Shown here: positions 1 to 64,000 of the stretch, in pieces | Layout: every line of letters begins with the position of its first letter | Position numbering within the stretch: the first letter of the stretch is position 1 | Assembly (NCBI GenBank): GCA_023264995.1 | Contig: JAHFUR010000007.1 | Coordinates: 62,001-126,000 of the forward strand | From: Acidimicrobiia bacterium | Lineage (GTDB): Bacteria; Actinomycetota; Acidimicrobiia; Acidimicrobiales; AC-14 | Length of the DNA stretch: 64,000 nucleotides | Reading direction: 5' to 3' | Notes under the pieces: model-generated | Seen by the model: the letters and a program-made list of their open reading frames with translations, nothing else | What the model was told of the DNA's origin: nothing | Database searches by the model: none | Position numbers and translations under genes: made by a program

Positions 1-297
1 CTCCTGGTAGCGGAGCCGGTCCATGGCGTAGCCGCCGATGAGGATCACCCCGTCGTAGTCGGTCGGGCGGACACTGTCTACCTCGGTCGTGACGGTCACT
101 GTCTCGACGCCGTCGTTCCCGAGGAAGGTCAGCGAGTCCTGGCCCCACAGGTGGCTCACGTAGACAACCTCGTAGCCGTTGGCCGGGAAGAACACGTTGA
201 ACCCTCGGAACTCGGTCTCGTCGAAGTGTGACTCGACGAGTACGGCAACCTTCCCCTGTGCCACCCAGTCCCCTATCGTTCGGTCCCGCCGCAGCAT
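1..297 (-). CDS. DJ-1/PfpI family protein, 3'-truncated by the window edge
   Basis: The first 99 residues of a DJ-1/PfpI (class I glutamine amidotransferase-like) protein can be read from an ATG at 297 to the window edge. After a short lead comes the family's first strand (KVAVLVESHFDETEF), with the conserved Glu after strand 1, then a Rossmann-like alternation ending in a DYDGVILIGGYAMD segment. The nucleophile-elbow Cys lies beyond the edge, so activity cannot be judged. It is divergent from the GMC oxidoreductase with 34 bp between starts. Members act as deglycases, chaperones or proteases; which applies here is unknown. Confidence 0.75.
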   Translation of the reverse strand, partial: MLRRDRTIGDWVAQGKVAVLVESHFDETEFRGFNVFFPANGYEVVYVSHLWGQDSLTFLGNDGVETVTVTTEVDSVRPTDYDGVILIGGYAMDRLRYQE

Positions 298-331
298 ACG
301 TTCGGCAGCCGCTGAAGCGACAGGGGGGCTT

Positions 332-1873
332 GTGTACGACTATGTGATCGTGGGCGGCGGAACGGCGGGTTCCGTGATCGCGGCCCGGCTCACCGAGGAC
401 CCCGGCGTCTCGGTGCTCGTGCTCGAGGCCGGGCCGGATTTCGCGGACGTGGAAAGCCTCCCCCACGACGTCGCCTACGCCTACGCAGTGTCGGTGAAGG
501 ACCACGACTGGGGCTACAGGGCCGAGGCCGTGCCAGGGAGGTACATCGACTACGCCCGAGGCCGGGTGATCGGCGGCTGCTCGTCGATCAACGGCACGAT
601 CGCTCTCAGGGGCATGCCGTCGGACTACGACGAATGGGCCAGCCTCGGCAACGACGAGTGGTCATGGGAGAGGACCCTGCCCTACTTCCTGAAGATCGAG
701 AACGATCAGGACTTTCCCGACCGCGAGTTCCACGGCGACGCCGGCCCGCTGCCGATCGTACGGACCCCTGACGACGAACTGGTACCGCTCCAGAAGGCCT
801 TTCTTCGCGCCTGTGTCGCCAACGGCTTGGACTACGTGGCCGATCACAACGACCCGGCCACCAGCGGCGTCGGGCCGATCCCTATGAACCGCCGCGGTGA
901 GCTGCGGGTCTCGGCGGCCGTCGCTTGGCTGAACCCGGCCCGAGGCCGTCCCAACCTCGAGATCCGCGACCGCTGCCTGGTTAACCGCGTCGTGTTCGAG
1001 GGCGCCCGTGCGACCGGTGTGGAGATCGTCGGCAACGACGGTCGGGCCGAGGTGATCGAGGCGGGCGCCGTGGTCCTGTCCGCCGGCGCACTGGGCTCAC
1101 CCAGCATCCTCTTGCGCTCCGGCGTCGGCCCTACGGCTGAGCTGGACCGCCTCGGGGTCCCGACGGTTCGCGTTGCCCCCGGCGTCGGCGAGAACCTCAC
1201 CGAGCACCAGCAGATCTTCGTCGCCTTCATCCCCAAGGAGGGGGTGACGAACCACTCCCTGCCCGACGTCCAGCTTGTCGTGGATTACACGGCGGCCGGC
1301 AGCGACAAGTTCAACGACATGCAGATCTACTGCGTCAACAAGTTCGGCAAGGAGCGGTTCCCCAAGCTCGAGTCCGTCCTAGGCGACGTGGACCTGCTCT
1401 TCGCGGTCATGCTCGTGCTGAACCGGGCTAAGTCACGGGGCCGTCTCACCCTCGCATCGGCCGACCCGTCGGCGGCCCCCGAGGTGGCGCTGAACTGCTT
1501 CGACCACCCGCACGACATGGAGCGCATCCGAGAGGGACTGAGGCGGTGCTGGGCCATCGGGAACTCTGATGACATCAAGGCGATGTCGGTCGGGATCGCC
1601 GTGCTCAATCAGGAGACCGTCGACGACGACGAGAAGCTCTCGGACTATGTGGCGTCCAACAGCGCCACGATCTGGCACCCTGTGGGCACATGCAAGATGG
1701 GCCCCGCGAGCGACGATATGGCCGTGGTCGACCAGTACGGGCGGGTGCACGGTCTGCAGAACCTGCGTGTGGCTGACGCGTCGATCTTCCCCGAGCACGT
1801 CAGCCGCAACCCCATGTTGACCACCCTCGTCATCGGCGAACGGGTGGCCGAGTGGATCGGGAGCGGTCGGTGA
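332..1873 (+). CDS. GMC-family FAD-dependent oxidoreductase (choline dehydrogenase-like)
   Basis: A 513-aa glucose-methanol-choline oxidoreductase that oxidises an alcohol substrate using FAD. The N-terminus carries the Rossmann dinucleotide motif GGGTAG (residues 8-13) followed by the acidic ribose-binding end LVLEAG. The C-terminal GMC_oxred_C domain holds the catalytic pair: His449 in WHPVGTCKMG and Asn493 in SRNPMLT. The GTG at 332 was chosen because a G-rich Shine-Dalgarno-like run (322-328) precedes it and the FAD motif begins at once; the frame is open upstream to 179, but that part overlaps the divergent PfpI gene. The stop overlaps the next start (GTGA), so it is coupled to the SnoaL-like gene. 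The substrate is not evident. Confidence 0.9.
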   Translation: MYDYVIVGGGTAGSVIAARLTEDPGVSVLVLEAGPDFADVESLPHDVAYAYAVSVKDHDWGYRAEAVPGRYIDYARGRVIGGCSSINGTIALRGMPSDYDEWASLGNDEWSWERTLPYFLKIENDQDFPDREFHGDAGPLPIVRTPDDELVPLQKAFLRACVANGLDYVADHNDPATSGVGPIPMNRRGELRVSAAVAWLNPARGRPNLEIRDRCLVNRVVFEGARATGVEIVGNDGRAEVIEAGAVVLSAGALGSPSILLRSGVGPTAELDRLGVPTVRVAPGVGENLTEHQQIFVAFIPKEGVTNHSLPDVQLVVDYTAAGSDKFNDMQIYCVNKFGKERFPKLESVLGDVDLLFAVMLVLNRAKSRGRLTLASADPSAAPEVALNCFDHPHDMERIREGLRRCWAIGNSDDIKAMSVGIAVLNQETVDDDEKLSDYVASNSATIWHPVGTCKMGPASDDMAVVDQYGRVHGLQNLRVADASIFPEHVSRNPMLTTLVIGERVAEWIGSGR

Positions 1874-2319
1874 GCCAGGCCCTCGGTGCGGAGCGGTCCC
1901 TCGCCCGACGCTACTTCGAGGACATCTTCAACGCGGGAGAGCTCGCGGTGACCGACGAGATCCTCGATCCCGACATCTCCTTCATCGGCCCGATCACCCC
2001 GGAGGGCATCGACGGCATCGACGCGTACAAGCGCTTCGCCCGTGGATGGTACGAAGGGTTCCCCGACCGCCACTTCGAGCTGCTAGAGGAATGGGTCGAC
2101 GGCGACCGGATCGCCGCACTGTTCCGCATCACCGGCACCCACTGGGGCGAGTTCATGGGCCAGGCGGCGACCGGGAACACAATCGACGTGAAGGGCATGA
2201 ACTTCTTTCAGATCGGGCACGGGAAGATCCGCTCGATCCAGGTCTTCTTCAACCCACTCCACCTCTTGGAGCCCGTCGGGTTGGCGAAATCGAGGAACGC
2301 CCTGGAGCTTGGCCGGTAG
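1870..2319 (+). CDS. SnoaL-like ester cyclase/isomerase-fold protein
   Basis: A protein of about 149 aa of the SnoaL/NTF2-like fold, with the typical helical start (ARRYFEDIFNAGELAVTDEIL), the strand-helix pattern YKRFARGWYEGFPDRHFELLE and a terminal curved sheet (GMNFFQIGHGKIRSIQVFF). Such proteins cyclise or isomerise polyketide-like or ester substrates. The GTG at 1870 overlaps the upstream stop (GTGA) and follows GGGAG at 1859 with 6-nt spacing; an in-frame ATG at 1852 is the alternative. The neighbours suggest a small catabolic or tailoring operon with the GMC enzyme and the ABM protein. Confidence 0.8.
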   Translation: MSQALGAERSLARRYFEDIFNAGELAVTDEILDPDISFIGPITPEGIDGIDAYKRFARGWYEGFPDRHFELLEEWVDGDRIAALFRITGTHWGEFMGQAATGNTIDVKGMNFFQIGHGKIRSIQVFFNPLHLLEPVGLAKSRNALELGR

Positions 2320-2365
2320 TTCATCGTTTCGTCCGACGAAGTCAACGAGGAAGGGAACACACGCC

Positions 2366-2671
2366 ATGGAACAGGACATCACCATCGTGTTCGCGTTTCT
2401 TCACGCCGCGCCCGGCTACGAGGATCGCGTCCGCGAAGAGCTGTCGAAGGTCGTGACCGAAACGCTCAAGGAGCCGGGCTGCCTGAAGTTCGTCGCGCAC
2501 CAGTCCGTCGAGCGCCCGGCGGAGTTCGTCGTCTATGAGCACTGGCGCGAGCGGGAGGATGTGGACAAGCACATCGCGCTGCCTCATGTGCAGCACTTCA
2601 TGAAGTTGGGGGAGGAGATCTTCTCCGAGCCCGTGCGTGTGACGTTCTGGAACGGAGTGGAACCGACTTAG
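2366..2671 (+). CDS. ABM-domain quinol monooxygenase-like protein
   Basis: A 101-aa antibiotic-biosynthesis-monooxygenase (dimeric ferredoxin-fold) protein of the YgiN type: an initial strand DITIVFAFLHAAPGYEDRV, helix ELSKVVTETLKEPGC, then FVVYEHWREREDVDKHI. These cofactor-free enzymes oxidise quinols or aromatic intermediates. The ATG at 2366 has GAGGAAGGG (2348-2356) at good distance and removes 19 non-homologous residues of the longer frame. It lies 46 bp after the SnoaL-like gene on the same strand, the probable third member of that operon. Confidence 0.8.
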   Translation: MEQDITIVFAFLHAAPGYEDRVREELSKVVTETLKEPGCLKFVAHQSVERPAEFVVYEHWREREDVDKHIALPHVQHFMKLGEEIFSEPVRVTFWNGVEPT

Positions 2672-2758
2672 CTCAGAAGAACGCTCGTCATCCTGCCTCC
2701 CTTCCCGGACGGGTGCCGGCAACGGGGCGTCGAGTTCATCGGGAAGCTTCACCAAGGT

Positions 2759-3391
2759 TCAGTGACTGGCGCCGAAGAGCCGCAGGAACGCGACGGCCGC
2801 GCCCTCGACCCTCAGCCTTCCGGCGCGTTGGGCTTCGTCGACGGTGAGCCCGGTGAAGACCAGCTCCTCGAGGGTGGCCGGGTCGGTGTCGAGCACGATG
2901 TCCGCCTCGCGGGCGGCGCCGCGGGCGATGTCGATCGTGCCGTCGTCGACGGAGAGGCGGAAGGCGCCGGCGGCGAACCGGATCTCGGCGACGAGGTGGG
3001 CCCCTCTCGCCGCGTCGGGGTTGAAGAAGTTCTTCAGGGCGAGCATGGCCGCATCGCACCCAACGGGCGATCCCGGGGAGAAGGACGGAGATCCAGCGCC
3101 CCACCTCTGCAACCCCATCAGGATGGGCTCCAGATCAGCGCCCCACTCGGTCAGCTCGTAGACGTTGGCGGACGCGGGAGGCGGCAGGCGCCGCCGACGC
3201 ACCACGCCCGCCTCCTCCAGCTCCCGGAGCCGTTGGGTCAGCACATTTGGGCTGCTCTGCGGCAGGCCGGCGTGCAGGTCGCCGAATCGCTTGGGGCCAA
3301 AGAGCAGGTCGCGCACGATGAGCAGCGCCCAGCGTTCCCCTACGACGTCGAGGGCGTGGGCGGAGGTGCATCCGTCGGCGTAGGTCCTCAT
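2759..3391 (-). CDS. HxlR-family winged-helix regulator with C-terminal SCP2-like domain
   Basis: A 210-aa regulator. Residues about 1-95 form an HxlR DNA-binding domain (CTSAHALDVVGERWALLIVRDLLFGPKRFGDL, then LTQRLRELEEAGVVRRRR). Residues about 115-205 look like an SCP2/sterol-carrier-type ligand domain (DGTIDIARGAAREADIVLDTDPATLEELVFTGLTVDEA). Plain HxlR proteins are about 110-150 aa, so this is a two-domain regulator likely to sense a hydrophobic ligand. It is divergent from the MFS transporter across 69 bp that contain an inverted repeat over the pump's -10 box, so it probably represses the pump. A TAGGCT box 6 nt before the ATG suggests a leaderless mRNA. Confidence 0.85.
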   Translation of the reverse strand: MRTYADGCTSAHALDVVGERWALLIVRDLLFGPKRFGDLHAGLPQSSPNVLTQRLRELEEAGVVRRRRLPPPASANVYELTEWGADLEPILMGLQRWGAGSPSFSPGSPVGCDAAMLALKNFFNPDAARGAHLVAEIRFAAGAFRLSVDDGTIDIARGAAREADIVLDTDPATLEELVFTGLTVDEAQRAGRLRVEGAAVAFLRLFGASH

Positions 3392-3397
3392 GGCGAC

Positions 3398-3403
3398 AGC
3401 CTA
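3398..3403 (-). promoter_or_regulatory. -10 box for the HxlR regulator (leaderless)
   Basis: On the minus strand TAGGCT fits TANNNT and ends 6 nt before the ATG at 3391, which places the transcription start at or next to the start codon. No Shine-Dalgarno sequence is present, in agreement. The -35 region is weak. Confidence 0.4.
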
Positions 3404-3424
3404 TCCAAGATCCGCGCTATGCAC

Positions 3425-3460
3425 TTGCAGTGTCGCGACTAACACTCCTAAAATAGGAGC
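3425..3460 (+). promoter_or_regulatory. MFS gene promoter with inverted-repeat operator over the -10
   Basis: TTGCAG at 3425-3430 and TAAAAT at 3449-3454 are separated by 18 bp, and 6 nt later comes the ATG at 3461, so the mRNA should be leaderless. The inverted repeat CTCCTA-AAA-TAGGAG (3445-3459) is perfect and centred on the -10. A second inverted repeat, AGTGT/ACACT (3429-3433, 3442-3446), overlaps the spacer. Binding by the divergent HxlR protein would block the promoter. The AGGAG beside the ATG is too close to act as a ribosome site and is better read as an operator arm. Confidence 0.55.
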
Positions 3461-4684
3461 ATGATCGCTCGGCAACCCGTGTACCGTCGACTGGCGCCGC
3501 TGATCGCGGCGTCATTCACGGGCAGCTTCTGGCTGTGGGTGCCGGTGGAGAAGCTCTTCCTGTCCCAAATCGGCTTCACGGCTCAGACCATCGGCCTGAT
3601 GGCGGCCGCGTACTCCGCCACCGTGCCGCTGCTCGACGTGCCGTCGGCCCTTCTCGCCGACCGGTGGAGCCGCCGGGGCGTGCTGTGTATCGGCAATGTG
3701 AGCGCGTTCTTCGCGTGCATCGTCGGGGGCCTCAGCCACAACGTCGGGACCTACCTGATGGCTGCCGTCCTCCTCGGCGTCTACTTCGCCATGCAGTCCG
3801 GCACGTTCGACGCCATCGTGTACGACACCGTTCTAGAGGAGACGGGTGGCAGCGACCAGTTCGAGAAGGTGCTGGGCCGCGTCCGCATCTTCGAAAGCGT
3901 GGCATTGGTGCTCGGCGCTCTCGGCGGCGGCCTGATGGCCTCGGCGACGTCGCCGCGGGCGACTTACTTCGCCACGGCGCCGTTGCTGCTCGTGTCGACC
4001 GCGTGCCTGTTCTCGTTCCGTGAGCCGCGTCTTCACGCCGAGCGCACCGCAGGTTCGCTCCGCCGGCACGTGCGGTTGGCGGCCGGCGCAGTGCGTGGCA
4101 AGCATCTTCTCCCGATTGCCGGGCTGCTGGTGCTCACCACCATGCTGACCCAGGCCGTCTTCGAGTTCGGCCCCCTGTGGTTGGTCGATGCCCACACGTC
4201 GGCCGGCGCCTTCGGCCCGGCGTGGGCCGCACTGGTCGCCGCACTCGGCCTCGGCGGCGCCCTTGCCGGCCGCCTGCGGCTCCGGTCCCTGGCCACCCAG
4301 GCGCTGGTTGCCGTGCTGCTCGTAGGCGCCGCCGCCGTGCTCCTCGTGTCCGATTACGTCGTGGTCATCACGACGGTGCAGGTCATCACGGCCACGCTGT
4401 CCGTCGCGCTCGGCATCCTGTTCACCCGTCAACTGCACGACGCGGTGCCCTCCGACGTCCGCACCGGCGTCGCCTCCGGCCTCAGCACGTTCACATGGGT
4501 GATCTTTCTGCCGTTCGCGTTGGGCTTCGGCGTTGTCAGCCAGCGCCTCGGGATCCATGCGGCCGGCTGGCTGCTGGTCGGCTTGGCGGTTGCGATCGGA
4601 GGCCTGCTTCTCGGCGCTGGCCGCCTGCCAGCGCCGTCGGTGCCAGCCGTCGGGGCCGACCCGGGCCTCGAGCTGGCCGCGTAA
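3461..4684 (+). CDS. MFS transporter
   Basis: A 407-aa major facilitator with about 12 predicted membrane helices. The loop after helix 2 carries the family's motif A in the form LLADRWSRRGVLCIGN. The second half starts after a basic central loop (REPRLHAERTAGSLRRHVRLAA). No substrate signature is visible; drug or metabolite efflux is likely from the divergent HxlR regulator, a common partner of inducible pumps. The ATG at 3461 agrees with the promoter geometry. Confidence 0.85.
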   Translation: MIARQPVYRRLAPLIAASFTGSFWLWVPVEKLFLSQIGFTAQTIGLMAAAYSATVPLLDVPSALLADRWSRRGVLCIGNVSAFFACIVGGLSHNVGTYLMAAVLLGVYFAMQSGTFDAIVYDTVLEETGGSDQFEKVLGRVRIFESVALVLGALGGGLMASATSPRATYFATAPLLLVSTACLFSFREPRLHAERTAGSLRRHVRLAAGAVRGKHLLPIAGLLVLTTMLTQAVFEFGPLWLVDAHTSAGAFGPAWAALVAALGLGGALAGRLRLRSLATQALVAVLLVGAAAVLLVSDYVVVITTVQVITATLSVALGILFTRQLHDAVPSDVRTGVASGLSTFTWVIFLPFALGFGVVSQRLGIHAAGWLLVGLAVAIGGLLLGAGRLPAPSVPAVGADPGLELAA

Positions 4685-4824
4685 CCAGTGGGGCAGTATC
4701 TGCGAAGGGGCGGGCGTTGTCGGTACCCTGACCCTCCGTCGTTCCCAGTGAGGCCGACGATGTCATCGTCGCCAGAGGCTGACGCCGTACAGAGAGGATC
4801 TTCGGCCCGCCCGCGCTCGCAGTC

Positions 4825-6045
4825 TCACACCTCCCCGGCCTGCCTGCCGGCGGCCTGGCCGATGATCCGGCCGATGTTCCGGGGCGCGAAGTACTCGGCG
4901 GGTGACACGGTGCCCGCGGCCACACTGGCGAACCCGTCCATGGCCTCCTGGTTGCCGTAGACCGCGCCCAACAACTGCTGCATCTCCGGAGGGGGCGGCT
5001 CGAGGGTAGCCAGCTGCGTGGTGAACTCATAGATGGGGATGACCTGGCTGTCCCGGGTCTGCTGGTAGGCGGCCATTGCTTCGTCATACGGCCGTCCGCC
5101 GCCGAGGGCCTCGTCGATGGCGGTGGCACACAGCTCGGCGTCACGGAATGCGTCGGTGATGCCCTGGGCCGTGATCGGGTCTCGGGTGTACCCGGCGTCG
5201 CCCACCAACGCCCAGCCCGGCCCGAACGGTCGTCTGAAGAAGTTGGGTACCCCGCCGCCGGTGAACCGGTCCTCCCGGGTTGCCGCCCGCACGCGTTCGG
5301 CGAACTCGGGGGCCGAGTCGAACGTACTCAGGTAGTTGCTCTCCACGTCGGACTTGTACGCCGACGCCTCGGCGTGGGGCCAGCCGACAACGACCATGGT
5401 GAGCCCGTCGTTGGTCGGTGCCGCTCCCCAACCGCGGTGAGGGCGGATCACGCTCTCGAAGCCGGCGACGGGTAGGTCGCTCCAGTAGGTGTAGTAGCCC
5501 CACAGGAGCTCCGGCTTCTCGTTGTACTGCTCGGGCTGAACGGCTCTCGCCACGAGGGAGTTGCGGCCGTCGGCGCCGATGACCACCTTGGCCCGCTCGA
5601 CGACTGTCTGGCGACCCTCGTCGTGGCCGCGGATCCCTATGACAGCGCCGTCCTCGAAGACGAGCTCGTCGACGGTGAACCGCTCCCGGACCTCGGCCCC
5701 GGCCCGCGCCGCGGCATCCAGCAGGATCTTGTCGAGGATGGTCCGGCGCGGTGCGTACGCCGCGGCGTTCCCGTCCACGGGTCGCGGCGTGCCAGCGATC
5801 GTGAAGGGGCCGAAGTCGAAGGAGTAGACGTCGAAGGGCGGGCAGCCGGAGGCCACGACGTCGTCGAAGAGCCCCCAGCGTCGGAGCGCCGCCATCCCCG
5901 GGGCGTGGACCACGTGGGTCGACACCGTGTCGCTCGGGAACGTTGCTCGGTCCACGACAAGCACGCGGTATCCCTTCTGGGAGAGCAGCATGGCGGTCGG
6001 CGATCCCGCACATCTCGCCCCCACCACGATCGCGTCATACTCCAT
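4825..6045 (-). CDS. FAD-dependent oxidoreductase (geranylgeranyl-reductase/PHBH-like)
   Basis: A 406-aa flavoprotein of the group that includes geranylgeranyl reductases, p-hydroxybenzoate-hydroxylase-like monooxygenases and halogenases. The N-terminal dinucleotide fold is YDAIVVGARCAGSPTAML with the acidic/basic end VLVVDRATFPSDTVSTH. A second FAD contact, ALVGDAGYTRDP, is in the C-terminal third, and VVIGADGRNSLVARAV is the middle GADG motif. It stands alone between the convergent MFS gene and a divergent region. The substrate is unknown. Confidence 0.85.
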   Translation of the reverse strand: MEYDAIVVGARCAGSPTAMLLSQKGYRVLVVDRATFPSDTVSTHVVHAPGMAALRRWGLFDDVVASGCPPFDVYSFDFGPFTIAGTPRPVDGNAAAYAPRRTILDKILLDAAARAGAEVRERFTVDELVFEDGAVIGIRGHDEGRQTVVERAKVVIGADGRNSLVARAVQPEQYNEKPELLWGYYTYWSDLPVAGFESVIRPHRGWGAAPTNDGLTMVVVGWPHAEASAYKSDVESNYLSTFDSAPEFAERVRAATREDRFTGGGVPNFFRRPFGPGWALVGDAGYTRDPITAQGITDAFRDAELCATAIDEALGGGRPYDEAMAAYQQTRDSQVIPIYEFTTQLATLEPPPPEMQQLLGAVYGNQEAMDGFASVAAGTVSPAEYFAPRNIGRIIGQAAGRQAGEV

Positions 6046-6146
6046 TGCCGTCCCCTCGTGTCGTCGGATGTCCTAGATCATCGCAGTCCAGCACGTCGCG
6101 GCGGCGTTACTGCGGTGGACAGGGACGTTCTCTCGCGGCTGCGCCA

Positions 6147-6287
6147 GAGCTCGTCTGGGCCGATGAAAAGGCAGGAAAGATTCTTTACCTGGTTGACGCA
6201 CCGGATGCGGAAACCGCGAACAGTGTCCACCGCGAAGCTCACGGCTTGGTCGCTGACGAAATCTATGAGGTGACCGAACACTCCTGA
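6147..6287 (+). pseudogene. Remnant of a DUF4242 (SCO4226-type) protein
   Basis: Forty-six in-frame residues before a TGA at 6285 match the C-terminal half of small DUF4242 proteins: WADEKAGKILYLVDAPDAE followed by NSVHREAHGLVADEIYEV. The N-terminal half, with the start and first strands, is absent; upstream sequence in this frame resembles nothing. Codons here (AAG GCA GGA AAG ATT CTT TAC) are AT-richer than in the neighbours, which suggests relaxed selection or foreign origin. Recognition of the family is from memory. Confidence 0.5.
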
Positions 6288-6403
6288 GCGAGCGACGGTG
6301 GGTGAGGCCACCCGAACTCCGAAAGGCTCGGCGCGGGTACCATCCTCGCCGTTGTGCCGGCAGCTTTCCTGTCGTGGCGAAGCAGGCACGAAGGGAGAGG
6401 GCA

Positions 6404-7204
6404 GTGACCGAGTACGCCTTGAAGCTGAGCGAGGCCGAGCTGGCGCGGTACCAGTTCATGGCCGAGAGCGCCGCCCGGGCGGAAGCCGACCTGTGGGCGG
6501 CCGCCGGCGTGGCCGAGGGTGCCGCGGTGGCGGATATCGGTTGCGGTCCGGGTGCTGTGTCGGCGGTCCTCGGGCGCATGGTCGGGCCCAGCGGGTCGGT
6601 CCTGGCCGTCGACCGCGACCCCGATGTGGTCGATGCGGCTCGCCTGACGGCCGGGCGGGCGGGGGTCGACAACGTGACCTTCGGCGTCGGTGTCGCTGAG
6701 GACACCGGCCTCCCGTCCAGTTCCGTCGACCTCGTGATGGTCCGCCACGTGCTGGCCCATAACGGGTCTCGTGAGCAGGCCATCGTCGACCACGCCGCAA
6801 CGCTGGTCCGCCCCGGCGGCGCCGTCTACCTCGTGGACATCGACATGCCGGCGTTCCGGCTGCGCCCGGACGATGAGGACCTCGCCGACCTCAGCGGGCG
6901 CTACCAGGAGTGGCACGCGCAACAGGGCAACGACCTCAGCGTCGGGCTTCGCCTCGGCGAGCTGCTCGTGGGGGCGGGCCTCGTCGATGTGGAACACCAC
7001 GGCCGCTACCTGATCTTCCCGGTCGCGCCCGGGTCCCGCCCGCCGGGCTGGGCCGCCCGCGATGCGCTGGCTGCCGCGGGCTTGGCCACGCAGGAGGACA
7101 TCGAGCGATGGGAGGGCGCGTTCGGGCGGTTCGACGAGCTGGAGCCCCGGCCGACGACGTTCGTCTCGCAGTTCGTCGCATTCGGCCGGCGTCCGGCGGG
7201 CTGA
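6404..7204 (+). CDS. Class I SAM-dependent methyltransferase
   Basis: A 266-aa methyltransferase of the UbiE/Methyltransf_11 type. Motif I is VADIGCGPGAVSAVL, motif II ends in VDRDP, and a late VRPGGAVYLVDID matches motif III/post-III. The acceptor is not deducible. The GTG at 6404 was chosen because GGGAGAGGG lies at 6393-6401; the 34 codons upstream in the open frame are Arg-rich and unlike the family. Confidence 0.85.
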   Translation: MTEYALKLSEAELARYQFMAESAARAEADLWAAAGVAEGAAVADIGCGPGAVSAVLGRMVGPSGSVLAVDRDPDVVDAARLTAGRAGVDNVTFGVGVAEDTGLPSSSVDLVMVRHVLAHNGSREQAIVDHAATLVRPGGAVYLVDIDMPAFRLRPDDEDLADLSGRYQEWHAQQGNDLSVGLRLGELLVGAGLVDVEHHGRYLIFPVAPGSRPPGWAARDALAAAGLATQEDIERWEGAFGRFDELEPRPTTFVSQFVAFGRRPAG

Positions 7205-7212
7205 CCGGGGGG

Positions 7213-7254
7213 GCACTGCTCGGAGGGCCGCTGCTCTTGCAGGAGAAGCAGTGC
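7213..7254 (+). terminator. Stem-loop after the methyltransferase gene
   Basis: GCACTGCT (7213-7220) pairs perfectly with AGCAGTGC (7247-7254), 9 bp after the methyltransferase stop. A smaller internal pairing of CTGCT with AGCAG is an alternative. There is no T tract, as is usual in such genomes. Confidence 0.4.
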
Positions 7255-7315
7255 GCGCGGCAGAGGCGGGGTCAGCTCTCTTCACGAACAGCCTGCAGAG
7301 TGCGACAGTTGCATC

Positions 7316-7765
7316 ATGACGAACAGCCTTGACGCGTTCACCCGTATCGCTGCCACCGATCACTTCCTGGCCGTCGTCGCCGTGGCGCGCCCGGATGGGT
7401 CAGTGCAGACCTCCGTCGTCAACGCCGGGGTGCTGGAGCACCCGCTCACAGGCGAGCTGGTGGTTGGTCTCGTTGCCCAGGGCGGGGCCGCCAAGCTAGG
7501 ACTTCTACGCCGCAATGGCCGAGCCAGCCTGACCGTCTACCACGACTGGCGGTGGTCGTCCGTGGAGGGGCCCGCCGAGCTGATCGGCCCCGACGACCCT
7601 CCCGGCGGACCGGTCGACGGGATCAACCTCCCGGTGCTCCTCCGGGCGATCTTCACCTCCGCCGGCGGGGCCCATGACGACTGGGACACGTACGACCGGG
7701 TCATGGTCGAGGAGCGCCGCACTGCGGTGCTCGTGCACCCGGAGCGGGTCGCCGGTTCGGGGTGA
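7316..7765 (+). CDS. Pyridoxamine 5'-phosphate oxidase-like (FMN/F420 split-barrel) protein
   Basis: A 149-aa split-barrel protein of the PNPOx-like family, often F420- or FMN-dependent reductases in actinobacteria. Seen are VAVARPDGSVQTSVVNAGVLEHPLTGELVVG (first strands and cofactor loop), KLGLLRRNGRASLTV and the C-terminal GGAHDDWDTYDRVMVEERRTAVLV. The gene at 16528-16998 is a clear paralogue with the same SVVN, LRR/LRA and HDDW-TYDRV blocks. Its end lies 3 bp from the convergent GlxA gene. Substrate unknown. Confidence 0.8.
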   Translation: MTNSLDAFTRIAATDHFLAVVAVARPDGSVQTSVVNAGVLEHPLTGELVVGLVAQGGAAKLGLLRRNGRASLTVYHDWRWSSVEGPAELIGPDDPPGGPVDGINLPVLLRAIFTSAGGAHDDWDTYDRVMVEERRTAVLVHPERVAGSG

Positions 7766-7768
7766 GGT

Positions 7769-8872
7769 TCACAGGTAGCCGCCCCACATCATCGGGGGCT
7801 CACGGTCCCGGTACACGGCGGGCCTCCCGAAGCGGCCGCGGTAGGCCCCAGGTGAGACGCCAAGCACCCGTAGGAACGCTCGCCTCATGGTCTCAGGAGA
7901 CCGGAAGCCCGCGCGCTTCGCGACGAGGTCGAGCCCGTCGTTGCCCAGCTCGAGCAACGCCTTGGCCGCCTCTACCCGGGCCTGCTCGACGTACTGAGCC
8001 GGCGGCACACCCACCTCCTCGGTGAAGAGCCGGGTGAAATGACGAACGCTCATCGATGCTGTTCCGGCCATGGTTGCCGCCGAGTGGTCATTGGCGGGGT
8101 CCTTGGCGATGGCGTCGAGGACCTTGCGAAGGTTCTCGTGGCGAGCGTTTGTCACCTGCGCGCGGACGCTGAACTGCGACTGGCCTCCGGGTCGCTGCAT
8201 GAACACCACGAGCGCCTTTGCCACCCGCCGGGCCAGCTCGATACCGTGATCTTCCTCGACGAGCGCCAGCGCAAGGTCGATGCCCGCGGTCACCCCGGCC
8301 GAGGTGCTGATGCGGCCCTCCCTGACGAAGATGGCGTCTTCGTCGACGATGAGGTCGGGGTACGTCTCGGCGAGCTCGGCGCAGCGGGCCCAGTGCGTCG
8401 TCGCCCGGCGCCCGTCGAGGAGCCCAGCCGCAGCCAGGACGAAGGCGCCCGTGCAGACCGACGTCACCCGCCTCGCGCCGCCGGCCAGCCGTCGCACTTC
8501 GGCAACGAGCGCTTCGTCTTCCGCTGCAGCCACGTAGGCCAGTCCGCCGGCGACGACGACCGTGTCGACGTCATCGGCGTCGACATCCTCGAGGGCGCAG
8601 TCGACACCAAGGTCCGGCCCGCGCACGGTCGTCACGTCGCGGCCACCAACCGATGCGGTCTCGATGCGGTAGAGGGTGGAGGACGGGTCGGCGACCCCGA
8701 AAACCTCTAGCGGCCCAGCGACGTCGAGCATCCGGACGCCGTTCCAAAGCACGAAGAGGATGCGTGGCCTGGGCAGCGACGGCTCAGGAGGGTCGACGGC
8801 ACGCAGCAGCGCCGAGCCATGGCGCTGGGACCTGCGCTGGCCGGGTGGCCGGATCTGAGGGTTGTCTGTCAT
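7769..8872 (-). CDS. GlxA-family transcriptional regulator (DJ-1/PfpI + AraC HTH)
   Basis: A 367-aa regulator with an N-terminal DJ-1/PfpI-like sensing domain (RILFVLWNGVRMLDVAGPLEVF, nucleophile-elbow Cys in VTSVCTGAFVLAAAGLLDG) and a C-terminal AraC double HTH (SVRHFTRLFTEEVGVPPAQYVEQARVEAA, then RAGFRSPETMRRAFLRVLGVSPGAYR). It is divergent from the ABC importer operon across 112 bp, so control of that operon is a reasonable guess. The start is uncertain: no Shine-Dalgarno or -10 fits well, and about 35 basic residues precede the conserved domain. Confidence 0.85.
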   Translation of the reverse strand: MTDNPQIRPPGQRRSQRHGSALLRAVDPPEPSLPRPRILFVLWNGVRMLDVAGPLEVFGVADPSSTLYRIETASVGGRDVTTVRGPDLGVDCALEDVDADDVDTVVVAGGLAYVAAAEDEALVAEVRRLAGGARRVTSVCTGAFVLAAAGLLDGRRATTHWARCAELAETYPDLIVDEDAIFVREGRISTSAGVTAGIDLALALVEEDHGIELARRVAKALVVFMQRPGGQSQFSVRAQVTNARHENLRKVLDAIAKDPANDHSAATMAGTASMSVRHFTRLFTEEVGVPPAQYVEQARVEAAKALLELGNDGLDLVAKRAGFRSPETMRRAFLRVLGVSPGAYRGRFGRPAVYRDREPPMMWGGYL

Positions 8873-8984
8873 TGCGACGCCGTTCGACCGGCCGGAGACT
8901 GGACCCGACCGATCGGGAAGTCACCGGCCCAGGAGCTTACGCGACCGTGCACTGTTGGACCCCGCCCCCGATGAGGAGGCCGAC

Positions 8985-10100
8985 ATGAACCTACGGGCAC
9001 CTGCGGCGACCAATCCGGGCGCCGAGGACGACGGCGGTCGAAAGCGGGCGCCGACGCCCCGCCCGCATGTGCTGCCCGCGCGGCTCTTCCCCCTGTTCGT
9101 CGCGTTCCTGATCGCGACGGCGGTGTGCAGTGCGCTCGTCGCCCTGAGCATCGGCGCCGTCAACATCCCGCTCGGCAACGTGTGGCGGGTCGTGCTTCGC
9201 CATCTCACCGGGCGCCCCGCCGGGCAGAACCGGGTCCAGGACCGGATCATCTGGAACTTCCGGGCGCCGCGGGTGGTCATGGCCCTGCTCGTCGGCAGCG
9301 GCCTGAGCGTGGTCGGGACCGCCTTGCAGGCGTTGGTGCGCAACCCGCTGGCCGACTCCTACATCCTCGGCGTGAACCAGGGAGCGGCATTGGGGGCGGT
9401 GTTGGTCATCGTGCTCGGGTCGGGAGCCCTCGGGGGCCTGAGTGTGTCCGCCGCCGCCTTCCTGGGCGCCATCGTCGCCCTCATCATGGTGTTCCTCCTC
9501 GGGCAGCGGTCGGGCCGGTCCAACCCGACCCGGCTGATCCTGGCCGGCGTGGCCATCGGCCACCTCTTCTCCTCGGCGACGAGCTACCTGGAGATCCACG
9601 CCAACACCTCGGCCCTGGCCGGCGTCGTGTTCTGGTTGTTGGGCAGCTTCTCGGGTGCCAAGTGGAGCCAGCTTGGCGTTCCGGCCGTCGTCATGCTGGC
9701 CTCAACGACGTGGCTCATGCTCCAGCGCAGGGGGCTGAACGCCCTGCTCATGGGGGACGAGTCAGCTGCCGCCCTCGGCGTCAACCTCAACCGGTTCCGG
9801 GTCGAGCTCCTCATCGTCTGCGCGCTGCTCAGCGGGACGATGGTGTCGATCGCCGGCTCCATCGGGTTCGTCGGCATCCTGGTCCCGCACGTGGCCCGGC
9901 TCCTCGTCGGCGCCGACCACCGGCGGGTGCTCCCGGTCGCCGCCCTTATGGGCGCGTCCTACCTGGTGTGGGTGGACCTGGCGGCGCGAATGCTCGAAAA
10001 GCCGGCGGAGCTCCCGATCGGGATCTTCACCGCCCTGCTCGGCGCCCCCTTCTTCCTGTGGCTGATGAAGCGGCGTGACCGCCGCGGGCCGGTGGTCTGA
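8985..10100 (+). CDS. FecCD/BtuC-type ABC importer permease
   Basis: A 371-aa iron-chelate/vitamin B12 type permease with about nine to ten helices. Family landmarks are FRAPRVVMALLVGSGLSVVGTALQALVRNPLADSYILGVNQGAALG near the N-terminus and SIAGSIGFVGILVPHVARLLVGADHRRVLP near the C-terminus. The ATG at 8985 follows GAGGAGG (8973-8979). It is the first gene of an import operon with the ATPase (1-nt overlap, TGATG) and the binding protein. Confidence 0.9.
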   Translation: MNLRAPAATNPGAEDDGGRKRAPTPRPHVLPARLFPLFVAFLIATAVCSALVALSIGAVNIPLGNVWRVVLRHLTGRPAGQNRVQDRIIWNFRAPRVVMALLVGSGLSVVGTALQALVRNPLADSYILGVNQGAALGAVLVIVLGSGALGGLSVSAAAFLGAIVALIMVFLLGQRSGRSNPTRLILAGVAIGHLFSSATSYLEIHANTSALAGVVFWLLGSFSGAKWSQLGVPAVVMLASTTWLMLQRRGLNALLMGDESAAALGVNLNRFRVELLIVCALLSGTMVSIAGSIGFVGILVPHVARLLVGADHRRVLPVAALMGASYLVWVDLAARMLEKPAELPIGIFTALLGAPFFLWLMKRRDRRGPVV

Positions 10101-10918
10101 TGCGGGTCCGTCTCGAAGGGGTCGAGGTCCGGATCGACGGTGTGACCATCGTCGACGGCGTCGACTTCGTGGCCGAGCCCGGTCGGATGATCGGCCTCGT
10201 CGGGCCCAATGGGAGCGGCAAGTCGACAATGTTGCGGACGATTTACCGGGCACTGCGCCCGGTCGCCGGTGCCGTGCACCTCGACGACGACGACGTCTGG
10301 AAGCTGTCGGCTCGGCAGTCGGCGCAGCGCTCCGCCGTCGTCGCCCAGGAGGCGCCGGCGGACTTCGACCTGACGGTCACCGAGGTCGTCACCATGGGCC
10401 GGACCCCCCACAAACGACTGCTCGAACGGGATTCCCAGGAGGACGCCCTCATTGTCGCCGACGCTCTCGCGCGCGTCGAGATGGTCGAGCTCGGCGACCG
10501 CCTCTTCGCCACCCTCAGCGGCGGGGAGAAGCAGCGGACGCTCGTCGCTCGGGCCCTGGCCCAGCGCAGCCGAGTGTTGATCCTCGACGAGGCGACCAAC
10601 CACCTGGATATCCACGCCCAACTTGGCCTCATGGAACTGGTACGTGGGCTCGGCGTCACCGTGATCGCCGCCCTGCACGATCTGAACCTGGCCGCGTCGT
10701 ACTGCGACGCCGTTTGTGTCCTCGACCGCGGCCGGGTAGTGGCGGCCGGACCGGTCGACGACGTGCTCACGCCGGCGCGCCTGGCCGAGGTCTTCGGTGT
10801 CAACGCCCATTGCGGGACGCATCCCCTGACCGGGCGCCCCCTGCTCACCTTCAGCCCCCTTCCGAACAACGAGCGCGACCGCGGTTCACGCGGCGCCACA
10901 AAGGAGGTCTCAGCATGA
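10100..10918 (+). CDS. FecE/BtuD-type ABC importer ATPase
   Basis: A 272-aa ATPase with Walker A GPNGSGKST, signature LSGGEKQR, Walker B LILDEATNHLD and the H-loop ALHDLNLAA. These are the iron-siderophore/cobalamin subfamily hallmarks, including the NHLD after Walker B. It energises uptake through the preceding permease. Its start overlaps that gene's stop and its own stop overlaps the ATG of the binding protein (ATGA). Confidence 0.92.
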   Translation: MRVRLEGVEVRIDGVTIVDGVDFVAEPGRMIGLVGPNGSGKSTMLRTIYRALRPVAGAVHLDDDDVWKLSARQSAQRSAVVAQEAPADFDLTVTEVVTMGRTPHKRLLERDSQEDALIVADALARVEMVELGDRLFATLSGGEKQRTLVARALAQRSRVLILDEATNHLDIHAQLGLMELVRGLGVTVIAALHDLNLAASYCDAVCVLDRGRVVAAGPVDDVLTPARLAEVFGVNAHCGTHPLTGRPLLTFSPLPNNERDRGSRGATKEVSA

Positions 10919-11973
10919 GACGACAACTGCCTTTCGTCCGCCGCATGGCCGCTGCCGCGGTGGTCTTGACCATGGCCGGGGTGGCGTGCGGGGGAGACGA
11001 TTCGCCCACGACGGCGGTGGCGCCGGGCCAGTCGGCCCCAGCGTCGACCCCCGTCGTGTCCTATCCCCTCACGGTGACCGACTGCGGGAAGCCGGTCACG
11101 ATCCCTCGTGAGCCGAAGCGGGTTGTCGTCGACGACACCGCGGTGGCGGAGATGCTTTTCGCCCTCGGAGTGGGCGACCGCATCGTGGCCCAGTTCATGG
11201 ACACGAACCTGATCGACGCGCTCCCGCAGTACAAGGACCAGGACGCCAAGGTCCCGAGCCTCGGCGGGCCCCGAAGGTCCCAGCACGCCCCGTCGAAGGA
11301 GGCCCTCCTCTCGGCCCAGCCCGATCTGGTCATCCCGTCGTTCCCCAAGTCCATCGACGCAGAGAACACCATCAGCACCGCTGATCTCACCGCCATCGGC
11401 GCTGCCGCGGTCGTGCTCAGCTACGGGTGCCCCAACGCCTCTGGGACCCTGAAGGTCGAGGACCAGCTGAACGACGTGCTGCTCCTCGGCGAGGTCTTCG
11501 GCGTGAAGGACAAGGCCCAGAAGCTGGTCGACGGGATGCGGGCGCAGCTGGCCGACGTCCAGCGCCGGGTGGGCAACCTGCCCAAGCCGTCGGTGGCGTC
11601 GTTCTACGTGTTCAACGGCCGACTGAGCGTGTTCGGCGGGGGGATGCCGGACGAGATCGTCCGCCTCGCCGGCGGGAACAACGTCTGGACCGGCAAGCAA
11701 CCGCCGCCCGGTGACGTCATCGTGAACATCAGCAACGAGTCGTTCACGGCCCAGCCGGTCGACTTCTGGGTGATCACCAACCTCAGCGGGATCTCAGCCG
11801 GCGCATTGGCGCCCCAGGAGGCGTTTGCCACCGCCGCCGGGCTGTTCCCGGCGATGCCGGCAGCCGCGAACAAGAAGTGGGCCACGCTCAGCGGTCATGC
11901 GCAACAGCCGAGCCTGGTGTTCGTGGATGCCATCGTGCAGTTGGCCAAGGCCATGCACCCGGAGGCCTTCTGA
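10915..11973 (+). CDS. Iron-chelate/B12-type substrate-binding lipoprotein
   Basis: A 352-aa periplasmic-binding protein 2-type lipoprotein. The signal peptide (MRRQLPFVRRMAAAAVVLTM) ends in the lipobox AGVAC, followed by a Ser/Pro/Thr linker. The mature part begins PLTVTDCGKPVTIPREPKRVVV and shows the two-lobe pattern (LFALGVGDRIVA, EALLSAQPDLVIPSFP). The ATG at 10915 sits behind a perfect AAGGAGGT (10901-10908); the much longer frame upstream lies antisense to or within the ATPase gene and is not coding. Ligand, siderophore versus corrinoid, is undecided. Confidence 0.9.
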   Translation: MRRQLPFVRRMAAAAVVLTMAGVACGGDDSPTTAVAPGQSAPASTPVVSYPLTVTDCGKPVTIPREPKRVVVDDTAVAEMLFALGVGDRIVAQFMDTNLIDALPQYKDQDAKVPSLGGPRRSQHAPSKEALLSAQPDLVIPSFPKSIDAENTISTADLTAIGAAAVVLSYGCPNASGTLKVEDQLNDVLLLGEVFGVKDKAQKLVDGMRAQLADVQRRVGNLPKPSVASFYVFNGRLSVFGGGMPDEIVRLAGGNNVWTGKQPPPGDVIVNISNESFTAQPVDFWVITNLSGISAGALAPQEAFATAAGLFPAMPAAANKKWATLSGHAQQPSLVFVDAIVQLAKAMHPEAF

Positions 11974-11975
11974 CC

Positions 11976-12569
11976 ATGAGCAAGACGATCGCCGTCCTGC
12001 TCTTCGACGGAGTGGAGGAGCTGGACGCCATCGGCCCGTTCGAGGTACTGGCCGGCTGGACGAGGATGTTCCCTGACGATGGTTGGAGGACGACGACGGT
12101 CGGCCTGCGCGGGCCCGAGCCGGTGCGCTGCGCCCACGGTCTGGTGGTGACGCCGGAGACGTCCTTCGATGCCGCCGGGCGGATCGACCTGCTGGTGTAC
12201 CCCGGTGGACGGGGTGCCCGGGAGCTGATGAACGACGAGCCACACCTTGATTGGGTCCGGAAGCAGGCGGCTCAGATCGAGCTCATGAGCAGCGTCTGCA
12301 CGGGGGCACTCGTCCTCGCTGCGGCGGGACTGCTCCATGACCGCCCAGCCACCACCCATTGGGGAGCCCTCGAGCGTCTGGCGGCTCTCGACCCCACCAT
12401 CGAGGTACGAGCTGACGACCGCTATGTCGACGACGGCGACATTGTCACGGCCGCGGGGATTTCGGCAGGGATCGACATGGCGCTCCATCTGGTCGCCCGG
12501 TTGGGTGGCGAGGACCAGGCCAGGCGGGTGCGGAGGTTCCTTCAGTACGACCCTGCACCGCCGGTCTAG
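11976..12569 (+). CDS. DJ-1/PfpI family protein
   Basis: A 197-aa stand-alone DJ-1/PfpI domain: TIAVLLFDGVEELDAIGPFEVL, a Cys elbow SSVCTGALVLAAAGLL, then PATTHWGALERLA and TAAGISAGIDMALHLV. This is the sensing half of GlxA regulators without the AraC part; its nearest likeness in the window is the N-domain of the GlxA protein at 7769-8872. It starts 2 bp after the binding-protein stop with GGAGG at 11961, so it belongs to the import operon. Isonitrile hydratase-like or sensory function is possible. Confidence 0.82.
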   Translation: MSKTIAVLLFDGVEELDAIGPFEVLAGWTRMFPDDGWRTTTVGLRGPEPVRCAHGLVVTPETSFDAAGRIDLLVYPGGRGARELMNDEPHLDWVRKQAAQIELMSSVCTGALVLAAAGLLHDRPATTHWGALERLAALDPTIEVRADDRYVDDGDIVTAAGISAGIDMALHLVARLGGEDQARRVRRFLQYDPAPPV

Positions 12570-12573
12570 CGCG

Positions 12574-15474
12574 TCACTGCGCCACGCGTCGGGCCAGCGC
12601 CACGGCTCGGGCATCCCCGAGGGCGCGACCTTCGGCCGCGGCGACTGCGAAGTCGTGCCCGAGGGCGTTGCCGGCCCGCTCCAGGACCGCATCGCGACGG
12701 ACGGCGTCGGCGCCAATTAGGGGAGCGGCACGAGTACTGGCGTCGTGGGCGGCCAACAACCGGACGGCGTCGGCGTGCCGCTCGCAACGGGAGAGGGTCT
12801 CTGCCAGGGCCCGGATGGCAAGCCAGAGGGTGCCCCAGGCCCCCAGACCAAGCCAGTAGTCGATCAGCCCCGCGAACTGGGGCAACGCGAGGACGGGGTC
12901 CCCGGACCGCGCCCTTATTGTGACCAGGGTGTGCCGGGCGTAGGCGGCCGTAAGCGTGTCGGCCGCTTCGCCATGCCGGATGGCTTCCTCCAGATAGGGC
13001 ATGGCGGCAGCCGGTTGCCGTTCGGCCCTCCGTTCTCCGGCGGCATAGGCGGCGTAGGCGAGAATGGACGGCGACTGCGTGGTCTCGGCGAGGTCGAACA
13101 GGGCCCGCTCGTGGCCGGCGGCGGCGGCGTCGACGCCGGCGTATGCCTCGACGATGACCAGGTCGCTCAGGGCCAGACCGACGGTCAGGTGGTCGTCGGC
13201 ACGCCGGCCGAGGTCGGCGGCGGTCACGAGGTGGGCACGCGCCGCCTCCCAGTCGCCTCGCAACTGGCGCAAGTTCCCCCAGCACTCATGGGCGTCGCGT
13301 GCGGACTCCGGGCATTGCGCACGGGCCGCGATCTCGAGGGCGCGCCTGCAGCGCTGTTCACAGCGCTCGTGGTCGCCCCGTTGCCAGGACCACTGCCCGG
13401 CCAGCCCGAGGACACGCGCCAGCAAGGGAAGGGGCGGGCCACCCTCCTCGTCGTCGCCACAGAGATGCCGGAGACTTTCCTCGACCATCTGGGTCAGCTC
13501 GACCAGACCACGCTCGAAGCCGAGCTCGGCGAGCACGACGTCCATGGCGAGCAGCTCGTCGGTGTGCCCTGCTGACATCAGCCAGGCATGGGCCTGGCGG
13601 AGGTCAGGCAGATGGGCGTCAAACCGGCGCCGGGCCGCCGGCTCGCCAGGGCCGTGACGCGCCGCTCCAACGGCGGCGACCAGCCGGCCGGCCCATGCCG
13701 CATGACGCTGGTCGAAGTCATTGCGGTCGAGCTCCGGGGACAGCTCGCTCCTGCCGTACGCTCGCAGCGTCTCGAGCAAACCGTACCGGGCCGGGTCCCC
13801 CGGCAGGCGCAGGACGAGCGAGTCGTCGACCAGGTCCGCCAGCAGATCAGCGGATGGCCCCACGGCGGCGACCGCGTCATGTTCGACTGCGCCAGCGAAC
13901 CACGACAACCGGGCGAAGAGTTGCCGCTCCGGTTCGCTCAGAAGGTCGGTTGACCACCGGATGACGTCGCCGAGGGACCGATGCCGGGACGTCGACGTGC
14001 GCCGTCCCTGCCGTAGCGCGACCAGCGGCTCGTCCAGGGCTTCGAGCAGGCGGGATAGGCCGAGCGCGGGGACACGCGCCGCCGCGAGCTCGCACGCCAG
14101 CGGTAGACCGTCCAGTCGGCGCGCCACTTCGGCGAGCAGCCCGTGGTCGACGTCGGTGGGAGCGACCGATGGGTCGCTCGCCCGGATGCGGTCGACGAGC
14201 AGCGCGACCGCTTCCTCGGACCGGAGCGGGCCGATGCGCAGCAGTTGCTCTCCGTCGGCGCGCAGCGGTTCCCGGCTGGTGGCGACCACGTGGACGTCGT
14301 CGGTCCCCGTCACGATCGATTCGGCAAGGCGTGCGGCCGCGTCCACCACGTGTTCGCAGGTGTCCAACACGAGCAAGAGCCGGCGCACACCGAGCACCGA
14401 CACGATGCGTTCCTCCAGCGGCTCCCCGCCCGAGGGAGTGACTCGCAGCGCAGCGGCCACGACGGCGAGGAGGTCGTTGGGGGAACGGGCCGCTTCCAGG
14501 TCGACGATGTACACGCCGTCCGGGAACCCGTCGACCGCCGCCACCGCATGTCGGGCCAGCCGGCTCTTGCCGACCCCACCGGGCCCGCTCAGGGTCACCA
14601 GACGGGACCGGTGGATCGCAGCCACGGTCGCCTCGAGCTCGGCCTGCCTTCCGATGAACGAGCTGATGGGAAGTCGTGGCCGGGGGCCGGGCGATCCCGG
14701 CCCTGCCGTCTCAGCGCCGGCGGAAGCTTCCGGGCCATTGAGCTCCTGGCGCAGCAGTCTGCCCTCGAGCCGGCGAAGCTCCTCGGAGGGCTCCAGTCCC
14801 ATCTCCTCGGCCAGCGTGCGCCGGAGCCGGGCGTAGGCGCGCAATGCGTCGCCCTGACGGCCGGCGGCGGCGAGGGCCTGCATGAGCACGGCGACCGTGC
14901 CCTCGCGGAACGGCTCGGCCAGAGCCAGCGCCTCGAGTACGGCGATCGCCTCGCCGTGCCGGCCCAAGGACAGAAGGGAAGTGGCTTGCTGCTCGACACC
15001 GACGGTCCGCAGCTCGTTGAGCCTGGCGACCTCAGGGAGAACGCTCGGGTGATCGAGCTCAGCGAAGGGCCGTCCCCGCCACAGGGCGAGCGCCGACGAC
15101 ACCTCGGCGAGCCGGGCCGCGGGCTCGATGAGCCCGTTCGCGGCGTTGAGGTGAGCGACGAACGCGTGATGGTCGACCTCGCGCGCCTCGACGCTGAGCC
15201 GGTAGCCGTGACCCTCGGTGGTAACTGTTGCGCCAAGGGGGAGCACCTTGCGCAAGCGAGCGACGAGGGTGTGCACCGCGGCGGCCGGGTTCTCTGGCCC
15301 GGCCCCGTCGCTCGCTCCCCAGATCATCTCGACGAGGACGTCGGTCTCGACGGCCCGGTTCGTGGCGAGGGCGAGGGCGCCGACCAGGCGTCGTTGCCGT
15401 TCAGACGAGAGCGGGATCTCCGCCCCATCGGAGTGTGTCAGGCGCACTGGTCCCAGCACGGCGACAAGCGTCAC
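12574..15474 (-). CDS. AfsR/SARP-family transcriptional regulator with NB-ARC ATPase and TPR-like tail
   Basis: A 966-aa regulator. Residues 1-95 form an OmpR-like winged helix (VLGPVRLTHSDGAEIPL, TLVARLRKVLPLGATVTTEGHGYRL), about 100-245 a bacterial transcriptional activation domain (HHAFVAHL, LWRGRPFAELDH, ALRAYARLRRTLAEEMGLEP), then an NB-ARC ATPase with P-loop GPGGVGKS (297-304), Walker B LLLVLDTCEHV and VVATSREPLRADGEQL. The last third is TPR-like. Such proteins activate secondary-metabolism or stress genes by binding direct repeats with 11-bp period. It is divergent from the ABM gene at 15601, whose promoter has exactly such repeats. Confidence 0.9.
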   Translation of the reverse strand: MTLVAVLGPVRLTHSDGAEIPLSSERQRRLVGALALATNRAVETDVLVEMIWGASDGAGPENPAAAVHTLVARLRKVLPLGATVTTEGHGYRLSVEAREVDHHAFVAHLNAANGLIEPAARLAEVSSALALWRGRPFAELDHPSVLPEVARLNELRTVGVEQQATSLLSLGRHGEAIAVLEALALAEPFREGTVAVLMQALAAAGRQGDALRAYARLRRTLAEEMGLEPSEELRRLEGRLLRQELNGPEASAGAETAGPGSPGPRPRLPISSFIGRQAELEATVAAIHRSRLVTLSGPGGVGKSRLARHAVAAVDGFPDGVYIVDLEAARSPNDLLAVVAAALRVTPSGGEPLEERIVSVLGVRRLLLVLDTCEHVVDAAARLAESIVTGTDDVHVVATSREPLRADGEQLLRIGPLRSEEAVALLVDRIRASDPSVAPTDVDHGLLAEVARRLDGLPLACELAAARVPALGLSRLLEALDEPLVALRQGRRTSTSRHRSLGDVIRWSTDLLSEPERQLFARLSWFAGAVEHDAVAAVGPSADLLADLVDDSLVLRLPGDPARYGLLETLRAYGRSELSPELDRNDFDQRHAAWAGRLVAAVGAARHGPGEPAARRRFDAHLPDLRQAHAWLMSAGHTDELLAMDVVLAELGFERGLVELTQMVEESLRHLCGDDEEGGPPLPLLARVLGLAGQWSWQRGDHERCEQRCRRALEIAARAQCPESARDAHECWGNLRQLRGDWEAARAHLVTAADLGRRADDHLTVGLALSDLVIVEAYAGVDAAAAGHERALFDLAETTQSPSILAYAAYAAGERRAERQPAAAMPYLEEAIRHGEAADTLTAAYARHTLVTIRARSGDPVLALPQFAGLIDYWLGLGAWGTLWLAIRALAETLSRCERHADAVRLLAAHDASTRAAPLIGADAVRRDAVLERAGNALGHDFAVAAAEGRALGDARAVALARRVAQ

Positions 15475-15514
15475 CGGGCCATAGTGCCATCGGGAGGGGG
15501 CCGGTGGCAGAGCT

Positions 15515-15548
15515 GTGAAAGGGCGGTGAAAGGGTGCGGCCGTACGGT
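15515..15548 (+). promoter_or_regulatory. SARP-type direct repeats and -10 box
   Basis: GTGAAAGGG occurs at 15515-15523 and again at 15526-15534, an exact 9-bp repeat with 11-bp period. Eight bp after the second copy is TACGGT (15543-15548), a TANNNT -10. The 11-bp period and the 8-bp gap to the -10 are the known geometry of SARP/AfsR sites. It lies in the 126-bp region between the AfsR-like gene and the ABM gene it faces. Confidence 0.55.
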
Positions 15549-15600
15549 TCGGGTGGAGATAGGGAGGCTGGCCGCACGCCAGGTCACGAAAGGTTCAACC

Positions 15601-15906
15601 ATGATCATCGTTCGCTTCAAGATGCGGTGCCAGACGGCCAAGGTCGACCGGGCGATCGAGGTGCTGAACGACGTCATCGGCCCGAGCCGGGCGCTGCCGG
15701 GGGTGCTGAACTTCGACATCGGGCGGGACCTCAGCGACCCCGACTGCCTCATCGCCACCGAGGTGTTCGAGGATCCCGTGGCTATGGACGCACAGGAGTC
15801 GCTTCCGGAGGTCGGTGCCGTGCTGGCTGCCTTGCCGGGCCTGTTGGCCGCGCCGCCCGAGGCCACGCGTTTCCACGTCTCCCTCGCCGAGCCGCACATG
15901 TCGTAG
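15601..15906 (+). CDS. Small ABM-domain (monooxygenase-like) protein
   Basis: A 101-aa dimeric ferredoxin-fold protein of the ABM type: MIIVRFKMRCQTAKVDRAIE, then GVLNFDIGRDLSDPDCLIATEVFEDPVAMDAQ, ending in a short strand. The ATG at 15601 has AAAGG about 8 nt upstream. It faces the AfsR-like regulator and carries SARP-type repeats in its promoter, so it is the likely direct target. Substrate unknown. Confidence 0.78.
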   Translation: MIIVRFKMRCQTAKVDRAIEVLNDVIGPSRALPGVLNFDIGRDLSDPDCLIATEVFEDPVAMDAQESLPEVGAVLAALPGLLAAPPEATRFHVSLAEPHMS

Positions 15907-15976
15907 ACCCTCGGCCGAGCCGGTTGCATGTAGGGCACACACCGTCACAATGAACCCGTAGATCAGGAGGGGAACC

Positions 15977-16537
15977 ATGGCAGACGACATGTTGTTGCGA
16001 GACGCCTTCGAGTGGGCGTCAGGGATCGTCCACAACGTGAAGCAGGATCAGCTCGACGACTCGACGCGGTGCGAAGGCTGGACCGTGCGCATGCTGTTGA
16101 CCCATATGATCGGGGCCGCCCAGGCCTTCGCCGCCGGCGTGCCAGTGGGCGTCGTCAGCCCCCAGGTCGACCCGACCGTCGACCGGTGCGGTGACAACCC
16201 TGGTGCGACCTACGACGCGGCCTGGCCCGGAGTGGTGGACGCATGGGCCGTCGCCGATCCCGAGGCGGCCACGGAGTTCCCGTGGGGCCCGACACCCAAC
16301 ATCATCGCTCGCCAACTTCTCATCATGGAGTCGGCGGTCCATGGCTCCGACCTGGCCGCGGCCACCGGCCAGGACCCGACGATCCCGGTCCGGCTGGCCG
16401 AAGCCACCTCGGAGCTCACCGCGATCCTCTACAGCGACCCCGCCAACCGGGGAGACGACTTCGCCGAGGCGATCGCGGTGTGGGAAAGCGCGTCGGCCTC
16501 TGACCGGGCGATCGCCTTCCTCGGGCGTCAGCCCTGA
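15977..16537 (+). CDS. TIGR03086-type DinB/MDMPI-N domain protein
   Basis: A 186-aa helical protein of the mycothiol-dependent maleylpyruvate isomerase N-domain/DinB group. Landmarks are DQLDDSTRCEGWTVRMLLTHMIGAAQAF (metal-site His in the WTVRxLLxHM helix) and QLLIMESAVHGSDLAAATGQ (second His, VHGSDLA). Family members bind a divalent metal and some use mycothiol. CAGGAGGGG precedes the ATG. It converges on the flavin protein gene with a 10-bp overlap of the ends. Confidence 0.8.
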   Translation: MADDMLLRDAFEWASGIVHNVKQDQLDDSTRCEGWTVRMLLTHMIGAAQAFAAGVPVGVVSPQVDPTVDRCGDNPGATYDAAWPGVVDAWAVADPEAATEFPWGPTPNIIARQLLIMESAVHGSDLAAATGQDPTIPVRLAEATSELTAILYSDPANRGDDFAEAIAVWESASASDRAIAFLGRQP

Positions 16538-16998
16538 GGACGCTCGGGCTCGACGCCCGTGTCGTGATGGACGCGGCGGGCCTCGATGAGCACCGCCGTC
16601 CGGCCCTCGTCGGCGAGCACGCGGTCGTAGGTCGCCCAGTCGTCGTGCACCCCGCCGGCGGCCGTAAAGATCTCCCGCAGAAGGAGCCGGAGCCGTTCGT
16701 CGTCGACGCCGGCGAGACGGTCGTGGGGGCCGCAGAGGACGGCGGTGCCCTCGACCGCCGTCCATGCCAGCCCCGCCCGGGCAACGATCGTGACTGTGGG
16801 GCGGGCGCGCAGGTTGTTCAGCTTGTGCGTGCCGGCGTGGGCTACGAAGGCAACGACGGGCGCCCCAGTGAGCGGGTCCTCGATCACCCCGCCGTTGACG
16901 ACCGAGGCTTGGATCGTCCCGTCGGCGCGTAGTGTCGACACCACGCAAAGGCCGTGGTCGGCGGCCGCGGTCCGGGCGAAGTCGCTGAGGTCGGTCAT
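16528..16998 (-). CDS. Pyridoxamine 5'-phosphate oxidase-like (FMN/F420 split-barrel) protein
   Basis: A 156-aa paralogue of the protein at 7316-7765: LRADGTIQASVVNGGVIEDPLTGAPVVAFVA, KLNNLRARPTVTIV and GGVHDDWATYDRVLADEGRTAVLIEA. The ATG at 16998 (MTDLSDFART) was preferred to the ATG at 17019 because GAGG lies 8 nt upstream and its N-terminus aligns with the paralogue's start. Likely a flavin- or F420-dependent reductase; substrate unknown. Confidence 0.8.
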   Translation of the reverse strand: MTDLSDFARTAAADHGLCVVSTLRADGTIQASVVNGGVIEDPLTGAPVVAFVAHAGTHKLNNLRARPTVTIVARAGLAWTAVEGTAVLCGPHDRLAGVDDERLRLLLREIFTAAGGVHDDWATYDRVLADEGRTAVLIEARRVHHDTGVEPERPQG

Positions 16999-17162
16999 GC
17001 GTCGGACCTCATCATGCACGACGCGGAGATCGGGAGAGCGTGCTGCCCCGCCAGCTCGCGGCCTCGGGCCCGGTCATGGTCACGTACGATCCGGACCGTT
17101 CGTCCAGTGGAGAAGGCACCATCGCCCCCGGCCACCGGGCCGGCCGACACGAGCGGAGGGGC

Positions 17163-17738
17163 ATGTTCGTCCAGGTGATCGAGGGCAAGGTCGGCGACCG
17201 CAGCATGTTGCTGAGCCAGGTCGACAAGTGGGTCAAGGAGCTCGCGCCGGGCGCGACGGGGTGGCTCGGCCACACGGCCGGTGTGGCGACCGATGGCACG
17301 TTCTTCGCCGCGGTCCGCTTTGAGTCCGCCGAGGCGGCGAAGGCCAACAGTGACCGGCCCGAACAAGGCGAGTGGTGGGCGGAGACCAGCCGGTGCATCG
17401 AGGGCGACGCCCGGTTCACCGATTGTCGCGAGGTCGACACGATTGGTCTCAGCGCCGGATCCGATGACGCCGGCTTCGTCCAGGTCATGCAGGGCCGGGG
17501 CGACCGCGAGGCGATGCTTGTCGCGTCGAGGGGTCTCGCGGGGTTCTTCGCCCGCCTCCGGCCCGATGTCCTGGGCGCCTACGTCGCGTGGGAGGGTGGG
17601 GACCGGTTCGTCCAGCTCGTCTATTTCACCAGCGAGGCCGAGGCCCGAGCGGGCGAGAGCCGGCGCCAGATCGTCATCTCGGCGGTCAAGTTCGAGCGGT
17701 TCATCGACCTCCCCGAGCCCTGGCTCGCCAGCGGGTGA
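17163..17738 (+). CDS. Two-repeat ferredoxin-fold (ABM-like) protein
   Basis: A 191-aa protein that appears to be two copies of one ABM-like domain: MFVQVIEGKVGDRSMLLSQVDKW at the start and GFVQVMQGRGDREAMLVASRG near residue 108, each followed by a strand-rich half (FFAAVRFESAEAAKAN; FVQLVYFTSEAEARAG). The GGAGG just before the ATG at 17163 supports that start over an ATG-like codon at 17040. Function unknown; a stand-alone intramolecular dimer of the ABM fold is the simplest reading. Confidence 0.65.
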   Translation: MFVQVIEGKVGDRSMLLSQVDKWVKELAPGATGWLGHTAGVATDGTFFAAVRFESAEAAKANSDRPEQGEWWAETSRCIEGDARFTDCREVDTIGLSAGSDDAGFVQVMQGRGDREAMLVASRGLAGFFARLRPDVLGAYVAWEGGDRFVQLVYFTSEAEARAGESRRQIVISAVKFERFIDLPEPWLASG

Positions 17739-17789
17739 CGACCGGAGGGGCAGAGCCCACGTCGCCCGCGGTGGCGGTACCGTGCTGGG

Positions 17790-18770
17790 GTGGGGAACGG
17801 AGACCCTGGGCCGGAGCGGGTGAAGAAGGTCGACCTGGTGCTCGAGGGCGGGGGCGTCAAGAACATCGCCCTGCTCGGCGCGGTGACGGTCCTCGCCGAG
17901 GCCGGCTACACCTTCCCGCGGGTGGCGGGTACGAGCGGCGGCGCCATCATCGCCGCGGGAGTCGCCGCCTACCAGAAGGCCGGGCGCGACCTGGGTGACC
18001 TGCTCGACGTCTCACTGCGCGTCGACAACTCGAAGTTCCTGGACTGGCGCAGGCGCGGTCGGGTCGCAGGGCCGGTCTCGGGCGCGGCTGACCTGCTGCG
18101 CCGGGGCGGGTTGCACTCGGGGGACTACCTGTACGAGTTCCTCGGGCCGGCCTTGGAGGACGTGGGCGTGCGGACCTTCGCCGATCTGCGCATCGACGAC
18201 GACCCCGGGTCATCGCTGGCCGAGCATCAGCAGTACAGCCTCGTCATCCACGTGGCCGACCTCACCCATCAGGTGCTGGTGCGCCTCCCCTGGGACTACC
18301 CGCTCTATGACCGCGCCGCCGACGAGCAGCCGATCGCGGACGCGGTGCGGGCGTCCATGTCCATCCCGTTCTTCTTTCGGCCTGTCACCGTGGAGACCCA
18401 TCATGGCGCGGCGACGTGGGTCGACGGCGGCCTCCTGTCCAACTACCCCATCACCGTGTTCGACCGCACCGACGGCCAACCGGCCCGTTGGCCGACGTGG
18501 GGCGTCAAGGTCAGCACGTCGCCGCCCCACGGTGAGGACCGACCGGTGAACTCGGCGCTGCGCTTGGGCATCCGTTGCCTGGCGACGATCACCGGCGACT
18601 GGTACCGCTCCTCGTTGGGCGCCGACACGGCCGGCCGCCGGACAATCCAGGTCGACACCTCGGAGGTCCCATCCACCAAGTTCAACGTCGACAACCGCGC
18701 CCGGCTCCGCCTGTTCGAGAATGGCCGGGCCGCGGCAAGCGCCTTCCTGGAACGTCTACCCCCGGGCTAA
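17790..18770 (+). CDS. Patatin-like phospholipase
   Basis: A 326-aa patatin. The oxyanion loop is LEGGGVKNIALLGAV (about 18-32), the nucleophile Ser49 lies in GTSGG, and the catalytic-dyad Asp212 is in WVDGGLLSN, so the Ser-Asp dyad is intact. Patatins hydrolyse membrane or storage lipids. There is no signal peptide, so it should act in the cytosol or at the inner membrane face. The GTG start at 17790 is uncertain; a GTG at 17820 would begin closer to the domain. It converges on the duplicated-domain gene, which follows an LCAT-like lipase. Confidence 0.87.
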   Translation: MGNGDPGPERVKKVDLVLEGGGVKNIALLGAVTVLAEAGYTFPRVAGTSGGAIIAAGVAAYQKAGRDLGDLLDVSLRVDNSKFLDWRRRGRVAGPVSGAADLLRRGGLHSGDYLYEFLGPALEDVGVRTFADLRIDDDPGSSLAEHQQYSLVIHVADLTHQVLVRLPWDYPLYDRAADEQPIADAVRASMSIPFFFRPVTVETHHGAATWVDGGLLSNYPITVFDRTDGQPARWPTWGVKVSTSPPHGEDRPVNSALRLGIRCLATITGDWYRSSLGADTAGRRTIQVDTSEVPSTKFNVDNRARLRLFENGRAAASAFLERLPPG

Positions 18771-18782
18771 CCGGGCTCACGG

Positions 18783-18802
18783 GCCGGCCGGGCCCGGCCG
18801 GC
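18783..18802. terminator. 20-bp perfect palindrome between convergent genes
   Basis: A perfect palindrome of G/C only fills the gap between the patatin stop (18770) and the stop of the opposite gene (18804). As RNA it gives an 8-bp stem with a 4-nt loop in either direction, so it is a candidate bidirectional terminator. Confidence 0.5.
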
Positions 18803-18803
18803 A

Positions 18804-19319
18804 CTACCACCTCCAGGACGCGGCCAGGTCCTGCTTCACGGAAGCGCCGTAGCCCTCGAGGGCCCCTAGCAGCTCCTCCGAACTGAGCTTCATCTCGGCC
18901 GAGCGCACGTACCAGACGGGCGCCCCATCGCGCCTGCGGGCCTTGATGACGGCGAACACCGACTCGATGAGATGCTCGTCAGCCACGCCCACCGTGTCCA
19001 GCCCGGCGAACAGCTCGCTGAACGGGATGGGGGCCGGCGGTGGCTCGCCGGCGTTCGTGCTCGTCGACTGCGGGTTGGGTGTTCCCCTCCAGCAGTTCGT
19101 CAGGCGTTGACGGACGGAGACGGTGAGGCCGTCGAGGACCCCCGACAGCTCCTCCAGCGACAGCGCGACACCGCCGCTGCGCACCGACCAGGCCGCGCTC
19201 CCGTCCTCGCCTCGGACCTTCAACAGGGCGAAGACCGACTCGATGTCCATCCCTTCGCCGATCGTGGTGGTGCCGTAGCCGGCCAGCAGCTGACTGAACG
19301 GCATTGGCTCCTCAGCCAA
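18804..19319 (-). CDS. Protein of two copies of an uncharacterised ~72-aa domain
   Basis: A 171-aa protein I do not recognise. Residues 7-77 and 99-170 are homologous: PFSQLLAGYGTTTIGEG / PFSELFAGLDTVGVADE, then IESVFALLKVRGEDGSAAWSVRS / IESVFAVIKARRRDGAPVWYVRS, then LSLEELSGVLDGLTVSVRQRL / LSSEELLGALEGYGASVKQDL. Each copy looks like a beta hairpin followed by an amphipathic helix. A Pro/Ser/Thr linker joins them. It lies 80 bp downstream of the LCAT-like lipase on the same strand, probably cotranscribed. A regulator or inhibitor of the lipase is possible but unproven. Confidence 0.6.
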   Translation of the reverse strand: MAEEPMPFSQLLAGYGTTTIGEGMDIESVFALLKVRGEDGSAAWSVRSGGVALSLEELSGVLDGLTVSVRQRLTNCWRGTPNPQSTSTNAGEPPPAPIPFSELFAGLDTVGVADEHLIESVFAVIKARRRDGAPVWYVRSAEMKLSSEELLGALEGYGASVKQDLAASWRW

Positions 19320-19399
19320 CGGGGTTCTCCAGTACGACGCTCATGGCCGAGGAACGTACTCGCGGTGCTCCCGGGTGTGAAGCACGCCGGCGCCGCGAC

Positions 19400-20737
19400 T
19401 TACTGGACGAGGAGGATGTCCTCGACCGGGCTGAACCCGCCGCCGGCGGCCGACACCCGGTACAAACCAGGGTGGGGGGCGCTCAATGATGCTTTCCACC
19501 GGCCGTCCCGGCGGGCGGTGGCTTGCTGGTCGACCTGGTGACCGGTGCCCGCGTCGACCAGCCGGCACATGGCCATGGCCGGGCCCTTGTCGACCTCGAT
19601 CTCGACCTCGAAGGTGGTCTGGGCCGAGGCGGCGTCCGGGAGCCGGAGCCCGATCCCGTCGCCCTGGAACGCACCGGGCACGATCTCAGTCAGCACGGAC
19701 TGCACGAACGTCACCGACTCCGGCGTGGCGGCCAGCTTCCCGTGCTTCTGGGGCAGGTAGGACGGGGTCGACGCCGACGGGAAGGCGTGGTCGCGACCGA
19801 CGGTGCCGTCACCGCCCCGGCGGACGTCACTGTCGAGACGTTCGTCGAAGGTCGCCTCACCGCCGGCGACCCGCATGCTGACGAGCGTCGGCTGGGTCAC
19901 GCCGACGACGGCGCGGATGGGGCAGGCGCCGGCGCCGGCGGACCGGGCCGCGTCGATGACGGTGCGATGGTCGGCGGCGGCGGACTCGAAGAGCACGGGG
20001 TCGGCGCCGACCTCGGCGGCCACCTGGGCCGTCAGCGGTGCCAGCGCCTGGCCCTGGACGCAGGGGTAGCGGGGGAGCAGGTCGTACACGCCCGGGAACG
20101 TGCGGGCCGCGTCCCGCACTGAGGCTGCGAGAAGGCCGAGGGGCAGGATGTCACCCCGGGCCAGTATGCGGACCGCCTTCATGGACCCGGCGTAGGGCGT
20201 CCCGAGAGAGATGACCCGGCGGGTGATGTCACGGTGGCCGAGCACCTCGTTGAAGTACCGGGCCAACAGGCCGCCCATCGAGTGGCAGACAAGGGTGAGC
20301 TTGGGCTCGTCCCCGCGTGGGTCGTAGTCGGGGAGGTCCCGGACGCGCCGCTTCCATCCCTCGAGGTGGGCGATGGCGGCCGCCTCGAGGAGCGTGGCGT
20401 TCGACGCCACCGAGCGCCGCCAGTCGTAGGGGAACTCCAGCACGGCATCGGGGTGCAGCGTCGTGCTGCGGAGGGCCTCGGTCATCTCGGTGTAGGGCTC
20501 GATGCCGTCGAGGATCGGCAGGTAGCTGGGGAAGGCGATCAGGCCGCTCGGGCGGATGCCGTCGTCGGGTGCGCCGGGCTTGAGCTGCAACCGTTTGAGG
20601 ACGTCCCGGCTGGCCAGCTGGCGGAAGAGCACGCCAGGCTTCATCCCCCAAACGACCCTGTTGTGAGCGTCCCGCAGCTCGCTGCCCATGATGCCGGGGA
20701 CCAGGACCAGGGCGTCTGCCGTCCGCGCATCCACCAC
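19400..20737 (-). CDS. LCAT-like alpha/beta-hydrolase (lipase/acyltransferase)
   Basis: A 445-aa lecithin:cholesterol acyltransferase-type hydrolase. It starts with LVLVPGIMGSEL (oxyanion strand), has FPYDWRRS, the nucleophile Ser153 in CHSMGGLLARY (first Gly of GxSxG replaced by Cys), Asp310 in GGDGTV and His332 in PQKHGKL, so a Ser-Asp-His triad is visible. Residues about 365-445 form a separate beta-rich domain (TTFEVEIEVDKGP, GLYRVSAAGGGF). No signal peptide, so probably cytosolic. Its GTG start is 26 bp from the start of the divergent caspase-like gene, and a TAGTGT box 7 nt upstream implies a leaderless mRNA. Confidence 0.85.
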   Translation of the reverse strand: MVDARTADALVLVPGIMGSELRDAHNRVVWGMKPGVLFRQLASRDVLKRLQLKPGAPDDGIRPSGLIAFPSYLPILDGIEPYTEMTEALRSTTLHPDAVLEFPYDWRRSVASNATLLEAAAIAHLEGWKRRVRDLPDYDPRGDEPKLTLVCHSMGGLLARYFNEVLGHRDITRRVISLGTPYAGSMKAVRILARGDILPLGLLAASVRDAARTFPGVYDLLPRYPCVQGQALAPLTAQVAAEVGADPVLFESAAADHRTVIDAARSAGAGACPIRAVVGVTQPTLVSMRVAGGEATFDERLDSDVRRGGDGTVGRDHAFPSASTPSYLPQKHGKLAATPESVTFVQSVLTEIVPGAFQGDGIGLRLPDAASAQTTFEVEIEVDKGPAMAMCRLVDAGTGHQVDQQATARRDGRWKASLSAPHPGLYRVSAAGGGFSPVEDILLVQ

Positions 20738-20744
20738 GGCGGTG

Positions 20745-20754
20745 ACACTAACGT
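20745..20754. promoter_or_regulatory. Overlapping divergent -10 boxes (lipase / caspase-like gene)
   Basis: On the plus strand TAACGT (20749-20754) lies 9 nt before the GTG at 20764. On the minus strand TAGTGT (20750-20745) lies 7 nt before the GTG at 20737. Both fit TANNNT and leaderless starts, and the two hexamers share two base pairs within an AACGTT palindrome (20750-20755). Polymerase could occupy only one at a time. The -35 regions would lie inside the opposite coding sequences. Confidence 0.5.
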
Positions 20755-20763
20755 TCCCGCGTC

Positions 20764-23700
20764 GTGGACGACCGGTTTGAACTGCTCGTCGTAGCCGTCG
20801 ACCGTTTCGCGGAGCTCCCCGAACTGCCGTCGACCATCACCGCCCAGCGACTGTGCGACATGCTCGTTCCCTATGGAGCCGAGCGGCGTCCTGGCCCGAG
20901 GACGAAGACGGCGAACGGCGTGCGCAGGCACCTCGACGCCTGGTCGCGGTCCGAGGTCGGGCCGACATCGACGGTGGTCTACTGGGTGGGCCACGGGCAG
21001 TCCGACGGCGCTGAGCAATGGCTGTTGGCCAGCGACAGCAAGCCGCAGTACACGCCCGCCAACGCCTTGCCCGCCGCTGAGCTGGCCCGCTACCTGTCCT
21101 CTCGATGGGCCAACCGTGTCGCCGGCGACCCCGACGCGTGGACCCTGATCGTGCTCGACTCCTGCAACCCCTTCGTCGGGGGCCTGAACGTCCTCAACGC
21201 CCTGAGCGCCCGACCGGAGGGCATGCCGGACCGGTTCGCCATCCTGCCGGTCGCGTCCGGTGCCAGCACGGTGGGCCTGTTCGTCGATGCGCTCCATGCC
21301 GCTCTCAACGCGAGGTCCGTGTACGACGACCGCATCCTGCTGCGTTCGTTGCTCGAAGAGGTCGGCAGCCGGTTGGGCCACGGTGCCAGGCCGATCAACT
21401 TCTTGTCCTATGACGCGTCGATCCTGAACCCGGCGCGCGGCGCGGCAACCGCGGCCGTGAGCGCGGAGAAACTCGAGGAATGGCGTGATGTTGTCGGCGG
21501 TCTCGACCCGGATCTACGGGCCCACTTCCTGGACAAGACGGGGCCGGCGCAGGTGGAGGATGCGGCATGGATGCTCGCCGGCCGCCAGGAGGAGCCCGGC
21601 CGTATCGCCGCCTGGCTTCGCAATGAGCGAAGGGGTCTCTTCGTCGTGACGGGGGAGCCAGGCGCCGGAAAGTCGGCGCTGCTCGGTCACGTCGCCACTT
21701 TGGCCGACCAGCGAGTCGCCGCCGCGCTCGCACACAGCGACCTGTTGGCTCACCGGCCCGCCGATGAACGACCGCCGCCGGGTGTGTTCGACCTCGTGCT
21801 CCACCTGACCGGCAAGACGCTGGGCGAGGTCGTGTCGCGGGTCGCCGAGCTGGTGCCCGGTCGGGCGGGTATCGGCCCCGTCGTCGACGGTCTGCGGACC
21901 TCGGGCCGGTCCTGGACCATCCTGGCCGACGCCCTCGACGAGGCCCAGGAGCCCGTGGTCATCGCCCGCGAGCTCCTGCGCCCGCTGTCCGAACTGCCGT
22001 CCGTGCGGGTCGTCCTCGGCACCCGGCGGTCAATGGGGGAGGGAGCCGACCTGCCGGAGCCGCCCTCCCACGAGCTGCTCGACGCGCTGGGTGTCGGCAT
22101 CGCCGACTGCCTGTTCCTGACCAGGGAACCGCCGGCCATGGCCGACTACGCCCGCCGGCGCTTGGGGCCGACTCGGGTACCCGCCGCGATCGTGGACGAC
22201 GTGGCGTTCCGGGTGGCCGACGTCGACCAACCCTTCCTGTTTGCCCGGCTGGCGGCCGACGAGGTGCTGGCCCGCACGGGCGCCGGCGACGAGCCTGAGC
22301 TTGACCGGCTGTTCAGCGGCGACCACCGCCAGGTGTTCGCCATGGCGCTCGAGCGCCTGGGACGGTCGTCGTCGGTCGTGGTCGCCCTGTTGCGAGCACT
22401 GGCGTACGGCCTGGGACGAGGTGTACCGCGGGCCGATGGTGTGTGGGCGACCATCGCCGCCGCCATCGAGCCGGCGGCCACGGTCACCGAGGCCCAGATC
22501 GACGAAACGCTCAGGGTCGCGGCTGCGTACGTCACCCTCGACGGCGAGGGCGGGCAGAGCGTCTACCGCCTCTCGCACAAGACCTTCGCGGCGCACTTCC
22601 ATGCCCAGGACGACCTCGCCGCGCACGCTCGGATCGCCGCCGCCCTGCGCAGGGCCGCCGACGCGGCGGGCGGGTGGCACGTGGCCAACCCGTACCTCCT
22701 GCTCCACCTTCTGGAGCACGCCCGGTCCGACGCCATGGAGCTCGATGCCCTCTGCACCGATCCCGGGTTCCTGCAGGAAACGTTGCGCCGGCTCGGTGCC
22801 GACGGTCTAGTCGAGAACTTGGTGGTGGTAAAGGGGGCGGCCGGCACCGCAGCCCCGGCCGTCGCCGGCGCGGTGCGCCGGGCCCGGGTGGCGCTGACCC
22901 ACCAACCCGACCAGTTGGCCAGCCAGCTACAGGCGCGCCTGCACGCCGAGACCGACCCGTCAGTGGTGCACCTCTTGGACCGCCTTCCGGAGATCGCCCC
23001 GCCGGTGTGGCTGCGGTCGCTGACCTCGCACCTCACGTGGACGGGTGACCTCGAGGCCAATCAGGACTTCCCGGGCAAGGTGCGTGCGTTGGCCTTCGGC
23101 GCGGTCGACGGTGTCGCCGTGCTGGCGGTCGGCGTGGAGCGGTCGGTGCACCTCTGGGATCCCCTGGCGGGAGGCACCGACCAGCGGACGGTCGGGAACG
23201 GCACCGACCGCATCATCGCTGTCGGGCTGGGGGCACGCGCCGGCCGGCCGGTGATGGTCATGAGCTCGTACGAGGGCACCGTCGCGCTGCGCGATATCCG
23301 GACGGGCGAGCCGTTGCTCCAGCTCACCGGGGTAGGCACCCTCACGTCGGTGTGCCTGGGCTCGGTCGCCGGCCGGGAGGTGATCGCCGGCGCCAACGGC
23401 CCCGTCGTGTGGTGGTGGGACGCCGCGTCCGGGGATCTTCTCGGTCAGCGCGACCTGGGTGGGGGGTTCCAAACCATGGCGCTGGCGCCGACGGCCGGCG
23501 GGATCGTCGCCGGCGCCGTCAATGCCGGCAACGTGTACGTCGCGCCGCTGGAGGGCACCGACATGGGGCGGCCGTGGGCCTGCCCGCTGGGCTGGCCGCT
23601 CCGGGCGCTGTCGGTCGCGGAGGTGGACGGACGCATCGTCGTGGCCGCCGGCGACATCGACCAGCGGGTGGGGTGCTGGGAATTCTCCGGGGAGACGGCG

Positions 23701-24687
23701 GCAGCCGTCGCACCGATGGGGGTGGTGGTCGTCGACTTCCCGGTACGGACGGTGGCGGTCGCGGCCGTTGACGGCAGGGTGGTCGTGGCCGCCGGCAACG
23801 ACGCGTGGGACAGCCCCGGCGAGATCTACGGGCGCGTCGCGCTACGGGACCCGCAGCGACCCCACGGGGTGGCGACGCAGTGGCCGTCCCGGCCGGTGGC
23901 GATCAACCGGACGGAACGGGGCCTGGTGGCCCTGTGCGAGGGCCCGCCGCTGCGTCTGCTGGGCGTCCCCGATGGCGACCTCGTCACTGGCGACCCGACG
24001 GCCGCCGATGTGGCGGGGGTGCTCACCGCCGGCCGCTACCCCGGACTGAACTTCGTCGACCAGTCCCCGGACGGGGACCGCCTCCGCCCGGGTACCCCAG
24101 CCAGATCAGGGCGACGGTCGCCTCGGCGCACGACGTTCCGGCGAGCCGACCCGGCATCGTGGCCGGTCACCGCCGACGCGTACGGGACGCTCGCCGGCCG
24201 GCCGGTGCGGGCCACCGGCACCCTCTTCGGTGGGTCCTGGGTGTGGGATCTCGACTGGGGCCGCGTGGTGGCCGGTCCGTTCGCCCGGCTACCGGAGACG
24301 GTCCCGCTGGTGCTGGCCATGGGCAAGCCCGGGGTCCCCGCGGTGCGCAGCATGAGCCTCTGCACGACGGGTGAGCGGACGCTGCTCGGTACGGTCCATG
24401 ACGGGGCGGCCCACGTCTGGGACGTCGCCACCGGCCGGGAGGTGGAGATCGCCGCCGAGGGGAAGTGGAGCGCCATCGCCCTCGGCGAGGTCGGCGACCA
24501 GGTCATCCTGGCGCTGGGCAGCGACGCCGGGACCCTCCGGCTGTGGGGCGTGCAGCCGGGGGCGGGCGCACCGATGGCCAGTATGACCACCGACAGCCGG
24601 GTCAGGGAGTTGTGGCTGGTCCACGGCGAGGCGACGCTCGCGGCGATGACGTACTCGAACGAGCTACTTCTTTTCGACTTCTCCTGA
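20764..24687 (+). CDS. Caspase-like protease / P-loop (NACHT-type STAND) NTPase / beta-propeller protein
   Basis: A 1307-aa multidomain protein. Residues about 1-220 are a caspase-like (peptidase C14) domain with His77 in VVYWVGHGQ and Cys134 in LIVLDSCNP, both catalytic positions present. A STAND/NACHT-type ATPase follows: P-loop GEPGAGKS (297-304), Walker B WTILADALDEA (384-394), then VRVVLGTRR and a winged-helix-like helical region to about 770. Residues about 785-1307 are WD40-like repeats, degenerate but regular (VHLWDPLAG, VALRDIRTGEPL, VWWWDAASGD, AHVWDVATGRE, LRLWGVQPG). The plan is that of signal-triggered protease switches known from filamentous and multicellular bacteria: propeller senses, NTPase oligomerises, caspase executes. 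Targets are unknown. Confidence 0.85.
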   Translation: MDDRFELLVVAVDRFAELPELPSTITAQRLCDMLVPYGAERRPGPRTKTANGVRRHLDAWSRSEVGPTSTVVYWVGHGQSDGAEQWLLASDSKPQYTPANALPAAELARYLSSRWANRVAGDPDAWTLIVLDSCNPFVGGLNVLNALSARPEGMPDRFAILPVASGASTVGLFVDALHAALNARSVYDDRILLRSLLEEVGSRLGHGARPINFLSYDASILNPARGAATAAVSAEKLEEWRDVVGGLDPDLRAHFLDKTGPAQVEDAAWMLAGRQEEPGRIAAWLRNERRGLFVVTGEPGAGKSALLGHVATLADQRVAAALAHSDLLAHRPADERPPPGVFDLVLHLTGKTLGEVVSRVAELVPGRAGIGPVVDGLRTSGRSWTILADALDEAQEPVVIARELLRPLSELPSVRVVLGTRRSMGEGADLPEPPSHELLDALGVGIADCLFLTREPPAMADYARRRLGPTRVPAAIVDDVAFRVADVDQPFLFARLAADEVLARTGAGDEPELDRLFSGDHRQVFAMALERLGRSSSVVVALLRALAYGLGRGVPRADGVWATIAAAIEPAATVTEAQIDETLRVAAAYVTLDGEGGQSVYRLSHKTFAAHFHAQDDLAAHARIAAALRRAADAAGGWHVANPYLLLHLLEHARSDAMELDALCTDPGFLQETLRRLGADGLVENLVVVKGAAGTAAPAVAGAVRRARVALTHQPDQLASQLQARLHAETDPSVVHLLDRLPEIAPPVWLRSLTSHLTWTGDLEANQDFPGKVRALAFGAVDGVAVLAVGVERSVHLWDPLAGGTDQRTVGNGTDRIIAVGLGARAGRPVMVMSSYEGTVALRDIRTGEPLLQLTGVGTLTSVCLGSVAGREVIAGANGPVVWWWDAASGDLLGQRDLGGGFQTMALAPTAGGIVAGAVNAGNVYVAPLEGTDMGRPWACPLGWPLRALSVAEVDGRIVVAAGDIDQRVGCWEFSGETAAAVAPMGVVVVDFPVRTVAVAAVDGRVVVAAGNDAWDSPGEIYGRVALRDPQRPHGVATQWPSRPVAINRTERGLVALCEGPPLRLLGVPDGDLVTGDPTAADVAGVLTAGRYPGLNFVDQSPDGDRLRPGTPARSGRRSPRRTTFRRADPASWPVTADAYGTLAGRPVRATGTLFGGSWVWDLDWGRVVAGPFARLPETVPLVLAMGKPGVPAVRSMSLCTTGERTLLGTVHDGAAHVWDVATGREVEIAAEGKWSAIALGEVGDQVILALGSDAGTLRLWGVQPGAGAPMASMTTDSRVRELWLVHGEATLAAMTYSNELLLFDFS

Positions 24688-24701
24688 GCCGGTCGTTCCG
24701 T

Positions 24702-25238
24702 CTACCCCGCGGTCTTCTTGGCCGCGGGGCGCTTGGCCGGCGCCGCGGTGGTCGGGGCAACGGCCTTGCGTGCCCGCTTGGCGGGGGCCTGGGCCTGGGG
24801 CTGGGCCGAGGCCTTGCTCGCCCGCTTGGCGGGCGCCGCCGGCGCGGCCTTGGCGGCCCGTTTGGCCGCTGCTGGCGGGGCGGCCGGCGCCTTCACGGCC
24901 CGCTTGGCCGGCGCGGCGGCGGAGGCCTTGGTGGCTCGCTTGACCGCAGCCGGAGGCTTCTCCGGTACCGGTTCGGCCGGGCGCGGCCGGAGGATCTGGC
25001 TGACAGGGCGTGGGCCGACATCCCGAGCGGGCTGGGCTCGGACTGGGGGCGGCGGCGGGATCTCGGCGGGCCGCCGGGTGGCCAGCTCCTGGTTGATCTC
25101 GCCCATGCGTGATGCCAGACCTCGCCACTCCTCGTCCGGCGGTCGGCCCCGGTTGACTGCGGCGTCGATGGCCTGTTTGGCCTGGGCCTCGGCCTCTGCC
25201 TGTGAGTAGTGAGGCTCACGTCCGAAATACCGTCCCAC
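24702..25238 (-). CDS. Histone H1-like Lys/Ala/Pro-rich basic protein
   Basis: A 178-aa protein with a mixed N-terminal part (MGRYFGREPHYSQAEAEAQA, then WRGLASRMGEINQELA) and from residue about 90 a low-complexity tail of PAKRA/AAKRA repeats typical of bacterial H1-like DNA-binding tails. Nonspecific DNA or RNA binding is the usual role of such tails. The GTG start has AAAGG about 9 nt upstream. It converges on the caspase-like gene. A second, weaker Lys/Thr/Ala-rich frame is at 38288-38875. Confidence 0.7.
   Translation of the reverse strand: MGRYFGREPHYSQAEAEAQAKQAIDAAVNRGRPPDEEWRGLASRMGEINQELATRRPAEIPPPPPVRAQPARDVGPRPVSQILRPRPAEPVPEKPPAAVKRATKASAAAPAKRAVKAPAAPPAAAKRAAKAAPAAPAKRASKASAQPQAQAPAKRARKAVAPTTAAPAKRPAAKKTAG
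24705..24729 (+). terminator. Stem-loop downstream of the caspase-like gene
   Basis: CCCCGCGG (24705-24712) pairs with CCGCGGGG (24722-24729) around a 9-nt loop, starting 17 nt after the caspase-like stop and inside the 3' end of the convergent H1-like gene. Candidate terminator for the plus strand; no T tract. Confidence 0.4.
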
Positions 25239-25393
25239 GCCTGCGACCTTTCGACATCATCGGAGCGGGGCACGACGGCTCAAGGAGCCAGCCCGGCTTG
25301 GGGTACACGTGAAGTCTCGCGTGGCCCGGGCAGGCCCGCAACGACCGGTCGTTCCCCCAAGGTGTGGCGAACGCAAGTCGTGGCCGGCGGCGG

Positions 25394-25434
25394 CGGCCGG
25401 ATGGGGGAACCTGCCAAGGAAGCCCATCCGGCCG
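25394..25434 (-). terminator. Strong stem-loop downstream of the hydrogenase gene
   Basis: A perfect 12-bp inverted repeat (25394-25405 with 25423-25434; core GGCCGGATGGG / CCCATCCGGCC) with a 17-nt loop lies 40 bp past the hydrogenase stop. A shorter alternative hairpin, GCCGGCG/CGCCGGC around CCATA (25431-25449), overlaps its right arm. Likely terminator or mRNA 3'-end protection. The rest of 25239-25473 shows no gene. Confidence 0.5.
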
Positions 25435-25473
25435 GCGCCATACGCCGGCCTCGGAGTCGGCGCCGGCGGGCGA

Positions 25474-27354
25474 CTACTCCAAAGTGCAGCCGCAGGAGTT
25501 GATCTCCCGGGTGATGATGCCCCGCCCGGTGTCCATGTGGGTGGTGCAGGGCATGCAGGGGTCGAAGCTGCGGATGGCCCGCAGCACGTCGATGCCCTTG
25601 ATCTGGTCGTCGGGGACCGACTCCAGGATGGGGGTGTCGACGATGGCCTGCTCGTAGGGGCCGAGGCCACCGAAGGGGTCGGTGGGAGATGCGTTGAGGG
25701 TGGAGGGCGTGTTGATCTGGTAGTTCACGATCTTGCCCTTGTCCATGACCATGTGGTGGGTCAGGTAGCCGCGGCTGGCCTCCCAGAAGCCCACCGCCAC
25801 CCGCTCGTCCATGGGGATCTTGAACGGCGTGTGGACCCGCGTCTCGCCCTGGCGCCAGTACTCGAAGGCCTTGAGCAGGCAGTTCATGCCGATGGTTGCG
25901 GTGAACGCCATGCCGTACGCCCGACCCCGGAGCCGCTCCAGGGCGTTGAGGGTCCGCGGCACCGGCCAGAACAGCTCGGTCTCCGGCAGCTGGTGGCGGG
26001 GCAGCAGCATGCGCAGCCCGTCACCGGTTGATTCGCAGAAGGGGTTCTGGGTGTAGTCGCCCCGCAGGGCGGTGCCCCACAGTTGGCCGTAGGTGCCGGT
26101 CTCGACGACCTGGCGGTCCCAGCGGGGCGCCGTCGACCAGGTGTACTTGTCCTTGAAGGAGGTCCCGGTGGGCTTGGGCAGGGTGGTCTTGTTCCACGCG
26201 TGGTACGGCGAAAGAGGGTTGCCGAGCGCGTCGGCCTGGTAGCGCTGAGGTCCGGTCTTCGTCCAGTCCTCGTAGAAGGAGTGCTCGATGAACTCCTCCA
26301 CCCCCATGTTGATGTCCGTGAGCTTGGTGGTGATGAGCTTGCCCTCGATGATGACGGCGGGGCTGGCCCACCGGGCGTCGCCCCACACGTTCACGTTGGC
26401 GTAGGTGGCGTCGTAGATCTCGGAGTTGTCCCAGATGCCGGTCTGGATGAGGCTGCTCGGCCGGGCACCGACCTGCTCGTAGGCCGGGTTGGCCTCGAGG
26501 AAGAAGTCACACAAGTCGTCCATCACGCGGCAGAGCACCTTGGAGTAGTCGATGATCTGGGCGAGGTGGGAGTAGTACTCGTTGAACGTCGACGTGGTGA
26601 CCGTGGTTGACATGCCGCCCGGCACGATGGTCGAGGGGTGGGGGAACTTCCCGTACATCAGCATGCAGAGGATGCGGCCCACCCTGGTCCACTCCAGCGC
26701 CTCCAGGTAGATCTTGCCCGTGAGCGGGTTGAGCGCGTCCATGAGATCCTTCATGGTCGTGTAGCCGTGGACGTCGCCGTGGGGGGCCAGCGTCTTCTCG
26801 GCCCGCGTCACCAGCTCCGGGTTCGTCACCGAGACCAGCGCGGTGGAGTAGTCGGGGGCGGCGAGGAGGCAGAGGGTGAGGGGGCGGTCGTAGAACATCT
26901 CACCGACCTCGCCCAGGTTGCGGACCTCGACGCCGAGCGGCGGGGGGCAGATCCCGAAGGCCTGCTCCAGGCACAGGGCGCTCACGGTGGCGTGGACGCC
27001 GCCGCACACGCCGCAGGCGCGGGATGAAATGTCGATGGCGTCACGTGGGTCGCGGCCTTCGAGGATGACTTCATAACCCCGGAAGAGCATGGCCCGGGAG
27101 TGGGCATCGACGGCCCGCCGGCTTTCCAGGTCGAGCACGGTGTGCACGGCCAGGGCCCCGGCCACGCGGGTCATGGGGTCGATGTTCCAGTCCCGCAGGC
27201 GGGGCGGGGCGGCCAGTTGTGCCCCGGGGCCGGCCTTGCGGCGCACGTAGCCCCTCGGCTCGGCCACCGTGACGGAGTACGGGTCGGCGAGGCCCTTCTT
27301 GAGCTGGGCCTGACCGGCGGCGTCGAACTCGATGGGCAGGTTCCTGAAACACAT
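25474..27354 (-). CDS. hhyL: [NiFe] hydrogenase large subunit, group 1h (high-affinity, actinobacterial) type
   Basis: A 626-aa hydrogenase large subunit. The L1 motif RACGVCGGVH supplies Cys114 and Cys117 with His121; the L2 motif DPCMPCTTH supplies Cys600 and Cys603 with His606, so all four Ni-Fe ligands are present. A 20-residue tail follows His606, as expected for the peptide removed by the maturation protease. The type resembles the oxygen-tolerant enzymes that oxidise atmospheric H2. The ATG at 27354 has AGGAGG at 8-nt spacing. No small subunit, hyp maturation gene or endopeptidase is within the window, which is unusual because hhyS normally precedes hhyL directly. The group assignment is from memory. 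Confidence 0.85.
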   Translation of the reverse strand: MCFRNLPIEFDAAGQAQLKKGLADPYSVTVAEPRGYVRRKAGPGAQLAAPPRLRDWNIDPMTRVAGALAVHTVLDLESRRAVDAHSRAMLFRGYEVILEGRDPRDAIDISSRACGVCGGVHATVSALCLEQAFGICPPPLGVEVRNLGEVGEMFYDRPLTLCLLAAPDYSTALVSVTNPELVTRAEKTLAPHGDVHGYTTMKDLMDALNPLTGKIYLEALEWTRVGRILCMLMYGKFPHPSTIVPGGMSTTVTTSTFNEYYSHLAQIIDYSKVLCRVMDDLCDFFLEANPAYEQVGARPSSLIQTGIWDNSEIYDATYANVNVWGDARWASPAVIIEGKLITTKLTDINMGVEEFIEHSFYEDWTKTGPQRYQADALGNPLSPYHAWNKTTLPKPTGTSFKDKYTWSTAPRWDRQVVETGTYGQLWGTALRGDYTQNPFCESTGDGLRMLLPRHQLPETELFWPVPRTLNALERLRGRAYGMAFTATIGMNCLLKAFEYWRQGETRVHTPFKIPMDERVAVGFWEASRGYLTHHMVMDKGKIVNYQINTPSTLNASPTDPFGGLGPYEQAIVDTPILESVPDDQIKGIDVLRAIRSFDPCMPCTTHMDTGRGIITREINSCGCTLE

Positions 27355-27356
27355 GC

Positions 27357-27392
27357 TGTCGACCTCCTGATGGTTCCTTCGACCAGTCGACA
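27357..27392 (-). promoter_or_regulatory. Inverted repeat spanning the hydrogenase ribosome-binding site
   Basis: In the mRNA direction TGTCGAC (27392-27386) can pair with GTCGACA (27363-27357). The loop holds most of the AGGAGG Shine-Dalgarno (27368-27363), whose last G is in the stem. Pairing could hinder initiation. A 7-bp arm built on GTCGAC is not rare in this genome, so this is tentative. Confidence 0.3.
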
Positions 27393-27431
27393 TTGGCTGA
27401 TGCGGACGGCCTTGGCGAGATGGCGTGATGC

Positions 27432-27443
27432 CAATGATCATTG
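27432..27443. promoter_or_regulatory. 12-bp palindromic operator candidate between hydrogenase and GlxA-like regulator
   Basis: CAATGATCATTG is a perfect 12-bp palindrome, AT-rich in a GC-rich genome, placed in the 124-bp divergent gap, 36 bp before the regulator's ATG and 78 bp before the hydrogenase ATG. It is a candidate binding site for the adjacent regulator or for a metal or oxygen sensor. Confidence 0.4.
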
Positions 27444-27478
27444 ATTTCTTGCCACCTTCCTGCCAGGCTTCAGGAGCC

Positions 27479-28441
27479 ATGCGCCACCGTGTCGTTGCTG
27501 TCGCCCTGCCCGGTCTGGTCACCTTCGACCTCGCCTGCGCCGTGCAGGTGTTCGCTCCTGAGGCCGCGCCCCCGGACCGCCGGCAGCACTACGACTTCGC
27601 CGTCTGCGGGCCGACCCGCCGGATCGTCACGAACGACGGTTTCGACCTGGTCGTCGCCCATGGGCTGGACGCGGTCGCCAGCGCCGACACCGTGGTCGTG
27701 CCGGGCTACCTCGGCGACTGGACGGTCCCGCCGTCCCCTCGGGTGCTGCGGTCGCTCGCCGCGGCGGCCGACCGTGGTGCGCGGATGATGTCGATCTGCG
27801 TCGGGGCGTTCGCGCTCGGGCACGCCGGGCTGCTCGACGGGCACCGCGCCACCACGCACTGGGTCGCCACGCAGACCCTCGCCGACCTGTTCCCGCGCGT
27901 AGAGGTGGTGCAGGACGTCCTCTACGTCGACGATGGTCAGGTGCTGACGTCGGCGGGCCTGGCCGGCGGTCTGGACCTCTCGCTCCATGTGGTCCGTGCC
28001 GACTGCGGTGCGGCGGCGTCGGCGGAGTTGGCCAGGTACAACGTCGTCCCGCCCCACCGCGATGGCGGGCAAGCGCAGTTCATCCCCACCGGGGTCATGT
28101 CACGCGGCACCGGCGACGAGCTGGCAGCAACCTGCGAGTGGGCGTTGCAGCACCTCGATCTGGCCCTGAGCCTGGCTGATCTCGCGGCACATGCTCGGTT
28201 GAGCACGCGGACGCTCATCCGGCGGTTCGAGACCGAGCTGGGCACCAGCCCGAAACAGTGGCTCCTCCAGGCCCGTCTACGGCGCGGGCGCGAGCTGCTC
28301 GAGGCCACCGACCTGCCGGTGGAGCACGTCGCAGCACGGGCCGGGTTCCCAAGCGCGGGCGCCTTTCGCTCTCAGTTCCGCTCCAGCCTGATGACCACGC
28401 CGAGCGACTACCGCCGGGCCTTCCGGCTCCGTGACGACTGA
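27479..28441 (+). CDS. GlxA-family regulator (DJ-1/PfpI + AraC HTH)
   Basis: A 320-aa regulator: a DJ-1-like domain (HRVVAVALPGLVTFDLACAVQVF; elbow Cys in MMSICVGAFALGHAGLLDG) and a C-terminal AraC HTH pair (SLADLAAHARLSTRTLIRRFETELGTSPKQWL, then RAGFPSAGAFRSQFRSSLMTTPSDYRR). The ATG at 27479 removes 18 residues of the open frame; CAGGAG precedes it closely. It is divergent from the hydrogenase gene, with a palindrome between, so it may control it. Confidence 0.85.
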   Translation: MRHRVVAVALPGLVTFDLACAVQVFAPEAAPPDRRQHYDFAVCGPTRRIVTNDGFDLVVAHGLDAVASADTVVVPGYLGDWTVPPSPRVLRSLAAAADRGARMMSICVGAFALGHAGLLDGHRATTHWVATQTLADLFPRVEVVQDVLYVDDGQVLTSAGLAGGLDLSLHVVRADCGAAASAELARYNVVPPHRDGGQAQFIPTGVMSRGTGDELAATCEWALQHLDLALSLADLAAHARLSTRTLIRRFETELGTSPKQWLLQARLRRGRELLEATDLPVEHVAARAGFPSAGAFRSQFRSSLMTTPSDYRRAFRLRDD

Positions 28442-28491
28442 GGCTCTGGGTACGGACGCACGACGCGGCCGACGGCCTGGCCCAGCGACGC

Positions 28492-28881
28492 CTACGACCA
28501 GAACTCGTCCCAGGCGTAGACGTCGCCCGGGTAGATCCAGATCTCGCGGAGCAGGCCGGAGTCGACATGCCACACATGGACGTTGTTCATGGCCAGAGCC
28601 CGGCCGTCGCGCTCGGCCAGATCCCTCACCAGGCCGACGGCATGCGCCTCTGAGGCGGTCACGTCATGGGGTTCGAACCGCAAGGTGCCGCCTGACAGCG
28701 CGGCCAACGTCGCGACGTAGCCGCCGACGGCCTCCTTGCCGTCGTAATCGCCGGCCACCGGGCTCCGACCCGGGACATGGGCCTTGACGTCGTCGGAGAG
28801 CAGAGCCATGAGGGCGCCGAAGTCGCCGGCGGCCAGGGCGTCGTACGCCCTCCGGACCACCTCGAGGTTGGTGTCAGCCAT
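28492..28881 (-). CDS. SnoaL/NTF2-like protein
   Basis: A 129-aa SnoaL-like protein: NLEVVRRAYDALAAGDFGALMALLSDDVKAHVPGRSPVAGDYDG is the classic N-terminal pattern, and NNVHVWHVDSGLLREIWIYPGDVYAWDEFW closes the sheet. The ATG at 28881 fits a leaderless mRNA (TATCGT 6 nt upstream); the frame upstream encodes only an Arg/Gly-rich lead. Function unspecific. Confidence 0.8.
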   Translation of the reverse strand: MADTNLEVVRRAYDALAAGDFGALMALLSDDVKAHVPGRSPVAGDYDGKEAVGGYVATLAALSGGTLRFEPHDVTASEAHAVGLVRDLAERDGRALAMNNVHVWHVDSGLLREIWIYPGDVYAWDEFWS

Positions 28882-28887
28882 GAGCGG

Positions 28888-28893
28888 ACGATA
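28888..28893 (-). promoter_or_regulatory. -10 box of the SnoaL-like gene (leaderless)
   Basis: TATCGT on the minus strand ends 6 nt before the ATG at 28881. No Shine-Dalgarno is present, so transcription probably starts at the start codon. Confidence 0.4.
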
Positions 28894-29075
28894 CCGGCCC
28901 TCCCTACCTCGGCGACGACCCGACCGGCCGGGAACCTCGACGCCCCCGGACCGCCCCGCCATCCCGCCAGGTGGACGGCGGCAAGCCGGTGGCAGGGGAC
29001 TGGCAACCCGCGGGGCGCATCGTTCGTCTTGTCGAAGACATCGACTTCCCGAACCGAAACGAAAGGACCGGAACC

Positions 29076-29276
29076 ATGGTCAAGAAGCTGATTGCCGCCC
29101 TCGCCGTCTCCGCCAGCGCCACCCTCATGCTGGCCGGGCCCGTCCACGCCGCCACCCGTACCACCTACCAGCTCACGCCGAAGGAGCGCTCCTACGCCTG
29201 CGGCAGCTTCGGTGGCACGATCATCTTCTCGGACAACACCTCGCTCGACTGCTCCACCGGCATTGCCACCCTGTAG
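29076..29276 (+). CDS. Small secreted protein, 66 aa
   Basis: A 66-aa precursor with a clear signal peptide: MVKK, hydrophobic LIAALAVSASATLMLAG and a VHA cleavage site before ATRTTYQ. The mature peptide of about 39 residues has two Cys (YACGSFGG, LDCSTG) that could form one disulfide. GAAAGGA (29061-29067) precedes the ATG at good spacing. I recognise no family. A strong terminator-like hairpin follows the stop by 20 bp, so it is probably a one-gene transcript. Confidence 0.65.
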   Translation: MVKKLIAALAVSASATLMLAGPVHAATRTTYQLTPKERSYACGSFGGTIIFSDNTSLDCSTGIATL

Positions 29277-29296
29277 TCGGCCACAGGCCTGCACGA

Positions 29297-29330
29297 GGGC
29301 CGGGTGAGGGCCACAAGCCTCATCCGGCCC
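29297..29330 (+). terminator. 13-bp stem-loop between the secreted protein and the lipoprotein gene
   Basis: Bases 29297-29309 pair with 29318-29330 (13 bp including one G-U) around an 8-nt loop, 20 bp after the stop at 29276. The right arm ends 2 bp before the ATG at 29333, so read-through RNA would have the next start codon pressed against a stable stem. Confidence 0.6.
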
Positions 29331-29332
29331 TA

Positions 29333-30367
29333 ATGTGCAGGCCCACGCAACCATTTCCGTCCCGCGTCGCTGCGCTCGCCATCGCCTCCTCCTGCTTGCT
29401 CGCCGCGTGCACGGGCCCCGACGACGCCGGCATGGCCCTGCCCGCGTCCACTGCCGTCCCCGTCACGGCGGCGCCGGCCCCACCCGTGGACGCGGTGGCG
29501 CCGGCCCCGGAGGCGGCTCCGTCGCCCCCGGCACCGGCGCCGGCGGCGGCTCCGTCGCCCCCGGCACCGGCGCCGGCGGCGCCCCTCGCCACGCCATTTC
29601 CCATCGCCGGCATCGTCGTCCCCCTGGTCGACGAGAGCCGCCCGCTCGTCAGCTACGGCTGGACGGTCGCGGAGTCGCGGCCGCTCACCACCCTGGTCTG
29701 GTACCCGGCGGTGCCGGGGCGCTGGCCGCTTGTCGTCTTCGCCCACGGGTACGCCGTCGGCCCCGATCCCTATGTGAGCTTGTGCGAGGCATGGGCCGCG
29801 GCCGGCTACGTGGTGGCCGCGCCCCGGTTCCCGCTCACCGACGCCGAGGTGGCCGGCGAGAACCTCGACGAGTACGACGTCGACAACCAGCCCGCCGATG
29901 TCGCGTTCGTGATCGACGCCCTCGAGGCGGCCGGCGGGCCGGTGGCGACGATCATCGACCCCACCCGGGTGGCCGTCGCCGGCCACTCCGACGGCGGGCT
30001 GACCGCCCTCGCCGTCGGTGCCGACCCGCCCGACGGGCTACGGGCGGTGATCGCCCTCTCGACCTCGCCGATCGGCCGCCCGGGAGAGAACCCGCCGCTG
30101 CTCGTCGTCCAGGGCGATGCGGACGACATCAACGGCTGGGAGAACGGGTGGGCCGTCTTCGACGGTGCGGCGGCGCCCAAGTTCCTCGTCACCCTCGTCG
30201 GTGCCGGTCACCTCCCGCCCTTCGAAGAGGGAAGCGACTGGGAAGCCGTGGTCCGCACCCTGACCATCGACTTCCTGGACCTGTACGTCGCCGGCCGGGA
30301 GGGCGACCTCGCCGCCCTGGTCGACGGTGGCGAGGCGGGCCTGGCCGAGGCCTACGGCATCCCGTAG
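29333..30367 (+). CDS. Secreted lipoprotein alpha/beta-hydrolase (dienelactone-hydrolase/lipase-like)
   Basis: A 344-aa lipoprotein: signal SRVAALAIASS with lipobox LLAAC, an Ala/Pro linker containing two copies of an 11-residue repeat (AAPSPPAPAPA), then an alpha/beta-hydrolase with WPLVVFAHGYAVGPDPY (oxyanion strand), the nucleophile in VAVAGHSDGGLTAL, a late Asp in VVQGDADDING and His in GAGHLPPFEE. It should act outside the membrane on esters. No ribosome site is visible because the preceding hairpin abuts the ATG. Confidence 0.8.
   Translation: MCRPTQPFPSRVAALAIASSCLLAACTGPDDAGMALPASTAVPVTAAPAPPVDAVAPAPEAAPSPPAPAPAAAPSPPAPAPAAPLATPFPIAGIVVPLVDESRPLVSYGWTVAESRPLTTLVWYPAVPGRWPLVVFAHGYAVGPDPYVSLCEAWAAAGYVVAAPRFPLTDAEVAGENLDEYDVDNQPADVAFVIDALEAAGGPVATIIDPTRVAVAGHSDGGLTALAVGADPPDGLRAVIALSTSPIGRPGENPPLLVVQGDADDINGWENGWAVFDGAAAPKFLVTLVGAGHLPPFEEGSDWEAVVRTLTIDFLDLYVAGREGDLAALVDGGEAGLAEAYGIP
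29512..29577 (+). repeat. Two 33-bp tandem repeats coding an Ala/Pro linker
   Basis: Units 29512-29544 and 29545-29577 are identical and encode AAPSPPAPAPA twice between the lipobox and the hydrolase domain. An in-frame period lets the linker lengthen or shorten by slippage. Confidence 0.7.
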
Positions 30368-30383
30368 GCGCCCGCGGACGGGC

Positions 30384-33374
30384 TCAGGCGGGCACTTCCT
30401 CCGACGGCGGCGGGCGGTCGGGCACCATGAAACGCCCGACGATCGGTAGCTCCCAGAACGACTCGGCCTTGGCCACGGCGAGGGCGCCGGCGAGGATGTC
30501 CTGGGGCGACTCGTACACCGCATAGCGGGGCTTCCACTCCGGGTTGAACTTGGCGTTGTACTTCCACAGCGAGTCGATCTGCATGGTGTCCGACATGCGG
30601 TTCAGCAGCCACCGCTCGACCCGTTGCGTGGGCCCGGACCCCATCTCGCCGGCCAGGACCGCCCGCATGGTGGCGAAGTTCAGGGCCAGCCCCCGCATCC
30701 CCCGCCCGGCCAGGTGCCGGATGGTCTCGACCACGACGAAGTCCAGCAGGCCGTTGGGGTGCTCGGCCTTGCTGCGCCGCATGAGGTCCAGCGAGTACCC
30801 GTTGATCCCCGTCGCCGGCACCCACTGGCAGAAGGCCGCCGGTTCTCCCTCCGGCCCGAAGCAGACGGTGAGGAGCAGGTGACGGTCGGCCGGGTCGAAG
30901 ATGCGGCTGAGGGTCATGGAGAAGCCGCGCTCGACATCGCCCCGCCGGCTCTCCGACATCAGCTTCTGGAGGGACGCCCGCAGCTCGGGTTGCAGGTGGG
31001 CCGGGTCGAAGAACTCCACCCGGTACCCGTAGCGGGCGATGCGGTTGACGGCCTGGCGGAGCCCCTTGGCCTTTCCGCCTTCCAGGTTGAAGCGGGTGCA
31101 GTCGACGATGGCCTCGTCGCCGACGTAGAGGTCACGCATCCCCGCGGCCCGGTAGATCGGGAGCCACTCCTCCGACGCCCCCATGACCGTCACCGTCCAC
31201 CCCCGCTCGGCGGCGAACTGGTGGAAGGCGGCCCATGTGGCCGACCGCTCGGCGACCGGACCGATGGGGTCGGGAGAAACCAGGCACACCTCGCCCATCA
31301 CCGCGTAGGCCACCATGCTGTCGGCCCAGAAGTACACCTGCTTGTCGTCGCGGAGGGCGAAGTAGGCCAGGCTGTCGCCGCCGTAGCGCTCGACCACGTC
31401 GCGGGCCCGAGCCCGATCGGCGATGTCGGTGTGGCGGCGGGGGACCGCCGGCCGGAACACCAGCCAGCCGGCGACGAGGATCGTCCCGAAACCGACGGCG
31501 GCCAGGACCGGCGTCAGGAAGTCGTCGAGGCGGTCGGGCAGGGCGATCGTGGTCACCCAGACGAGCCGCTCGGCGGCGGCAGCAGCAGCCCGGGCCAGGG
31601 GTAGGCGGGGTTCGCCGCCGGAGAAGACCTCGATGGCGACTGTACCGATGGCCGTGGCAACGGCGGCGACCGAGCCCAGGACGCGCAAGGTGGTGCCGAC
31701 GGCCCGCTCCGCCGGCGGGGCACGGAACGCCTGGCGCCGGGCCCACAGGTAGGCAGAGGCGGCGAGGGCGATCCCTGCCTCCTCCACGTCGACGCCCTTG
31801 AGCACATGGAGCACGGCCGAGCCGAGCAGCAGGCCGAGGGCGACGGCCCACGCCCGCCGGCCGCCGCGGCTCACGCCTCGGGCCAGGAGGAGGAGGGCGA
31901 TGCCGGCCAAAGCGGCCAGGGCGGCGGCCGCTCTCGGGACCCCGAACGGCAGCGCCGCGCGGAGCGTGTGGAGCCGCCCGGCGAACGGTGGGGTCAGCGC
32001 CGACGCCAGGTCGACCAGCCCGACGACGGCAATGCCGACAGCCGCTCGTGTCCGGGTACGGCGAAGGCGGGCGGCCTCGTTCTCGATCGCCGGCCACGAC
32101 ACGCCGTCGGGGAACGTGGCGACGACCGCCGGCGGCCCGTCGGGGGTCGTGGGGCGGCGGGCGGCCAGGCGCTCGAGGCGGGAGGCGCCGGGTAGCTCGG
32201 TGCGGCCGTAGACCAGGCGGGCATGGACGTCGGCCGCCGCTTCGAGCTCCAGCCACGACATGGTGCGCGACGCGAGGAACACCGGCGGGAACCCGGCGTG
32301 GGACGGCCGCTCGTCGACCACCGACATGGCACAGCCCGTGTTGGCGTAGAAGCCGTCGAGCATGGGGGTGAGCTCGGGGTGGTGGGTGTGGCCCGTGACC
32401 AACCCGGCCAGGCCGGCGCCGATGAGCCGGCGGGCTTCGGCGCGCGGCCCCTCGTTCTGGCCTCGGCCGCGGCGCTGGGCGGTCGTCACCGCTACGGCCT
32501 CCCATGCCTGGCGGGCGGCAGCCAGCACGGCCGCCACCACCAGGACCAGGTCGGCGACGAGCGCGATCCCGAGGACGGCCAGGCGGTGCTCCCAGGTCGA
32601 CACCTTCGGCTGGGAGAGCAGAACGACGGTCAGGGGCAGCTTGAGGGCCAGTGCGACCAGGAGCGGCAACGCCAGCCACTTCACATGCTTGGTCAGGCGC
32701 CGGTAGGCCAGGCGGGAGGCCACGAACGACGGGAAGGCCACCGGGTCGTCGAGCGTCTCCATGCCGGCGAGCCACGGGCGATCGGCCATGTGCAGGGCGG
32801 GGAGGACCTCGCGCACGATGTGGTGGCCGAGCGGGGCGTCGAGGGGGTTGCGGGGGTCGGTGAAGGTGTTGGCCGGGTCGAAGTTGTTGCCGTGCTCCAC
32901 CCGGACCCGGCGCGGGCCGGCGGCGGTCTCGAGGACCAGCTCGGCGGCGAAGGCCAACTGTGCCTGCATGGACTCGGCCACGAGGTGGGCCGCCTCGGCG
33001 TCCCAACCCAGCCGGTTGTCGTGGTTGCCGATCAGGTAGACCACCGAGCGCTCCGGCCCGCCGGCGAAGGTGCGCAGCGCGGTGACCAGGCGGTGATGAT
33101 CGGCCAGTATCTCGGCCGGGTCGGGGTCCCCGCCGGCGAGGAGCTCGAGGATGTCGCCCGCCAGCACGACCGCACCCGGCCCGTCCCACGCTTTGATGGC
33201 GCCGACCACCTCGTCGACGGCGTCGCGCTCGGCCTGCGACGGTCGGGCGGTGAGGTGGAGGTCGCTGGCGACCAGGACGCGGGCGCCGGCCGGCACGGCC
33301 ACCTCGACCAGGTCGGGGATGTCCGGAGCCGGTCCCGGAGTGGTCACCCCTCCATCGTGACCCAGGTCGGGCAC
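30384..33374 (-). CDS. Fusion of metallophosphoesterase, membrane helices and MprF-like DUF2156 domain
   Basis: A 996-aa membrane protein. Residues about 30-340 are a calcineurin-like phosphoesterase with ASDLH (Asp38, His40), LAGD (Asp74), GNHD (Asn117, His118) and GHTH (328-331), interrupted by a two-helix membrane insertion at about 232-290. Helices follow at about 445-545, 562-582 and 620-640. Residues about 650-985 are the C-terminal domain of phosphatidylglycerol lysyltransferases (DUF2156), with YGGDSLAYFALRDDKQVYF, YRAAGMRDLYVGDEAIVD and FNPEWKPRYAVYE. MprF-type proteins aminoacylate lipid head groups. The GTG start directly follows the TAG of the upstream DinB gene, last in a coupled operon begun by EF-G2. 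Confidence 0.82.
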   Translation of the reverse strand: MPDLGHDGGVTTPGPAPDIPDLVEVAVPAGARVLVASDLHLTARPSQAERDAVDEVVGAIKAWDGPGAVVLAGDILELLAGGDPDPAEILADHHRLVTALRTFAGGPERSVVYLIGNHDNRLGWDAEAAHLVAESMQAQLAFAAELVLETAAGPRRVRVEHGNNFDPANTFTDPRNPLDAPLGHHIVREVLPALHMADRPWLAGMETLDDPVAFPSFVASRLAYRRLTKHVKWLALPLLVALALKLPLTVVLLSQPKVSTWEHRLAVLGIALVADLVLVVAAVLAAARQAWEAVAVTTAQRRGRGQNEGPRAEARRLIGAGLAGLVTGHTHHPELTPMLDGFYANTGCAMSVVDERPSHAGFPPVFLASRTMSWLELEAAADVHARLVYGRTELPGASRLERLAARRPTTPDGPPAVVATFPDGVSWPAIENEAARLRRTRTRAAVGIAVVGLVDLASALTPPFAGRLHTLRAALPFGVPRAAAALAALAGIALLLLARGVSRGGRRAWAVALGLLLGSAVLHVLKGVDVEEAGIALAASAYLWARRQAFRAPPAERAVGTTLRVLGSVAAVATAIGTVAIEVFSGGEPRLPLARAAAAAAERLVWVTTIALPDRLDDFLTPVLAAVGFGTILVAGWLVFRPAVPRRHTDIADRARARDVVERYGGDSLAYFALRDDKQVYFWADSMVAYAVMGEVCLVSPDPIGPVAERSATWAAFHQFAAERGWTVTVMGASEEWLPIYRAAGMRDLYVGDEAIVDCTRFNLEGGKAKGLRQAVNRIARYGYRVEFFDPAHLQPELRASLQKLMSESRRGDVERGFSMTLSRIFDPADRHLLLTVCFGPEGEPAAFCQWVPATGINGYSLDLMRRSKAEHPNGLLDFVVVETIRHLAGRGMRGLALNFATMRAVLAGEMGSGPTQRVERWLLNRMSDTMQIDSLWKYNAKFNPEWKPRYAVYESPQDILAGALAVAKAESFWELPIVGRFMVPDRPPPSEEVPA

Positions 33375-33923
33375 CTACAGTGACCGGCCGCGGACCGCGT
33401 CGAGCACCCGCTGGACGTCACGGAGGTGGTGGGCGCCCTCGTGGACGCCGTCACGGGCCAAGGTCAGGGCGCTGCGTTCCACCCCGCCGACGAGGCCGGT
33501 GCGGGACCAGTCGTCGGCGCGCACGCCGTCGACCACCGAGGCCAGCTCGTCGCAGGCCAGGTCGAGCCAGCCGAGCACCTCGGCCCGGTCGAGGTCGTTG
33601 TAGCCCTTTGCCTCAGCCCGTGTGTCGTTGTCGAACGACGCGATGGCCGGGTGCTCTTCGAGTGTGACCTGGCGGATGGCCGGTCCGAGGTGGTCGAGGC
33701 GGTCGGCGACGTGGGCCGCGTACTCCAGGGCCGACCAGGTGGCGACGGCCGGCCGCCGGCGGAAGACGGCGTCGGGACCGTCGACCGAGCCCGGCGGGGC
33801 GAGCAGCGACCGGTACCGGCGGGGGAACGAGCGGACGGCGGCGCTGGCATCCCGAGGCGAGACTGTGTCGTAGTCGAGCCCGCAGTCCGGGCAGACCCAG
33901 CCCCGCGGCGGGCGACGCCTCAG
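33375..33923 (-). CDS. DinB-like protein with N-terminal CxxC motif, CTG start
   Basis: A 182-aa paralogue of the preceding gene product. No ATG, GTG or TTG lies in frame before a GTG at 33578, yet similarity to the neighbour runs to the N-terminus: VCPDCGLDYDTVSPRDASAAVRSF against PCGECGFDYEALDPADAPAAIRSF, and TWSALEYAAHVADRL against TWSALEYAAHVRDVF. The proposed start is a CTG at 33923 that overlaps the upstream stop as CTGA and has GGAAGG 7 nt before it. C-terminal HEGAHHLRDVQRVL carries metal-type His residues. Role unknown; the CxxC suggests a zinc knuckle. Confidence 0.7.
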   Translation of the reverse strand: MRRRPPRGWVCPDCGLDYDTVSPRDASAAVRSFPRRYRSLLAPPGSVDGPDAVFRRRPAVATWSALEYAAHVADRLDHLGPAIRQVTLEEHPAIASFDNDTRAEAKGYNDLDRAEVLGWLDLACDELASVVDGVRADDWSRTGLVGGVERSALTLARDGVHEGAHHLRDVQRVLDAVRGRSL

Positions 33924-34465
33924 GTCGCCGCCTTCCGCTGTTCGCGGACGGCCCGCATGCCGCGACCGATGTCGAGCAGGTGATGGTTGCCTTCGTGGAC
34001 GGCTCGCCGGGCGTGCAGCCGCACCGACCGTTCCTCGCCCCGGCGCAGGCCGACGCGGTCCCAGCCGTCGGCCGGCACCTCTTCAACTGTCGCCGCCAGC
34101 CGGTCGGCATTGGCGGCGAGCGCCTCGGCGACTGCAGCCGGGTCCTCGGCGTTGTACCCGCGCTCGACGGCCAGCTCGACCGGCCCGAGCCCCTCGAGCG
34201 TCGGCCGGTCCTGGGCCAGGATTGCCCGCACCCAGCGGTCGTAGGAACCGAACACGTCACGCACGTGGGCGGCGTACTCCAGGGCTGACCACGTGTCGGG
34301 GGCCGGTCGTTGGCGGACCAGGGCATCACCGTCTTCGCCCGGGAGGAACCGGCTCAAGGGAGCCCGGTACCGCTTGGCGAACGACCGGATGGCCGCCGGC
34401 GCGTCGGCCGGGTCGAGGGCCTCGTAGTCGAAGCCGCATTCACCGCAGGGCGGCTCAGGGGTCAT
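33920..34465 (-). CDS. DinB-like protein with N-terminal CxxC motif
   Basis: A 181-aa DinB-superfamily helical protein. It opens with PCGECGFDYEAL (CxxC), has TWSALEYAAHVRDVFGSYDRWV with the first likely metal His, and VHEGNHHLLDIGRGM with the other two. DinB-fold proteins bind a divalent metal and often use low-molecular-weight thiols. The ATG overlaps the EF-G2 stop (ATGA), so it is coupled to that gene. Its paralogue is immediately downstream. Confidence 0.8.
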   Translation of the reverse strand: MTPEPPCGECGFDYEALDPADAPAAIRSFAKRYRAPLSRFLPGEDGDALVRQRPAPDTWSALEYAAHVRDVFGSYDRWVRAILAQDRPTLEGLGPVELAVERGYNAEDPAAVAEALAANADRLAATVEEVPADGWDRVGLRRGEERSVRLHARRAVHEGNHHLLDIGRGMRAVREQRKAAT

Positions 34466-36528
34466 TCGGCGGTGGCCTTGGCCACCTTGTCGACCAGGTG
34501 GGCGGGCAGCACGTCGTAATGGTCGTGGCGGACGCTGAACCGCCCCCGTCCGCCGGTGAGCGACCGGAGGTCGATGGCGTAGCGGAGGATCTCCGACGTC
34601 GGGACCAGGGCGGTGACCATCTGCTCGCCCAGGCCCGCCACCTCGGTGCCCTGCACCCGGCCCCGGCGGGAGTTCAGGTCGCCCATCACGTCGCCCTGGT
34701 AGGCGATGGGGACGGTGACCTCCAGCACCGAGATGGGCTCCAGCAGGACGGGCCCGGCCTTGGCCATGGCGTCCTTGAAGCCCAGGGAACCGGCCATCTT
34801 GAAGCTCATTTCCGAGGAGTCGACCGGGTGGAACTTGCCGTCGAAGACGGTGACCCGCACGTCGACCACGGGGTAGCCGAACACGCCGGCGGTGGCCATG
34901 GTCTCCATCACGCCCTTCTCGACCGCGGGGATGAACTGGCGGGGGATGGCCCCGCCCACGATCTTGTCGACGAACTCGAACCCGCCGCCGCGGTCCATCG
35001 GCTCCACCTTCAGGAAGGCCACGCCGAACTGGCCGTGCCCACCGGTCTGCTTCTTGTACTTGCCCTCGGCATCGGCCGAGGTGGTGATGGTCTCCCGGTA
35101 GGCCACCTTCACGTCGTCGGTCAGGACCTCGACGCCGAACTTGCGGAGGAGGCGCTCGGTGACGATGGACAGGTGGGTGTCCCCCATGCCCGAGAGGAGG
35201 GTCTGGTGGGTCTCGTCGTCCCGGCGGACGTGCAGGGTCTGGTCCTCGTCCTGGAGCCGGTGCAGCGACGTCATGAGCTTGTCCTCGTCGCCCTTGGACT
35301 TCGGCCGGATGGCCACGGTGAGGACCGGGGTGAGGGGCTCGGGTGGGGTGACGACCACAGGCGTGCCCTTCGGCGCCAGCGTGTCGCCGGTGAGGGTGTC
35401 CGACAGCTTGGCGACCGCGCCGATGTCGCCGGCCGGCAGCTCGCTCAGGGGGTCCTGCTCCTTACCCCGCATGGTGAAGAGGTTGTGCAGCTTCTCGTCG
35501 GCGTGGGTGCGCGGGTTGGTCAGCGTCGTGTCCGGACGGATGGTGCCGGAAAGGACCTTCAGGAACGACACCTTGCCCACGTAGGCGTCGGCCACGGTGC
35601 GGTAGACGAGGGCCAGCGGCTGGCCGGAGGGGTCGGGGGCGACCTCGGTGGCGCCGCCGGGCGCTTCCACCCTGACTGGCGGGCGATCGAGTGGCGACGG
35701 GCCGACCTCGACGATGAACTGGGCCAGCCGGTCGATGCCGATCAGCTTGGTGGCCGACCCGCAGGCCACGGGGAAGACGCTGGCCGCAGCGACGCCTCGG
35801 GCCAGCGTGTCCTCGAGCTCCTTGGGGGTGATGCTGTCACCGTCGAGGTAGCGCATCATCAGGTCGTCGTCGGCGACGACGATGCCCTCGACCAGGTGGT
35901 CGCGGACCTCGTGCTCCCGCGCGGCCATGTCCTCGGGGATCTCGGCGATGGTGGGCGTGGCCCCTGCCCCGGCGTAGAGGACGGCGGTGTCGGTGAGCAG
36001 GTCGGCGATGCCTCGGAAGCCGGCTTCCTCGCCGATCGGCAGCTCGAGCGGGGCGACGCCGGCGCCGAAGCGCTCCTGGAGCTGGGCGAGGGTGCGGTCG
36101 AAGCTGGCTCGCTCCCGGTCGAGCTTGTTGACGAAGAACATGCGGGGGAGGCCGAGCTCCGACGCGAGCCGCCAGGCCGCCTCTGTCTGGACCTCGACAC
36201 CCTCGACGGCGCTCACGACCAGGACGGCCAGGTCGGCGACCCGCAGGGCGGTGTGCATGTCGCCCACGAAGTCGGCGTACCCGGGGGCGTCGAGCAGGTT
36301 GATCTTGAACCCGTCGTGCTCGAAGGGCGCCAGCGAGAGGGACAGGGACAGGTGCCGCCGTACCTCTTCGGGATCGAAGTCGGTGGTGGTCGTGCCGTCC
36401 TCAACCCGTCCCATGCGGCTGATGGCGCCGGCGCAGAACAGGAGGGCTTCGGCCAGGCTGGTCTTGCCGGCGCCCCCGTGCCCGACGAGGGCCACGTTGC
36501 GGATCTTGGCGGGAGGGAAGCTCTTCAC
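34462..36528 (-). CDS. Elongation factor G-like GTPase, EF-G2 type
   Basis: A 688-aa translational GTPase of the actinobacterial second EF-G class. G1 is GHGGAGKT (16-23), G3 is DAPG (80-83) and G4 NKLD (134-137). Domains II-V follow, with the EF-G domain IV/V signatures GHGQFGVAFLKVEP and VTVFDGKFHPVDSSEMSFK. The canonical His after G3 (DTPGH) is Tyr here (DAPGYADF), and the switch I RGITI is absent, as in EF-G2 proteins rather than the housekeeping FusA. GAGG lies 5-6 nt before the GTG at 36528; the open frame farther upstream is not coding. First gene of an operon with two DinB genes and the phosphoesterase-DUF2156 fusion. Confidence 0.88.
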   Translation of the reverse strand: MKSFPPAKIRNVALVGHGGAGKTSLAEALLFCAGAISRMGRVEDGTTTTDFDPEEVRRHLSLSLSLAPFEHDGFKINLLDAPGYADFVGDMHTALRVADLAVLVVSAVEGVEVQTEAAWRLASELGLPRMFFVNKLDRERASFDRTLAQLQERFGAGVAPLELPIGEEAGFRGIADLLTDTAVLYAGAGATPTIAEIPEDMAAREHEVRDHLVEGIVVADDDLMMRYLDGDSITPKELEDTLARGVAAASVFPVACGSATKLIGIDRLAQFIVEVGPSPLDRPPVRVEAPGGATEVAPDPSGQPLALVYRTVADAYVGKVSFLKVLSGTIRPDTTLTNPRTHADEKLHNLFTMRGKEQDPLSELPAGDIGAVAKLSDTLTGDTLAPKGTPVVVTPPEPLTPVLTVAIRPKSKGDEDKLMTSLHRLQDEDQTLHVRRDDETHQTLLSGMGDTHLSIVTERLLRKFGVEVLTDDVKVAYRETITTSADAEGKYKKQTGGHGQFGVAFLKVEPMDRGGGFEFVDKIVGGAIPRQFIPAVEKGVMETMATAGVFGYPVVDVRVTVFDGKFHPVDSSEMSFKMAGSLGFKDAMAKAGPVLLEPISVLEVTVPIAYQGDVMGDLNSRRGRVQGTEVAGLGEQMVTALVPTSEILRYAIDLRSLTGGRGRFSVRHDHYDVLPAHLVDKVAKATAE

Positions 36529-36648
36529 GGGCGCCTCGCTGCTTCGTCGGCGGGGAGCCGCCGGTCCGGTCTGAAGGTGAGAAGAGTGACAGCCTACCGG
36601 GCCGCCCTGGTAGCCTCTATAGGCGGAATCGGTTTTCTGGAGGAGTCC

Positions 36649-37419
36649 ATGTTCGACAAGAGGTGCCGAGCGGGCGTCGAGCGGAGCCTGCGGCCGGTAG
36701 GCACGGGCCTCAAGCGGGCGGGGATCACCGCGGACCAGTTGACCGTCCTCGGTCTGGTCCTCTCCGCGGCGTGCGCGTTCGCCGTCGCCGAGGGCTGGCT
36801 GTTTGTCGGCTGGTGCCTGCTGGCCGCCTCGGCGGTGCCCGATGTCCTCGACGGGGCGGTGGCCAAGGCCTCCGGCACGTCGTCGCCACGGGGTGCGTTC
36901 TTCGACTCTGTGGTGGACCGCGTCAGCGACACGCTCGTCCTCGGTGGGCTGGCCTGGTACCTGGCCGACACCCGTAGCCCGCACACCGCGCTGCTGCCGC
37001 TGGCCATCCTGGGCGCGTCCAACCTGGTCTCCTACGAGCGGGCCCGGGCCGAATCGCTCGGGTTCACCGCTCGGGGCGGGCTGATGGAACGGGCCGAACG
37101 GATGATCGCCATCGGCCTGGGCCTGCTGTTCAGCATGGTCATGATCCCGCTGCTGTGGCTCATGCTGGGCCTGACCACCCTCACCGCCGTCCAACGCTTC
37201 CTCATGGTCTGGCGCCAGGCCAGCGCCGCCGTCCCCGGCCGGCGGCCCGCCGGCGAGCGGCCGGCCGCACGCTGGTCGGCCCGGCGTCCCTCGGTCGGTT
37301 TCGGCGAGGGCGAGGGCCCCCGGCTCCGGAGCCAGCGTGGCGATTCGAGCACCTGGCGGGCCCGGCGGGCGTCTCAGTCGCGGCCCGCCACGTGGCGGCG
37401 GGCCCGCACCCGGCCGTAG
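36649..37419 (+). CDS. CDP-alcohol phosphatidyltransferase (phosphatidylinositol-type synthase)
   Basis: A 256-aa membrane enzyme with about six helices. The CDP-alcohol signature D-x2-DG-x2-A(R/K)-x8-G-x3-D-x3-D is present as DVLDGAVAK, then GAFFDSVVDR, with Lys in place of the usual Arg. It transfers a phosphatidyl group from CDP-diacylglycerol to an alcohol. The following acyltransferase gene matches the mycobacterial pgsA1-patA order, which points to phosphatidylinositol (phosphate) synthesis. The ATG has GGAGGAG upstream (36639-36645). The last about 60 residues are Arg-rich and probably disordered. Confidence 0.82.
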   Translation: MFDKRCRAGVERSLRPVGTGLKRAGITADQLTVLGLVLSAACAFAVAEGWLFVGWCLLAASAVPDVLDGAVAKASGTSSPRGAFFDSVVDRVSDTLVLGGLAWYLADTRSPHTALLPLAILGASNLVSYERARAESLGFTARGGLMERAERMIAIGLGLLFSMVMIPLLWLMLGLTTLTAVQRFLMVWRQASAAVPGRRPAGERPAARWSARRPSVGFGEGEGPRLRSQRGDSSTWRARRASQSRPATWRRARTRP

Positions 37420-38318
37420 GCCTCGACCAACCGCTCTCCCGCGCTCGGGCGTGGTGGGGGCGCCGGCTGTTCCACTCCATCCGGGCTGCGACCTGGGCGG
37501 CCTCGGCACTGCCGCGGCCGGCCGCTGTGCCCGTCTCCCGGGCCTTGGCCCGCCTTGTGGTGGCGTCGCCCAAGTCCGCCCGTGACCGTCAGTTCGTGGC
37601 CCGGCACCAGTCGCGTGCTCGGGGGGCGGTCCTCGAGGGGCAGGCGCGGAAGGACGCGGTGCGCGAGGCGTTCGAGTCCTATGCCCGCTACTGGATGGAG
37701 TCGCTCCGGTTGCCCACGATGACCCCCGAGGAGGTCGACGGCGGCTTCAGCATCGAGGGCTTGGAGCACATCCGCGCCGCCCTGGCCGCCGGCACTGGCG
37801 CCATCCTTGCCCTCCCGCACGTCGGTGGTTGGGAGGTCGGCGGCTCATGGTTCGTCCGCCAGGGGTTCCCGCTGACCGTGGTGGTCGAGGAACTGAAGCC
37901 ACCCGAGCTGTTCACCTGGTTCGCCGAGCTCCGCAGTTCGCAGGGTTTCAAGGTGATCCCGCTCAACAAGACGGCGGGGATCGCCGTGGTCCGGGCCCTG
38001 CGGGCCAACCGGATCGTGGCCCTCGTCTCCGACCGTGATATCGCCGGGGGAGGGGTGGAGGTCGAGTTCTTCGGCGAGCGCACCACCCTGCCCGCCGGCC
38101 CGGCCACGCTGGCGTCGCGCCTCGGCGTCCCTCTGCTCCCGACTGCCGTCTACTTTGACGGCGCCGGCCACCACGCCGTGGTCCGCCCACCGCTGGCGCT
38201 GGCCGGCGACCCGGCCGTCGACACCCAGGCCCTGGCCCGCGAGCTCGAGGATCTGATCCGGGCGGCACCGGCGCAGTGGCACCTCTTTCAGCCCAACTGG
38301 CCTTCCGACCGGTTGTAG
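37392..38318 (+). CDS. LpxL/PatA-like lipid acyltransferase
   Basis: A 308-aa membrane-associated acyltransferase of the LpxL/HtrB/PatA superfamily. The catalytic H-x4-E motif is HVGGWE in ILALPHVGGWEVGG. Also seen are RYWMESLRLP, ALVSDRDIAGGGVEVEFFGE and FQPNWPSDRL, all familiar positions. In mycobacteria the neighbour of pgsA1 acylates phosphatidylinositol mannosides. The GTG at 37392, 28 bp inside the upstream gene, is the most likely start; no clear ribosome site is seen. Confidence 0.82.
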   Translation: MAAGPHPAVGLDQPLSRARAWWGRRLFHSIRAATWAASALPRPAAVPVSRALARLVVASPKSARDRQFVARHQSRARGAVLEGQARKDAVREAFESYARYWMESLRLPTMTPEEVDGGFSIEGLEHIRAALAAGTGAILALPHVGGWEVGGSWFVRQGFPLTVVVEELKPPELFTWFAELRSSQGFKVIPLNKTAGIAVVRALRANRIVALVSDRDIAGGGVEVEFFGERTTLPAGPATLASRLGVPLLPTAVYFDGAGHHAVVRPPLALAGDPAVDTQALARELEDLIRAAPAQWHLFQPNWPSDRL

Positions 38319-38875
38319 GGGCGCTCACCTGCACCTGGGCTCCGACTATCCGGTATGACACACCGAGGGCACGCCAGGCAGCCCTTGACTGCGGACCTGT
38401 CCGCCAGTGGCCGCGACGGCCTCGGGCCGTCAGCCCTGCCCGGCTCGCTTCGTGACCGCCGCTGTTTGGTGGCGGCTTTCTTCTTCGCCGTGGCCGAGCT
38501 CTTGGCGGGGGCCTTCTTTGTAGCCGTCACCTGCTCCGCAACCGTCTTCGTAGCGGGTGGTTTCCTCGTGGTGGCGTTCTTCGTCGGTGAGGTCTGGGTC
38601 TTGCCCGCGACCGCCTTCTCCGCCAAGGCGGAGGCCCGCGGCCCGAGAAAGCCCTGAGCGCGCTCTTTCCGCCCCCGACCGCCAGCCCACCTGCTTGGGC
38701 GGCGAGGTTCTTTGCCGTTCTCCCGCTTCCTTAGGTTGTCGGCGCTCTGAGTCGGAGCCTTGAACTCAAAGCTGTCCGTTCTCGAGGGACAAGCAGGCGT
38801 TGATGACGCGATGAGGCCTGGAGGAGCCACGTGATTCTCCTGATTCGCCTCGCCTTCGTCGTCGTTGCGCTGCAC
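38288..38875 (-). CDS. Possible Lys/Thr/Ala-rich basic protein (doubtful)
   Basis: An open frame of 195 codons whose middle third reads like an H1-type tail (TKNATTRKPPATKTVAEQ, then TKKAPAKSSATAKKKAATK). The N-terminal part and the Arg/Pro-rich end look random, and the 3' end overlaps the acyltransferase gene by 31 bp. It may be a short real basic protein starting internally, or decayed sequence. The rest of 38319-39048 holds nothing else I can support. Confidence 0.3.
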   Translation of the reverse strand: MQRNDDEGEANQENHVAPPGLIASSTPACPSRTDSFEFKAPTQSADNLRKRENGKEPRRPSRWAGGRGRKERAQGFLGPRASALAEKAVAGKTQTSPTKNATTRKPPATKTVAEQVTATKKAPAKSSATAKKKAATKQRRSRSEPGRADGPRPSRPLADRSAVKGCLACPRCVIPDSRSPGAGERPYNRSEGQLG

Positions 38876-39048
38876 GTGAAGGGCCCCCGCGGGCGACCAC
38901 CTCGGCGCCGACGACTCCGGTCTCCAAGGCGATCAGGCTGTGCGCAACCTTCAAGGTGGAGGCCTGGTCCGACGCGCCGCACGGGCGCTGTCGACCACTA
39001 TGCGACGGTTGGTGCGGACGTGCAGCGACGCGAAGGTGCCGTGGACGC

Positions 39049-39597
39049 CCGCATGATCGAACTCGGATGGCGGTCGTCACGCACTGCCTCGTGCCTGGTG
39101 GTGCGCCGGGTCGCGGTCGATCGGCCCGAGCGGGTCGACGGACTGGTCCTCGAGGCGTCACCGACGACGCTGCGGGGCCACCACGGGCTGGCCGCCTTCG
39201 TGGCGTCGGTGCTGACTGGCCTGCGAGACCCGATCGACCCCGCTTTCGCAAGCTCCTTCGTCGCCGACACATCGTCGGGCCAAATCAAACCGGAGGTCCT
39301 TGACCGGCTTGCCGGCGAGGTTCTCAAAGTGCCGGCACACGTGTGGCAGGAGTCGTTCACAGACTTGTTGGACTACGACGACCTCGACCAGCTCGGGAGC
39401 ATCACCGCACCGACGATGCTGATCTGGGGCGATGGCGATGCAATTGTCGACCGGCACATGCAGGAGCGGTTGACAGAGCTCATCCCTCACGCAGACCTGC
39501 TCGTGTACCCCGGCATCGGGCACACCCGCGATGGGAGGACGGCCAGCGCTTCGCTGCCGATGTGGCCGCTTTCACCCATAGATCGGGCGCCGCCTGA
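39049..39597 (+). pseudogene. Alpha/beta-hydrolase pseudogene (truncated and frameshifted)
   Basis: A readable C-terminal half of an alpha/beta-hydrolase: VRRVAVDRPERVDGLVLEAS, then ITAPTMLIWGDGDAIVD (acid) and LLVYPGIGHT (His). Just before, where the GxSxG elbow should be, the frame reads ARMIELGWRSSRTASCLVV, so the nucleophile is deleted, and no N-terminal half is found. Near 39525 a one-base loss shifts the frame; the lost end continues in the next frame as RWEDGQRFAADVAAF to a TGA at 39595. Both defects make it non-functional. Confidence 0.7.
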
Positions 39598-39763
39598 GTG
39601 CGAGACCGGCCGTTCGGCCGACGGGGGGCCCTGAACGACCGACGTGCGTGCTCCCACGCCGGCGCGTCAAGCTGCCCGCTGTGCCGACCACTGCCGATGA
39701 CCTGACCCCGCTCGTTCCCGCCCCGGCCGACGTCAACGTCGGCCGTCCGGGCGAGGGCCGCTG

Positions 39764-40627
39764 ATGCTGGGGCGGGCTCGCTCGTTGGACTGGAACCGCG
39801 GGCAGAAGGCCCTCCGCCAGGAGGTCGGCCGGGTCGTGGGTTTGCTGCGTTCGGTGCGTAACCCGAGCGCACCCGCGCTTGGCCATTGGAGCGTGGCCGA
39901 GGTGGCCATGCACCTGTCCCAGGCGTGGATGGCTGTGCCGGGCCTAGCCGGGCGGGACGTGTCGGCGATCCGGGAGGTGCTCCCCGAGGTCACCGGGCCC
40001 TCGCTGATCCGTGATATCTGGGATCTCCCGGCCCTGACCAGCCTGGGCGTGCGCAACGATCCCGAGCGGAACTGCTCCGTGCTGGCGGACCGCATCGAGG
40101 AGAGGTCGGGTGCCTACTTCGCGGCGATCGACCAGTCGGCCGCTGCCGACCCGAGGGCGTGGCTGGTGGACGGCAGCGAGGTCGCGTTGTCCACGTTGAC
40201 CTATCACCTGCTCAACGAGACGGTCGTGCACGGTTGGGACATCGCCCACGGCGACGGCCAGCGATGGGAGGTGCGGGCGGACTCGGCCTGCCTGGTGCTC
40301 GAGGGGTTCCTGGTGCCGGTCCTGCGAGCGCTCGGGCCCCGTGATTTCGTCGACCAGACGGTGGCCGCGGGGCTACGGGCCACCTACGAGATCCGGGTAA
40401 AGGGTTGCCGCCGCTACATGTTCGTCTTCGACGACGGGGCGCTGCGCATCGAGGATCCCGCGGGCCAAACGGTCGACTGCAGCATCGACGCAGACCCGGT
40501 GGCGATGCTGCTGGTCACGTGGGGCCGGATGCACCAGGCCGACGCCATCGTCAAGCGCCAGCTGGTGGCCTCGGGACCGAAGGACTATCTCGGGCCACGG
40601 TTCCGGGGGCTCATGCGCAACCCGTGA
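39764..40627 (+). CDS. MDMPI-N/DinB + SCP2-like protein
   Basis: A 287-aa protein with an N-terminal DinB/maleylpyruvate-isomerase-type bundle (HWSVAEVAMHLSQAW; second site HLLNETVVHGWDIAHGDG) and a C-terminal alpha/beta domain of SCP2 type (YEIRVKGCRRYMFVFDDGALRIED, TVDCSIDADPVAMLLVTWGR). The metal-site His residues are present. The gene at 46379-47224 has the same two-domain plan. Possible mycothiol-dependent enzyme; substrate unknown. Confidence 0.8.
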   Translation: MLGRARSLDWNRGQKALRQEVGRVVGLLRSVRNPSAPALGHWSVAEVAMHLSQAWMAVPGLAGRDVSAIREVLPEVTGPSLIRDIWDLPALTSLGVRNDPERNCSVLADRIEERSGAYFAAIDQSAAADPRAWLVDGSEVALSTLTYHLLNETVVHGWDIAHGDGQRWEVRADSACLVLEGFLVPVLRALGPRDFVDQTVAAGLRATYEIRVKGCRRYMFVFDDGALRIEDPAGQTVDCSIDADPVAMLLVTWGRMHQADAIVKRQLVASGPKDYLGPRFRGLMRNP

Positions 40628-40638
40628 CGCTGATGTGG

Positions 40639-41178
40639 TCAGGGCACGGGAATGAGCCGGAGGGCCCGTAGCTTCCGATCGATGCTCGTTGAGCGGGCCA
40701 CGGTTTCGTCGAGCAACGGACCAAGCTCACGGACGGTCTGGTCGGCCTGGGCCAGGAGCGCTGCCGTCCGGCCCACCGAGGCCTCGGCGCCGGCTGTGCC
40801 TGTGCCTGACCTGGCGACGTCGGCGAGCACGCCCGCCAGGGGCGGGTTGGACTTCCCGAGCGACGACGAGAGCAACGCGAGGTCGGCGCTCATGCGGTCG
40901 AGGGCACCGATGCCTCGCCCGATCGACTCAGCCAGTGCGCCGACCTCGGCGCCGGCCCGGTCGACCGCGGTGCTGGTCGGGGCGATGGCGCCGGCGCTGT
41001 CGAGGGCGGCGCCGTTGGTGCGGACCAACGTCTCGATGCCACCCACCCCCCGCGCCAGGGTGGCTGCGGTCCCGCCCAGGTCGGAGGTCATCACCAGGAG
41101 CGCGCTCATGGTGCCAGCGACGGCGACCACCGCAACGAGCCACGAGACGCCGACGGCCCGGCCGGGCTTGGTGGTCAC
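40639..41178 (-). CDS. Membrane-anchored helical protein, fifth of five tandem genes
   Basis: A 179-aa protein with one membrane helix (VGVSWLVAVVAVAGTMSALLV, about 11-31) and then about 145 residues of predicted helix rich in Ala, Ser, Thr, Leu and Gly (LARGVGGIETLVRTNGAALD, DRMSADLALLSSSLGKS, GRTAALLAQADQTVRELGPL) with almost no aromatics. The GTG at 41178 overlaps the previous stop (GTGA). Architecture matches the four genes upstream. No family recognised. Last gene of the cluster; ends 12 bp from the convergent MDMPI gene. Confidence 0.72.
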   Translation of the reverse strand: MTTKPGRAVGVSWLVAVVAVAGTMSALLVMTSDLGGTAATLARGVGGIETLVRTNGAALDSAGAIAPTSTAVDRAGAEVGALAESIGRGIGALDRMSADLALLSSSLGKSNPPLAGVLADVARSGTGTAGAEASVGRTAALLAQADQTVRELGPLLDETVARSTSIDRKLRALRLIPVP

Positions 41179-41777
41179 GAGCCGGCCCCGCGGAGCAGGG
41201 CCTGGAGCGTGCCGAGGGCCGCCGTGTCCGTGCGGATGGCATCGAGGGCGGACGCCAGGGCATGGGCCTTCGGCCCGAGGGCACCGACCGAACTGGTCAT
41301 CGACCGCAGCACGGCCACCAGCCGGGCCAGCGCCTGGTCGAGCGTGCCGAGCCCGGACTGGAGGGTGCCGACGCCTGACGAGCCCTGCCGGGCCTGGCCG
41401 GCGATCCGGTCGACGCCGGCGGGCAGCGTGGCTGCGGCGCGACTGACACCGGCCGTGCGGGTGTCGAGGCTGCCGGCGGCGGTCGCCATGCGCCCGGTGA
41501 GATCTTCGAGCTGGGCCAGCCCCTTGGCCATGGCGTCGAGGCCGGCGGTGCGCTCCCGGAGCGAGGTGGTCTGGTCGACGAGCACCGCACTGTTGCGGTC
41601 GAAGGCGTCGGCCGATGCCGTGAGCCTGCCGACCAGCCGGGCCGGGAGGCCGAGGGGGTCGCTGACCTCGGCCCGCCCCGGGGCGACCCCGAATCCGACG
41701 AACACGCATGCCGACACCACGAGGGCGACGACCGCGGTGGCGAGCGCCCGCTCACGGTTGCCGATGGTGGTCCCCAA
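41175..41777 (-). CDS. Membrane-anchored helical protein, fourth of five tandem genes
   Basis: A 200-aa protein, TTG start with CGGAG 6 nt upstream. The N-terminal membrane helix (ALATAVVALVVSACVFVGFGV, about 11-31) is followed by a long amphipathic helical part (LVGRLTASADAFDRNSAVLV, RERTAGLDAMAKGLAQLEDL, GLGTLDQALARLVAVLRSM) resembling coiled-coil tails of MCE or chemoreceptor proteins. No MCE domain, HAMP or signalling tip is present. It starts 17 bp after the third gene and overlaps the fifth. Confidence 0.72.
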   Translation of the reverse strand: MGTTIGNRERALATAVVALVVSACVFVGFGVAPGRAEVSDPLGLPARLVGRLTASADAFDRNSAVLVDQTTSLRERTAGLDAMAKGLAQLEDLTGRMATAAGSLDTRTAGVSRAAATLPAGVDRIAGQARQGSSGVGTLQSGLGTLDQALARLVAVLRSMTSSVGALGPKAHALASALDAIRTDTAALGTLQALLRGAGS

Positions 41778-41793
41778 TGCCTGCTCCGTTCTC

Positions 41794-42318
41794 TCAGCCG
41801 AGCTCGGGCAGGATGGCGAGCTTCTGGCCCAGCCGGGCCAGCTCGGTGTTGATGGCCCGCACCAGGTCGGCGGTGGTCGTCAGCAGGGAGGCGACGCGGG
41901 CCGCGCCGGCCTCGCCGCCGACGGCCGCATCGCGCAGCTTGGCCACGTCGCCGGCGACTGCCGCGGTGGTCGCCTGAAGGGCCTGGGCGATGCCGAGGTC
42001 GCCGGCGCCACTTGCGGCCAGGGCCCGCACCTGGGACTCGGTCCGGGTGAGGAGGTCGACGTTGGCGTGGGTCGCGTCGCCGAGCTGGCCGAGGACCTGG
42101 CTGAGCGAGTCGAGTGCGGCCTGGGCCCCCTGGGCCGAGGAGAGGTCGACGCCGGCGAAGGGGTCGTTCCCTCGCCCGAGGTCGGCGACGATGCGCTGCG
42201 AGCTGGCCTGCACCACCCGGCCCCGGTGCACGGCGACGAGGGCCAACGCGAAGCAGGCGACAGCGACGACTGCGCAGGCCCGGCCGAGCCATTGCGTGGT
42301 GGGCTGGCTGCCGGTCAC
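41794..42318 (-). CDS. Membrane-anchored helical protein, third of five tandem genes
   Basis: A 174-aa protein with an N-terminal membrane helix (GRACAVVAVACFALALVAV, about 12-30) and an Ala/Leu/Thr-rich helical domain (AQAALDSLSQVLGQLGDATH, NVDLLTRTESQVRALA, ARVASLLTTTADLVRAI). The GTG at 42318 overlaps the stop of the second gene (GTGA). Same build as its neighbours; function unknown. Confidence 0.72.
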   Translation of the reverse strand: MTGSQPTTQWLGRACAVVAVACFALALVAVHRGRVVQASSQRIVADLGRGNDPFAGVDLSSAQGAQAALDSLSQVLGQLGDATHANVDLLTRTESQVRALAASGAGDLGIAQALQATTAAVAGDVAKLRDAAVGGEAGAARVASLLTTTADLVRAINTELARLGQKLAILPELG

Positions 42319-42839
42319 GCCGGCGGCCCGGGATCGAAAACGCGCCGGATACGGCGGGCGTCGGCCAGGACGGACTGGAGGTCGCCGACCATGCCCTGGA
42401 GCACGCCGACGATCGCCCCCTCTTGCGCTGTGAGCCCGGTCGAGGCCGTCGACATGCCGGCCGTCTGGGCCTGGAGCCGCCCGAGCGCGGCACCCACCTG
42501 GCCCAGAGCGGCCTGGCTGGCGTTCGCCCCGCTCCCGGTCCGGCCCACCGTCGCCGTGACCGACGTCAGCGCGGTGTGCAGCTGGTCGAGCAGGGGGGTG
42601 AGCGACGAGGTGGCGGAGAGCGATGCCCGGGCCTGGGCGGTCAGGGCGGTGACGTCGGCGAGCCGGCCGGCCAGGGCCTCGTTGAGGTGGACGATCGAGC
42701 CGGTGGCGGCGAGGGTCCGCTGGTTGGCCGAGGCCTGCGCCGACAGCCGGGTGTCGAGGCGGACGAGGAGGCCGGCGAGGAACAGCAGAGCGGCGAGCGC
42801 GCCGGCGGCCAATGCGATGCGGACGGGACCGGTGGGCAC
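42315..42839 (-). CDS. Membrane-anchored helical protein, second of five tandem genes
   Basis: A 174-aa protein with an N-terminal membrane helix (RIALAAGALAALLFLAGLLV, about 7-26) and a helical extracytoplasmic-type domain (LNEALAGRLADVTALTAQAR, LTPLLDQLHTALTSVTATVG, LQGMVGDLQSVLADARRI). The GTG at 42839 is 2 bp after the first gene's TAA, with GGGAG 9 nt upstream inside that gene, so translation is coupled. Confidence 0.72.
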   Translation of the reverse strand: MPTGPVRIALAAGALAALLFLAGLLVRLDTRLSAQASANQRTLAATGSIVHLNEALAGRLADVTALTAQARASLSATSSLTPLLDQLHTALTSVTATVGRTGSGANASQAALGQVGAALGRLQAQTAGMSTASTGLTAQEGAIVGVLQGMVGDLQSVLADARRIRRVFDPGPPA

Positions 42840-42841
42840 TG

Positions 42842-43414
42842 TTACCCGCTCCCAGCGACGTTGGCGGCGGTGGTGGCCAATGCGTCGCGGGCCAGGCGCA
42901 GGTCGCCGGCGGTTGCCGTCGTGCGCTCGAGGATCGTTGTCAGCTCGGCACGGGCGGCGGCGATCTGCGCGGCCGACCCGGCCATCGGGGCACCGAGCGT
43001 CCTGGTCGCGGCTTCCAGGTCGCCGACGGACGCGGCGAGGCGGGCCACCGCCGGCGCGGACGGGTCAAGGGCGCCGGCCAGGTCGACGCGGACCCGGGCG
43101 ACCGTCGACGACAACCGGCCGTCGACACCGGCGAGGCTGGCCAGGACGGCCGTGAGCGAGCTGCGGGCCCGGTCGAGCGCGGCCAGGTTGGCGAGTGTGG
43201 TCACGTCCAGGGCGGCGACCTGTTCCAGGCTGGCGTTGTACCGGCCAGCGGTGGAGGTCGAGCGGCCGATCCGGCCGGGGACACCGTTCAGGGCGACGAG
43301 CTTGGGCCCGGCGTACGCCCCGAGGCCGGCGAGGACCGAGACCACGACCACCGCACGCACGGCGCGGCTGGCCGGGGCCAGGCCGGCGCCGGCCGGTGCG
43401 GGAACTGCGTGCAT
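42842..43414 (-). CDS. Membrane-anchored helical protein, first of five tandem genes
   Basis: A 190-aa protein without Phe, Trp or Cys. A membrane helix (AVRAVVVVSVLAGLGAYAG, about 18-36) precedes the helical part (YNASLEQVAALDVTTLANLA, SSLTAVLASLAGVDGRLSST, ARAELTTILERTTATAGDLR). GGGGAGGG precedes the ATG at 43414. It lies 92 bp downstream of the LAL regulator on the same strand and opens a gene set with overlaps or short gaps throughout. Confidence 0.72.
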   Translation of the reverse strand: MHAVPAPAGAGLAPASRAVRAVVVVSVLAGLGAYAGPKLVALNGVPGRIGRSTSTAGRYNASLEQVAALDVTTLANLAALDRARSSLTAVLASLAGVDGRLSSTVARVRVDLAGALDPSAPAVARLAASVGDLEAATRTLGAPMAGSAAQIAAARAELTTILERTTATAGDLRLARDALATTAANVAGSG

Positions 43415-43456
43415 GTCCCTCCCCTCGGACGGCGGTGACCCGGAGTGGTCAAGGGC

Positions 43457-43462
43457 AACCTA
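43457..43462 (-). promoter_or_regulatory. -10 candidate for the five-gene membrane cluster
   Basis: TAGGTT on the minus strand fits TANNNT and lies 42 nt before the ATG at 43414, giving a leader of about 35 nt with a good Shine-Dalgarno. No convincing -35 is seen, as expected for an activated promoter. Confidence 0.35.
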
Positions 43463-43493
43463 GGGTCCCAGCCGGCCCCCGACATCCGGCAGA

Positions 43494-43509
43494 TGACGGA
43501 TCTCCGTCA
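43494..43509. promoter_or_regulatory. 16-bp palindrome upstream of the five-gene cluster
   Basis: TGACGGA-TC-TCCGTCA has perfect 7-bp arms with only a 2-bp centre, so it is better as a dimer binding site than as a hairpin. Its right end coincides with the LAL regulator's stop codon. Its centre is about 50 bp upstream of the start predicted from the TAGGTT box, a typical place for a LuxR-type activator. Confidence 0.45.
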
Positions 43510-46305
43510 CCTGACGTCGCGTCGCCCCACCTCGGCGGCGAGCTGGGCGCGGGAGGAGACGCCGAGCTTGGCGAAGGCGTGGGACAGGTGGGTCTCCACC
43601 GTGCGGCGGGACACGAACAGCCGCTCTCCGGCCTGGCGGTTGGTCAGGCCCTCGGCGGCCAGCCGGACGACGGCCAGCTCCGACGAGGTGAGGCTGTCCC
43701 AGCCCATGATCGCCTTGGGCGCCGGCCGGGACCGCCGGCGGTGGACCCCCAGCGACCGCAGTGCGGCATCGGTACGGGCCGTCCGGGCGTGGGCGCCGGC
43801 CCGCTCGTGGAGGGCGCGGGCCTCGTCGAGCAAGGCAGTGGCCTCTTCGACCCGTCCCAACTTGGCCAGGGCTGTGCCTGCGTCATCGAGGGTCAGGGCC
43901 AGCTCGCCCGCATACGGGCTGGCCCGGTAGCAGTCGACCGCCTCGGACAGGGCGTCGACGTCGCCTTCCAGCAGGCCCCGGCAGCGGAGGGCCGCGCCGC
44001 GCGCACTGGCGGTGGCGGCCCGCCGGGCGCCGAGCTCGACCTCGGCGGTCACGGCCGCCGCCCGGGCACGATCGCCCGTTTGCAGGGCCAGCCGCACGAC
44101 GTCGGGCGCGAACAGCCGGTACCCGAGGAAGTACCGGAGGGGCGCGGCGACGGTCCACGCGTCGGCGGCGGCGGCCGCGGCCGGGCCGGGGTCGCCGTGG
44201 GCGTCGTGCAAGAGGCCCTGTAGCCAGAGGCCCCACTCCAGCGGCCAGCGGGCCCCGGCAGCCGCCACCGAGTGGACGGCGACGGCCCGGTAGTCCGGGC
44301 TGGTGGCGGCCAGGAACTCCTCGGCCGCGTGCTCGAGCCCGGCCTGGGCCTGGGGGACGTCGCCCCGCTGGAGCGCGACCCACGCGACCACGCCGTGCAG
44401 CATCGACCCGTGCAGGCGGGTGCCGACATCGCCGGCCAGCGACAGTCCCACCTCGCACTCGGCGACGGCGTCGTCCAGTTCGCCCATCGTGGCCCTGCGG
44501 ATGGCCAGCATGCAGTGGTACAGGGGGAGCCAGGCGGTCGTGCCCCGCTCCTCGGCCCGCCGGCGGCCGGCGTCGAGCACGGCCTCGGCGTCGGCCGGCC
44601 GGTCGGCGTCGAGCAGGACCAGGCCCCGGTAGAGGTGGGGTTGGAGGTGCCCTACTCGCGGCTCGGTGCTGCGGGTGGCGACGGCGACGGCGCGCTCGGA
44701 CAGGTCGCAGGCCAGGGCGACGCGGCCTTCGGCGTCGGCCACGACCGCCAGCGTTTGGAGTGTCGCGCACAAGGCGAACTCGTCGCCGGCCGCCTCCGCC
44801 TCGCGCTGCAGCGCTTCAGCCCGGCGACGGGCCTCGTCGGGCTGGCCGAGGAACGGGAGCAGGCTGGCGGCCAGGGCTAGGGCGCCCCTGCGGTCGGCCT
44901 CGGGTGCGCCGGCGAGGGCGGCCGCGGCGTCGAGCTCGTCGACCGCGGGTTCGAGCCACCCCAGGGTCCAGAGCACCTCGGCCAGGGCCCGCCGGAGCGA
45001 GGCTTCCACCGCCGGCGCCGGCCCCCGTGCGATCAGGGCCCGGCTGAGCGCCTCGGCGTCCTTGGCCCGGCCGGTCTGGATGAGCAGCGGTGCCAGCTCG
45101 GCGCCCAGGGCGTCGCCGGCCGGGTCGATCGGGCTGGTCAGGGCGATGGCCCGCTCGAACAGCTTGACGGCTGTCGCCGGCGAGCGCGGCGCGGCCTCCC
45201 TGGCGGCGCGGGCCAGCCAGGCGCCGGCCTCGATGTCGCCGACCGACGCGCCCAGGGAGTAGTGCTCGGCGACGGTCGGCAGCGGGGCGCCGAGCGGGCC
45301 GAGCAGGCGGGCGGCCTGGACGTGCAACCCTCGACGGACGGCCGGCGCCAGCCCGGTGTACAACGCCTCCCTGACCAGCTCGTGGCGGAAGACGAGGTCG
45401 TCGCCCGCGCCCCCGATGACCCCGGCCCGCATGGCTCCCTCGAGCACGCCCAGCAGATCGACAGAGGTGCACGCCATCATTGCCGCCAGGTGGTCGAGCG
45501 GGAACCGCCGGCCCAGCACCGACGCGACCCGGAGCATCTCGCCTGCCCGCTCCGGGAGGTGGCCCACCCGGCGGAGGATGGTGGCCCGCAACGTCGGCGG
45601 GAGCGGCACCGGGCCGGTCAGTCCCGCGTCGGCCACCGCCGACACGATCTCGATGACGTGCAACGGGTTCCCGCCGGCCATACCGAGGTGGGCCGACGCA
45701 CTGGTGCCGCCGATCGCGCCCGCCAGCTCGCGGACCTCCTCGTCGGTGAGCCCGCCGAGGGCGACTCGCGTGGCCCCGCTCAGCGCCAAGTCGTCGAGCA
45801 GGCGGTCGAGCTCGTGGCTATGGGGGAAGCGCCGGAGCGTCAGGACCATCAGCACCGGCTCCGAGCTGGTTGCCCGACCGATCGCCCGGAGGGCGCGGAG
45901 GGTCGACGGGTCGGCCCAGTGGACGTCCTCGAGGACCAGCACGACCGGCCCGCTCGACGCCAGGAGCTCAAGGTGGGACACGATCGACTCGACGACACCG
46001 AACCCGACGTCGGCCGGCGCACCGTCGCCGGGGGACGGCTCGGCGCCGGCGCCGGCATCCAGATGGAGCGCGTCGGCCAGGGCCCGGAACGGGGCGTCAT
46101 GGCTCAGCTCGTCGGCCGCTCCGGACCGGAGCGTGGTGGGGACGCGGAGGTCCTGGATGACCTCGGCCACGAGGCGGCTCTTCCCGATGCCCGCCTCCCC
46201 TTCGACAACGGCAACCCCGCCCTGGCCGGCCTCGACGGCCCGCACCAGGGCGCGGAGGGCCGCCAGCTCCCGGGCCCGCCCGATCAGTGCGGTCGACGTC
46301 GGCAC
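43507..46305 (-). CDS. LuxR-family LAL regulator (ATPase + TPR-like + LuxR HTH)
   Basis: A 932-aa large ATP-binding LuxR-type activator (MalT/LAL class). The N-terminal AAA/STAND ATPase has P-loop GEAGIGKS (36-43) and Walker B VVLVLEDVHWADPSTLRAL. The middle is TPR-like helical repeats. The C-terminus is a LuxR HTH: LTSSELAVVRLAAEGLTNRQ, then ERLFVSRRTVETHLSHAFAKLGVSSRAQLA. Ligand binding is thought to release such proteins for DNA binding. It is the nearest upstream gene of the five-membrane-protein set and is divergent from the MDMPI gene at 46379. Confidence 0.92.
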   Translation of the reverse strand: MPTSTALIGRARELAALRALVRAVEAGQGGVAVVEGEAGIGKSRLVAEVIQDLRVPTTLRSGAADELSHDAPFRALADALHLDAGAGAEPSPGDGAPADVGFGVVESIVSHLELLASSGPVVLVLEDVHWADPSTLRALRAIGRATSSEPVLMVLTLRRFPHSHELDRLLDDLALSGATRVALGGLTDEEVRELAGAIGGTSASAHLGMAGGNPLHVIEIVSAVADAGLTGPVPLPPTLRATILRRVGHLPERAGEMLRVASVLGRRFPLDHLAAMMACTSVDLLGVLEGAMRAGVIGGAGDDLVFRHELVREALYTGLAPAVRRGLHVQAARLLGPLGAPLPTVAEHYSLGASVGDIEAGAWLARAAREAAPRSPATAVKLFERAIALTSPIDPAGDALGAELAPLLIQTGRAKDAEALSRALIARGPAPAVEASLRRALAEVLWTLGWLEPAVDELDAAAALAGAPEADRRGALALAASLLPFLGQPDEARRRAEALQREAEAAGDEFALCATLQTLAVVADAEGRVALACDLSERAVAVATRSTEPRVGHLQPHLYRGLVLLDADRPADAEAVLDAGRRRAEERGTTAWLPLYHCMLAIRRATMGELDDAVAECEVGLSLAGDVGTRLHGSMLHGVVAWVALQRGDVPQAQAGLEHAAEEFLAATSPDYRAVAVHSVAAAGARWPLEWGLWLQGLLHDAHGDPGPAAAAAADAWTVAAPLRYFLGYRLFAPDVVRLALQTGDRARAAAVTAEVELGARRAATASARGAALRCRGLLEGDVDALSEAVDCYRASPYAGELALTLDDAGTALAKLGRVEEATALLDEARALHERAGAHARTARTDAALRSLGVHRRRSRPAPKAIMGWDSLTSSELAVVRLAAEGLTNRQAGERLFVSRRTVETHLSHAFAKLGVSSRAQLAAEVGRRDVR

Positions 46306-46365
46306 ACCGTCATGGTGACAGGCGAAATCCGTTACCTACCGGATGTCCGCGGCGCCGGCCGTGCG

Positions 46366-46371
46366 TAGGTT
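46366..46371 (+). promoter_or_regulatory. -10 box of the MDMPI gene (leaderless)
   Basis: TAGGTT lies 7 nt before the ATG at 46379, placing the transcription start at the start codon. No Shine-Dalgarno is present, and this decides the ATG at 46379 over an open frame from 46343. Confidence 0.45.
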
Positions 46372-46378
46372 CGCCGTC

Positions 46379-47224
46379 ATGAGCTCCAGCACAGACCTGC
46401 GGATCGACCTCGCCGAGGCGAGGGCCGCGCTCGAACGCGTCACGCGGCGGACGGCGGACCTGTTCGGCTCGGTCACCGACCCGGGTCGGGCCGTCCGGCG
46501 GTCGATGTGGACGGTCGGGGACGTCGGCGCCCACCTGGCCGTGGCTCTCGTGGGCTTTACCGAGGCGGCCGGCGGCGACTTCGGCACCGTGGCCCCCCAC
46601 ATCCCGGCGACGGGCGTGTTCGCCGAGCGCCTGTCGGCCGTCACTGCCGCGACGCTCACGATCGAGCCCGACCGTGACCCCCGGCACTTGTCCCGTCTGA
46701 TCGTCGAGCGCGTCGACGGGTTCCTCCACGCGACCGCCGGGCTCTCGGGCGCGGAGCGGATCGCCACCCCGTGGTACGGCGACGGTGCGTCGCTCAGCCT
46801 GGCCACGGCGACGGCCATGCTGCTCGGCGAGCAGGTCATGCACGGCTACGACGTCGCCGGCACGCTGGGCCGGCCGTGGCCCATTTCCGTCGACGACGCC
46901 CGGCTCATGACCCGGGCCATCACGTCGATGATGCCGCTGGCCGCCAACCCGGTGACGACGGCGCGCCTCCACGCCACCTATGGCGTCTCGGTCCGCAACG
47001 GCGGGCCGCGCTTCGTCGTGGCCGTCGACCACGGCACTGTCGTCGTGGAGCCGGCGGACGGGCGGCGCGTCGACTGCCACCTGTCGGCTGACCCGCTGAC
47101 GTTCGCGCTCGTGGCCTACGGGCGTACCGGGCAGTGGGGGCCGATCGCCGCCGGCCGCCTCCGGGCCTGGGGCTGGCAGCCATGGCTGGCCTTCCGCTTC
47201 GTCAACCTGTTCTTCAACCCCTGA
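46379..47224 (+). CDS. MDMPI-N/DinB + SCP2-like protein
   Basis: A 281-aa two-domain protein. The N-terminal bundle has SMWTVGDVGAHLAVALVGFTEAA and a second site AMLLGEQVMHGYDVAGTLGRPW; the C-terminal part is SCP2-like (YGVSVRNGGPRFVVAVDHGTVVVE, RRVDCHLSADPLTFALVAYGRTG). Architecture is shared with 39764-40627. It faces the LAL regulator across 73 bp. Likely a metal-binding enzyme of unknown substrate. Confidence 0.8.
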   Translation: MSSSTDLRIDLAEARAALERVTRRTADLFGSVTDPGRAVRRSMWTVGDVGAHLAVALVGFTEAAGGDFGTVAPHIPATGVFAERLSAVTAATLTIEPDRDPRHLSRLIVERVDGFLHATAGLSGAERIATPWYGDGASLSLATATAMLLGEQVMHGYDVAGTLGRPWPISVDDARLMTRAITSMMPLAANPVTTARLHATYGVSVRNGGPRFVVAVDHGTVVVEPADGRRVDCHLSADPLTFALVAYGRTGQWGPIAAGRLRAWGWQPWLAFRFVNLFFNP

Positions 47225-47311
47225 TCGGGCGAGCCGCGCCGCCGCTCGATCGTGGAGCGCGATAGACAGATGAGCGGACGACCGTACGACGACACGGGAG
47301 GGAGCAGGCGA

Positions 47312-47968
47312 ATGGGACTGCAGCTTGGCGATATCGGGCCCGACTTCGAGGCCGACACCACCGAGGGCCGGATCAACTTCCACGACTGGATCGGCGACTC
47401 GTGGGCCGTGCTCTTCTCCCACCCCAAGGACTTCACCCCGGTCTGCACCACCGAGCTGGGGTACATGGCCAAGCTCCAGCCAGAGTTCGATCGCCGGAAC
47501 GTAAAGGTGATCGGCCTGTCCGTCGACGCCGCCGAGAACCACCAGGCCTGGGCCAACGACATCGAGGAGACCCAGGGCGCCCGGCCCACGTACCCGATCA
47601 TCGCCGACTCGGACTTCAACGTGTCGAAGCTGTACGGGATGCTGCCGGCCAGCACGTCCGGCGACCCCGCCACCCGCACGCCGGCGGACAACCAGACCGT
47701 GCGCAACGTGTTCGTGATGGGGCCCGACAAGAAGGTCAAGCTCATCCTCGTCTACCCGATGACCACCGGTCGCAACTTCGACGAGGTCCTGCGGGTTATC
47801 GACTCCCTCCAGTTGACGGCCAAGCACCGGGTGGCGACGCCTGTGAACTGGAAGCAGGGCGAGGATGTGATCATCGCCGGCTCCGTGTCCAACGCCGAGG
47901 CCAAGGACATCTTCGGCGACTGGAAGGAGCCCAAGCCCTACATCAGGATCGTGCCCCAACCGAGCTGA
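47312..47968 (+). CDS. 1-Cys peroxiredoxin (Prx6 type)
   Basis: A 218-aa peroxiredoxin that reduces hydrogen peroxide and organic peroxides. The peroxidatic Cys45 is in FTPVCTTEL, in the long Prx6-type fold with ARPTYPIIADSDFNVSKLYGMLP and a C-terminal arm (VATPVNWKQGEDVIIAGSVS, AKDIFGDWKEPKPYIR). No resolving Cys is visible in the typical 2-Cys C-terminal position. GGGAGGGAG precedes the ATG at 47312. Confidence 0.92.
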   Translation: MGLQLGDIGPDFEADTTEGRINFHDWIGDSWAVLFSHPKDFTPVCTTELGYMAKLQPEFDRRNVKVIGLSVDAAENHQAWANDIEETQGARPTYPIIADSDFNVSKLYGMLPASTSGDPATRTPADNQTVRNVFVMGPDKKVKLILVYPMTTGRNFDEVLRVIDSLQLTAKHRVATPVNWKQGEDVIIAGSVSNAEAKDIFGDWKEPKPYIRIVPQPS

Positions 47969-47976
47969 CCGACCCG

Positions 47977-49065
47977 TCAGTCCTCGTCGGGGTACTGCTC
48001 CTGGATGGCCATCACCTCGTCGATGTGGTCGAGGAGCAGTTCGACGATGGCGCCGTCGAAGCTGGTCCCACGGCCGTCGGTCATCACTTGGAGGGTGCGT
48101 TCGAGTGAGTACGCGGGCTTGTAGCACCGGCGGCTGATCACGGCATCGAACACATCGGCTACCGCGGCGATGCGGCCCTCGATAGGGATGGCGTCGCCGG
48201 CCAGGCCGTGGGGGTACCCGTTGCCGTCCCATCGTTCGTGGTGGGTGCGGGCGATCGTGGCCGCCAGGACCAGGAGCGGTTGCTCCGACTTGGCGAGGAT
48301 CTCATAGCCCAGCTCGGGGTGCTGCTTGATGACGTCGTACTCGGCCACGGACAATGCCCCGGGCTTGAAGAGGATGCCGTCGGGCACGCCGATCTTGCCG
48401 ACGTCGTGCATCGGGGCGGCGATGCGGAGCAGCTCGCAGTCGGCCTCGCTGAACCCGTAGTAGCCAGCGAGGAGCGCGGTGTACCGGCTCATGCGTTCGA
48501 TGTGCAGGCCCGTTTCCACGTCGCGGCCCTCGATGGCCCGGGCCAGGGCCTTGACCGTGTCCTCGCTCGACATCCGGAGCTGGGCCTCGCGCTCCTCGAG
48601 CCGCTCCACCGTGGCCCGGAGGGCCACCGTGCGCTCCCGGACCATCTGCTCGAGGAGCGCGCGGTAGGAGTCGTTCTCGGCCTCGAGGCGGGCCCGGTGA
48701 AGGGCGTTGTCCGCGGCGATGAGCACGTGGTGTTCCTCGAAGGGCTTGGTGATGTACCCCGACGCCCCGAGCTGCAGCGCGGTCGTGGCCGTGGCCACGT
48801 CGGTCACCCCCGACACCATGACGACGGGCAGCTTCGGGTAGCGCCGCCGGGTGTCGGCGAGGAAGCTCAGGCCCGACTCTGGGTGCGCTTCCAGGTCGCA
48901 CACGACAAGGTCCCAGGGGCCGGCGGCAAGACGTCGTTCGGCGGCGTCGGCCGAGCCGACCAGCTCGCACCGGTACCCGTGGCCGCGCAGCCCCTCGGCC
49001 AGGAGCAGCCGGACTTGCTCGTCGTCATCGACGATGAGCACTCGGGGAGCATCGGTCTGCACCAC
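47977..49065 (-). CDS. Response regulator with HD-GYP phosphodiesterase domain
   Basis: A protein of about 362 aa: an N-terminal receiver (VLIVDDDEQVRLLLAEGL, phosphoacceptor Asp57 in LVVCDLE, Lys107 in ITKPFE), a coiled linker (about 125-165), and an HD-GYP domain with H188 (TGLHIERM), His220-Asp221 in HDVGKIGVPD and HHERWDGNGYPHG (275-287). It should degrade cyclic di-GMP when phosphorylated; the canonical GYP is conserved. The start is uncertain: GTG 49065 with GGAGG close upstream is preferred over an ATG at 49095 or 49176. No histidine kinase is nearby. It precedes the Tad pseudopilin-like genes on the same strand. Confidence 0.88.
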   Translation of the reverse strand: MVQTDAPRVLIVDDDEQVRLLLAEGLRGHGYRCELVGSADAAERRLAAGPWDLVVCDLEAHPESGLSFLADTRRRYPKLPVVMVSGVTDVATATTALQLGASGYITKPFEEHHVLIAADNALHRARLEAENDSYRALLEQMVRERTVALRATVERLEEREAQLRMSSEDTVKALARAIEGRDVETGLHIERMSRYTALLAGYYGFSEADCELLRIAAPMHDVGKIGVPDGILFKPGALSVAEYDVIKQHPELGYEILAKSEQPLLVLAATIARTHHERWDGNGYPHGLAGDAIPIEGRIAAVADVFDAVISRRCYKPAYSLERTLQVMTDGRGTSFDGAIVELLLDHIDEVMAIQEQYPDED

Positions 49066-49192
49066 ATCGCCTCCGGCTTCGCGCGCTGGGACCATTGTCG
49101 CGCTGTCGGCCTCCCGGGACCCCGGCTCTCGTATGTTTCGGCCGGTCCGCGGTCCGGCTGGAGGGTCATCTTGCACCTAGCGTGCGGGTTCC

Positions 49193-50227
49193 TCAGCGGG
49201 CCATCCGCACCACATAGGTGGAGCGCCCCGTCACCGGCGCGACGCTCGTCGTGCCCCCGCTGGCCGTTCCTGCGCCTAAGAAGACCCCGCGCCACTTGGC
49301 CGTCCCAGACGACGAGTACGTCATGCGCCAGATCGACCAGGCCACGATGAGCGCCGTGTTCGAGGTGAGGTCGGCTTCGTCGAAGACCGGGATGACCGCG
49401 TTGCAGGGGGGTGCCCCGTCGGAGAAGCTGGTGGCGCAACCGCCGGCCGGGAGGATGTCGTCGTAGGTGTAAGCGCCGGCCGGGGCGCTGTTGAGTGCCG
49501 TGGCCCGTGAGCCCAGCCGGACGGGTTGTGACGTCGGGCTGACCGCGCCGGTCCAGAGGGGGCTCAGCCCGCAGGTTCCTGGCAGGGTGCCCTGCACCGC
49601 GATCCCGGCCGGGTTGCCGGCGAGCGCGGTCCCGCCGGCGCCGTAGAGCGCCAGGAGAGTGGCGTCCGGGCGCAGGGCCCGGGTATTCGGGTCGATGAGG
49701 TTGTACCCGCCCGGCAGGAGGGGGTTGCCGCAGAGCATCCACGGTGACCGGGTGCCGAGCAGCGGCTGGAGCGTGGCCGTGGCCGATGTGGTCACCAGGA
49801 TCTGGCGCCGACCGGCCACCGACCCGAACAGCGTCGTACGCCGGATGCCAGCAGTGACCCGCACCCCGGCGGCGTCGGCCCGGCCGCTCCACCCACTGTT
49901 CGGCGAGCACGGGGCGACAACCGTGACGGCCTGGTCGACGACGTCGCAGGCGAACACGTCCACGGCGTTGGCCCCGTTGGTGCTGGCCACGGCCAGTACC
50001 GCGGCTCGCAGGTCGGCGGTTGCGCCGGCGAACCGGGTCTGGCCCACGGCCCGGGCCCCGGCGAGGGCGGCCGCGTCAGTGGCGTTCTGCGTGCGCCGGC
50101 GGTCGGTGTAGGCCTGGCCGCCGTCGATGACGATGGCCACGATGATGAGCATGAACACGAGCATGAGGGAGACGAGCACGAGGGTGGCGCCCGGCTCACC
50201 GGATCGGCGCCTTGCCGGCCCGGTCAC
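49193..50227 (-). CDS. TadG-like Flp pilus/secreted protein
   Basis: A 344-aa TadE/G-like protein. The N-terminal signature is GEPGATLVLVSLMLVFMLIIVAIVIDGGQAYTDRRRTQNATDAAALAGARA in pieces: a positively charged lead, one hydrophobic helix (about 14-36) and the TadG motif RRxxQNAxDAAALAGA. The remaining about 280 residues are extracytoplasmic and contain several Cys. The GTG at 50227 overlaps the previous stop (GTGA), so the three pseudopilin-like genes are coupled. It presumably joins the envelope part of the Tad apparatus. Confidence 0.8.
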   Translation of the reverse strand: MTGPARRRSGEPGATLVLVSLMLVFMLIIVAIVIDGGQAYTDRRRTQNATDAAALAGARAVGQTRFAGATADLRAAVLAVASTNGANAVDVFACDVVDQAVTVVAPCSPNSGWSGRADAAGVRVTAGIRRTTLFGSVAGRRQILVTTSATATLQPLLGTRSPWMLCGNPLLPGGYNLIDPNTRALRPDATLLALYGAGGTALAGNPAGIAVQGTLPGTCGLSPLWTGAVSPTSQPVRLGSRATALNSAPAGAYTYDDILPAGGCATSFSDGAPPCNAVIPVFDEADLTSNTALIVAWSIWRMTYSSSGTAKWRGVFLGAGTASGGTTSVAPVTGRSTYVVRMAR

Positions 50228-51150
50228 GGCACCACGAAGAACGCGTTGCCGATGACGGCGCCGGTTGCCGCGTTGAGGATGGTCAGCGTCTTCGTGCCGC
50301 TGCTCCACTTGTAGTCGTTCCTGCCGACCAGGATCGAGAATGCCGGCCCGGGCCCGGCAGCCGACAGCGTCACTGTCCCGTCGAGGGTCGGCAGGCGCAC
50401 GAGGATGCCGGAGGGACACGGGCCGACGGTGACCACGGAGATGGTGAAGTCGAACGTGAGGTGCCCGCTGGAGGCGAAGAGGGGATTGGTGGCGGGGGTG
50501 ACGGTGGCCGCGCTCGCCGAGCAGCTCAGCACGGTCGTCGTCGTGGTGCTGGTCGACGTGGTGGTGCTGGTCGAGGTGGTGGTGCTGGTGGACGTCGTCG
50601 AACTCGTCGACGTGGTCGTGCTGGTCGGCGTCGTCGTCGTCGTGCTCGTCGAGGTGGTGGTGCTGGTCGACGTGGTCAGCGGCACGATCGGGGCGGCGCC
50701 CGGACGACCGGCGACGACCATGGCCGCGGTGGCCGAGATGTGCTGGCTCTGGCCGATGATCCCCCCCACGAAGGTGATCGAGGACCTGTCCCACGAGACG
50801 GTGAGCTCGACCCTGTCGACCGTGGCCGCCGCAGTCGTGCAGGCGATGACCCCTCCGGCCGATGTGAGGCACCTGATGGCCACCACTGGGGCCTTGCTGT
50901 CGACTCGGGCGGTGGCGGCCGCCTTCACCCGGACGTTGTTGGCGCTCCCGTTGACGTCGGCCTGGTCGAAGTCCACGAGGGCGGCGCGGGCGCCGTCGCG
51001 CGCTGCGGCGACCGCCTCGGTGCGCTCGAAGGCCAGGAGCCCGATGTCGACCAGGCTGAAGACGAAGAGGAAGAGCACGGGTACGACCATCGCCATCTCC
51101 ACCAGGACCGCGCCCCGCTCACCAAGGCGCCGGCCTCCCGGGCCGGTCAC
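50224..51150 (-). CDS. TadE-like pseudopilin with Ser/Thr-rich linker and extra C-terminal domain
   Basis: A 308-aa protein: a TadE start (RRLGERGAVLVEMAMVVPVLFLFVFSLVDIGLLAF, helix about 14-38), a beta-rich domain to about 150, a 48-residue tract of only Ser and Thr with one Pro (159-206), and a further beta-rich domain (about 208-308) with one Cys pair. Ordinary TadE proteins end near 150-200 residues, so the S/T tract plus extra domain is unusual and suggests a long glycosylated spacer displaying a surface module. Overlaps both neighbours by GTGA. Confidence 0.78.
   Translation of the reverse strand: MTGPGGRRLGERGAVLVEMAMVVPVLFLFVFSLVDIGLLAFERTEAVAAARDGARAALVDFDQADVNGSANNVRVKAAATARVDSKAPVVAIRCLTSAGGVIACTTAAATVDRVELTVSWDRSSITFVGGIIGQSQHISATAAMVVAGRPGAAPIVPLTTSTSTTTSTSTTTTTPTSTTTSTSSTTSTSTTTSTSTTTSTSTTTTTVLSCSASAATVTPATNPLFASSGHLTFDFTISVVTVGPCPSGILVRLPTLDGTVTLSAAGPGPAFSILVGRNDYKWSSGTKTLTILNAATGAVIGNAFFVVP
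50533..50676 (-). repeat. Ser/Thr-codon repeat tract
   Basis: About 144 bp of imperfect short repeats (ACC/AGC/ACG codons; on the plus strand GTCGACGTGGTGGTGCTGG-like units) encode the Ser/Thr-only linker of the TadE-like protein. It is coding low complexity, open to in-frame length change. Confidence 0.75.
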
Positions 51151-51632
51151 CCCTGCACCACGACCTCATGCGAGCCGCGGACGGTGATGTGGGCCCGGCC
51201 GGACAGGGGGGTGAGCGCGTCGAGCACCGCTTCGACCTGCACGACGACTCGGTCGCCGGGCACGATCGTGACCGTCGGCGCCGCCGGGTCGCACCCGGTG
51301 ATGCCGCCGGGCGGCACGAGCGACCCCGTCACGCTGTCGCGCTTGAAGACGCGGACCACGAAGCCGGGCAAGGTGGCGAGGCCGGCGTCCTCGTCCTTTA
51401 CCCGGTCGACGACGTTGGCGTGACCGCGACAACCGGTGTCGACCCGGTACGGGTCGAACTGGCCGGTCCCGGCCCCTTCGCGTGCCGCGTTGGCGAGCCG
51501 GGTGTTGAGCCGGAACACCCGGCCGAGGTCGATGGTCCCGAACACGATGAGGGCCAGGAGGGGCAGGACCAGCGCGAACTCCGCCAGGGCCGCGCCTCGC
51601 TCTGAACGGCCGCGCACCGGTCGGGGCTTCAT
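51147..51632 (-). CDS. TadE-like pseudopilin
   Basis: A 161-aa TadE protein: RSERGAALAEFALVLPLLALIVFGTIDLGRVF has the Gly-Ala...Glu pattern at the start of the hydrophobic helix that prepilin peptidases recognise. The rest is a small extracytoplasmic domain with two Cys. It is the first gene of the minus-strand TadE-TadE-TadG set, divergent from cpaB across 115 bp. Confidence 0.82.
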   Translation of the reverse strand: MKPRPVRGRSERGAALAEFALVLPLLALIVFGTIDLGRVFRLNTRLANAAREGAGTGQFDPYRVDTGCRGHANVVDRVKDEDAGLATLPGFVVRVFKRDSVTGSLVPPGGITGCDPAAPTVTIVPGDRVVVQVEAVLDALTPLSGRAHITVRGSHEVVVQG

Positions 51633-51697
51633 GCCGGGGCCACCGAGAACGTCACATCTCTACGGTGGCACCGTTCCGCGAGGTTCGTCGAGCACTG

Positions 51698-51703
51698 TAC
51701 GAT
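51698..51703 (+). promoter_or_regulatory. -10 candidate for the cpaB-tadZABC operon
   Basis: TACGAT fits TANNNT and would start transcription near 51710, about 38 nt before the TTG start of cpaB. A weak TTCCGC lies 18 bp upstream at the -35 position. Confidence 0.35.
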
Positions 51704-51747
51704 CCAAAGAGACGGACAGGCTCCGCCATCATGCCGCAGGAGCTGCG

Positions 51748-52497
51748 TTGGGAACGAGAAGGGTCACGATCCTGGTCGCCTCGCTCGTAGCCGGGTTGGT
51801 CGCGGCCTTCGCGGCCTGGGCCTACCTCGGCAGCGTCCAGGACCGGGCCAACGACGATGCCGCGCTTGTCAAGGTCTTCGTCGTGGCCAAGGACATCCCT
51901 CGCGGTCAGACCGGCGACCAAGCCATTGATGGGGGCATGGTCAAGGTGGAGTCGATCCCACAGAAGTTCCGGCCGAGCACCGCGCTGAACGACATCAACG
52001 TGATCCGCGGGAAGGTCGCGCTCACCAATCTCCCGTCCGGCCAGATCATCGGTGCCGGCCTCTTCGTCGAGTCCAAAGCCACCACCACCTCCTTCGCCCA
52101 GCGCATCCCGAGCGGCCAGGTGGCGATTTCCGTACAGGTCGACGCTGTCCACGGCGTGTCGAACCTCATCGCCGCCGGCGACAAGGTGAACCTCCTGGTG
52201 CCCTCGCCCGAGGGAATGCGCACGCTGTTCCAGAACGTCGACGTCATCGCCGTCGGCACGACCACGGCCCCGGGGCCCGGCGAAGCTGCGCTCGCCGCGG
52301 TCACCGGCGGGGCCGGTAGTTCGGGGTTGATCACCTTCGCCGTACCCCCGTTGGCCGCCGAGCGGATCGCCCAGGCCGCGTCGACAGCCGGAGGGGGGCT
52401 TTACCTGACCCTCGTACCGCCCGATAACCAGGCTGTGCCTGTTCCCCCCATCAGCGCCGGCGCCCTCTTCCAGGGGACGCTGAGCCCCTATGGCTGA
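51748..52497 (+). CDS. cpaB: CpaB/RcpC-like Flp pilus assembly protein
   Basis: A 249-aa protein: N-terminal membrane helix (ILVASLVAGLVAAFAAWAYL), then a SAF domain (LVKVFVVAKDIPRGQTGDQA) and the CpaB beta-clip/RcpC part (SGQVAISVQVDAVHGVSNLIAAGDKVNLLV). The TTG at 51748 has AGGAG 5 nt upstream and directly precedes the membrane segment. It stabilises or guides the pilus in the cell envelope and opens the plus-strand Tad operon. Confidence 0.85.
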   Translation: MGTRRVTILVASLVAGLVAAFAAWAYLGSVQDRANDDAALVKVFVVAKDIPRGQTGDQAIDGGMVKVESIPQKFRPSTALNDINVIRGKVALTNLPSGQIIGAGLFVESKATTTSFAQRIPSGQVAISVQVDAVHGVSNLIAAGDKVNLLVPSPEGMRTLFQNVDVIAVGTTTAPGPGEAALAAVTGGAGSSGLITFAVPPLAAERIAQAASTAGGGLYLTLVPPDNQAVPVPPISAGALFQGTLSPYG

Positions 52498-52518
52498 CCC
52501 GTCCCGGGGCCTTCGGCC

Positions 52519-53703
52519 ATGAGCTCCACATCCACTCCGGCGTTCACGATCTCGCTGGTCGAAGGCGATACGCGGGCCCGCAACCGGATAGCCCGTCTGG
52601 TCCGTGACGTGCTCGACCTGGACGCCTTCGTCAACGTCGACGCCCTGTCGCAACGCCTCGACGGGACCCCCTCCATCGTCGTTTTCGGTCCCAGCTACGG
52701 CAACGAGGCCGGGCTGAAGGAGATCCAGGCCCAGGTCCGGAGCCATTTCGAGGTGGCCCCGATCCTCATCGCCGAGGAGCTGTCGACCGAGTTCCTCCAG
52801 CTGGCGCTCCGAGCCGGCGTGCGTGACGTGCTCACCCCACCAAAGGAGGCCGCCGAGGTCGTCGAGGCCGTGGAGCGGGTGGCCGAGTCACTCGGCGGTG
52901 CGCTCGTGGCCTCGACGCTCCGCCAGGGCGGCGAGCGCGGCCGGCTCATCACGGTCATGTCGACCAAGGGTGGCGCCGGCAAGACCGTCGTGGCCACGAA
53001 CCTGGCTGTGCTGCTGGCCCAGGCGTCCAACGGCCCAGTGGCGCTCGTCGACGCCGACCTCCAGTTCGGCGACGTCGCCCTCATGCTCGGGCTGGCGCCG
53101 GTGAGCACCGTCGTCGACGTGCTGAGCGTCATCCGCCGGCTCGACGCCGTCGCCCTGCAGGAGCTGCTCCTCCGCCATGAGCCGAGCGGCCTGCTGGTGC
53201 TGCCCGCGCCGATCGAGCCGGCGTTCGCCGACCAGATCACCGCCGCCGACCTCACCCGCATCGTCACCGTCCTCCGGTCGTTCTGCGAGTACGTGGTGGT
53301 GGACACGCCCTCGTGGTTCACCGATGCAGTGCTGGCCATGCTGGAGGAGTGCGACGACATCCTCCTCATCGCCGCCCTGGAGCTGCCCAGCATCAAGAAC
53401 GCCAAGCTCGCCCTCCAGACCCTGCGCGTCCTGAACATCGCCGTCAGCAAGGTGAAGCTCGTCCTCAACCGGGCCAACAGCAAGGCCAAGCTCGACGTGA
53501 AGGAAGTCGAGCGCACGCTGGGCCTCAAGGTCGAGGCCCCGATCGTCAGCGACGTGGCCGTGCCGCGCGCGGTCAACGAGGGCAAGGTCGTCGTGCTGGC
53601 ATCCCCCCGGTCCGAGGCGGCGAAGAGCCTGCGAGCCCTGAGCCAGCTCTTCTTGACCGGGGCCCATCGGGGCCGGGCCAAGTCGGTCAGCCGGGGCAAA
53701 TGA
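52519..53703 (+). CDS. tadZ: TadZ/CpaE-like localisation ATPase
   Basis: A 394-aa protein with an atypical receiver-like N-terminal domain (about 8-130; ISLVEGDTRARNRIARLV) and a MinD/ParA-type ATPase with deviant Walker A KGGAGKT in MSTKGGAGKTVVATNLAVLL, switch VALVDADLQFGDVALML and VVVDTPSWFTDAVLAML. TadZ/CpaE places the Tad machine at the pole or cell site. It starts 21 bp after cpaB and its stop overlaps the tadA start (ATGA). Confidence 0.9.
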   Translation: MSSTSTPAFTISLVEGDTRARNRIARLVRDVLDLDAFVNVDALSQRLDGTPSIVVFGPSYGNEAGLKEIQAQVRSHFEVAPILIAEELSTEFLQLALRAGVRDVLTPPKEAAEVVEAVERVAESLGGALVASTLRQGGERGRLITVMSTKGGAGKTVVATNLAVLLAQASNGPVALVDADLQFGDVALMLGLAPVSTVVDVLSVIRRLDAVALQELLLRHEPSGLLVLPAPIEPAFADQITAADLTRIVTVLRSFCEYVVVDTPSWFTDAVLAMLEECDDILLIAALELPSIKNAKLALQTLRVLNIAVSKVKLVLNRANSKAKLDVKEVERTLGLKVEAPIVSDVAVPRAVNEGKVVVLASPRSEAAKSLRALSQLFLTGAHRGRAKSVSRGK

Positions 53704-55094
53704 GCTCCGGCGGCTGGTCGGAGGCCCCGAACGAGCAGAAGCGGCTGCGTCCCAGCGGCCGCCGCGACGCCGGCGTGGAGGAGGCGCGCGAACGAGTCCA
53801 CAAGCGCCTCATCGAGGAGCTCGGGCCACTGCTCCAGAACCGGGAGATGGCGGCGGCCGACCTGCGGTTCCGGGTGCGCGAGCAGCTGGCCGAAGTGCTG
53901 GCCCGCGAGGAGGTGCGGCTGAGCCCGGGGGACCGGGCACAGCTCATCAACGACGTCTCCGACGACATCCTCGGGTACGGCCCGATCGACCGGTACCTGC
54001 GCGACGAGAGCGTGACCGAGGTAATGGTCAACGGGCCGAGCCGGATCTACATCGAGCGCCACGGCCAGATCGACCGGGCCCCGGAGACCTTTGCCGACGA
54101 GGCCCACCTCCGCCGGATCGTCGACAAGATCGTCAGCCAGGTGGGCCGGCGGATCGACGAGTCGACGCCGATGGTCGATGCCCGCCTCCCGGACGGGTCG
54201 CGGGTCAACGCGGTGGCTCACCCGCTGTCCATCGGTGGCCCGTTCCTGACCATCCGCAAGTTCAGCGAGCGCCCGCTCACCATGCCCGACCTCATTCGCT
54301 CGGGCACCGTGACGCCGGCGGCGGCCACGTTCCTGCAGGCCTGCGTGACCGGGCGCTTGAACATGATCGTCTCGGGCGGCACCGGCACCGGGAAGACGAC
54401 GCTGCTCAATGTCCTCTCCGACTCGATCGGTGAGCGGGAGCGCATCGTCACCATCGAAGACGCCAAGGAGCTGCAGCTCCAGCAGGACCACGTCCTGCCC
54501 ATGGAGGCCCGGCCCGCGAACATCGAGGGCAAGGGCCAGGTCACCATCCGCGACCTCGTCCGCAACGCGCTGCGTATGCGGCCCGACCGCATCATCGTCG
54601 GCGAGGTGAGGGGCGGTGAAGCCCTCGACATGCTGCAGGCCATGAACACTGGCCACGACGGGTCGCTCACGACCGTGCACGCCAACACGACGCGTGACGT
54701 GATGGCCCGCATCGAGACGATGACGTTGATGGCCGGGTTCGACCTGCCCATGCGGGCCATCCGCGACCAGATCGCCTCCGCGCTGGACATCATCGTCCAG
54801 CTGTCGCGCATGCGCGACGGCTCCCGTCGGGTGACTCACATCAGCGAGGTCCACGGGCTCGAGGGCGACACGATCGTGCTGCAGGACGTCTTTGTCTTCG
54901 ACTACTCGGCCGGCGTCGACGCCAACGGTCGCGTCCGGGGAAGCCTCCACCCCACGGGGATCCCGCCCCGTGCGCTCGAGCGGCTGGAGGAGGCGGGGGT
55001 GCACCTCAAGCCATCGCTGTTCACCGAGGAGCCCGAACCGCCGGCACCTGCGCCGCCGGCCCGCGCCCGCGCCCGCGCTCGCGCCACCGAATGA
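53700..55094 (+). CDS. tadA: TadA/CpaF-type pilus assembly ATPase
   Basis: A 464-aa secretion ATPase that powers Flp pilus assembly. Walker A is GGTGTGKT (226-233), the Asp box VTIEDAKELQL, Walker B RIIVGEVRGGEALDML and the His box GHDGSLTTVHANT. The N-terminal domain (ILGYGPIDRYLRDESVTEVMVNG) is typical of CpaF. The C-terminus ends in an Ala-Arg dipeptide run. Start by ATGA overlap with tadZ and end by ATGA overlap with tadB. Confidence 0.93.
   Translation: MSSGGWSEAPNEQKRLRPSGRRDAGVEEARERVHKRLIEELGPLLQNREMAAADLRFRVREQLAEVLAREEVRLSPGDRAQLINDVSDDILGYGPIDRYLRDESVTEVMVNGPSRIYIERHGQIDRAPETFADEAHLRRIVDKIVSQVGRRIDESTPMVDARLPDGSRVNAVAHPLSIGGPFLTIRKFSERPLTMPDLIRSGTVTPAAATFLQACVTGRLNMIVSGGTGTGKTTLLNVLSDSIGERERIVTIEDAKELQLQQDHVLPMEARPANIEGKGQVTIRDLVRNALRMRPDRIIVGEVRGGEALDMLQAMNTGHDGSLTTVHANTTRDVMARIETMTLMAGFDLPMRAIRDQIASALDIIVQLSRMRDGSRRVTHISEVHGLEGDTIVLQDVFVFDYSAGVDANGRVRGSLHPTGIPPRALERLEEAGVHLKPSLFTEEPEPPAPAPPARARARARATE
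55059..55085 (+). repeat. GCCCGC hexamer run at the tadA 3' end
   Basis: Three GCCCGC units and a variant fourth encode an ARARARARA tail at the very end of TadA. This is a simple-sequence tract that can vary in length without frameshift. Confidence 0.6.
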
Positions 55095-56125
55095 CCGGGG
55101 CCGCCCTTTTCGCTCGCTCGGCGCCCTCCCTCCCTGGCGGGCTCGACGGCGACGGCGGCCGCGTCCTCGTTGCCGCTTCCGTCCTGGTCGGGGTGGCGTT
55201 GGGTTGCTACCTCGTGATCCTGGCCGTCGAGCGGAGCCGGTCGCCGGCGATGAAAATGTTGGCCCCGTACCACTGGGACCCCGAGGGCGACGATCTCCGG
55301 CCGGAGCAGATGACGCTGGCCGAGACGACACTGGTGCGTCGGATCGTCGACATCGCGGCCCGGTTGGCCGCACGGGCCCGCCTCCTTCCCCGGGTGGCGG
55401 CCAGCCTCGAAGAGGCGGCGGTGCCGTTGCGGGCGTCGGAGGCGCTGTTCTTCGCCGCGGCCGGCACCGTTTTCCTCACGGTCTTCACCCTGTTCGCCAC
55501 CCACTCCGCCACCTCGGCGTTGTTCGTGCTCGTCGTCTCCGGGCTGTTCCCGCCGGTGGCCCTCGAGGTCCTCATCAGGCGTCGCCGGCGCTCCTTCCAG
55601 AAGCAGTTGCCCGACGTGCTGCGCATGCTCGCCGGCGCCCTCCGGTCAGGGTTCTCCCTGCAGCAGGCGTTGCAGTCCGTGGCCCAGGAGGTCGAGGAGC
55701 CGACTGGCACCGAGATGCGCCGGGCCGTCGCCCAGCTCCGCCTCGGCCAGTCGATCGAGGCCGCCCTCGCCGAAGCGGGGACGCGCATGAAGAACCCAGA
55801 CTGGGACATCGCCGTCGGCGCCATTCGCATCCAGCGTGAGGTCGGTGGGAACCTGGCCGAGCTGCTGAACCGCGTCGCCGACACCATGGTGGCCCGCGAG
55901 CGGTTGCGTCAGGAGGTGAAGACGTTGACGGCGGAAGGTCGCATCAGCGCCTTCGTCCTCGGGTTGCTCCCGATCGGGATCGGCGGGTTCATGTACATCA
56001 TCAACCCGCCGTACATCTCGGTGCTCTTCTCTGACCCGCTCGGCCGGACGCTGCTGGGCGGATCGGGCCTGCTCGGCCTGATCGGTTTCTTCTGGATCAA
56101 GCGGACTGTGACGATCAAGCTGTGA
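55091..56125 (+). CDS. tadB: TadB-type inner-membrane pilus assembly protein
   Basis: A 344-aa T2SSF-domain membrane protein. Helices are near 20-40, 120-160, 290-310 and the C-terminus, with the cytoplasmic T2SSF bundle between (QKQLPDVLRMLAGALRSGFSLQQALQ, EVGGNLAELLNRVADTMVARERL). It forms the platform for the TadA ATPase with TadC. Overlaps its neighbours by 4 bp at each end. Confidence 0.9.
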   Translation: MTGAALFARSAPSLPGGLDGDGGRVLVAASVLVGVALGCYLVILAVERSRSPAMKMLAPYHWDPEGDDLRPEQMTLAETTLVRRIVDIAARLAARARLLPRVAASLEEAAVPLRASEALFFAAAGTVFLTVFTLFATHSATSALFVLVVSGLFPPVALEVLIRRRRRSFQKQLPDVLRMLAGALRSGFSLQQALQSVAQEVEEPTGTEMRRAVAQLRLGQSIEAALAEAGTRMKNPDWDIAVGAIRIQREVGGNLAELLNRVADTMVARERLRQEVKTLTAEGRISAFVLGLLPIGIGGFMYIINPPYISVLFSDPLGRTLLGGSGLLGLIGFFWIKRTVTIKL

Positions 56126-57036
56126 TCGTCCTCGTGGTCGTCGGGGTGTTCGTCTTCGTTGTCGCCGCGACTGAGGCCGTCGTCACCGAGCTCAGCCGGC
56201 GGAACGACAAGCGGGCCACGCTGCGCCTCCTGGCGGCCTACGGCGACACCGCCGAAGCGGGCGTGAACCGGCTCGACCCCTTCGCGGCCCGCACGATCGC
56301 CCCGGCCATCGCCTGGGCCAGCCGCCTCGGTCACCGCGTCAGCCCGGCCGGGTCGGTGGAGCGGACCGAAGCCAAGCTGCGCATCGCCGGCTACTCCAAG
56401 CCCGGCGCCCTCGACCGGTTCCTGGCGGCGAGGATCGGCGTGGTGATCTTGGCCCTCCCGGTCATGCTGGTGCTGGGCAGCCAGCTGCAGCTCAAGGGCC
56501 TGGCCGCGGTCATGGTCGTGGGCCTGGTGCTGGTGTCGGCCGTGTTGGGGCCCGACGCCGCCCTGGCCCGCCAGGCCGACGCTCGCCAGCTGGCGATCCG
56601 GGCCGCCCTGCCTGAGTTCCTCGACCTGCTCACCATCAGTGTGGAAGCGGGGCTGGGCTTCGACCAGGCGCTCGACCGGATCAGCTTCCAGACCACCGGG
56701 CCGCTGGCCGAGGAGTTCCAGCGGCTCCGGGGGGAGACGAGGGCCGGCGTCAGCCGGGCCGTCGCGTTGCGGTCGCTGGCCGATCGCGTCGACGTGGCCG
56801 AGCTGCGCACGTTCGTCCTTGCCGTCCAACAGGCTGCGGCCTTCGGCATCTCGATCGGGGTCGTGCTCCGGGGACAGGCCGAGGACATGCGGATCAAGTG
56901 GCGCCAGATCGCCCAGGAGAAGGCCATCAAGGCGCCGGTCAAGATGCTCGTCCCCACCGTCTTCTGCGTCTTCCCCTCGCTGTTCGTGGTCACGGTGGGG
57001 CCGGCCATCGTCAACCTCATGCACGGCGCGCTGTAG
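56122..57036 (+). CDS. tadC: TadC-type inner-membrane pilus assembly protein
   Basis: A 304-aa T2SSF protein paired with TadB: N-terminal helix (VLVVVGVFVFVVAATEAVV), central helices near 105-150, the T2SSF core (AALPEFLDLLTISVEAGLGFDQALDRI, VRSLADRVDVAELRTFVLAVQQA in similar form) and a terminal helix PTVFCVFPSLFVVTVGPAI. Start overlaps tadB (GTGA). Last gene of the plus-strand Tad operon; no major Flp pilin or prepilin peptidase is in the window. Confidence 0.9.
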   Translation: MIVLVVVGVFVFVVAATEAVVTELSRRNDKRATLRLLAAYGDTAEAGVNRLDPFAARTIAPAIAWASRLGHRVSPAGSVERTEAKLRIAGYSKPGALDRFLAARIGVVILALPVMLVLGSQLQLKGLAAVMVVGLVLVSAVLGPDAALARQADARQLAIRAALPEFLDLLTISVEAGLGFDQALDRISFQTTGPLAEEFQRLRGETRAGVSRAVALRSLADRVDVAELRTFVLAVQQAAAFGISIGVVLRGQAEDMRIKWRQIAQEKAIKAPVKMLVPTVFCVFPSLFVVTVGPAIVNLMHGAL

Positions 57037-57117
57037 CGCCCGGCGCCGGCAGGCGCGAACGCACTGACTTCGCGCCGACCGTTCAGCGCCGGCCCACTCA
57101 CGCCGACAACGAGCGCG

Positions 57118-57816
57118 ATGACCCCTTCCATGCCGTCGAGCCACGCTCGGGAGGCCGGTCCCGCCGGCGGCAGCGGCCCAGGCGGGCCACTGGTCGTCCA
57201 CGGGCGGTTCTTCCAGGACCCGGCCCAGTTCGACCTGCTGGTCGGGCGCTGCCTCCCCGGCCTCGACGACCCGGTCGTCGTGTGGGTGGCAGGGTGCGCC
57301 AACGGCCAGGAGGCCTACAGCGTGGCCATGGCCCTCGCCGCCGCCGGCCGCCAGGGTTTCCGCATTCTCGCCACCGACGTCTCTCCGGAGGCGCTGGCAC
57401 GGACCGGTTCCGGTCGGTACGGCGCCCGCCGGCCCCGAGGCTTGACGGCGCTCGATGCCGAGCGGTACCTGAGGTTCAGGGACGGTGCGTGGGAGGTTGC
57501 CGATGCCCTGCGGGCCCACGTCGAGACGCTCCATCACGATCTGGCGGCGGGCCCGATGCCTCTCCCCGCCGGCACCTGTCAGGTGGTGTTCTGCCGGGAG
57601 GTGCTGACCGGGATGACCGTCGACCAGCAGGTTTCGGTGCTTGACCGGCTCATCCGGTGGTTGCCGGTGGGGGGCTGGCTCTTTCTCGGGGGGGCCGAGA
57701 CGGAGCGGGGAGGCGCGTCGGTGTTCCAGACCGTCGAGGTCGGCGACAGGCGGGTGTACCGGGCGGTCCGGCCGGCTCTGCACGTTCCCGCCAGGGCCCA
57801 GCGGTCGGCGGGCTGA
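57118..57816 (+). CDS. CheR-like SAM methyltransferase
   Basis: A 232-aa CheR-type catalytic domain lacking the N-terminal helical subdomain of true CheR. Matches include FFQDPAQFDLLV, motif I VVVWVAGCANGQEAYSVAMAL, ILATDVSPEALARTGSGRYG and QVVFCREVLTGM. CheR proteins methylate chemoreceptor glutamates, but no receptor is in the window, and truncated CheR-like enzymes often serve other signalling. It follows tadC by 81 bp and might be cotranscribed. Confidence 0.8.
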   Translation: MTPSMPSSHAREAGPAGGSGPGGPLVVHGRFFQDPAQFDLLVGRCLPGLDDPVVVWVAGCANGQEAYSVAMALAAAGRQGFRILATDVSPEALARTGSGRYGARRPRGLTALDAERYLRFRDGAWEVADALRAHVETLHHDLAAGPMPLPAGTCQVVFCREVLTGMTVDQQVSVLDRLIRWLPVGGWLFLGGAETERGGASVFQTVEVGDRRVYRAVRPALHVPARAQRSAG

Positions 57817-57831
57817 CCGCCGCCAGGCCGC

Positions 57832-58674
57832 CTACGCCGTCCCCGGCCACCAGAGGGCCACGACCCGGTGCTCCTGGGGCTCCCTCGTGCGCAGGAACTG
57901 CTCGATGTCCGTGTCGCGTTCGGGGCCGACGTACAAGCGCCGGCGGGCGAACTCGACGACGCTCTGGGTCACCTCCTGGGGGCGGGCCGGGAGGACCATG
58001 TCCTCACGCCCGACGTCGTAGCCCATGGCCACGAGGATGGCGTGGAGCGGGTCGGCGACCGCAGGGTCCGGCCGGTCCACACCGTGGATGAGCTTCCACA
58101 GCGGGTTCAGCCCGGCCAGCGGCGAGTGGGCCGAGATCTCGATGACCACCCGCCGGCGGGCGTGCGCGGTCAGTGCGGCGACGAAGTCCTCGATCTCGGC
58201 GACCCGGTAGACGGCGTGGTGGCACACGGCGACGTCGGCCGGCTCGACCTGGTCGGCCACGTCGGGCCAGCGCCCGAGCACGGAACGAGTGGCCACGCCG
58301 GCGCCCCGGGCGCTGGCCTCGAACGACTCGAGCATCCCCGGGAGCGGGTCGACCCCCACGATCAGCCCCGGCACAGGGACCAGGCCGAGGCTCGACGCGC
58401 CTCCGCCGACGCCGACGTCGAGGACGGTCCCGCCGGCCGGCAGCGCTTCGAGGGCCCGCCGGCGCGAGGGCCGCACCGGCTGGGCGGCATCCTCCTCCGG
58501 CTTCCACCGGAACCGCTCGGGCTCGAGCGATGGTTCCCGCTCCGGCGCCCGGTCGAGGACGGACTGGGGGACCGCCGACCGGCGCAGGGCGTCCCGCCAC
58601 CCGTCGCCGGGCCTCGGTGCGTCGTCGTCGCCGGCCACGGGCCATTGTCGTGGCTGGGCGGGTGCGGGCGCCAA
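57832..58674 (-). CDS. SAM-dependent methyltransferase
   Basis: A 280-aa class I methyltransferase: motif I TVLDVGVGGGASSLGLV, acidic end IVGVDPLPGML, then DVAVCHHAVYRVAEIEDFV and RRVVIEISAHSPLA. About 85 residues precede motif I. The acceptor is unknown. Convergent with the CheR-like gene and divergent from the ABC exporter across 38 bp. Confidence 0.8.
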   Translation of the reverse strand: MAPAPAQPRQWPVAGDDDAPRPGDGWRDALRRSAVPQSVLDRAPEREPSLEPERFRWKPEEDAAQPVRPSRRRALEALPAGGTVLDVGVGGGASSLGLVPVPGLIVGVDPLPGMLESFEASARGAGVATRSVLGRWPDVADQVEPADVAVCHHAVYRVAEIEDFVAALTAHARRRVVIEISAHSPLAGLNPLWKLIHGVDRPDPAVADPLHAILVAMGYDVGREDMVLPARPQEVTQSVVEFARRRLYVGPERDTDIEQFLRTREPQEHRVVALWWPGTA

Positions 58675-58712
58675 TGGCGCCGGCCGCGGCGCCGGCGTGC
58701 GAGGGTGTGCCG

Positions 58713-59726
58713 GTGAGCTCCCGCCCTGCCATCGAGGTGCACGAGCTCACCAAGGAGTTCGCCGGCGGCGTGCGGGCGCTCGACGGGGTGAGCTTCACCG
58801 TCGAGGAGGGGGAGGTCTTCGGTTTCCTCGGGCGGAACGGTGCCGGCAAGTCGACCACTGTCCGCATCCTGACCACCCTGTTGCGACCGACCTCGGGCAC
58901 CGCGGCCGTCCTCGGCCACGACGTCGTCGGCGCGCCGAGCGCGGTCCGGAAGGTCTTCGGGGCCGCGTTGCAGGACGCGGCCCTCGACGAGCTGATGACC
59001 GGCCGTGAGCACCTGGAAATGGCCGGCCGTCTGGCTGGGCTGGGCAAGCCCCGCTCGGTAGAGCGGGCGGCCGAGCTGCTCGAGCGCTTCGGGTTGAAGG
59101 CGGCCGCCGATCGCATCGCCGCCGGCTACTCGGGCGGCATGCGCCGGCGGCTCGACGTGGCCATGGCCATGGTCCGCCGGCCCGAGGTCCTGTTCCTCGA
59201 CGAGCCCACCACCGGGCTCGACCCCCAGGGCCGCCGGGCGGTGTGGGACCTGGTGCGCAGCCTGCGCGATGACGGGTCCACGGTCTTCCTGACCACGCAG
59301 TACCTCACCGAGGCCGACGAGCTGTCCGGCCGGGTGGCCGTCGTCTCTGACGGGCGGATCGCCGCCATCGGCACGTCGCAGGAGCTCAAGGACCGGCTGG
59401 GGGCGACCACGGTGCGGGTGCGGGCCGCGGTCGGCGACGAGGCCCGGTTCCGCGCCGCCGCCGGCGCCGACCCCCTGGTCGCCACCGGCGACGGCTGGTT
59501 CGAAGTCACCGTCGGCGGGGGTGAGGCGGCGGTGCCCGGGGTCGTCGCCCGTCTCATCGGCGCCGGCGCGCCCGTCGACCGGTTGAGCATCCACCCTCCG
59601 AGCCTCGAGGACGTCTTCGTCGGCCTCACCGGGACCGAGATCGAGTCATCGGCCGGCGGGGCCGACGACGGCCGCATCACCGCCGTGCGCCGGGGCCTCG
59701 GCGTGCCAGGAGGGCTGGGCCGGTGA
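58713..59726 (+). CDS. ABC transporter ATPase, DrrA/drug-export type
   Basis: A 337-aa ATPase: Walker A GRNGAGKST, signature YSGGMRRRL, Walker B VLFLDEPTTGLD, and a DrrA-type C-terminal extension (GATTVRVRAAVGDEARF to SLEDVFVGLTG). It pairs with the ABC-2 permease that overlaps its stop (GTGA), an exporter of a drug, lipid or polyketide-like compound. The GTG at 58713 has GAGGG about 7 nt upstream; the longer open frame to 58173 lies antisense to the methyltransferase. Confidence 0.9.
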   Translation: MSSRPAIEVHELTKEFAGGVRALDGVSFTVEEGEVFGFLGRNGAGKSTTVRILTTLLRPTSGTAAVLGHDVVGAPSAVRKVFGAALQDAALDELMTGREHLEMAGRLAGLGKPRSVERAAELLERFGLKAAADRIAAGYSGGMRRRLDVAMAMVRRPEVLFLDEPTTGLDPQGRRAVWDLVRSLRDDGSTVFLTTQYLTEADELSGRVAVVSDGRIAAIGTSQELKDRLGATTVRVRAAVGDEARFRAAAGADPLVATGDGWFEVTVGGGEAAVPGVVARLIGAGAPVDRLSIHPPSLEDVFVGLTGTEIESSAGGADDGRITAVRRGLGVPGGLGR

Positions 59727-60493
59727 GCCCGGTCGCCCAGGTCCGCCTGCTGCTGTTCCGCAATGTGCGCGAAGGGGCGCGCAACCCGGTGCTGGCCTAC
59801 GCCCTGCCGGTGATCATCCCTCTGGCCGTGCTGGTGTTGGTGGCCAAGACGCTCTACCGGGTCACCGACCTGCCCGGGTTCCCCACCCGGAACTACGCGG
59901 AGTGGATGACCCCCGCCATCATCATGCTGACGGCCATGACCGGCGTGGGCTACGCGGCGACCAGCCTGGTCATCGACATCCAATCCGGCTTCCTCGACCG
60001 CCTGCGGCTGCTCGACGTGCGCCCGCCCGCCCTCCTGCTCAGCCGGGTGCTGTTCGACGTCGTGCGCGTCGTGCCGGCCGGCACCGTCCTGCTGGGCGTC
60101 GGTCTCCTGCTCGGCCTCGACATCAACGAGGGCGTGGGCGGGGTCCTGCTCCTCTTCGGGCTGCTGGTCGTGTGGGCCGGGGCGTACGGCGGGCTGTACT
60201 TCGTCGTCGCTCTCTCGACCGGGAACGCCCAGGCGCCGCTGGCGCTGGCCCCGCTGTTCCTGCCCCTCCAGTTCCTGTCGACCCAGTTCGTGCCGCTGTC
60301 GCTCCTCCCCGGGTGGGTGCAGGCCATCGCCGCGTGGAACCCGTTCACGTACATGGTCGACGCCAGCCGGGCGCTCACGACCGGGCCGCTGACCTTCGCG
60401 CCGGTGGCCAAGGCGTTCGCCGTGGCCCTGGCCATGTTGGCGGTGACGCAGGCTTTGAGCCTGCGGGCCTACAAGCGGGCGGTCGGGGGCTGA
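59723..60493 (+). CDS. ABC-2 type exporter permease, DrrB-like
   Basis: A 256-aa permease with six predicted helices (PVIIPLAVLVLVAKTLY, MTPAIIMLTAMTGVGYAATS, FDVVRVVPAGTVLLGVGLLLG, LLFGLLVVWAGAYGGLYFVV among them) and the ABC-2 signature region FLSTQFVPLSLLPGWVQAIAAWNPFTYMVDASR. It works with the preceding ATPase. Its stop falls in the first unit of a 24-bp tandem repeat. Confidence 0.88.
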   Translation: MSPVAQVRLLLFRNVREGARNPVLAYALPVIIPLAVLVLVAKTLYRVTDLPGFPTRNYAEWMTPAIIMLTAMTGVGYAATSLVIDIQSGFLDRLRLLDVRPPALLLSRVLFDVVRVVPAGTVLLGVGLLLGLDINEGVGGVLLLFGLLVVWAGAYGGLYFVVALSTGNAQAPLALAPLFLPLQFLSTQFVPLSLLPGWVQAIAAWNPFTYMVDASRALTTGPLTFAPVAKAFAVALAMLAVTQALSLRAYKRAVGG

Positions 60494-60560
60494 GCCACGT
60501 CGCACCGACGGTGCTGAGCCACGGCTCACAGACGGTGCTGAGCTACGGCTCGATCACGAT
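60489..60560. repeat. Three 24-bp tandem repeats spanning two convergent gene ends
   Basis: Units at 60489-60512, 60513-60536 and 60537-60560 share GCTGAGCCACG and GACGGT cores with increasing divergence. The first carries the stop of the permease gene and the third the stop of the opposite 110-aa gene. Each unit has small inverted repeats (TGAGCC-AC-GGCTCA), so the array may work as a bidirectional terminator. Confidence 0.6.
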
Positions 60561-60875
60561 CCACCCCCGGCGCTGCAGCTCGGCGGCCAGCTCCTCGGCG
60601 GGGATCCGGCCGAGGGCCCTGGCCTGGGCCGACGTCCTGGCCGCCGGCGCCGGCGGCGACGGTCCGTCGCCGGCCGACGTCCCGGCATCCTGGAGGCGCT
60701 CGATCAGCTCCGCCGCCTCGTCGCGGGTGAACTTGCCGGCACCCTGGCGCTGGGTGAACCCCATCGGGCCCCGGGCGTCGCGGAAGTCGGAGTAGCCGGC
60801 ACCCTGCAGGAGGGCGAGCAGCTCCTGCACCTGCCGGGCCGTCGCCGGCGGGCCCGCCGGTTGACCGAAGGCCAT
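60543..60875 (-). CDS. Conserved-looking hypothetical protein, 110 aa
   Basis: A 110-aa protein with two short helical motifs: ARQVQELLALLQGAGYSDFRDARGPMGF and FTRDEAAELIERLQDAG in the N-terminal half, a Pro/Ala linker, then a C-terminal helix EELAAELQRRGWIVIEP. I know no function. It starts 6 bp after the 2-hydroxyacid dehydrogenase stop, so it is the third gene of the pepN operon. Confidence 0.6.
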   Translation of the reverse strand: MAFGQPAGPPATARQVQELLALLQGAGYSDFRDARGPMGFTQRQGAGKFTRDEAAELIERLQDAGTSAGDGPSPPAPAARTSAQARALGRIPAEELAAELQRRGWIVIEP

Positions 60876-60881
60876 CGTGGC

Positions 60882-61793
60882 TCAGTACCCGAGGGCGGGA
60901 TCGACGACGCCCAGCAGGGGCTCGCCCCGCACCATGCGGCCGACGTTGGCCCCCGCCCGCTCGGCGAACATGGGCTCGGCCATCTCCCAGGTGTTCGCCG
61001 TGTGCGGGGTAATCAGGCAGTTGTCCAGCGCCCACAGCGCATGGCCGGCGGGGAGGGGCTCGGGGTCGGTGACGTCGAGGGCGGCGCCGCCGATCGCCTT
61101 CTCGGCGAGGGCGACGACCAGGTCATCGGTCACGACGTGGGCGCCGCGGGCCACGTTCACCAGCCAGGCTTCCTGCCTCATCTGTGACAGCTCGGCGGCG
61201 CCGATGATGCCGGTCGTCTCCGGTGTGAGCGCCAGGGCCAGGACGACCAGCCGGGCCGACGCCAGCGCCACGTGCAGCTCATCGGGGCCGACGACGTGGG
61301 CCGCCCCCTCGACTGGGGCGACGTGCCGGCGCACGACGGTGGCCTCGACATGGAAGGGGACCAGCAGGCGGAGGAGGGCCTCGGTGATCCCGCCCCCGCC
61401 GACGACTGTTACCGCGCTGCCGGCGAGCCTGGTGCCGGCCTGCCCGCCCCAGCTCGTCGCCCGCGCCCGGCGGGGGAGCTGGCGCAAGCCGGCCAGGCCG
61501 AGGGCCAGGGCGTGCTCGGCGACCGCCTCCGAGTAGGCACCTTTGGTGCTCGTCCAGGTCCGGCCGTCGTCGAAGAGCCCGATGAAGCGGTCGACGCCGG
61601 CGAAGGGGAGCTGGACCCAGCTCACCCCGGGGTGCTCGTCGAGCATGGCGCGCAGGCCGACCGGGTCCGAGGGGTCGGTCCACACCAGGGCGTCGGCGTC
61701 CTCGATGTCGACGAGCTCACCGCCGTTGCCCGTGATGGCCGCGGCGACGACAGGGGCGACCGGCCCGGGGCGGACCGCGCAGCGGAGGGGCAC
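60882..61793 (-). CDS. D-2-hydroxyacid dehydrogenase family protein
   Basis: A 303-aa NAD(P)-dependent D-2-hydroxyacid dehydrogenase. The nucleotide fold is AVTVVGGGGITEALLRLL; the catalytic Arg is in LVNVARGAHV, the Glu in DVTDPEPLP and the His in ITPHTANTWEMAEP. The N-terminal substrate domain is shorter than in PGDH. The GTG at 61793 is 4 bp after the pepN stop; the open frame upstream overlaps pepN and is not coding. Substrate unknown. Confidence 0.87.
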   Translation of the reverse strand: MPLRCAVRPGPVAPVVAAAITGNGGELVDIEDADALVWTDPSDPVGLRAMLDEHPGVSWVQLPFAGVDRFIGLFDDGRTWTSTKGAYSEAVAEHALALGLAGLRQLPRRARATSWGGQAGTRLAGSAVTVVGGGGITEALLRLLVPFHVEATVVRRHVAPVEGAAHVVGPDELHVALASARLVVLALALTPETTGIIGAAELSQMRQEAWLVNVARGAHVVTDDLVVALAEKAIGGAALDVTDPEPLPAGHALWALDNCLITPHTANTWEMAEPMFAERAGANVGRMVRGEPLLGVVDPALGY

Positions 61794-61797
61794 CGGC

Positions 61798-64000
<2,203 letters not shown>

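Follow-up and report, generated by a model that had tools for sequence, protein, structure and literature searches.

[NiFe]-hydrogenases are treated as obligate pairs of a large subunit (LS) and a small subunit (SS). The window, the whole 64,000-nucleotide stretch of DNA analyzed here (positions 62001-126000 of contig C81, in a genome of 3.82 Mb, 81 contigs and 98% completeness), contains an LS gene without the adjoining SS gene of a complete enzyme, which raises the question of what such a solo LS does and with which partner, if any, it works. The gene lies at 25474..27354 on the minus strand and encodes 626 amino acids. Its match to PF00374 (213 bits, cut-off 25.8) and its two CxxC motifs place the product in the LS family; among solved structures, the group 1h HofG of C. 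necator matches it best (5aa5_C, 482 bits, residues 41-606). Together with an alignment of four paralogs and a tree, these matches suggest an LS of a group-1m-like lineage. The N-terminal Ni-Fe cysteines C114 and C117 (RACGVCGGVH; 27004..27015, minus strand) are invariant in the four paralogs of this genome and present in all 11 full-length solo copies described below; the C-terminal cysteines C600 and C603 (DPCMPCTTH; 25546..25557, minus strand) are likewise found in the four-paralog alignment and in 11/11 solo copies. A tail of 20 residues, presumably the substrate of a maturation protease, follows H606 (25477..25536, minus strand); the alignment with 5aa5_C ends at the equivalent histidine, and the tail is kept in 11/11 solo copies. 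The four cysteines and the cleavable tail noticed in the first-pass annotation are thus all intact, and the gene appears to encode a functional-looking LS.

The surroundings of the gene offer no partner. A tblastn search of the 64-kb window with 24 query proteins, whose targets were recovered by the same queries in three control loci, gave no match at 1e-3 for any of them, which included SS of both types, HypA-F, a CooC-type ATPase, cytochrome b, NifU, a protease and a TPR protein, in agreement with the earlier statement that no SS or hyp gene lies nearby. A divergent gene at 27479..28441 (plus strand) encodes a regulator with DJ-1/PfpI and AraC-type HTH domains according to Pfam, and has no counterpart beside other solo LS copies. 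The downstream neighbor (24702..25238, minus strand) encodes 178 amino acids with a C-terminal part rich in Lys, Ala and Pro and has no Pfam match. Between the LS gene and the divergent AraC/DJ-1 gene, we observed a 12-bp palindrome, CAATGATCATTG, at 27432-27443, a possible operator. Two genes from the LS, at 20764-24687 (plus strand), is a gene for a 1307-residue protein with an NTPase and a WD40-type propeller; it was found in 0/5 relatives in a synteny search meant to date the insertion of the window LS. Two other unusual proteins are encoded in the window: a 996-residue protein that joins a calcineurin-like phosphoesterase to the C-terminal domain of a lysyl-phosphatidylglycerol synthase (30384-33374, minus strand), and a 910-residue EF-G-like protein whose GTPase domain begins only at residue 230 (34462-37194, minus strand).

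Elsewhere in the genome, the window protein has eight matches, itself included. Three are further full-length copies, two on contig C52 (C52a and C52b) and one on C53, 86-89% identical to the window protein; all four copies are 626 residues long, with pairwise protein identities of 85.6-95.0%. The edges of contigs C5 and C20 each carry a C-terminal LS end of 39 residues that does not differ from the window protein. A diverged LS, 39-45% identical to the window protein, is present as one piece on C16 and another on C45. The broken edges of C16 and C45 have 36 identical residues in common. The C16 piece has 76-79% identity with HofG and with a mycobacterial LS and is adjoined by an SS gene, and a DUF5947 gene is found on C45; the two pieces belong to one true group 1h locus. 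A profile search for PF01058 in the genome returned only this SS and two genes on C25, which we take to be complex I NuoB. As a side observation, the genes preceding the group 1h LS in NC_005241.1 (59962-61017) and NZ_CP012886.2 (383683-384738) are annotated as HypE and are 67-85% identical to the 1h SS of this genome, which makes a mis-annotation probable.

At its very edge, C15 encodes the N-terminal 102 residues of another SS, 85% identical to the SS of a relative used as the query; this contig also carries a PadR-type regulator, a CooC-like (CbiA-family) ATPase and the only HypD of the genome. C5 starts with the last 39 LS residues, followed by a protease-like protein, NifU, a HycI protease, a TPR protein and further genes. 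Relatives carry these parts as one cluster, in the order hyp genes, ATPase, SS, LS, protease-like protein, NifU, an unknown protein, HycI and TPR, so this genome has one complete cluster of the group-1m-like high-affinity uptake hydrogenase, split by the assembly over C15 and C5, with the window gene as a separate solo copy. The first-pass suggestion that the partner is elsewhere therefore holds at the genome level, with the SS N-terminus and HypD on C15 and the rest of the cluster on C5. The copy at the edge of C20 is followed by a luciferase-like gene, not by the protease-like gene found behind the paired LS, and has a neighborhood in common with a contig of a relative (G002:C7); it is also a solo copy, the fifth in a genome that holds at least five. 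DNA homology among the copies of this genome ends at the gene ends, except for a 38-bp stretch just downstream that is common to the window copy and C53.

Our preferred reading, to which we assign a probability of roughly one half, is that the solo LS are alternative large subunits that pair in trans with the single SS. The shared Hyp machinery would supply the Ni-Fe cofactor, the shared HycI-type protease would clip the tail, and the matured LS would then join the SS encoded in the complete cluster. The need for at least five extra LS per one SS is unexplained by trans pairing and counts against it.

Before such a role is considered, the lone position of the window copy could be an artifact in which the assembly lost an SS next to it, and this assembly does break at LS copies, as at the edges of C5, C15 and C20. 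The window copy, however, is flanked immediately to its left and right by unrelated genes within a long contig. It has only 84-87% DNA identity to the other full-length copies of the genome, and its longest exact stretch, with C5 and C20, is 110 nt, which makes a mis-join unlikely. Solo copies also recur in independent assemblies, and we consider an artifact highly improbable.

A scan of genome contigs for the LS lineage gave 18 loci, all from Actinomycetota MAGs. An SS adjoins the LS in 13 of them (L032, L033, L035-L045), and no SS is found beside the LS in the other five (L029, L030, L031, L034 and L046, the last cut after 65 residues); the source MAGs of these five also hold an SS-paired copy among the 18 loci in 3/3 cases. 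Genomes with any LS match, group 1h included, number 8/10 in the family of the window and 46/298 in a sample of its order. Full-length solo copies were also read in G008:C1, G111:C12, G111:C152 and G074:C82 (the same as L034), giving 11 full-length solo LS in six genomes: four in this genome, one in G002, two in G003, one in G008, two in G111 and one in G074. More candidates are cut by contig edges (C20 of this genome, G002:C7, G002:C113, which is L046, G003:C28 and G008:C63). Solo LS recur in five related genomes and are not confined to this one; the window gene, first described as an orphan, is accordingly not a one-off. The literature that we searched, largely at a level below full text and including passages of PMC10305171, PMC9886862, PMC7677003 and PMC9561532, contained no report of such solo LS. 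Also noticed was a second LS lineage (L097, L101, L103, L104, L107, L108 and L109), 50-55% identical to the window protein and mostly accompanied by its own SS; together with L040 it forms a separate clade (98/97) that may represent an unnamed hydrogenase group.

The first-pass annotation had called the LS group-1h-type. In the tree, the window LS falls outside the group 1h clade of seven rows (100/100), and the true 1h LS of the genome is the one split between C16 and C45. Group 1h (hhySL; C. necator HofG, PDB 5aa5; Mycobacterium) is the nearest labelled relative and resembles the lineage in its SS/LS order and its NifU and protease genes. We rejected this assignment for the lineage of the window because of its separate clade, the identity of only 39-42% to 1h, and the absence from its complete cluster of the DUF5947 and DUF6084 genes expected after NifU in group 1h, both of which occur in labelled 1h loci and the former also on C45. 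Group 1l (hylSL), in which SS and LS are separated by five short transmembrane proteins according to the consulted parts of PMC9561532, was rejected as well, since SS and LS are adjacent in the complete clusters with no membrane-protein genes between them.

The lineage is a sister of group 1h. Judged by gene content, its complete cluster corresponds to the published group 1m (hhmSL), which is the probable assignment. As far as the accessible account of group 1m goes (PMC9561532), the likeness comprises adjacent SS and LS genes, a HybD/HycI-type peptidase, NifU-like, CooC-like ATPase and TPR proteins, a restriction to Actinomycetota, which holds for our 18 loci, and 5AA5 as the best solved relative. 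Adjacent SS and LS genes are present in the complete clusters L032, L033 and L035-L045 and lacking at the window copy; likewise, the accessory genes belong to the complete cluster of this genome (HycI, NifU and TPR on C5, the CbiA-family ATPase on C15) and not to the window copy. The same account lists two small single-helix membrane proteins of 82-92 amino acids, a BirA homolog and a DUF1059 gene. Small proteins with a hydrophobic stretch, judged by sequence, are encoded on C5 (82 and 104 amino acids) and in L032 (82 and 96 amino acids), a match in length that is not exact, and BirA and DUF1059 were absent among the cluster proteins scanned, which were part of the cluster genes. The window copy and its sister solo copies differ from group 1m in having neither SS nor cluster, and solo copies are not mentioned in the consulted parts of the group 1m account.

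The sequences of the solo copies show that they are old and under purifying selection. Among the seven solo copies of the genus, dN/dS was 0.11-0.23 at dS of 0.27-0.59 in 21 pairs; four pairs with L037, where equal lengths hid unaligned indels, were ignored, and other paired-LS pairs, which were compared by position only, were left out. A second complete hhySL locus, which according to the first-pass annotation could make the window gene a recent duplicate, does exist in the genome; the copies, however, are several and not recent, with dS of 0.27-0.53 among the four full-length ones. An alignment of 13 full-length SS-paired LS has 294 invariant columns. Of these, 1-10 are changed in each of the 11 solo copies, and 0-19 in the SS-paired LS themselves, left out one at a time. 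No cofactor cysteine is lost in any of the 11. With paired-LS-invariant residues almost completely retained and every cysteine in place, we see no sign that contact with the SS or catalysis was given up. The window copy and the G008 copy carry 10 deviations each, jointly the most among solo copies, and for the window copy this number is a point against trans pairing.

The four-fold sites and the tree in turn suggest that solo and paired copies exchange sequence. In a tree of 28 LS, from which the long-branched L040 and L043 were dropped together with L044 (the same locus as L110), each solo copy groups with an SS-paired copy from the same genome or genus: G111:C12 is sister to the paired G111:C90 (100/98), and G008:C1 to the paired G008:C5 (100/100). 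A divergent gene for an HTH-cupin protein is nonetheless orthologous in the solo loci of G111, G008 and the genus of the window (59-77% identical), so its linkage to the LS is old. A constraint that unites the six HTH-cupin-linked LS in a single clade, a group named after the tree had been seen, cost 424 log-likelihood units and was rejected (p-AU 1e-71). Grouping by genome and not by neighborhood suggests that the solo copies evolve in concert with the paired LS. DNA identity between solo and paired copies is 91% both in G111 and in G008, and 80-81% to C52a of this genome, with blocks ranging from 75 to 100%; a rare LNPC C-terminus is common to the solo and paired copies of G008. The 3' end of the window copy includes 110 nt (25484..25593, minus strand) identical to the ends of the SS-paired copy on C5 and of the C20 copy, a likely conversion tract judging from these sequences and from the four-fold sites, which are 84% identical among the four own copies in the last 42 columns and 67% elsewhere, and show no such rise in SS-paired LS across the order (44% vs 47%).

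We read these patterns as probable recurrent gene conversion with the paired LS, strongest in G008 and G111, with repeated fresh duplication into the same site as the weaker alternative. Under trans pairing, such concerted evolution would keep the LS copies compatible with their shared partners. A run-length permutation test within the genus gave only weak conversion signals, mostly between copies from different genomes, and this weakness speaks against trans pairing. The signs of conversion, both those in G008 and G111 and the one at the 3' end, would also suit a further explanation, in which the duplications are a by-product kept by frequent recombination, as conversion donors or for gene dosage, and have no separate role. 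LS copies indeed seem to be rearrangement points, as the L030 solo LS has the upstream neighbor of C52a and the downstream neighbors of C53. The low dN/dS over considerable dS, a GC3 that reaches the very high value of 0.947 in the window gene, and the conservation of neighbors across genera do not favor a mere by-product, which we regard as unlikely.

If solo LS pair in trans with the SS, the result would be alternative isoforms under different promoters. Of 15 complete loci examined, 12 have the motif TGTAGNN[CT]ACA ahead of the SS gene. The sequence GTAGTNTACA has two sites in the whole 3.8-Mb genome: one lies 34 bp ahead of the C15 SS gene, the other about 45 bp ahead of solo C52b. It is notable that both sites are in hydrogenase promoters, a point in favor of trans pairing; the motif was picked after the promoters had been seen and a reversed control pattern also has two sites, which weakens the case for trans pairing. 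No promoter element common to all solo copies was found in 150 bp upstream of 12 copies, and among these regions only that of C52b carries the TGTAGNNTACA operator. The HTH-cupin-linked promoters have a different inverted repeat, seen by eye. Scanning the window for the operator gave a single match at 15929-15939, away from the LS, and the window copy, which has none of the operators or conserved partners found at other solo copies, is in this respect also evidence against trans pairing.

The conserved neighbors of some solo copies suggest a signaling job instead, which is a further argument against trans pairing. The HTH-cupin gene is divergent beside six solo LS (C52a, L029, L030, L031, G111:C12 and G008:C1). 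Its product (L020:9504-10676, plus strand) combines a KaiC-like domain, apparently without a P-loop, with an HTH and a cupin domain, and a Foldseek comparison of the AlphaFold model (pLDDT 73) gave its N-terminus a KaiC/RecA-like fold. Directly after four LS (C52a, L031, G008:C1 and the cut LS of G003:C28) is a gene fusing a HycI-like domain to a SpoIIE-type phosphatase; such fusions were located at L020:6032-7498 (minus strand), L031:10435-11877, L112:3583-4962 (minus strand) and L124:3801-5159 (minus strand). In three of the four cases (C52a, L031 and G003:C28), the LS stop and the fusion start overlap as ATGA, and the N-terminal domain of the fusion is 52% identical to the protein directly after the LS in the complete cluster. 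The full module of HTH-cupin gene, divergent LS and fusion occurs at C52a, L031 and G008:C1. Among 298 genomes of the order, at least four full-length fusions were found, each immediately behind an LS of the lineage of the window that is solo or at a contig edge; the other matches listed in this search were generic SpoIIE domains, the protease-like gene in its stand-alone form and one remnant behind the solo LS of G002. The HTH-cupin family is wider, with members in 13/298 genomes of the order, most of the further ones without an adjoining LS.

These modules would fit a sensor that works without an SS, in which a matured solo LS binds H2, or reports the nickel or redox state, and signals to a dedicated regulator, most clearly in the HTH-cupin/LS/fusion module. 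Two sigma-70 genes following C52b, and an upstream ArsR-type regulator and downstream STAS-domain and LuxR-type genes at G074:C82, are in line with this idea. Such regulator neighbors beyond the module are, however, not clearly above chance, and C53, C20 and G111:C152, like the window copy, have no such partner. The residues invariant in paired LS are not relaxed in the LS of the modules either. The second aspartate of the PP2C-type motif appears to be Asn in the fusion of this genome, which may consequently be catalytically dead, and looks replaced (Asn or Lys) in three of the four fusions; the AlphaFold model of the fusion, built from four sequences, is poor (pLDDT 52). For the solo copies as a whole, we hold the sensor to be doubtful. 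Slightly more doubtful is the fuller proposal that actinobacteria of this order took SS-free LS as H2 or nickel receptors, read by the HycI-like/SpoIIE fusion through sigma-factor partner switching and by the KaiC-like/HTH/cupin regulator, with gene conversion matching the receptor to the enzyme. For the copies linked to HTH-cupin or SpoIIE genes, the sensor and trans pairing come close to even; for the window copy, which lacks a conserved partner, trans pairing is the likelier of the two.

Pairing in trans with the single SS thus remains our preferred account of the window gene. Were solo LS to take turns on one common SS, a high-affinity hydrogenase would be tuned in a new way; if they are sensors, they would represent an SS-free H2 receptor. 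Surveys that infer atmospheric H2 oxidation from LS counts would over-count genomes of this kind, since this one holds at least seven LS genes vs one SS of each of two types. Among known systems, the nearest analogue of the sensor would be HoxBC, the regulatory hydrogenase and H2 sensor of C. necator, which serves in signaling. Unlike the solo LS, HoxBC has an SS, its LS is only 24% identical, and its adjoining gene encodes an ATP-binding protein, which we take to be the HoxJ kinase, in place of the phosphatase fusion and HTH-cupin protein found here. The closest precedent for an LS acting alone, and a point in favor of a sensor, is provided by isolated HoxC and HoxG, termed a "minimal hydrogenase": according to the consulted passages of PMC9886862, the LS can by itself hold an intact, redox-active site, in those cases as a laboratory preparation and not as the product of a natural solo gene.

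Follow-up and report, generated by a model that had tools for sequence, protein, structure and literature searches.

Five consecutive genes on the minus strand of the window, as we call the whole 64,000-nucleotide stretch of DNA that was analysed (contig C81, positions 62001-126000), form one translationally coupled unit. We estimate at about one in two the probability that their products, P1-P5, make up a co-translated, hetero-oligomeric, membrane-anchored helical stalk or bundle, a reading based on analogy of architecture. The gene arrangement, the membrane helix and the heptad pattern were established directly, as was the helix prediction for P4. Helical membrane stalks are already known as a physical principle. 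What appears to be new, judging by sequence comparison, are the protein families and the gene sets, for which the libraries searched gave no match to a described family. If P1-P5 do assemble, they would constitute a hetero-oligomeric surface stalk without known relatives.

The five-gene unit and its products

The genes occupy positions 40639-43414 and are numbered in order of transcription (Table 1). The assembly that contains them comprises 3.8 Mb in 81 contigs and is 97.95% complete. An earlier note on this DNA had described five consecutive genes of 174-200 codons on one strand, joined by GTGA overlaps or gaps of less than 20 bp, and our coordinates agree with this description. P2 and P3, as well as P4 and P5, overlap by GTGA, while the gap between P1 and P2 is 2 bp and the gap between P3 and P4 is 16 bp. 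We regard P1-P5 as genuine coding genes, because their GC3 (0.88-0.94) is like that of neighbour genes of recognisable families (0.89-0.95) and unlike that of shadow ORFs, and because a GA-rich, ribosome-binding-like sequence is located ahead of P1, P2 and P4. The LuxR-type gene, judged by its position, is a possible regulator of the unit. The TIGR03083-like gene marks the end of the unit. A promoter scan of the region yielded nothing useful, and the sole terminator-like site found in the scan was inside P2.

Table 1. Position and description of the genes discussed in the text (window coordinates).
Feature	Position	Strand	Description
P1	42842..43414	-	190 aa, ATG start; single-pass membrane protein, heptad ectodomain
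P2	42315..42839	-	174 aa, GTG start; architecture like P1
P3	41794..42318	-	174 aa, GTG start; architecture like P1
P4	41175..41777	-	200 aa, TTG start, GGAG-type ribosome-binding sequence; heptad strongest of the five
P5	40639..41178	-	179 aa, GTG start; architecture like P1
LuxR-type regulator	43507..46305	-	932 aa; ATPase-like N-terminal part, C-terminal HTH; 92 bp before P1, co-directional
TIGR03083-like gene (maleylpyruvate isomerase family)	39764..40627	+	convergent, 11 bp past the P5 stop; under the NCBIfam cut-off
[NiFe] hydrogenase large subunit	25477..27063	-	best PDB match 5aa5 (HofG); 13.6 kb from P1-P5

Each of the five proteins has one hydrophobic segment near the N terminus (19-residue mean hydropathy of 1.8-2.6), followed by an ectodomain of 143-170 residues that is rich in Ala, Leu, Gly, Ser and Thr, contains no Cys and has at most one aromatic residue. 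We observed a heptad period of approximately 3.5 residues in each of them, and it was not equalled in any of 5000 composition-preserving shuffles. The a and d positions, occupied by Leu, Ile and Val, hold 54-76% of the aliphatic residues; the remaining positions are mainly Ala, Gly, Ser and Thr, and charged residues at e and g are few (about 20%). These values bear out the earlier description of every product as one N-terminal membrane helix with a helical, aromatic-poor remainder. A blind scan for an N-terminal membrane helix combined with a heptad ectodomain returned exactly P1-P5 in the window, and with equal thresholds it gave no match in 724 kb of other loci. The AlphaFold2 single-sequence model of P4 contained helices at residues 2-29, 43-130 and 135-198 (mean pLDDT 71, pTM 0.38), and a Foldseek search with this model found no match. 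The net charge flanking the membrane helix was ambiguous for P1-P3.

According to the mechanism that we propose, the N-terminal helix of each product would anchor it in the cytoplasmic membrane, from which a rod of about 150 residues would project, probably outward, reaching up to about 200 angstrom at full extension. The presence of Leu, Ile and Val at a and d with Ala, Gly, Ser and Thr elsewhere suggests that the five rods may pack laterally, and the low-charge faces rich in the small residues suit a bundle of several helices better than a two-stranded coil. At the cell envelope, the resulting hetero-oligomeric bundle or stalk might act as a scaffold or spacer. We counted in favour of the bundle the tight GTGA coupling, the heptads in all five proteins, the prediction of P4 as a membrane helix followed by two long helices, and the existence of gene sets of like architecture, the A/B/C arrays presented below. 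Against it we counted the properties of the P4 model (single-sequence, low pTM, no Foldseek match), the ambiguous net charge of P1-P3 and the fact that common descent among P1-P5 was not shown (pairwise z of at most 2.1 against heptad-preserving shuffles).

Search for relatives of P1-P5, and the A/B/C arrays

The earlier note knew of no described family for these proteins, and our library searches concur. Pfam, NCBIfam and PHROGs gave P1-P5 only sub-threshold, unrelated or generic coiled-coil matches, those in PHROGs being tape-measure-type coiled-coil noise. Searches of PDB sequences with P2 and P4 reached E of about 0.05 or worse. We also performed single-sequence searches within the genus, the family, the order (238-298 genomes) and the phylum (236 genomes), and nothing beyond composition-level matches was detected, a level to which the matches at E of 1e-5 to 1e-2 belong. 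The order-level search scored approximately 7-14 first-look candidates per genome, so diverged relatives can escape it. Two candidates were rejected after naming by eye, namely an N-acyltransferase/nitrilase-type protein (L004) and a RecN-like protein (L010). No relatives of P2 or of the array protein P0008 were found in plasmids, and none of P4 or P1 in viral contigs.

The set is missing from the other two genomes sampled in the genus. In G007 a TIGR03083-like gene directly follows the LuxR homologue with no array in between, and in G001 a TIGR03083-like orthologue (89% identical) has no array beside it. The earlier note had suggested looking for this five-gene order in further actinobacteria, and our search found none. 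Since the searches from genus to phylum gave no relative above composition level, the P1-P5 set appears to be an orphan, confined to its own genome in the samples searched. Its history may have been gain in this genome, loss elsewhere or very fast evolution. As homologues are not detectable, P1-P5 provide neither a covariation signal nor a sign that the five are conserved together, which also counts against the bundle.

A weak match of P2 led to the array in L049/L070 and to G272, in which a four-gene run of P1-P5-like architecture is located between hypE and hypB. The third protein of the G272 run (P0008) retrieved a clear family within the order. By sequence, these A/B/C arrays represent an undescribed family of tandem single-pass rod proteins, separate from P1-P5. 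They consist of 3-6 genes of types A, B and C and were identified in 18 of 298 genomes of the order; G236 was left out of this count, as its match was an MCE-type operon. The carriers are mostly Acidimicrobiaceae/Acidimicrobiales MAGs and include members of the window's genus (G001, G002) and family (G008). An array was also present in a Mycobacteriales MAG (L103), and in the window's own genome contig C47 ends in a fragment of a C-type gene.

Within an array the types are mutually homologous, A and C strongly and B more weakly. None of the A/B/C proteins matched Pfam or NCBIfam at curated cut-offs, and a limited literature search found no paper describing the arrays. An A-type protein was predicted as one continuous helix of 148 residues (pLDDT up to 95). 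The A/C profile aligned with designed multi-helix coiled coils (sc-apCC-6, CC-Type2 and CC-Hex3), which reflects common heptad chemistry and not ancestry. The types are adjacent and conserved as sets across the order; therefore, set-wise inheritance of such an architecture is real.

The arrays recur in a gene order that starts with the [NiFe] large subunit and continues with the HycI protease (often two), a TPR protein, c20, a biotin-ligase-like protein (BPL-like), sometimes an ECF sigma factor, A, B, C (and A'), sometimes a J-domain protein, c0 and c5. Hydrogenase, maturation or accessory genes were located near the array in G049, G141, G167, G001, G008, G111, G272, the near-twin L102 and L104; the neighbourhood in G111 comprised only TPR, c20 and BPL-like genes, and several other loci were cut off by contig ends. 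A large-subunit match was present in 16 of the 18 array genomes and in 28 of the 280 others (Fisher p of about 4e-13, uncorrected for phylogeny). Counted per family, co-occurrence was 7/9 vs 16/50 (p = 0.014). Many hydrogenase genes have no array within approximately 10 kb, and 36 stretches beside large-subunit genes (590 kb) contained no array and one single weak match. Thus a hydrogenase gene alone does not predict a nearby array, and the arrays belong to the accessory part of the cluster. Our sequence comparisons indicate that they are a conserved, undescribed component of hydrogenase gene clusters in several lineages of uncultured Actinobacteria. The accompanying hydrogenase is classed as atmospheric or high-affinity type, and the nearest solved structure to its large subunit is HofG (5aa5). 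The arrays are a concrete candidate for tying that hydrogenase to the membrane, and we consider them a more testable discovery, of wider import, than P1-P5 themselves.

Alternative readings of P1-P5

It is possible, in our view rather unlikely, that P1-P5 are fast-diverged, lineage-specific A/B/C arrays that would act, in a HucM-like manner, as a stalk or organiser for the 5aa5-type [NiFe] hydrogenase encoded nearby. Gene layout and protein architecture are alike: both sets are tandem, with overlapping starts and stops, and their products combine one N-terminal membrane helix with a heptad ectodomain of about 150 residues and few aromatics. Arrays occur inside the hydrogenase cluster (large subunit, HycI, TPR, HypE/HypB) in G049, G141, G167, G001, G008, G272 and others, and the co-occurrence adds to this. 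The large subunit in the window, one of four such genes in the genome, is 73% identical to the subunit beside an array in L105, and only 2.8% of the genome is as close as 15 kb to such a gene. Single-sequence searches with P1 and P2 gave weak matches to B-type proteins, those of P1 (L110/L117) being nearly full-length. Against the HMMs, P1 scored 12.2 bits with B, equalled in 3 of 1000 heptad-preserving shuffles, and the matches of P4 and of P5 with C were each beaten in 2 of 1000; P2 and P3 were not significant in this test. However, the best score of P1-P5 was 15 bits, as compared with 147-267 bits for left-out true members, even those from another order, and two reversed sequences did better than the real ones (15.0 bits for reversed P5 vs 10.2 for P5 against C; reversed P4 also outscored P4 against B). 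The ectodomains of P1-P5 contain no Cys, while A/B/C proteins have a mean of 1.6-3.1, and the Ile-Asn repeats and the DERGQ-type N terminus are missing as well. P1-P5 lie outside the neighbourhood of large subunit, HycI and TPR genes typical of the arrays; the order relative to the hydrogenase is inverted, roughly a dozen unrelated genes separate the two, and HycI, TPR, BPL-like, J-domain, c0 and c5 genes were all absent from the window. Moreover, a canonical C-type gene is already present in the genome, at the end of contig C47. P1-P5 fail the sequence test of A/B/C membership; they may still be very remote relatives, and the large subunit in the window is a possible functional partner. A broader proposal, that acidimicrobial high-affinity-type [NiFe] hydrogenases are mounted on an A/B/C hetero-oligomeric stalk of which P1-P5 are a second version, either radically diverged or evolved independently, seems to us improbable.

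A similarly doubtful explanation is that P1-P5 are five independent coiled-coil membrane proteins, such as sensors, envelope spacers or adhesins, co-transcribed under the LuxR regulator without mutual assembly. High-GC Actinobacteria commonly encode Ala-rich helical segments of low complexity, and the lack of demonstrated homology among the five also fits independent proteins; against them stand one unusual architecture in five of five genes and in none of the related DNA of the blind scan, the translational coupling, and homologous sets elsewhere that are kept as sets. We find it very unlikely that P1-P5 are orphan ORFs, either of recent origin or in decay, that serve no selected function. 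Such ORFs would fit the absence of the set from the other two sampled members of the genus and from the matching LuxR/TIGR03083 sites in G007 and G001, but all five are intact, have native codon bias and ribosome-binding sequences and show strong heptads. Least credible is an MCE-like lipid tunnel that lost its MCE rings and kept the helical needle. The Mce1 needle is indeed a heterohexameric helical tube built from several operon-encoded single-pass proteins (PMC9882608), and P3, alone among the five, matched TIGR00996 in its helical half, at E = 0.26. The earlier note stated that the five have no MCE domain, which was correct, as PF02470 did not match them; a specific MCE relationship was not borne out. 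PF02470 was absent from the whole genome assembly (97.95% complete) in a search that was positive in controls, the unit has no permease or ATPase gene, and the continuous heptad period of P1-P5 differs from the repeats of the Mce needle, which consist of kinked modules and were described as differing from 6-helix coiled coils (PMC9882608). We therefore ruled out MCE descent. The membrane-anchored helical bundle, which the earlier note had also put forward, remains our preferred reading.

Comparison with known systems

Mycobacterial Mce1 (MceA-F) resembles P1-P5 in that several different single-pass proteins are encoded in one operon. Unlike Mce1, P1-P5 have no MCE domain, are not accompanied by YrbE or MceG and show a heptad pattern in place of kinked modules. 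No YrbE permeases or six-MCE operon surround them, their neighbours being the LuxR regulator and the TIGR03083-like gene. Stalks of DUF948 (PF06103) and of methyl-accepting chemotaxis proteins are also membrane-anchored heptad helices, and A/C types and P4 gave generic, sub-threshold matches to them. P1-P5 differ from these proteins in having no match at curated cut-offs and no signalling or HAMP domain.

HucM of the M. smegmatis Huc hydrogenase has 188 aa, and its C-terminal part was modelled as a coiled-coil tube that ties the hydrogenase to the membrane (PMC10017518). It is a single, peripherally membrane-associated protein that forms a homotetramer (PMC10017518), while P1-P5 differ from one another and each have a membrane helix at the N terminus. 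Similar size and amphipathic helices liken the two by architecture. We take HucM as an analogue of P1-P5 rather than a homologue, and as a precedent showing that a component of this kind is able to serve a hydrogenase.

Rod-protein arrays in a hydrogenase supercluster

In Acidimicrobiales, we found a conserved [NiFe] hydrogenase supercluster that contains tandem single-pass rod proteins of types A, B and C, which are undescribed. Their companions there are ECF sigma, J-domain, TPR, BPL-like, c0 and c5 proteins. The phosphoribulokinase-like and aldolase-like genes near the arrays hint at clusters for H2-driven carbon fixation, the gene names having been given by eye. The source genome (G000) carries four paralogous large-subunit genes; the others are 85-90% identical to the window copy, beside which no small subunit was recognised.

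Features of the window and of related loci (L, loci; G, genomes; C, contigs)
Feature	Location	Remark
TIGR03083-like gene	window 39764-40627	one flank of LuxR and five-gene unit
TIGR03083-like gene	window 46343-47224	other flank
TadE-like pseudopilin gene	window 50224-51150	inside putative tad-type locus
[NiFe] large subunit	window 25477-27063	window copy
[NiFe] large subunit	G000:C52:105497-107083	paralogue
[NiFe] large subunit	G000:C52:115754-117340	paralogue
[NiFe] large subunit	G000:C53:27673-29259	paralogue
A/B/C array	L105:7968-10624	in supercluster
Further A/B/C arrays in supercluster	L111; L118; L122; L110; L070; others	
Phosphoribulokinase-like gene	within L070:238-2331; L114:1524-2453	near array
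Fructose-bisphosphate aldolase-like gene	within L070:238-2331	near array; L070 only

Duplication and contig ends

The A-B-C array is present in duplicate in L111:1594-5432. Its two C-type proteins seem to be identical, but the copies of A and of B are diverged; this pattern suggests gene conversion or an assembly effect. A/B/C genes were repeatedly located at contig ends (G000:C47:61253-61561, G001:C105/C127/C77, G142:C11, G174:C6), as though assemblies broke at their repetitive sequence, and therefore our gene counts may be too low.

Surroundings of the five-gene unit

The two TIGR03083-like genes of the window are ~30% alike. In another genome (G007), a gene of this kind comes immediately after the LuxR homologue. 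The window at ~49-57 kb looks like a tad-type locus, including the TadE-like gene.

N termini of A- and C-type proteins

A pilin-like processing route is conceivable for proteins of types A and C. Those in L106, L109, L111 and L114 have N termini, for example DERGQATFSLIVV and EEGVVALTLAMTLAFALF, that are similar to those of TadE/pseudopilins.
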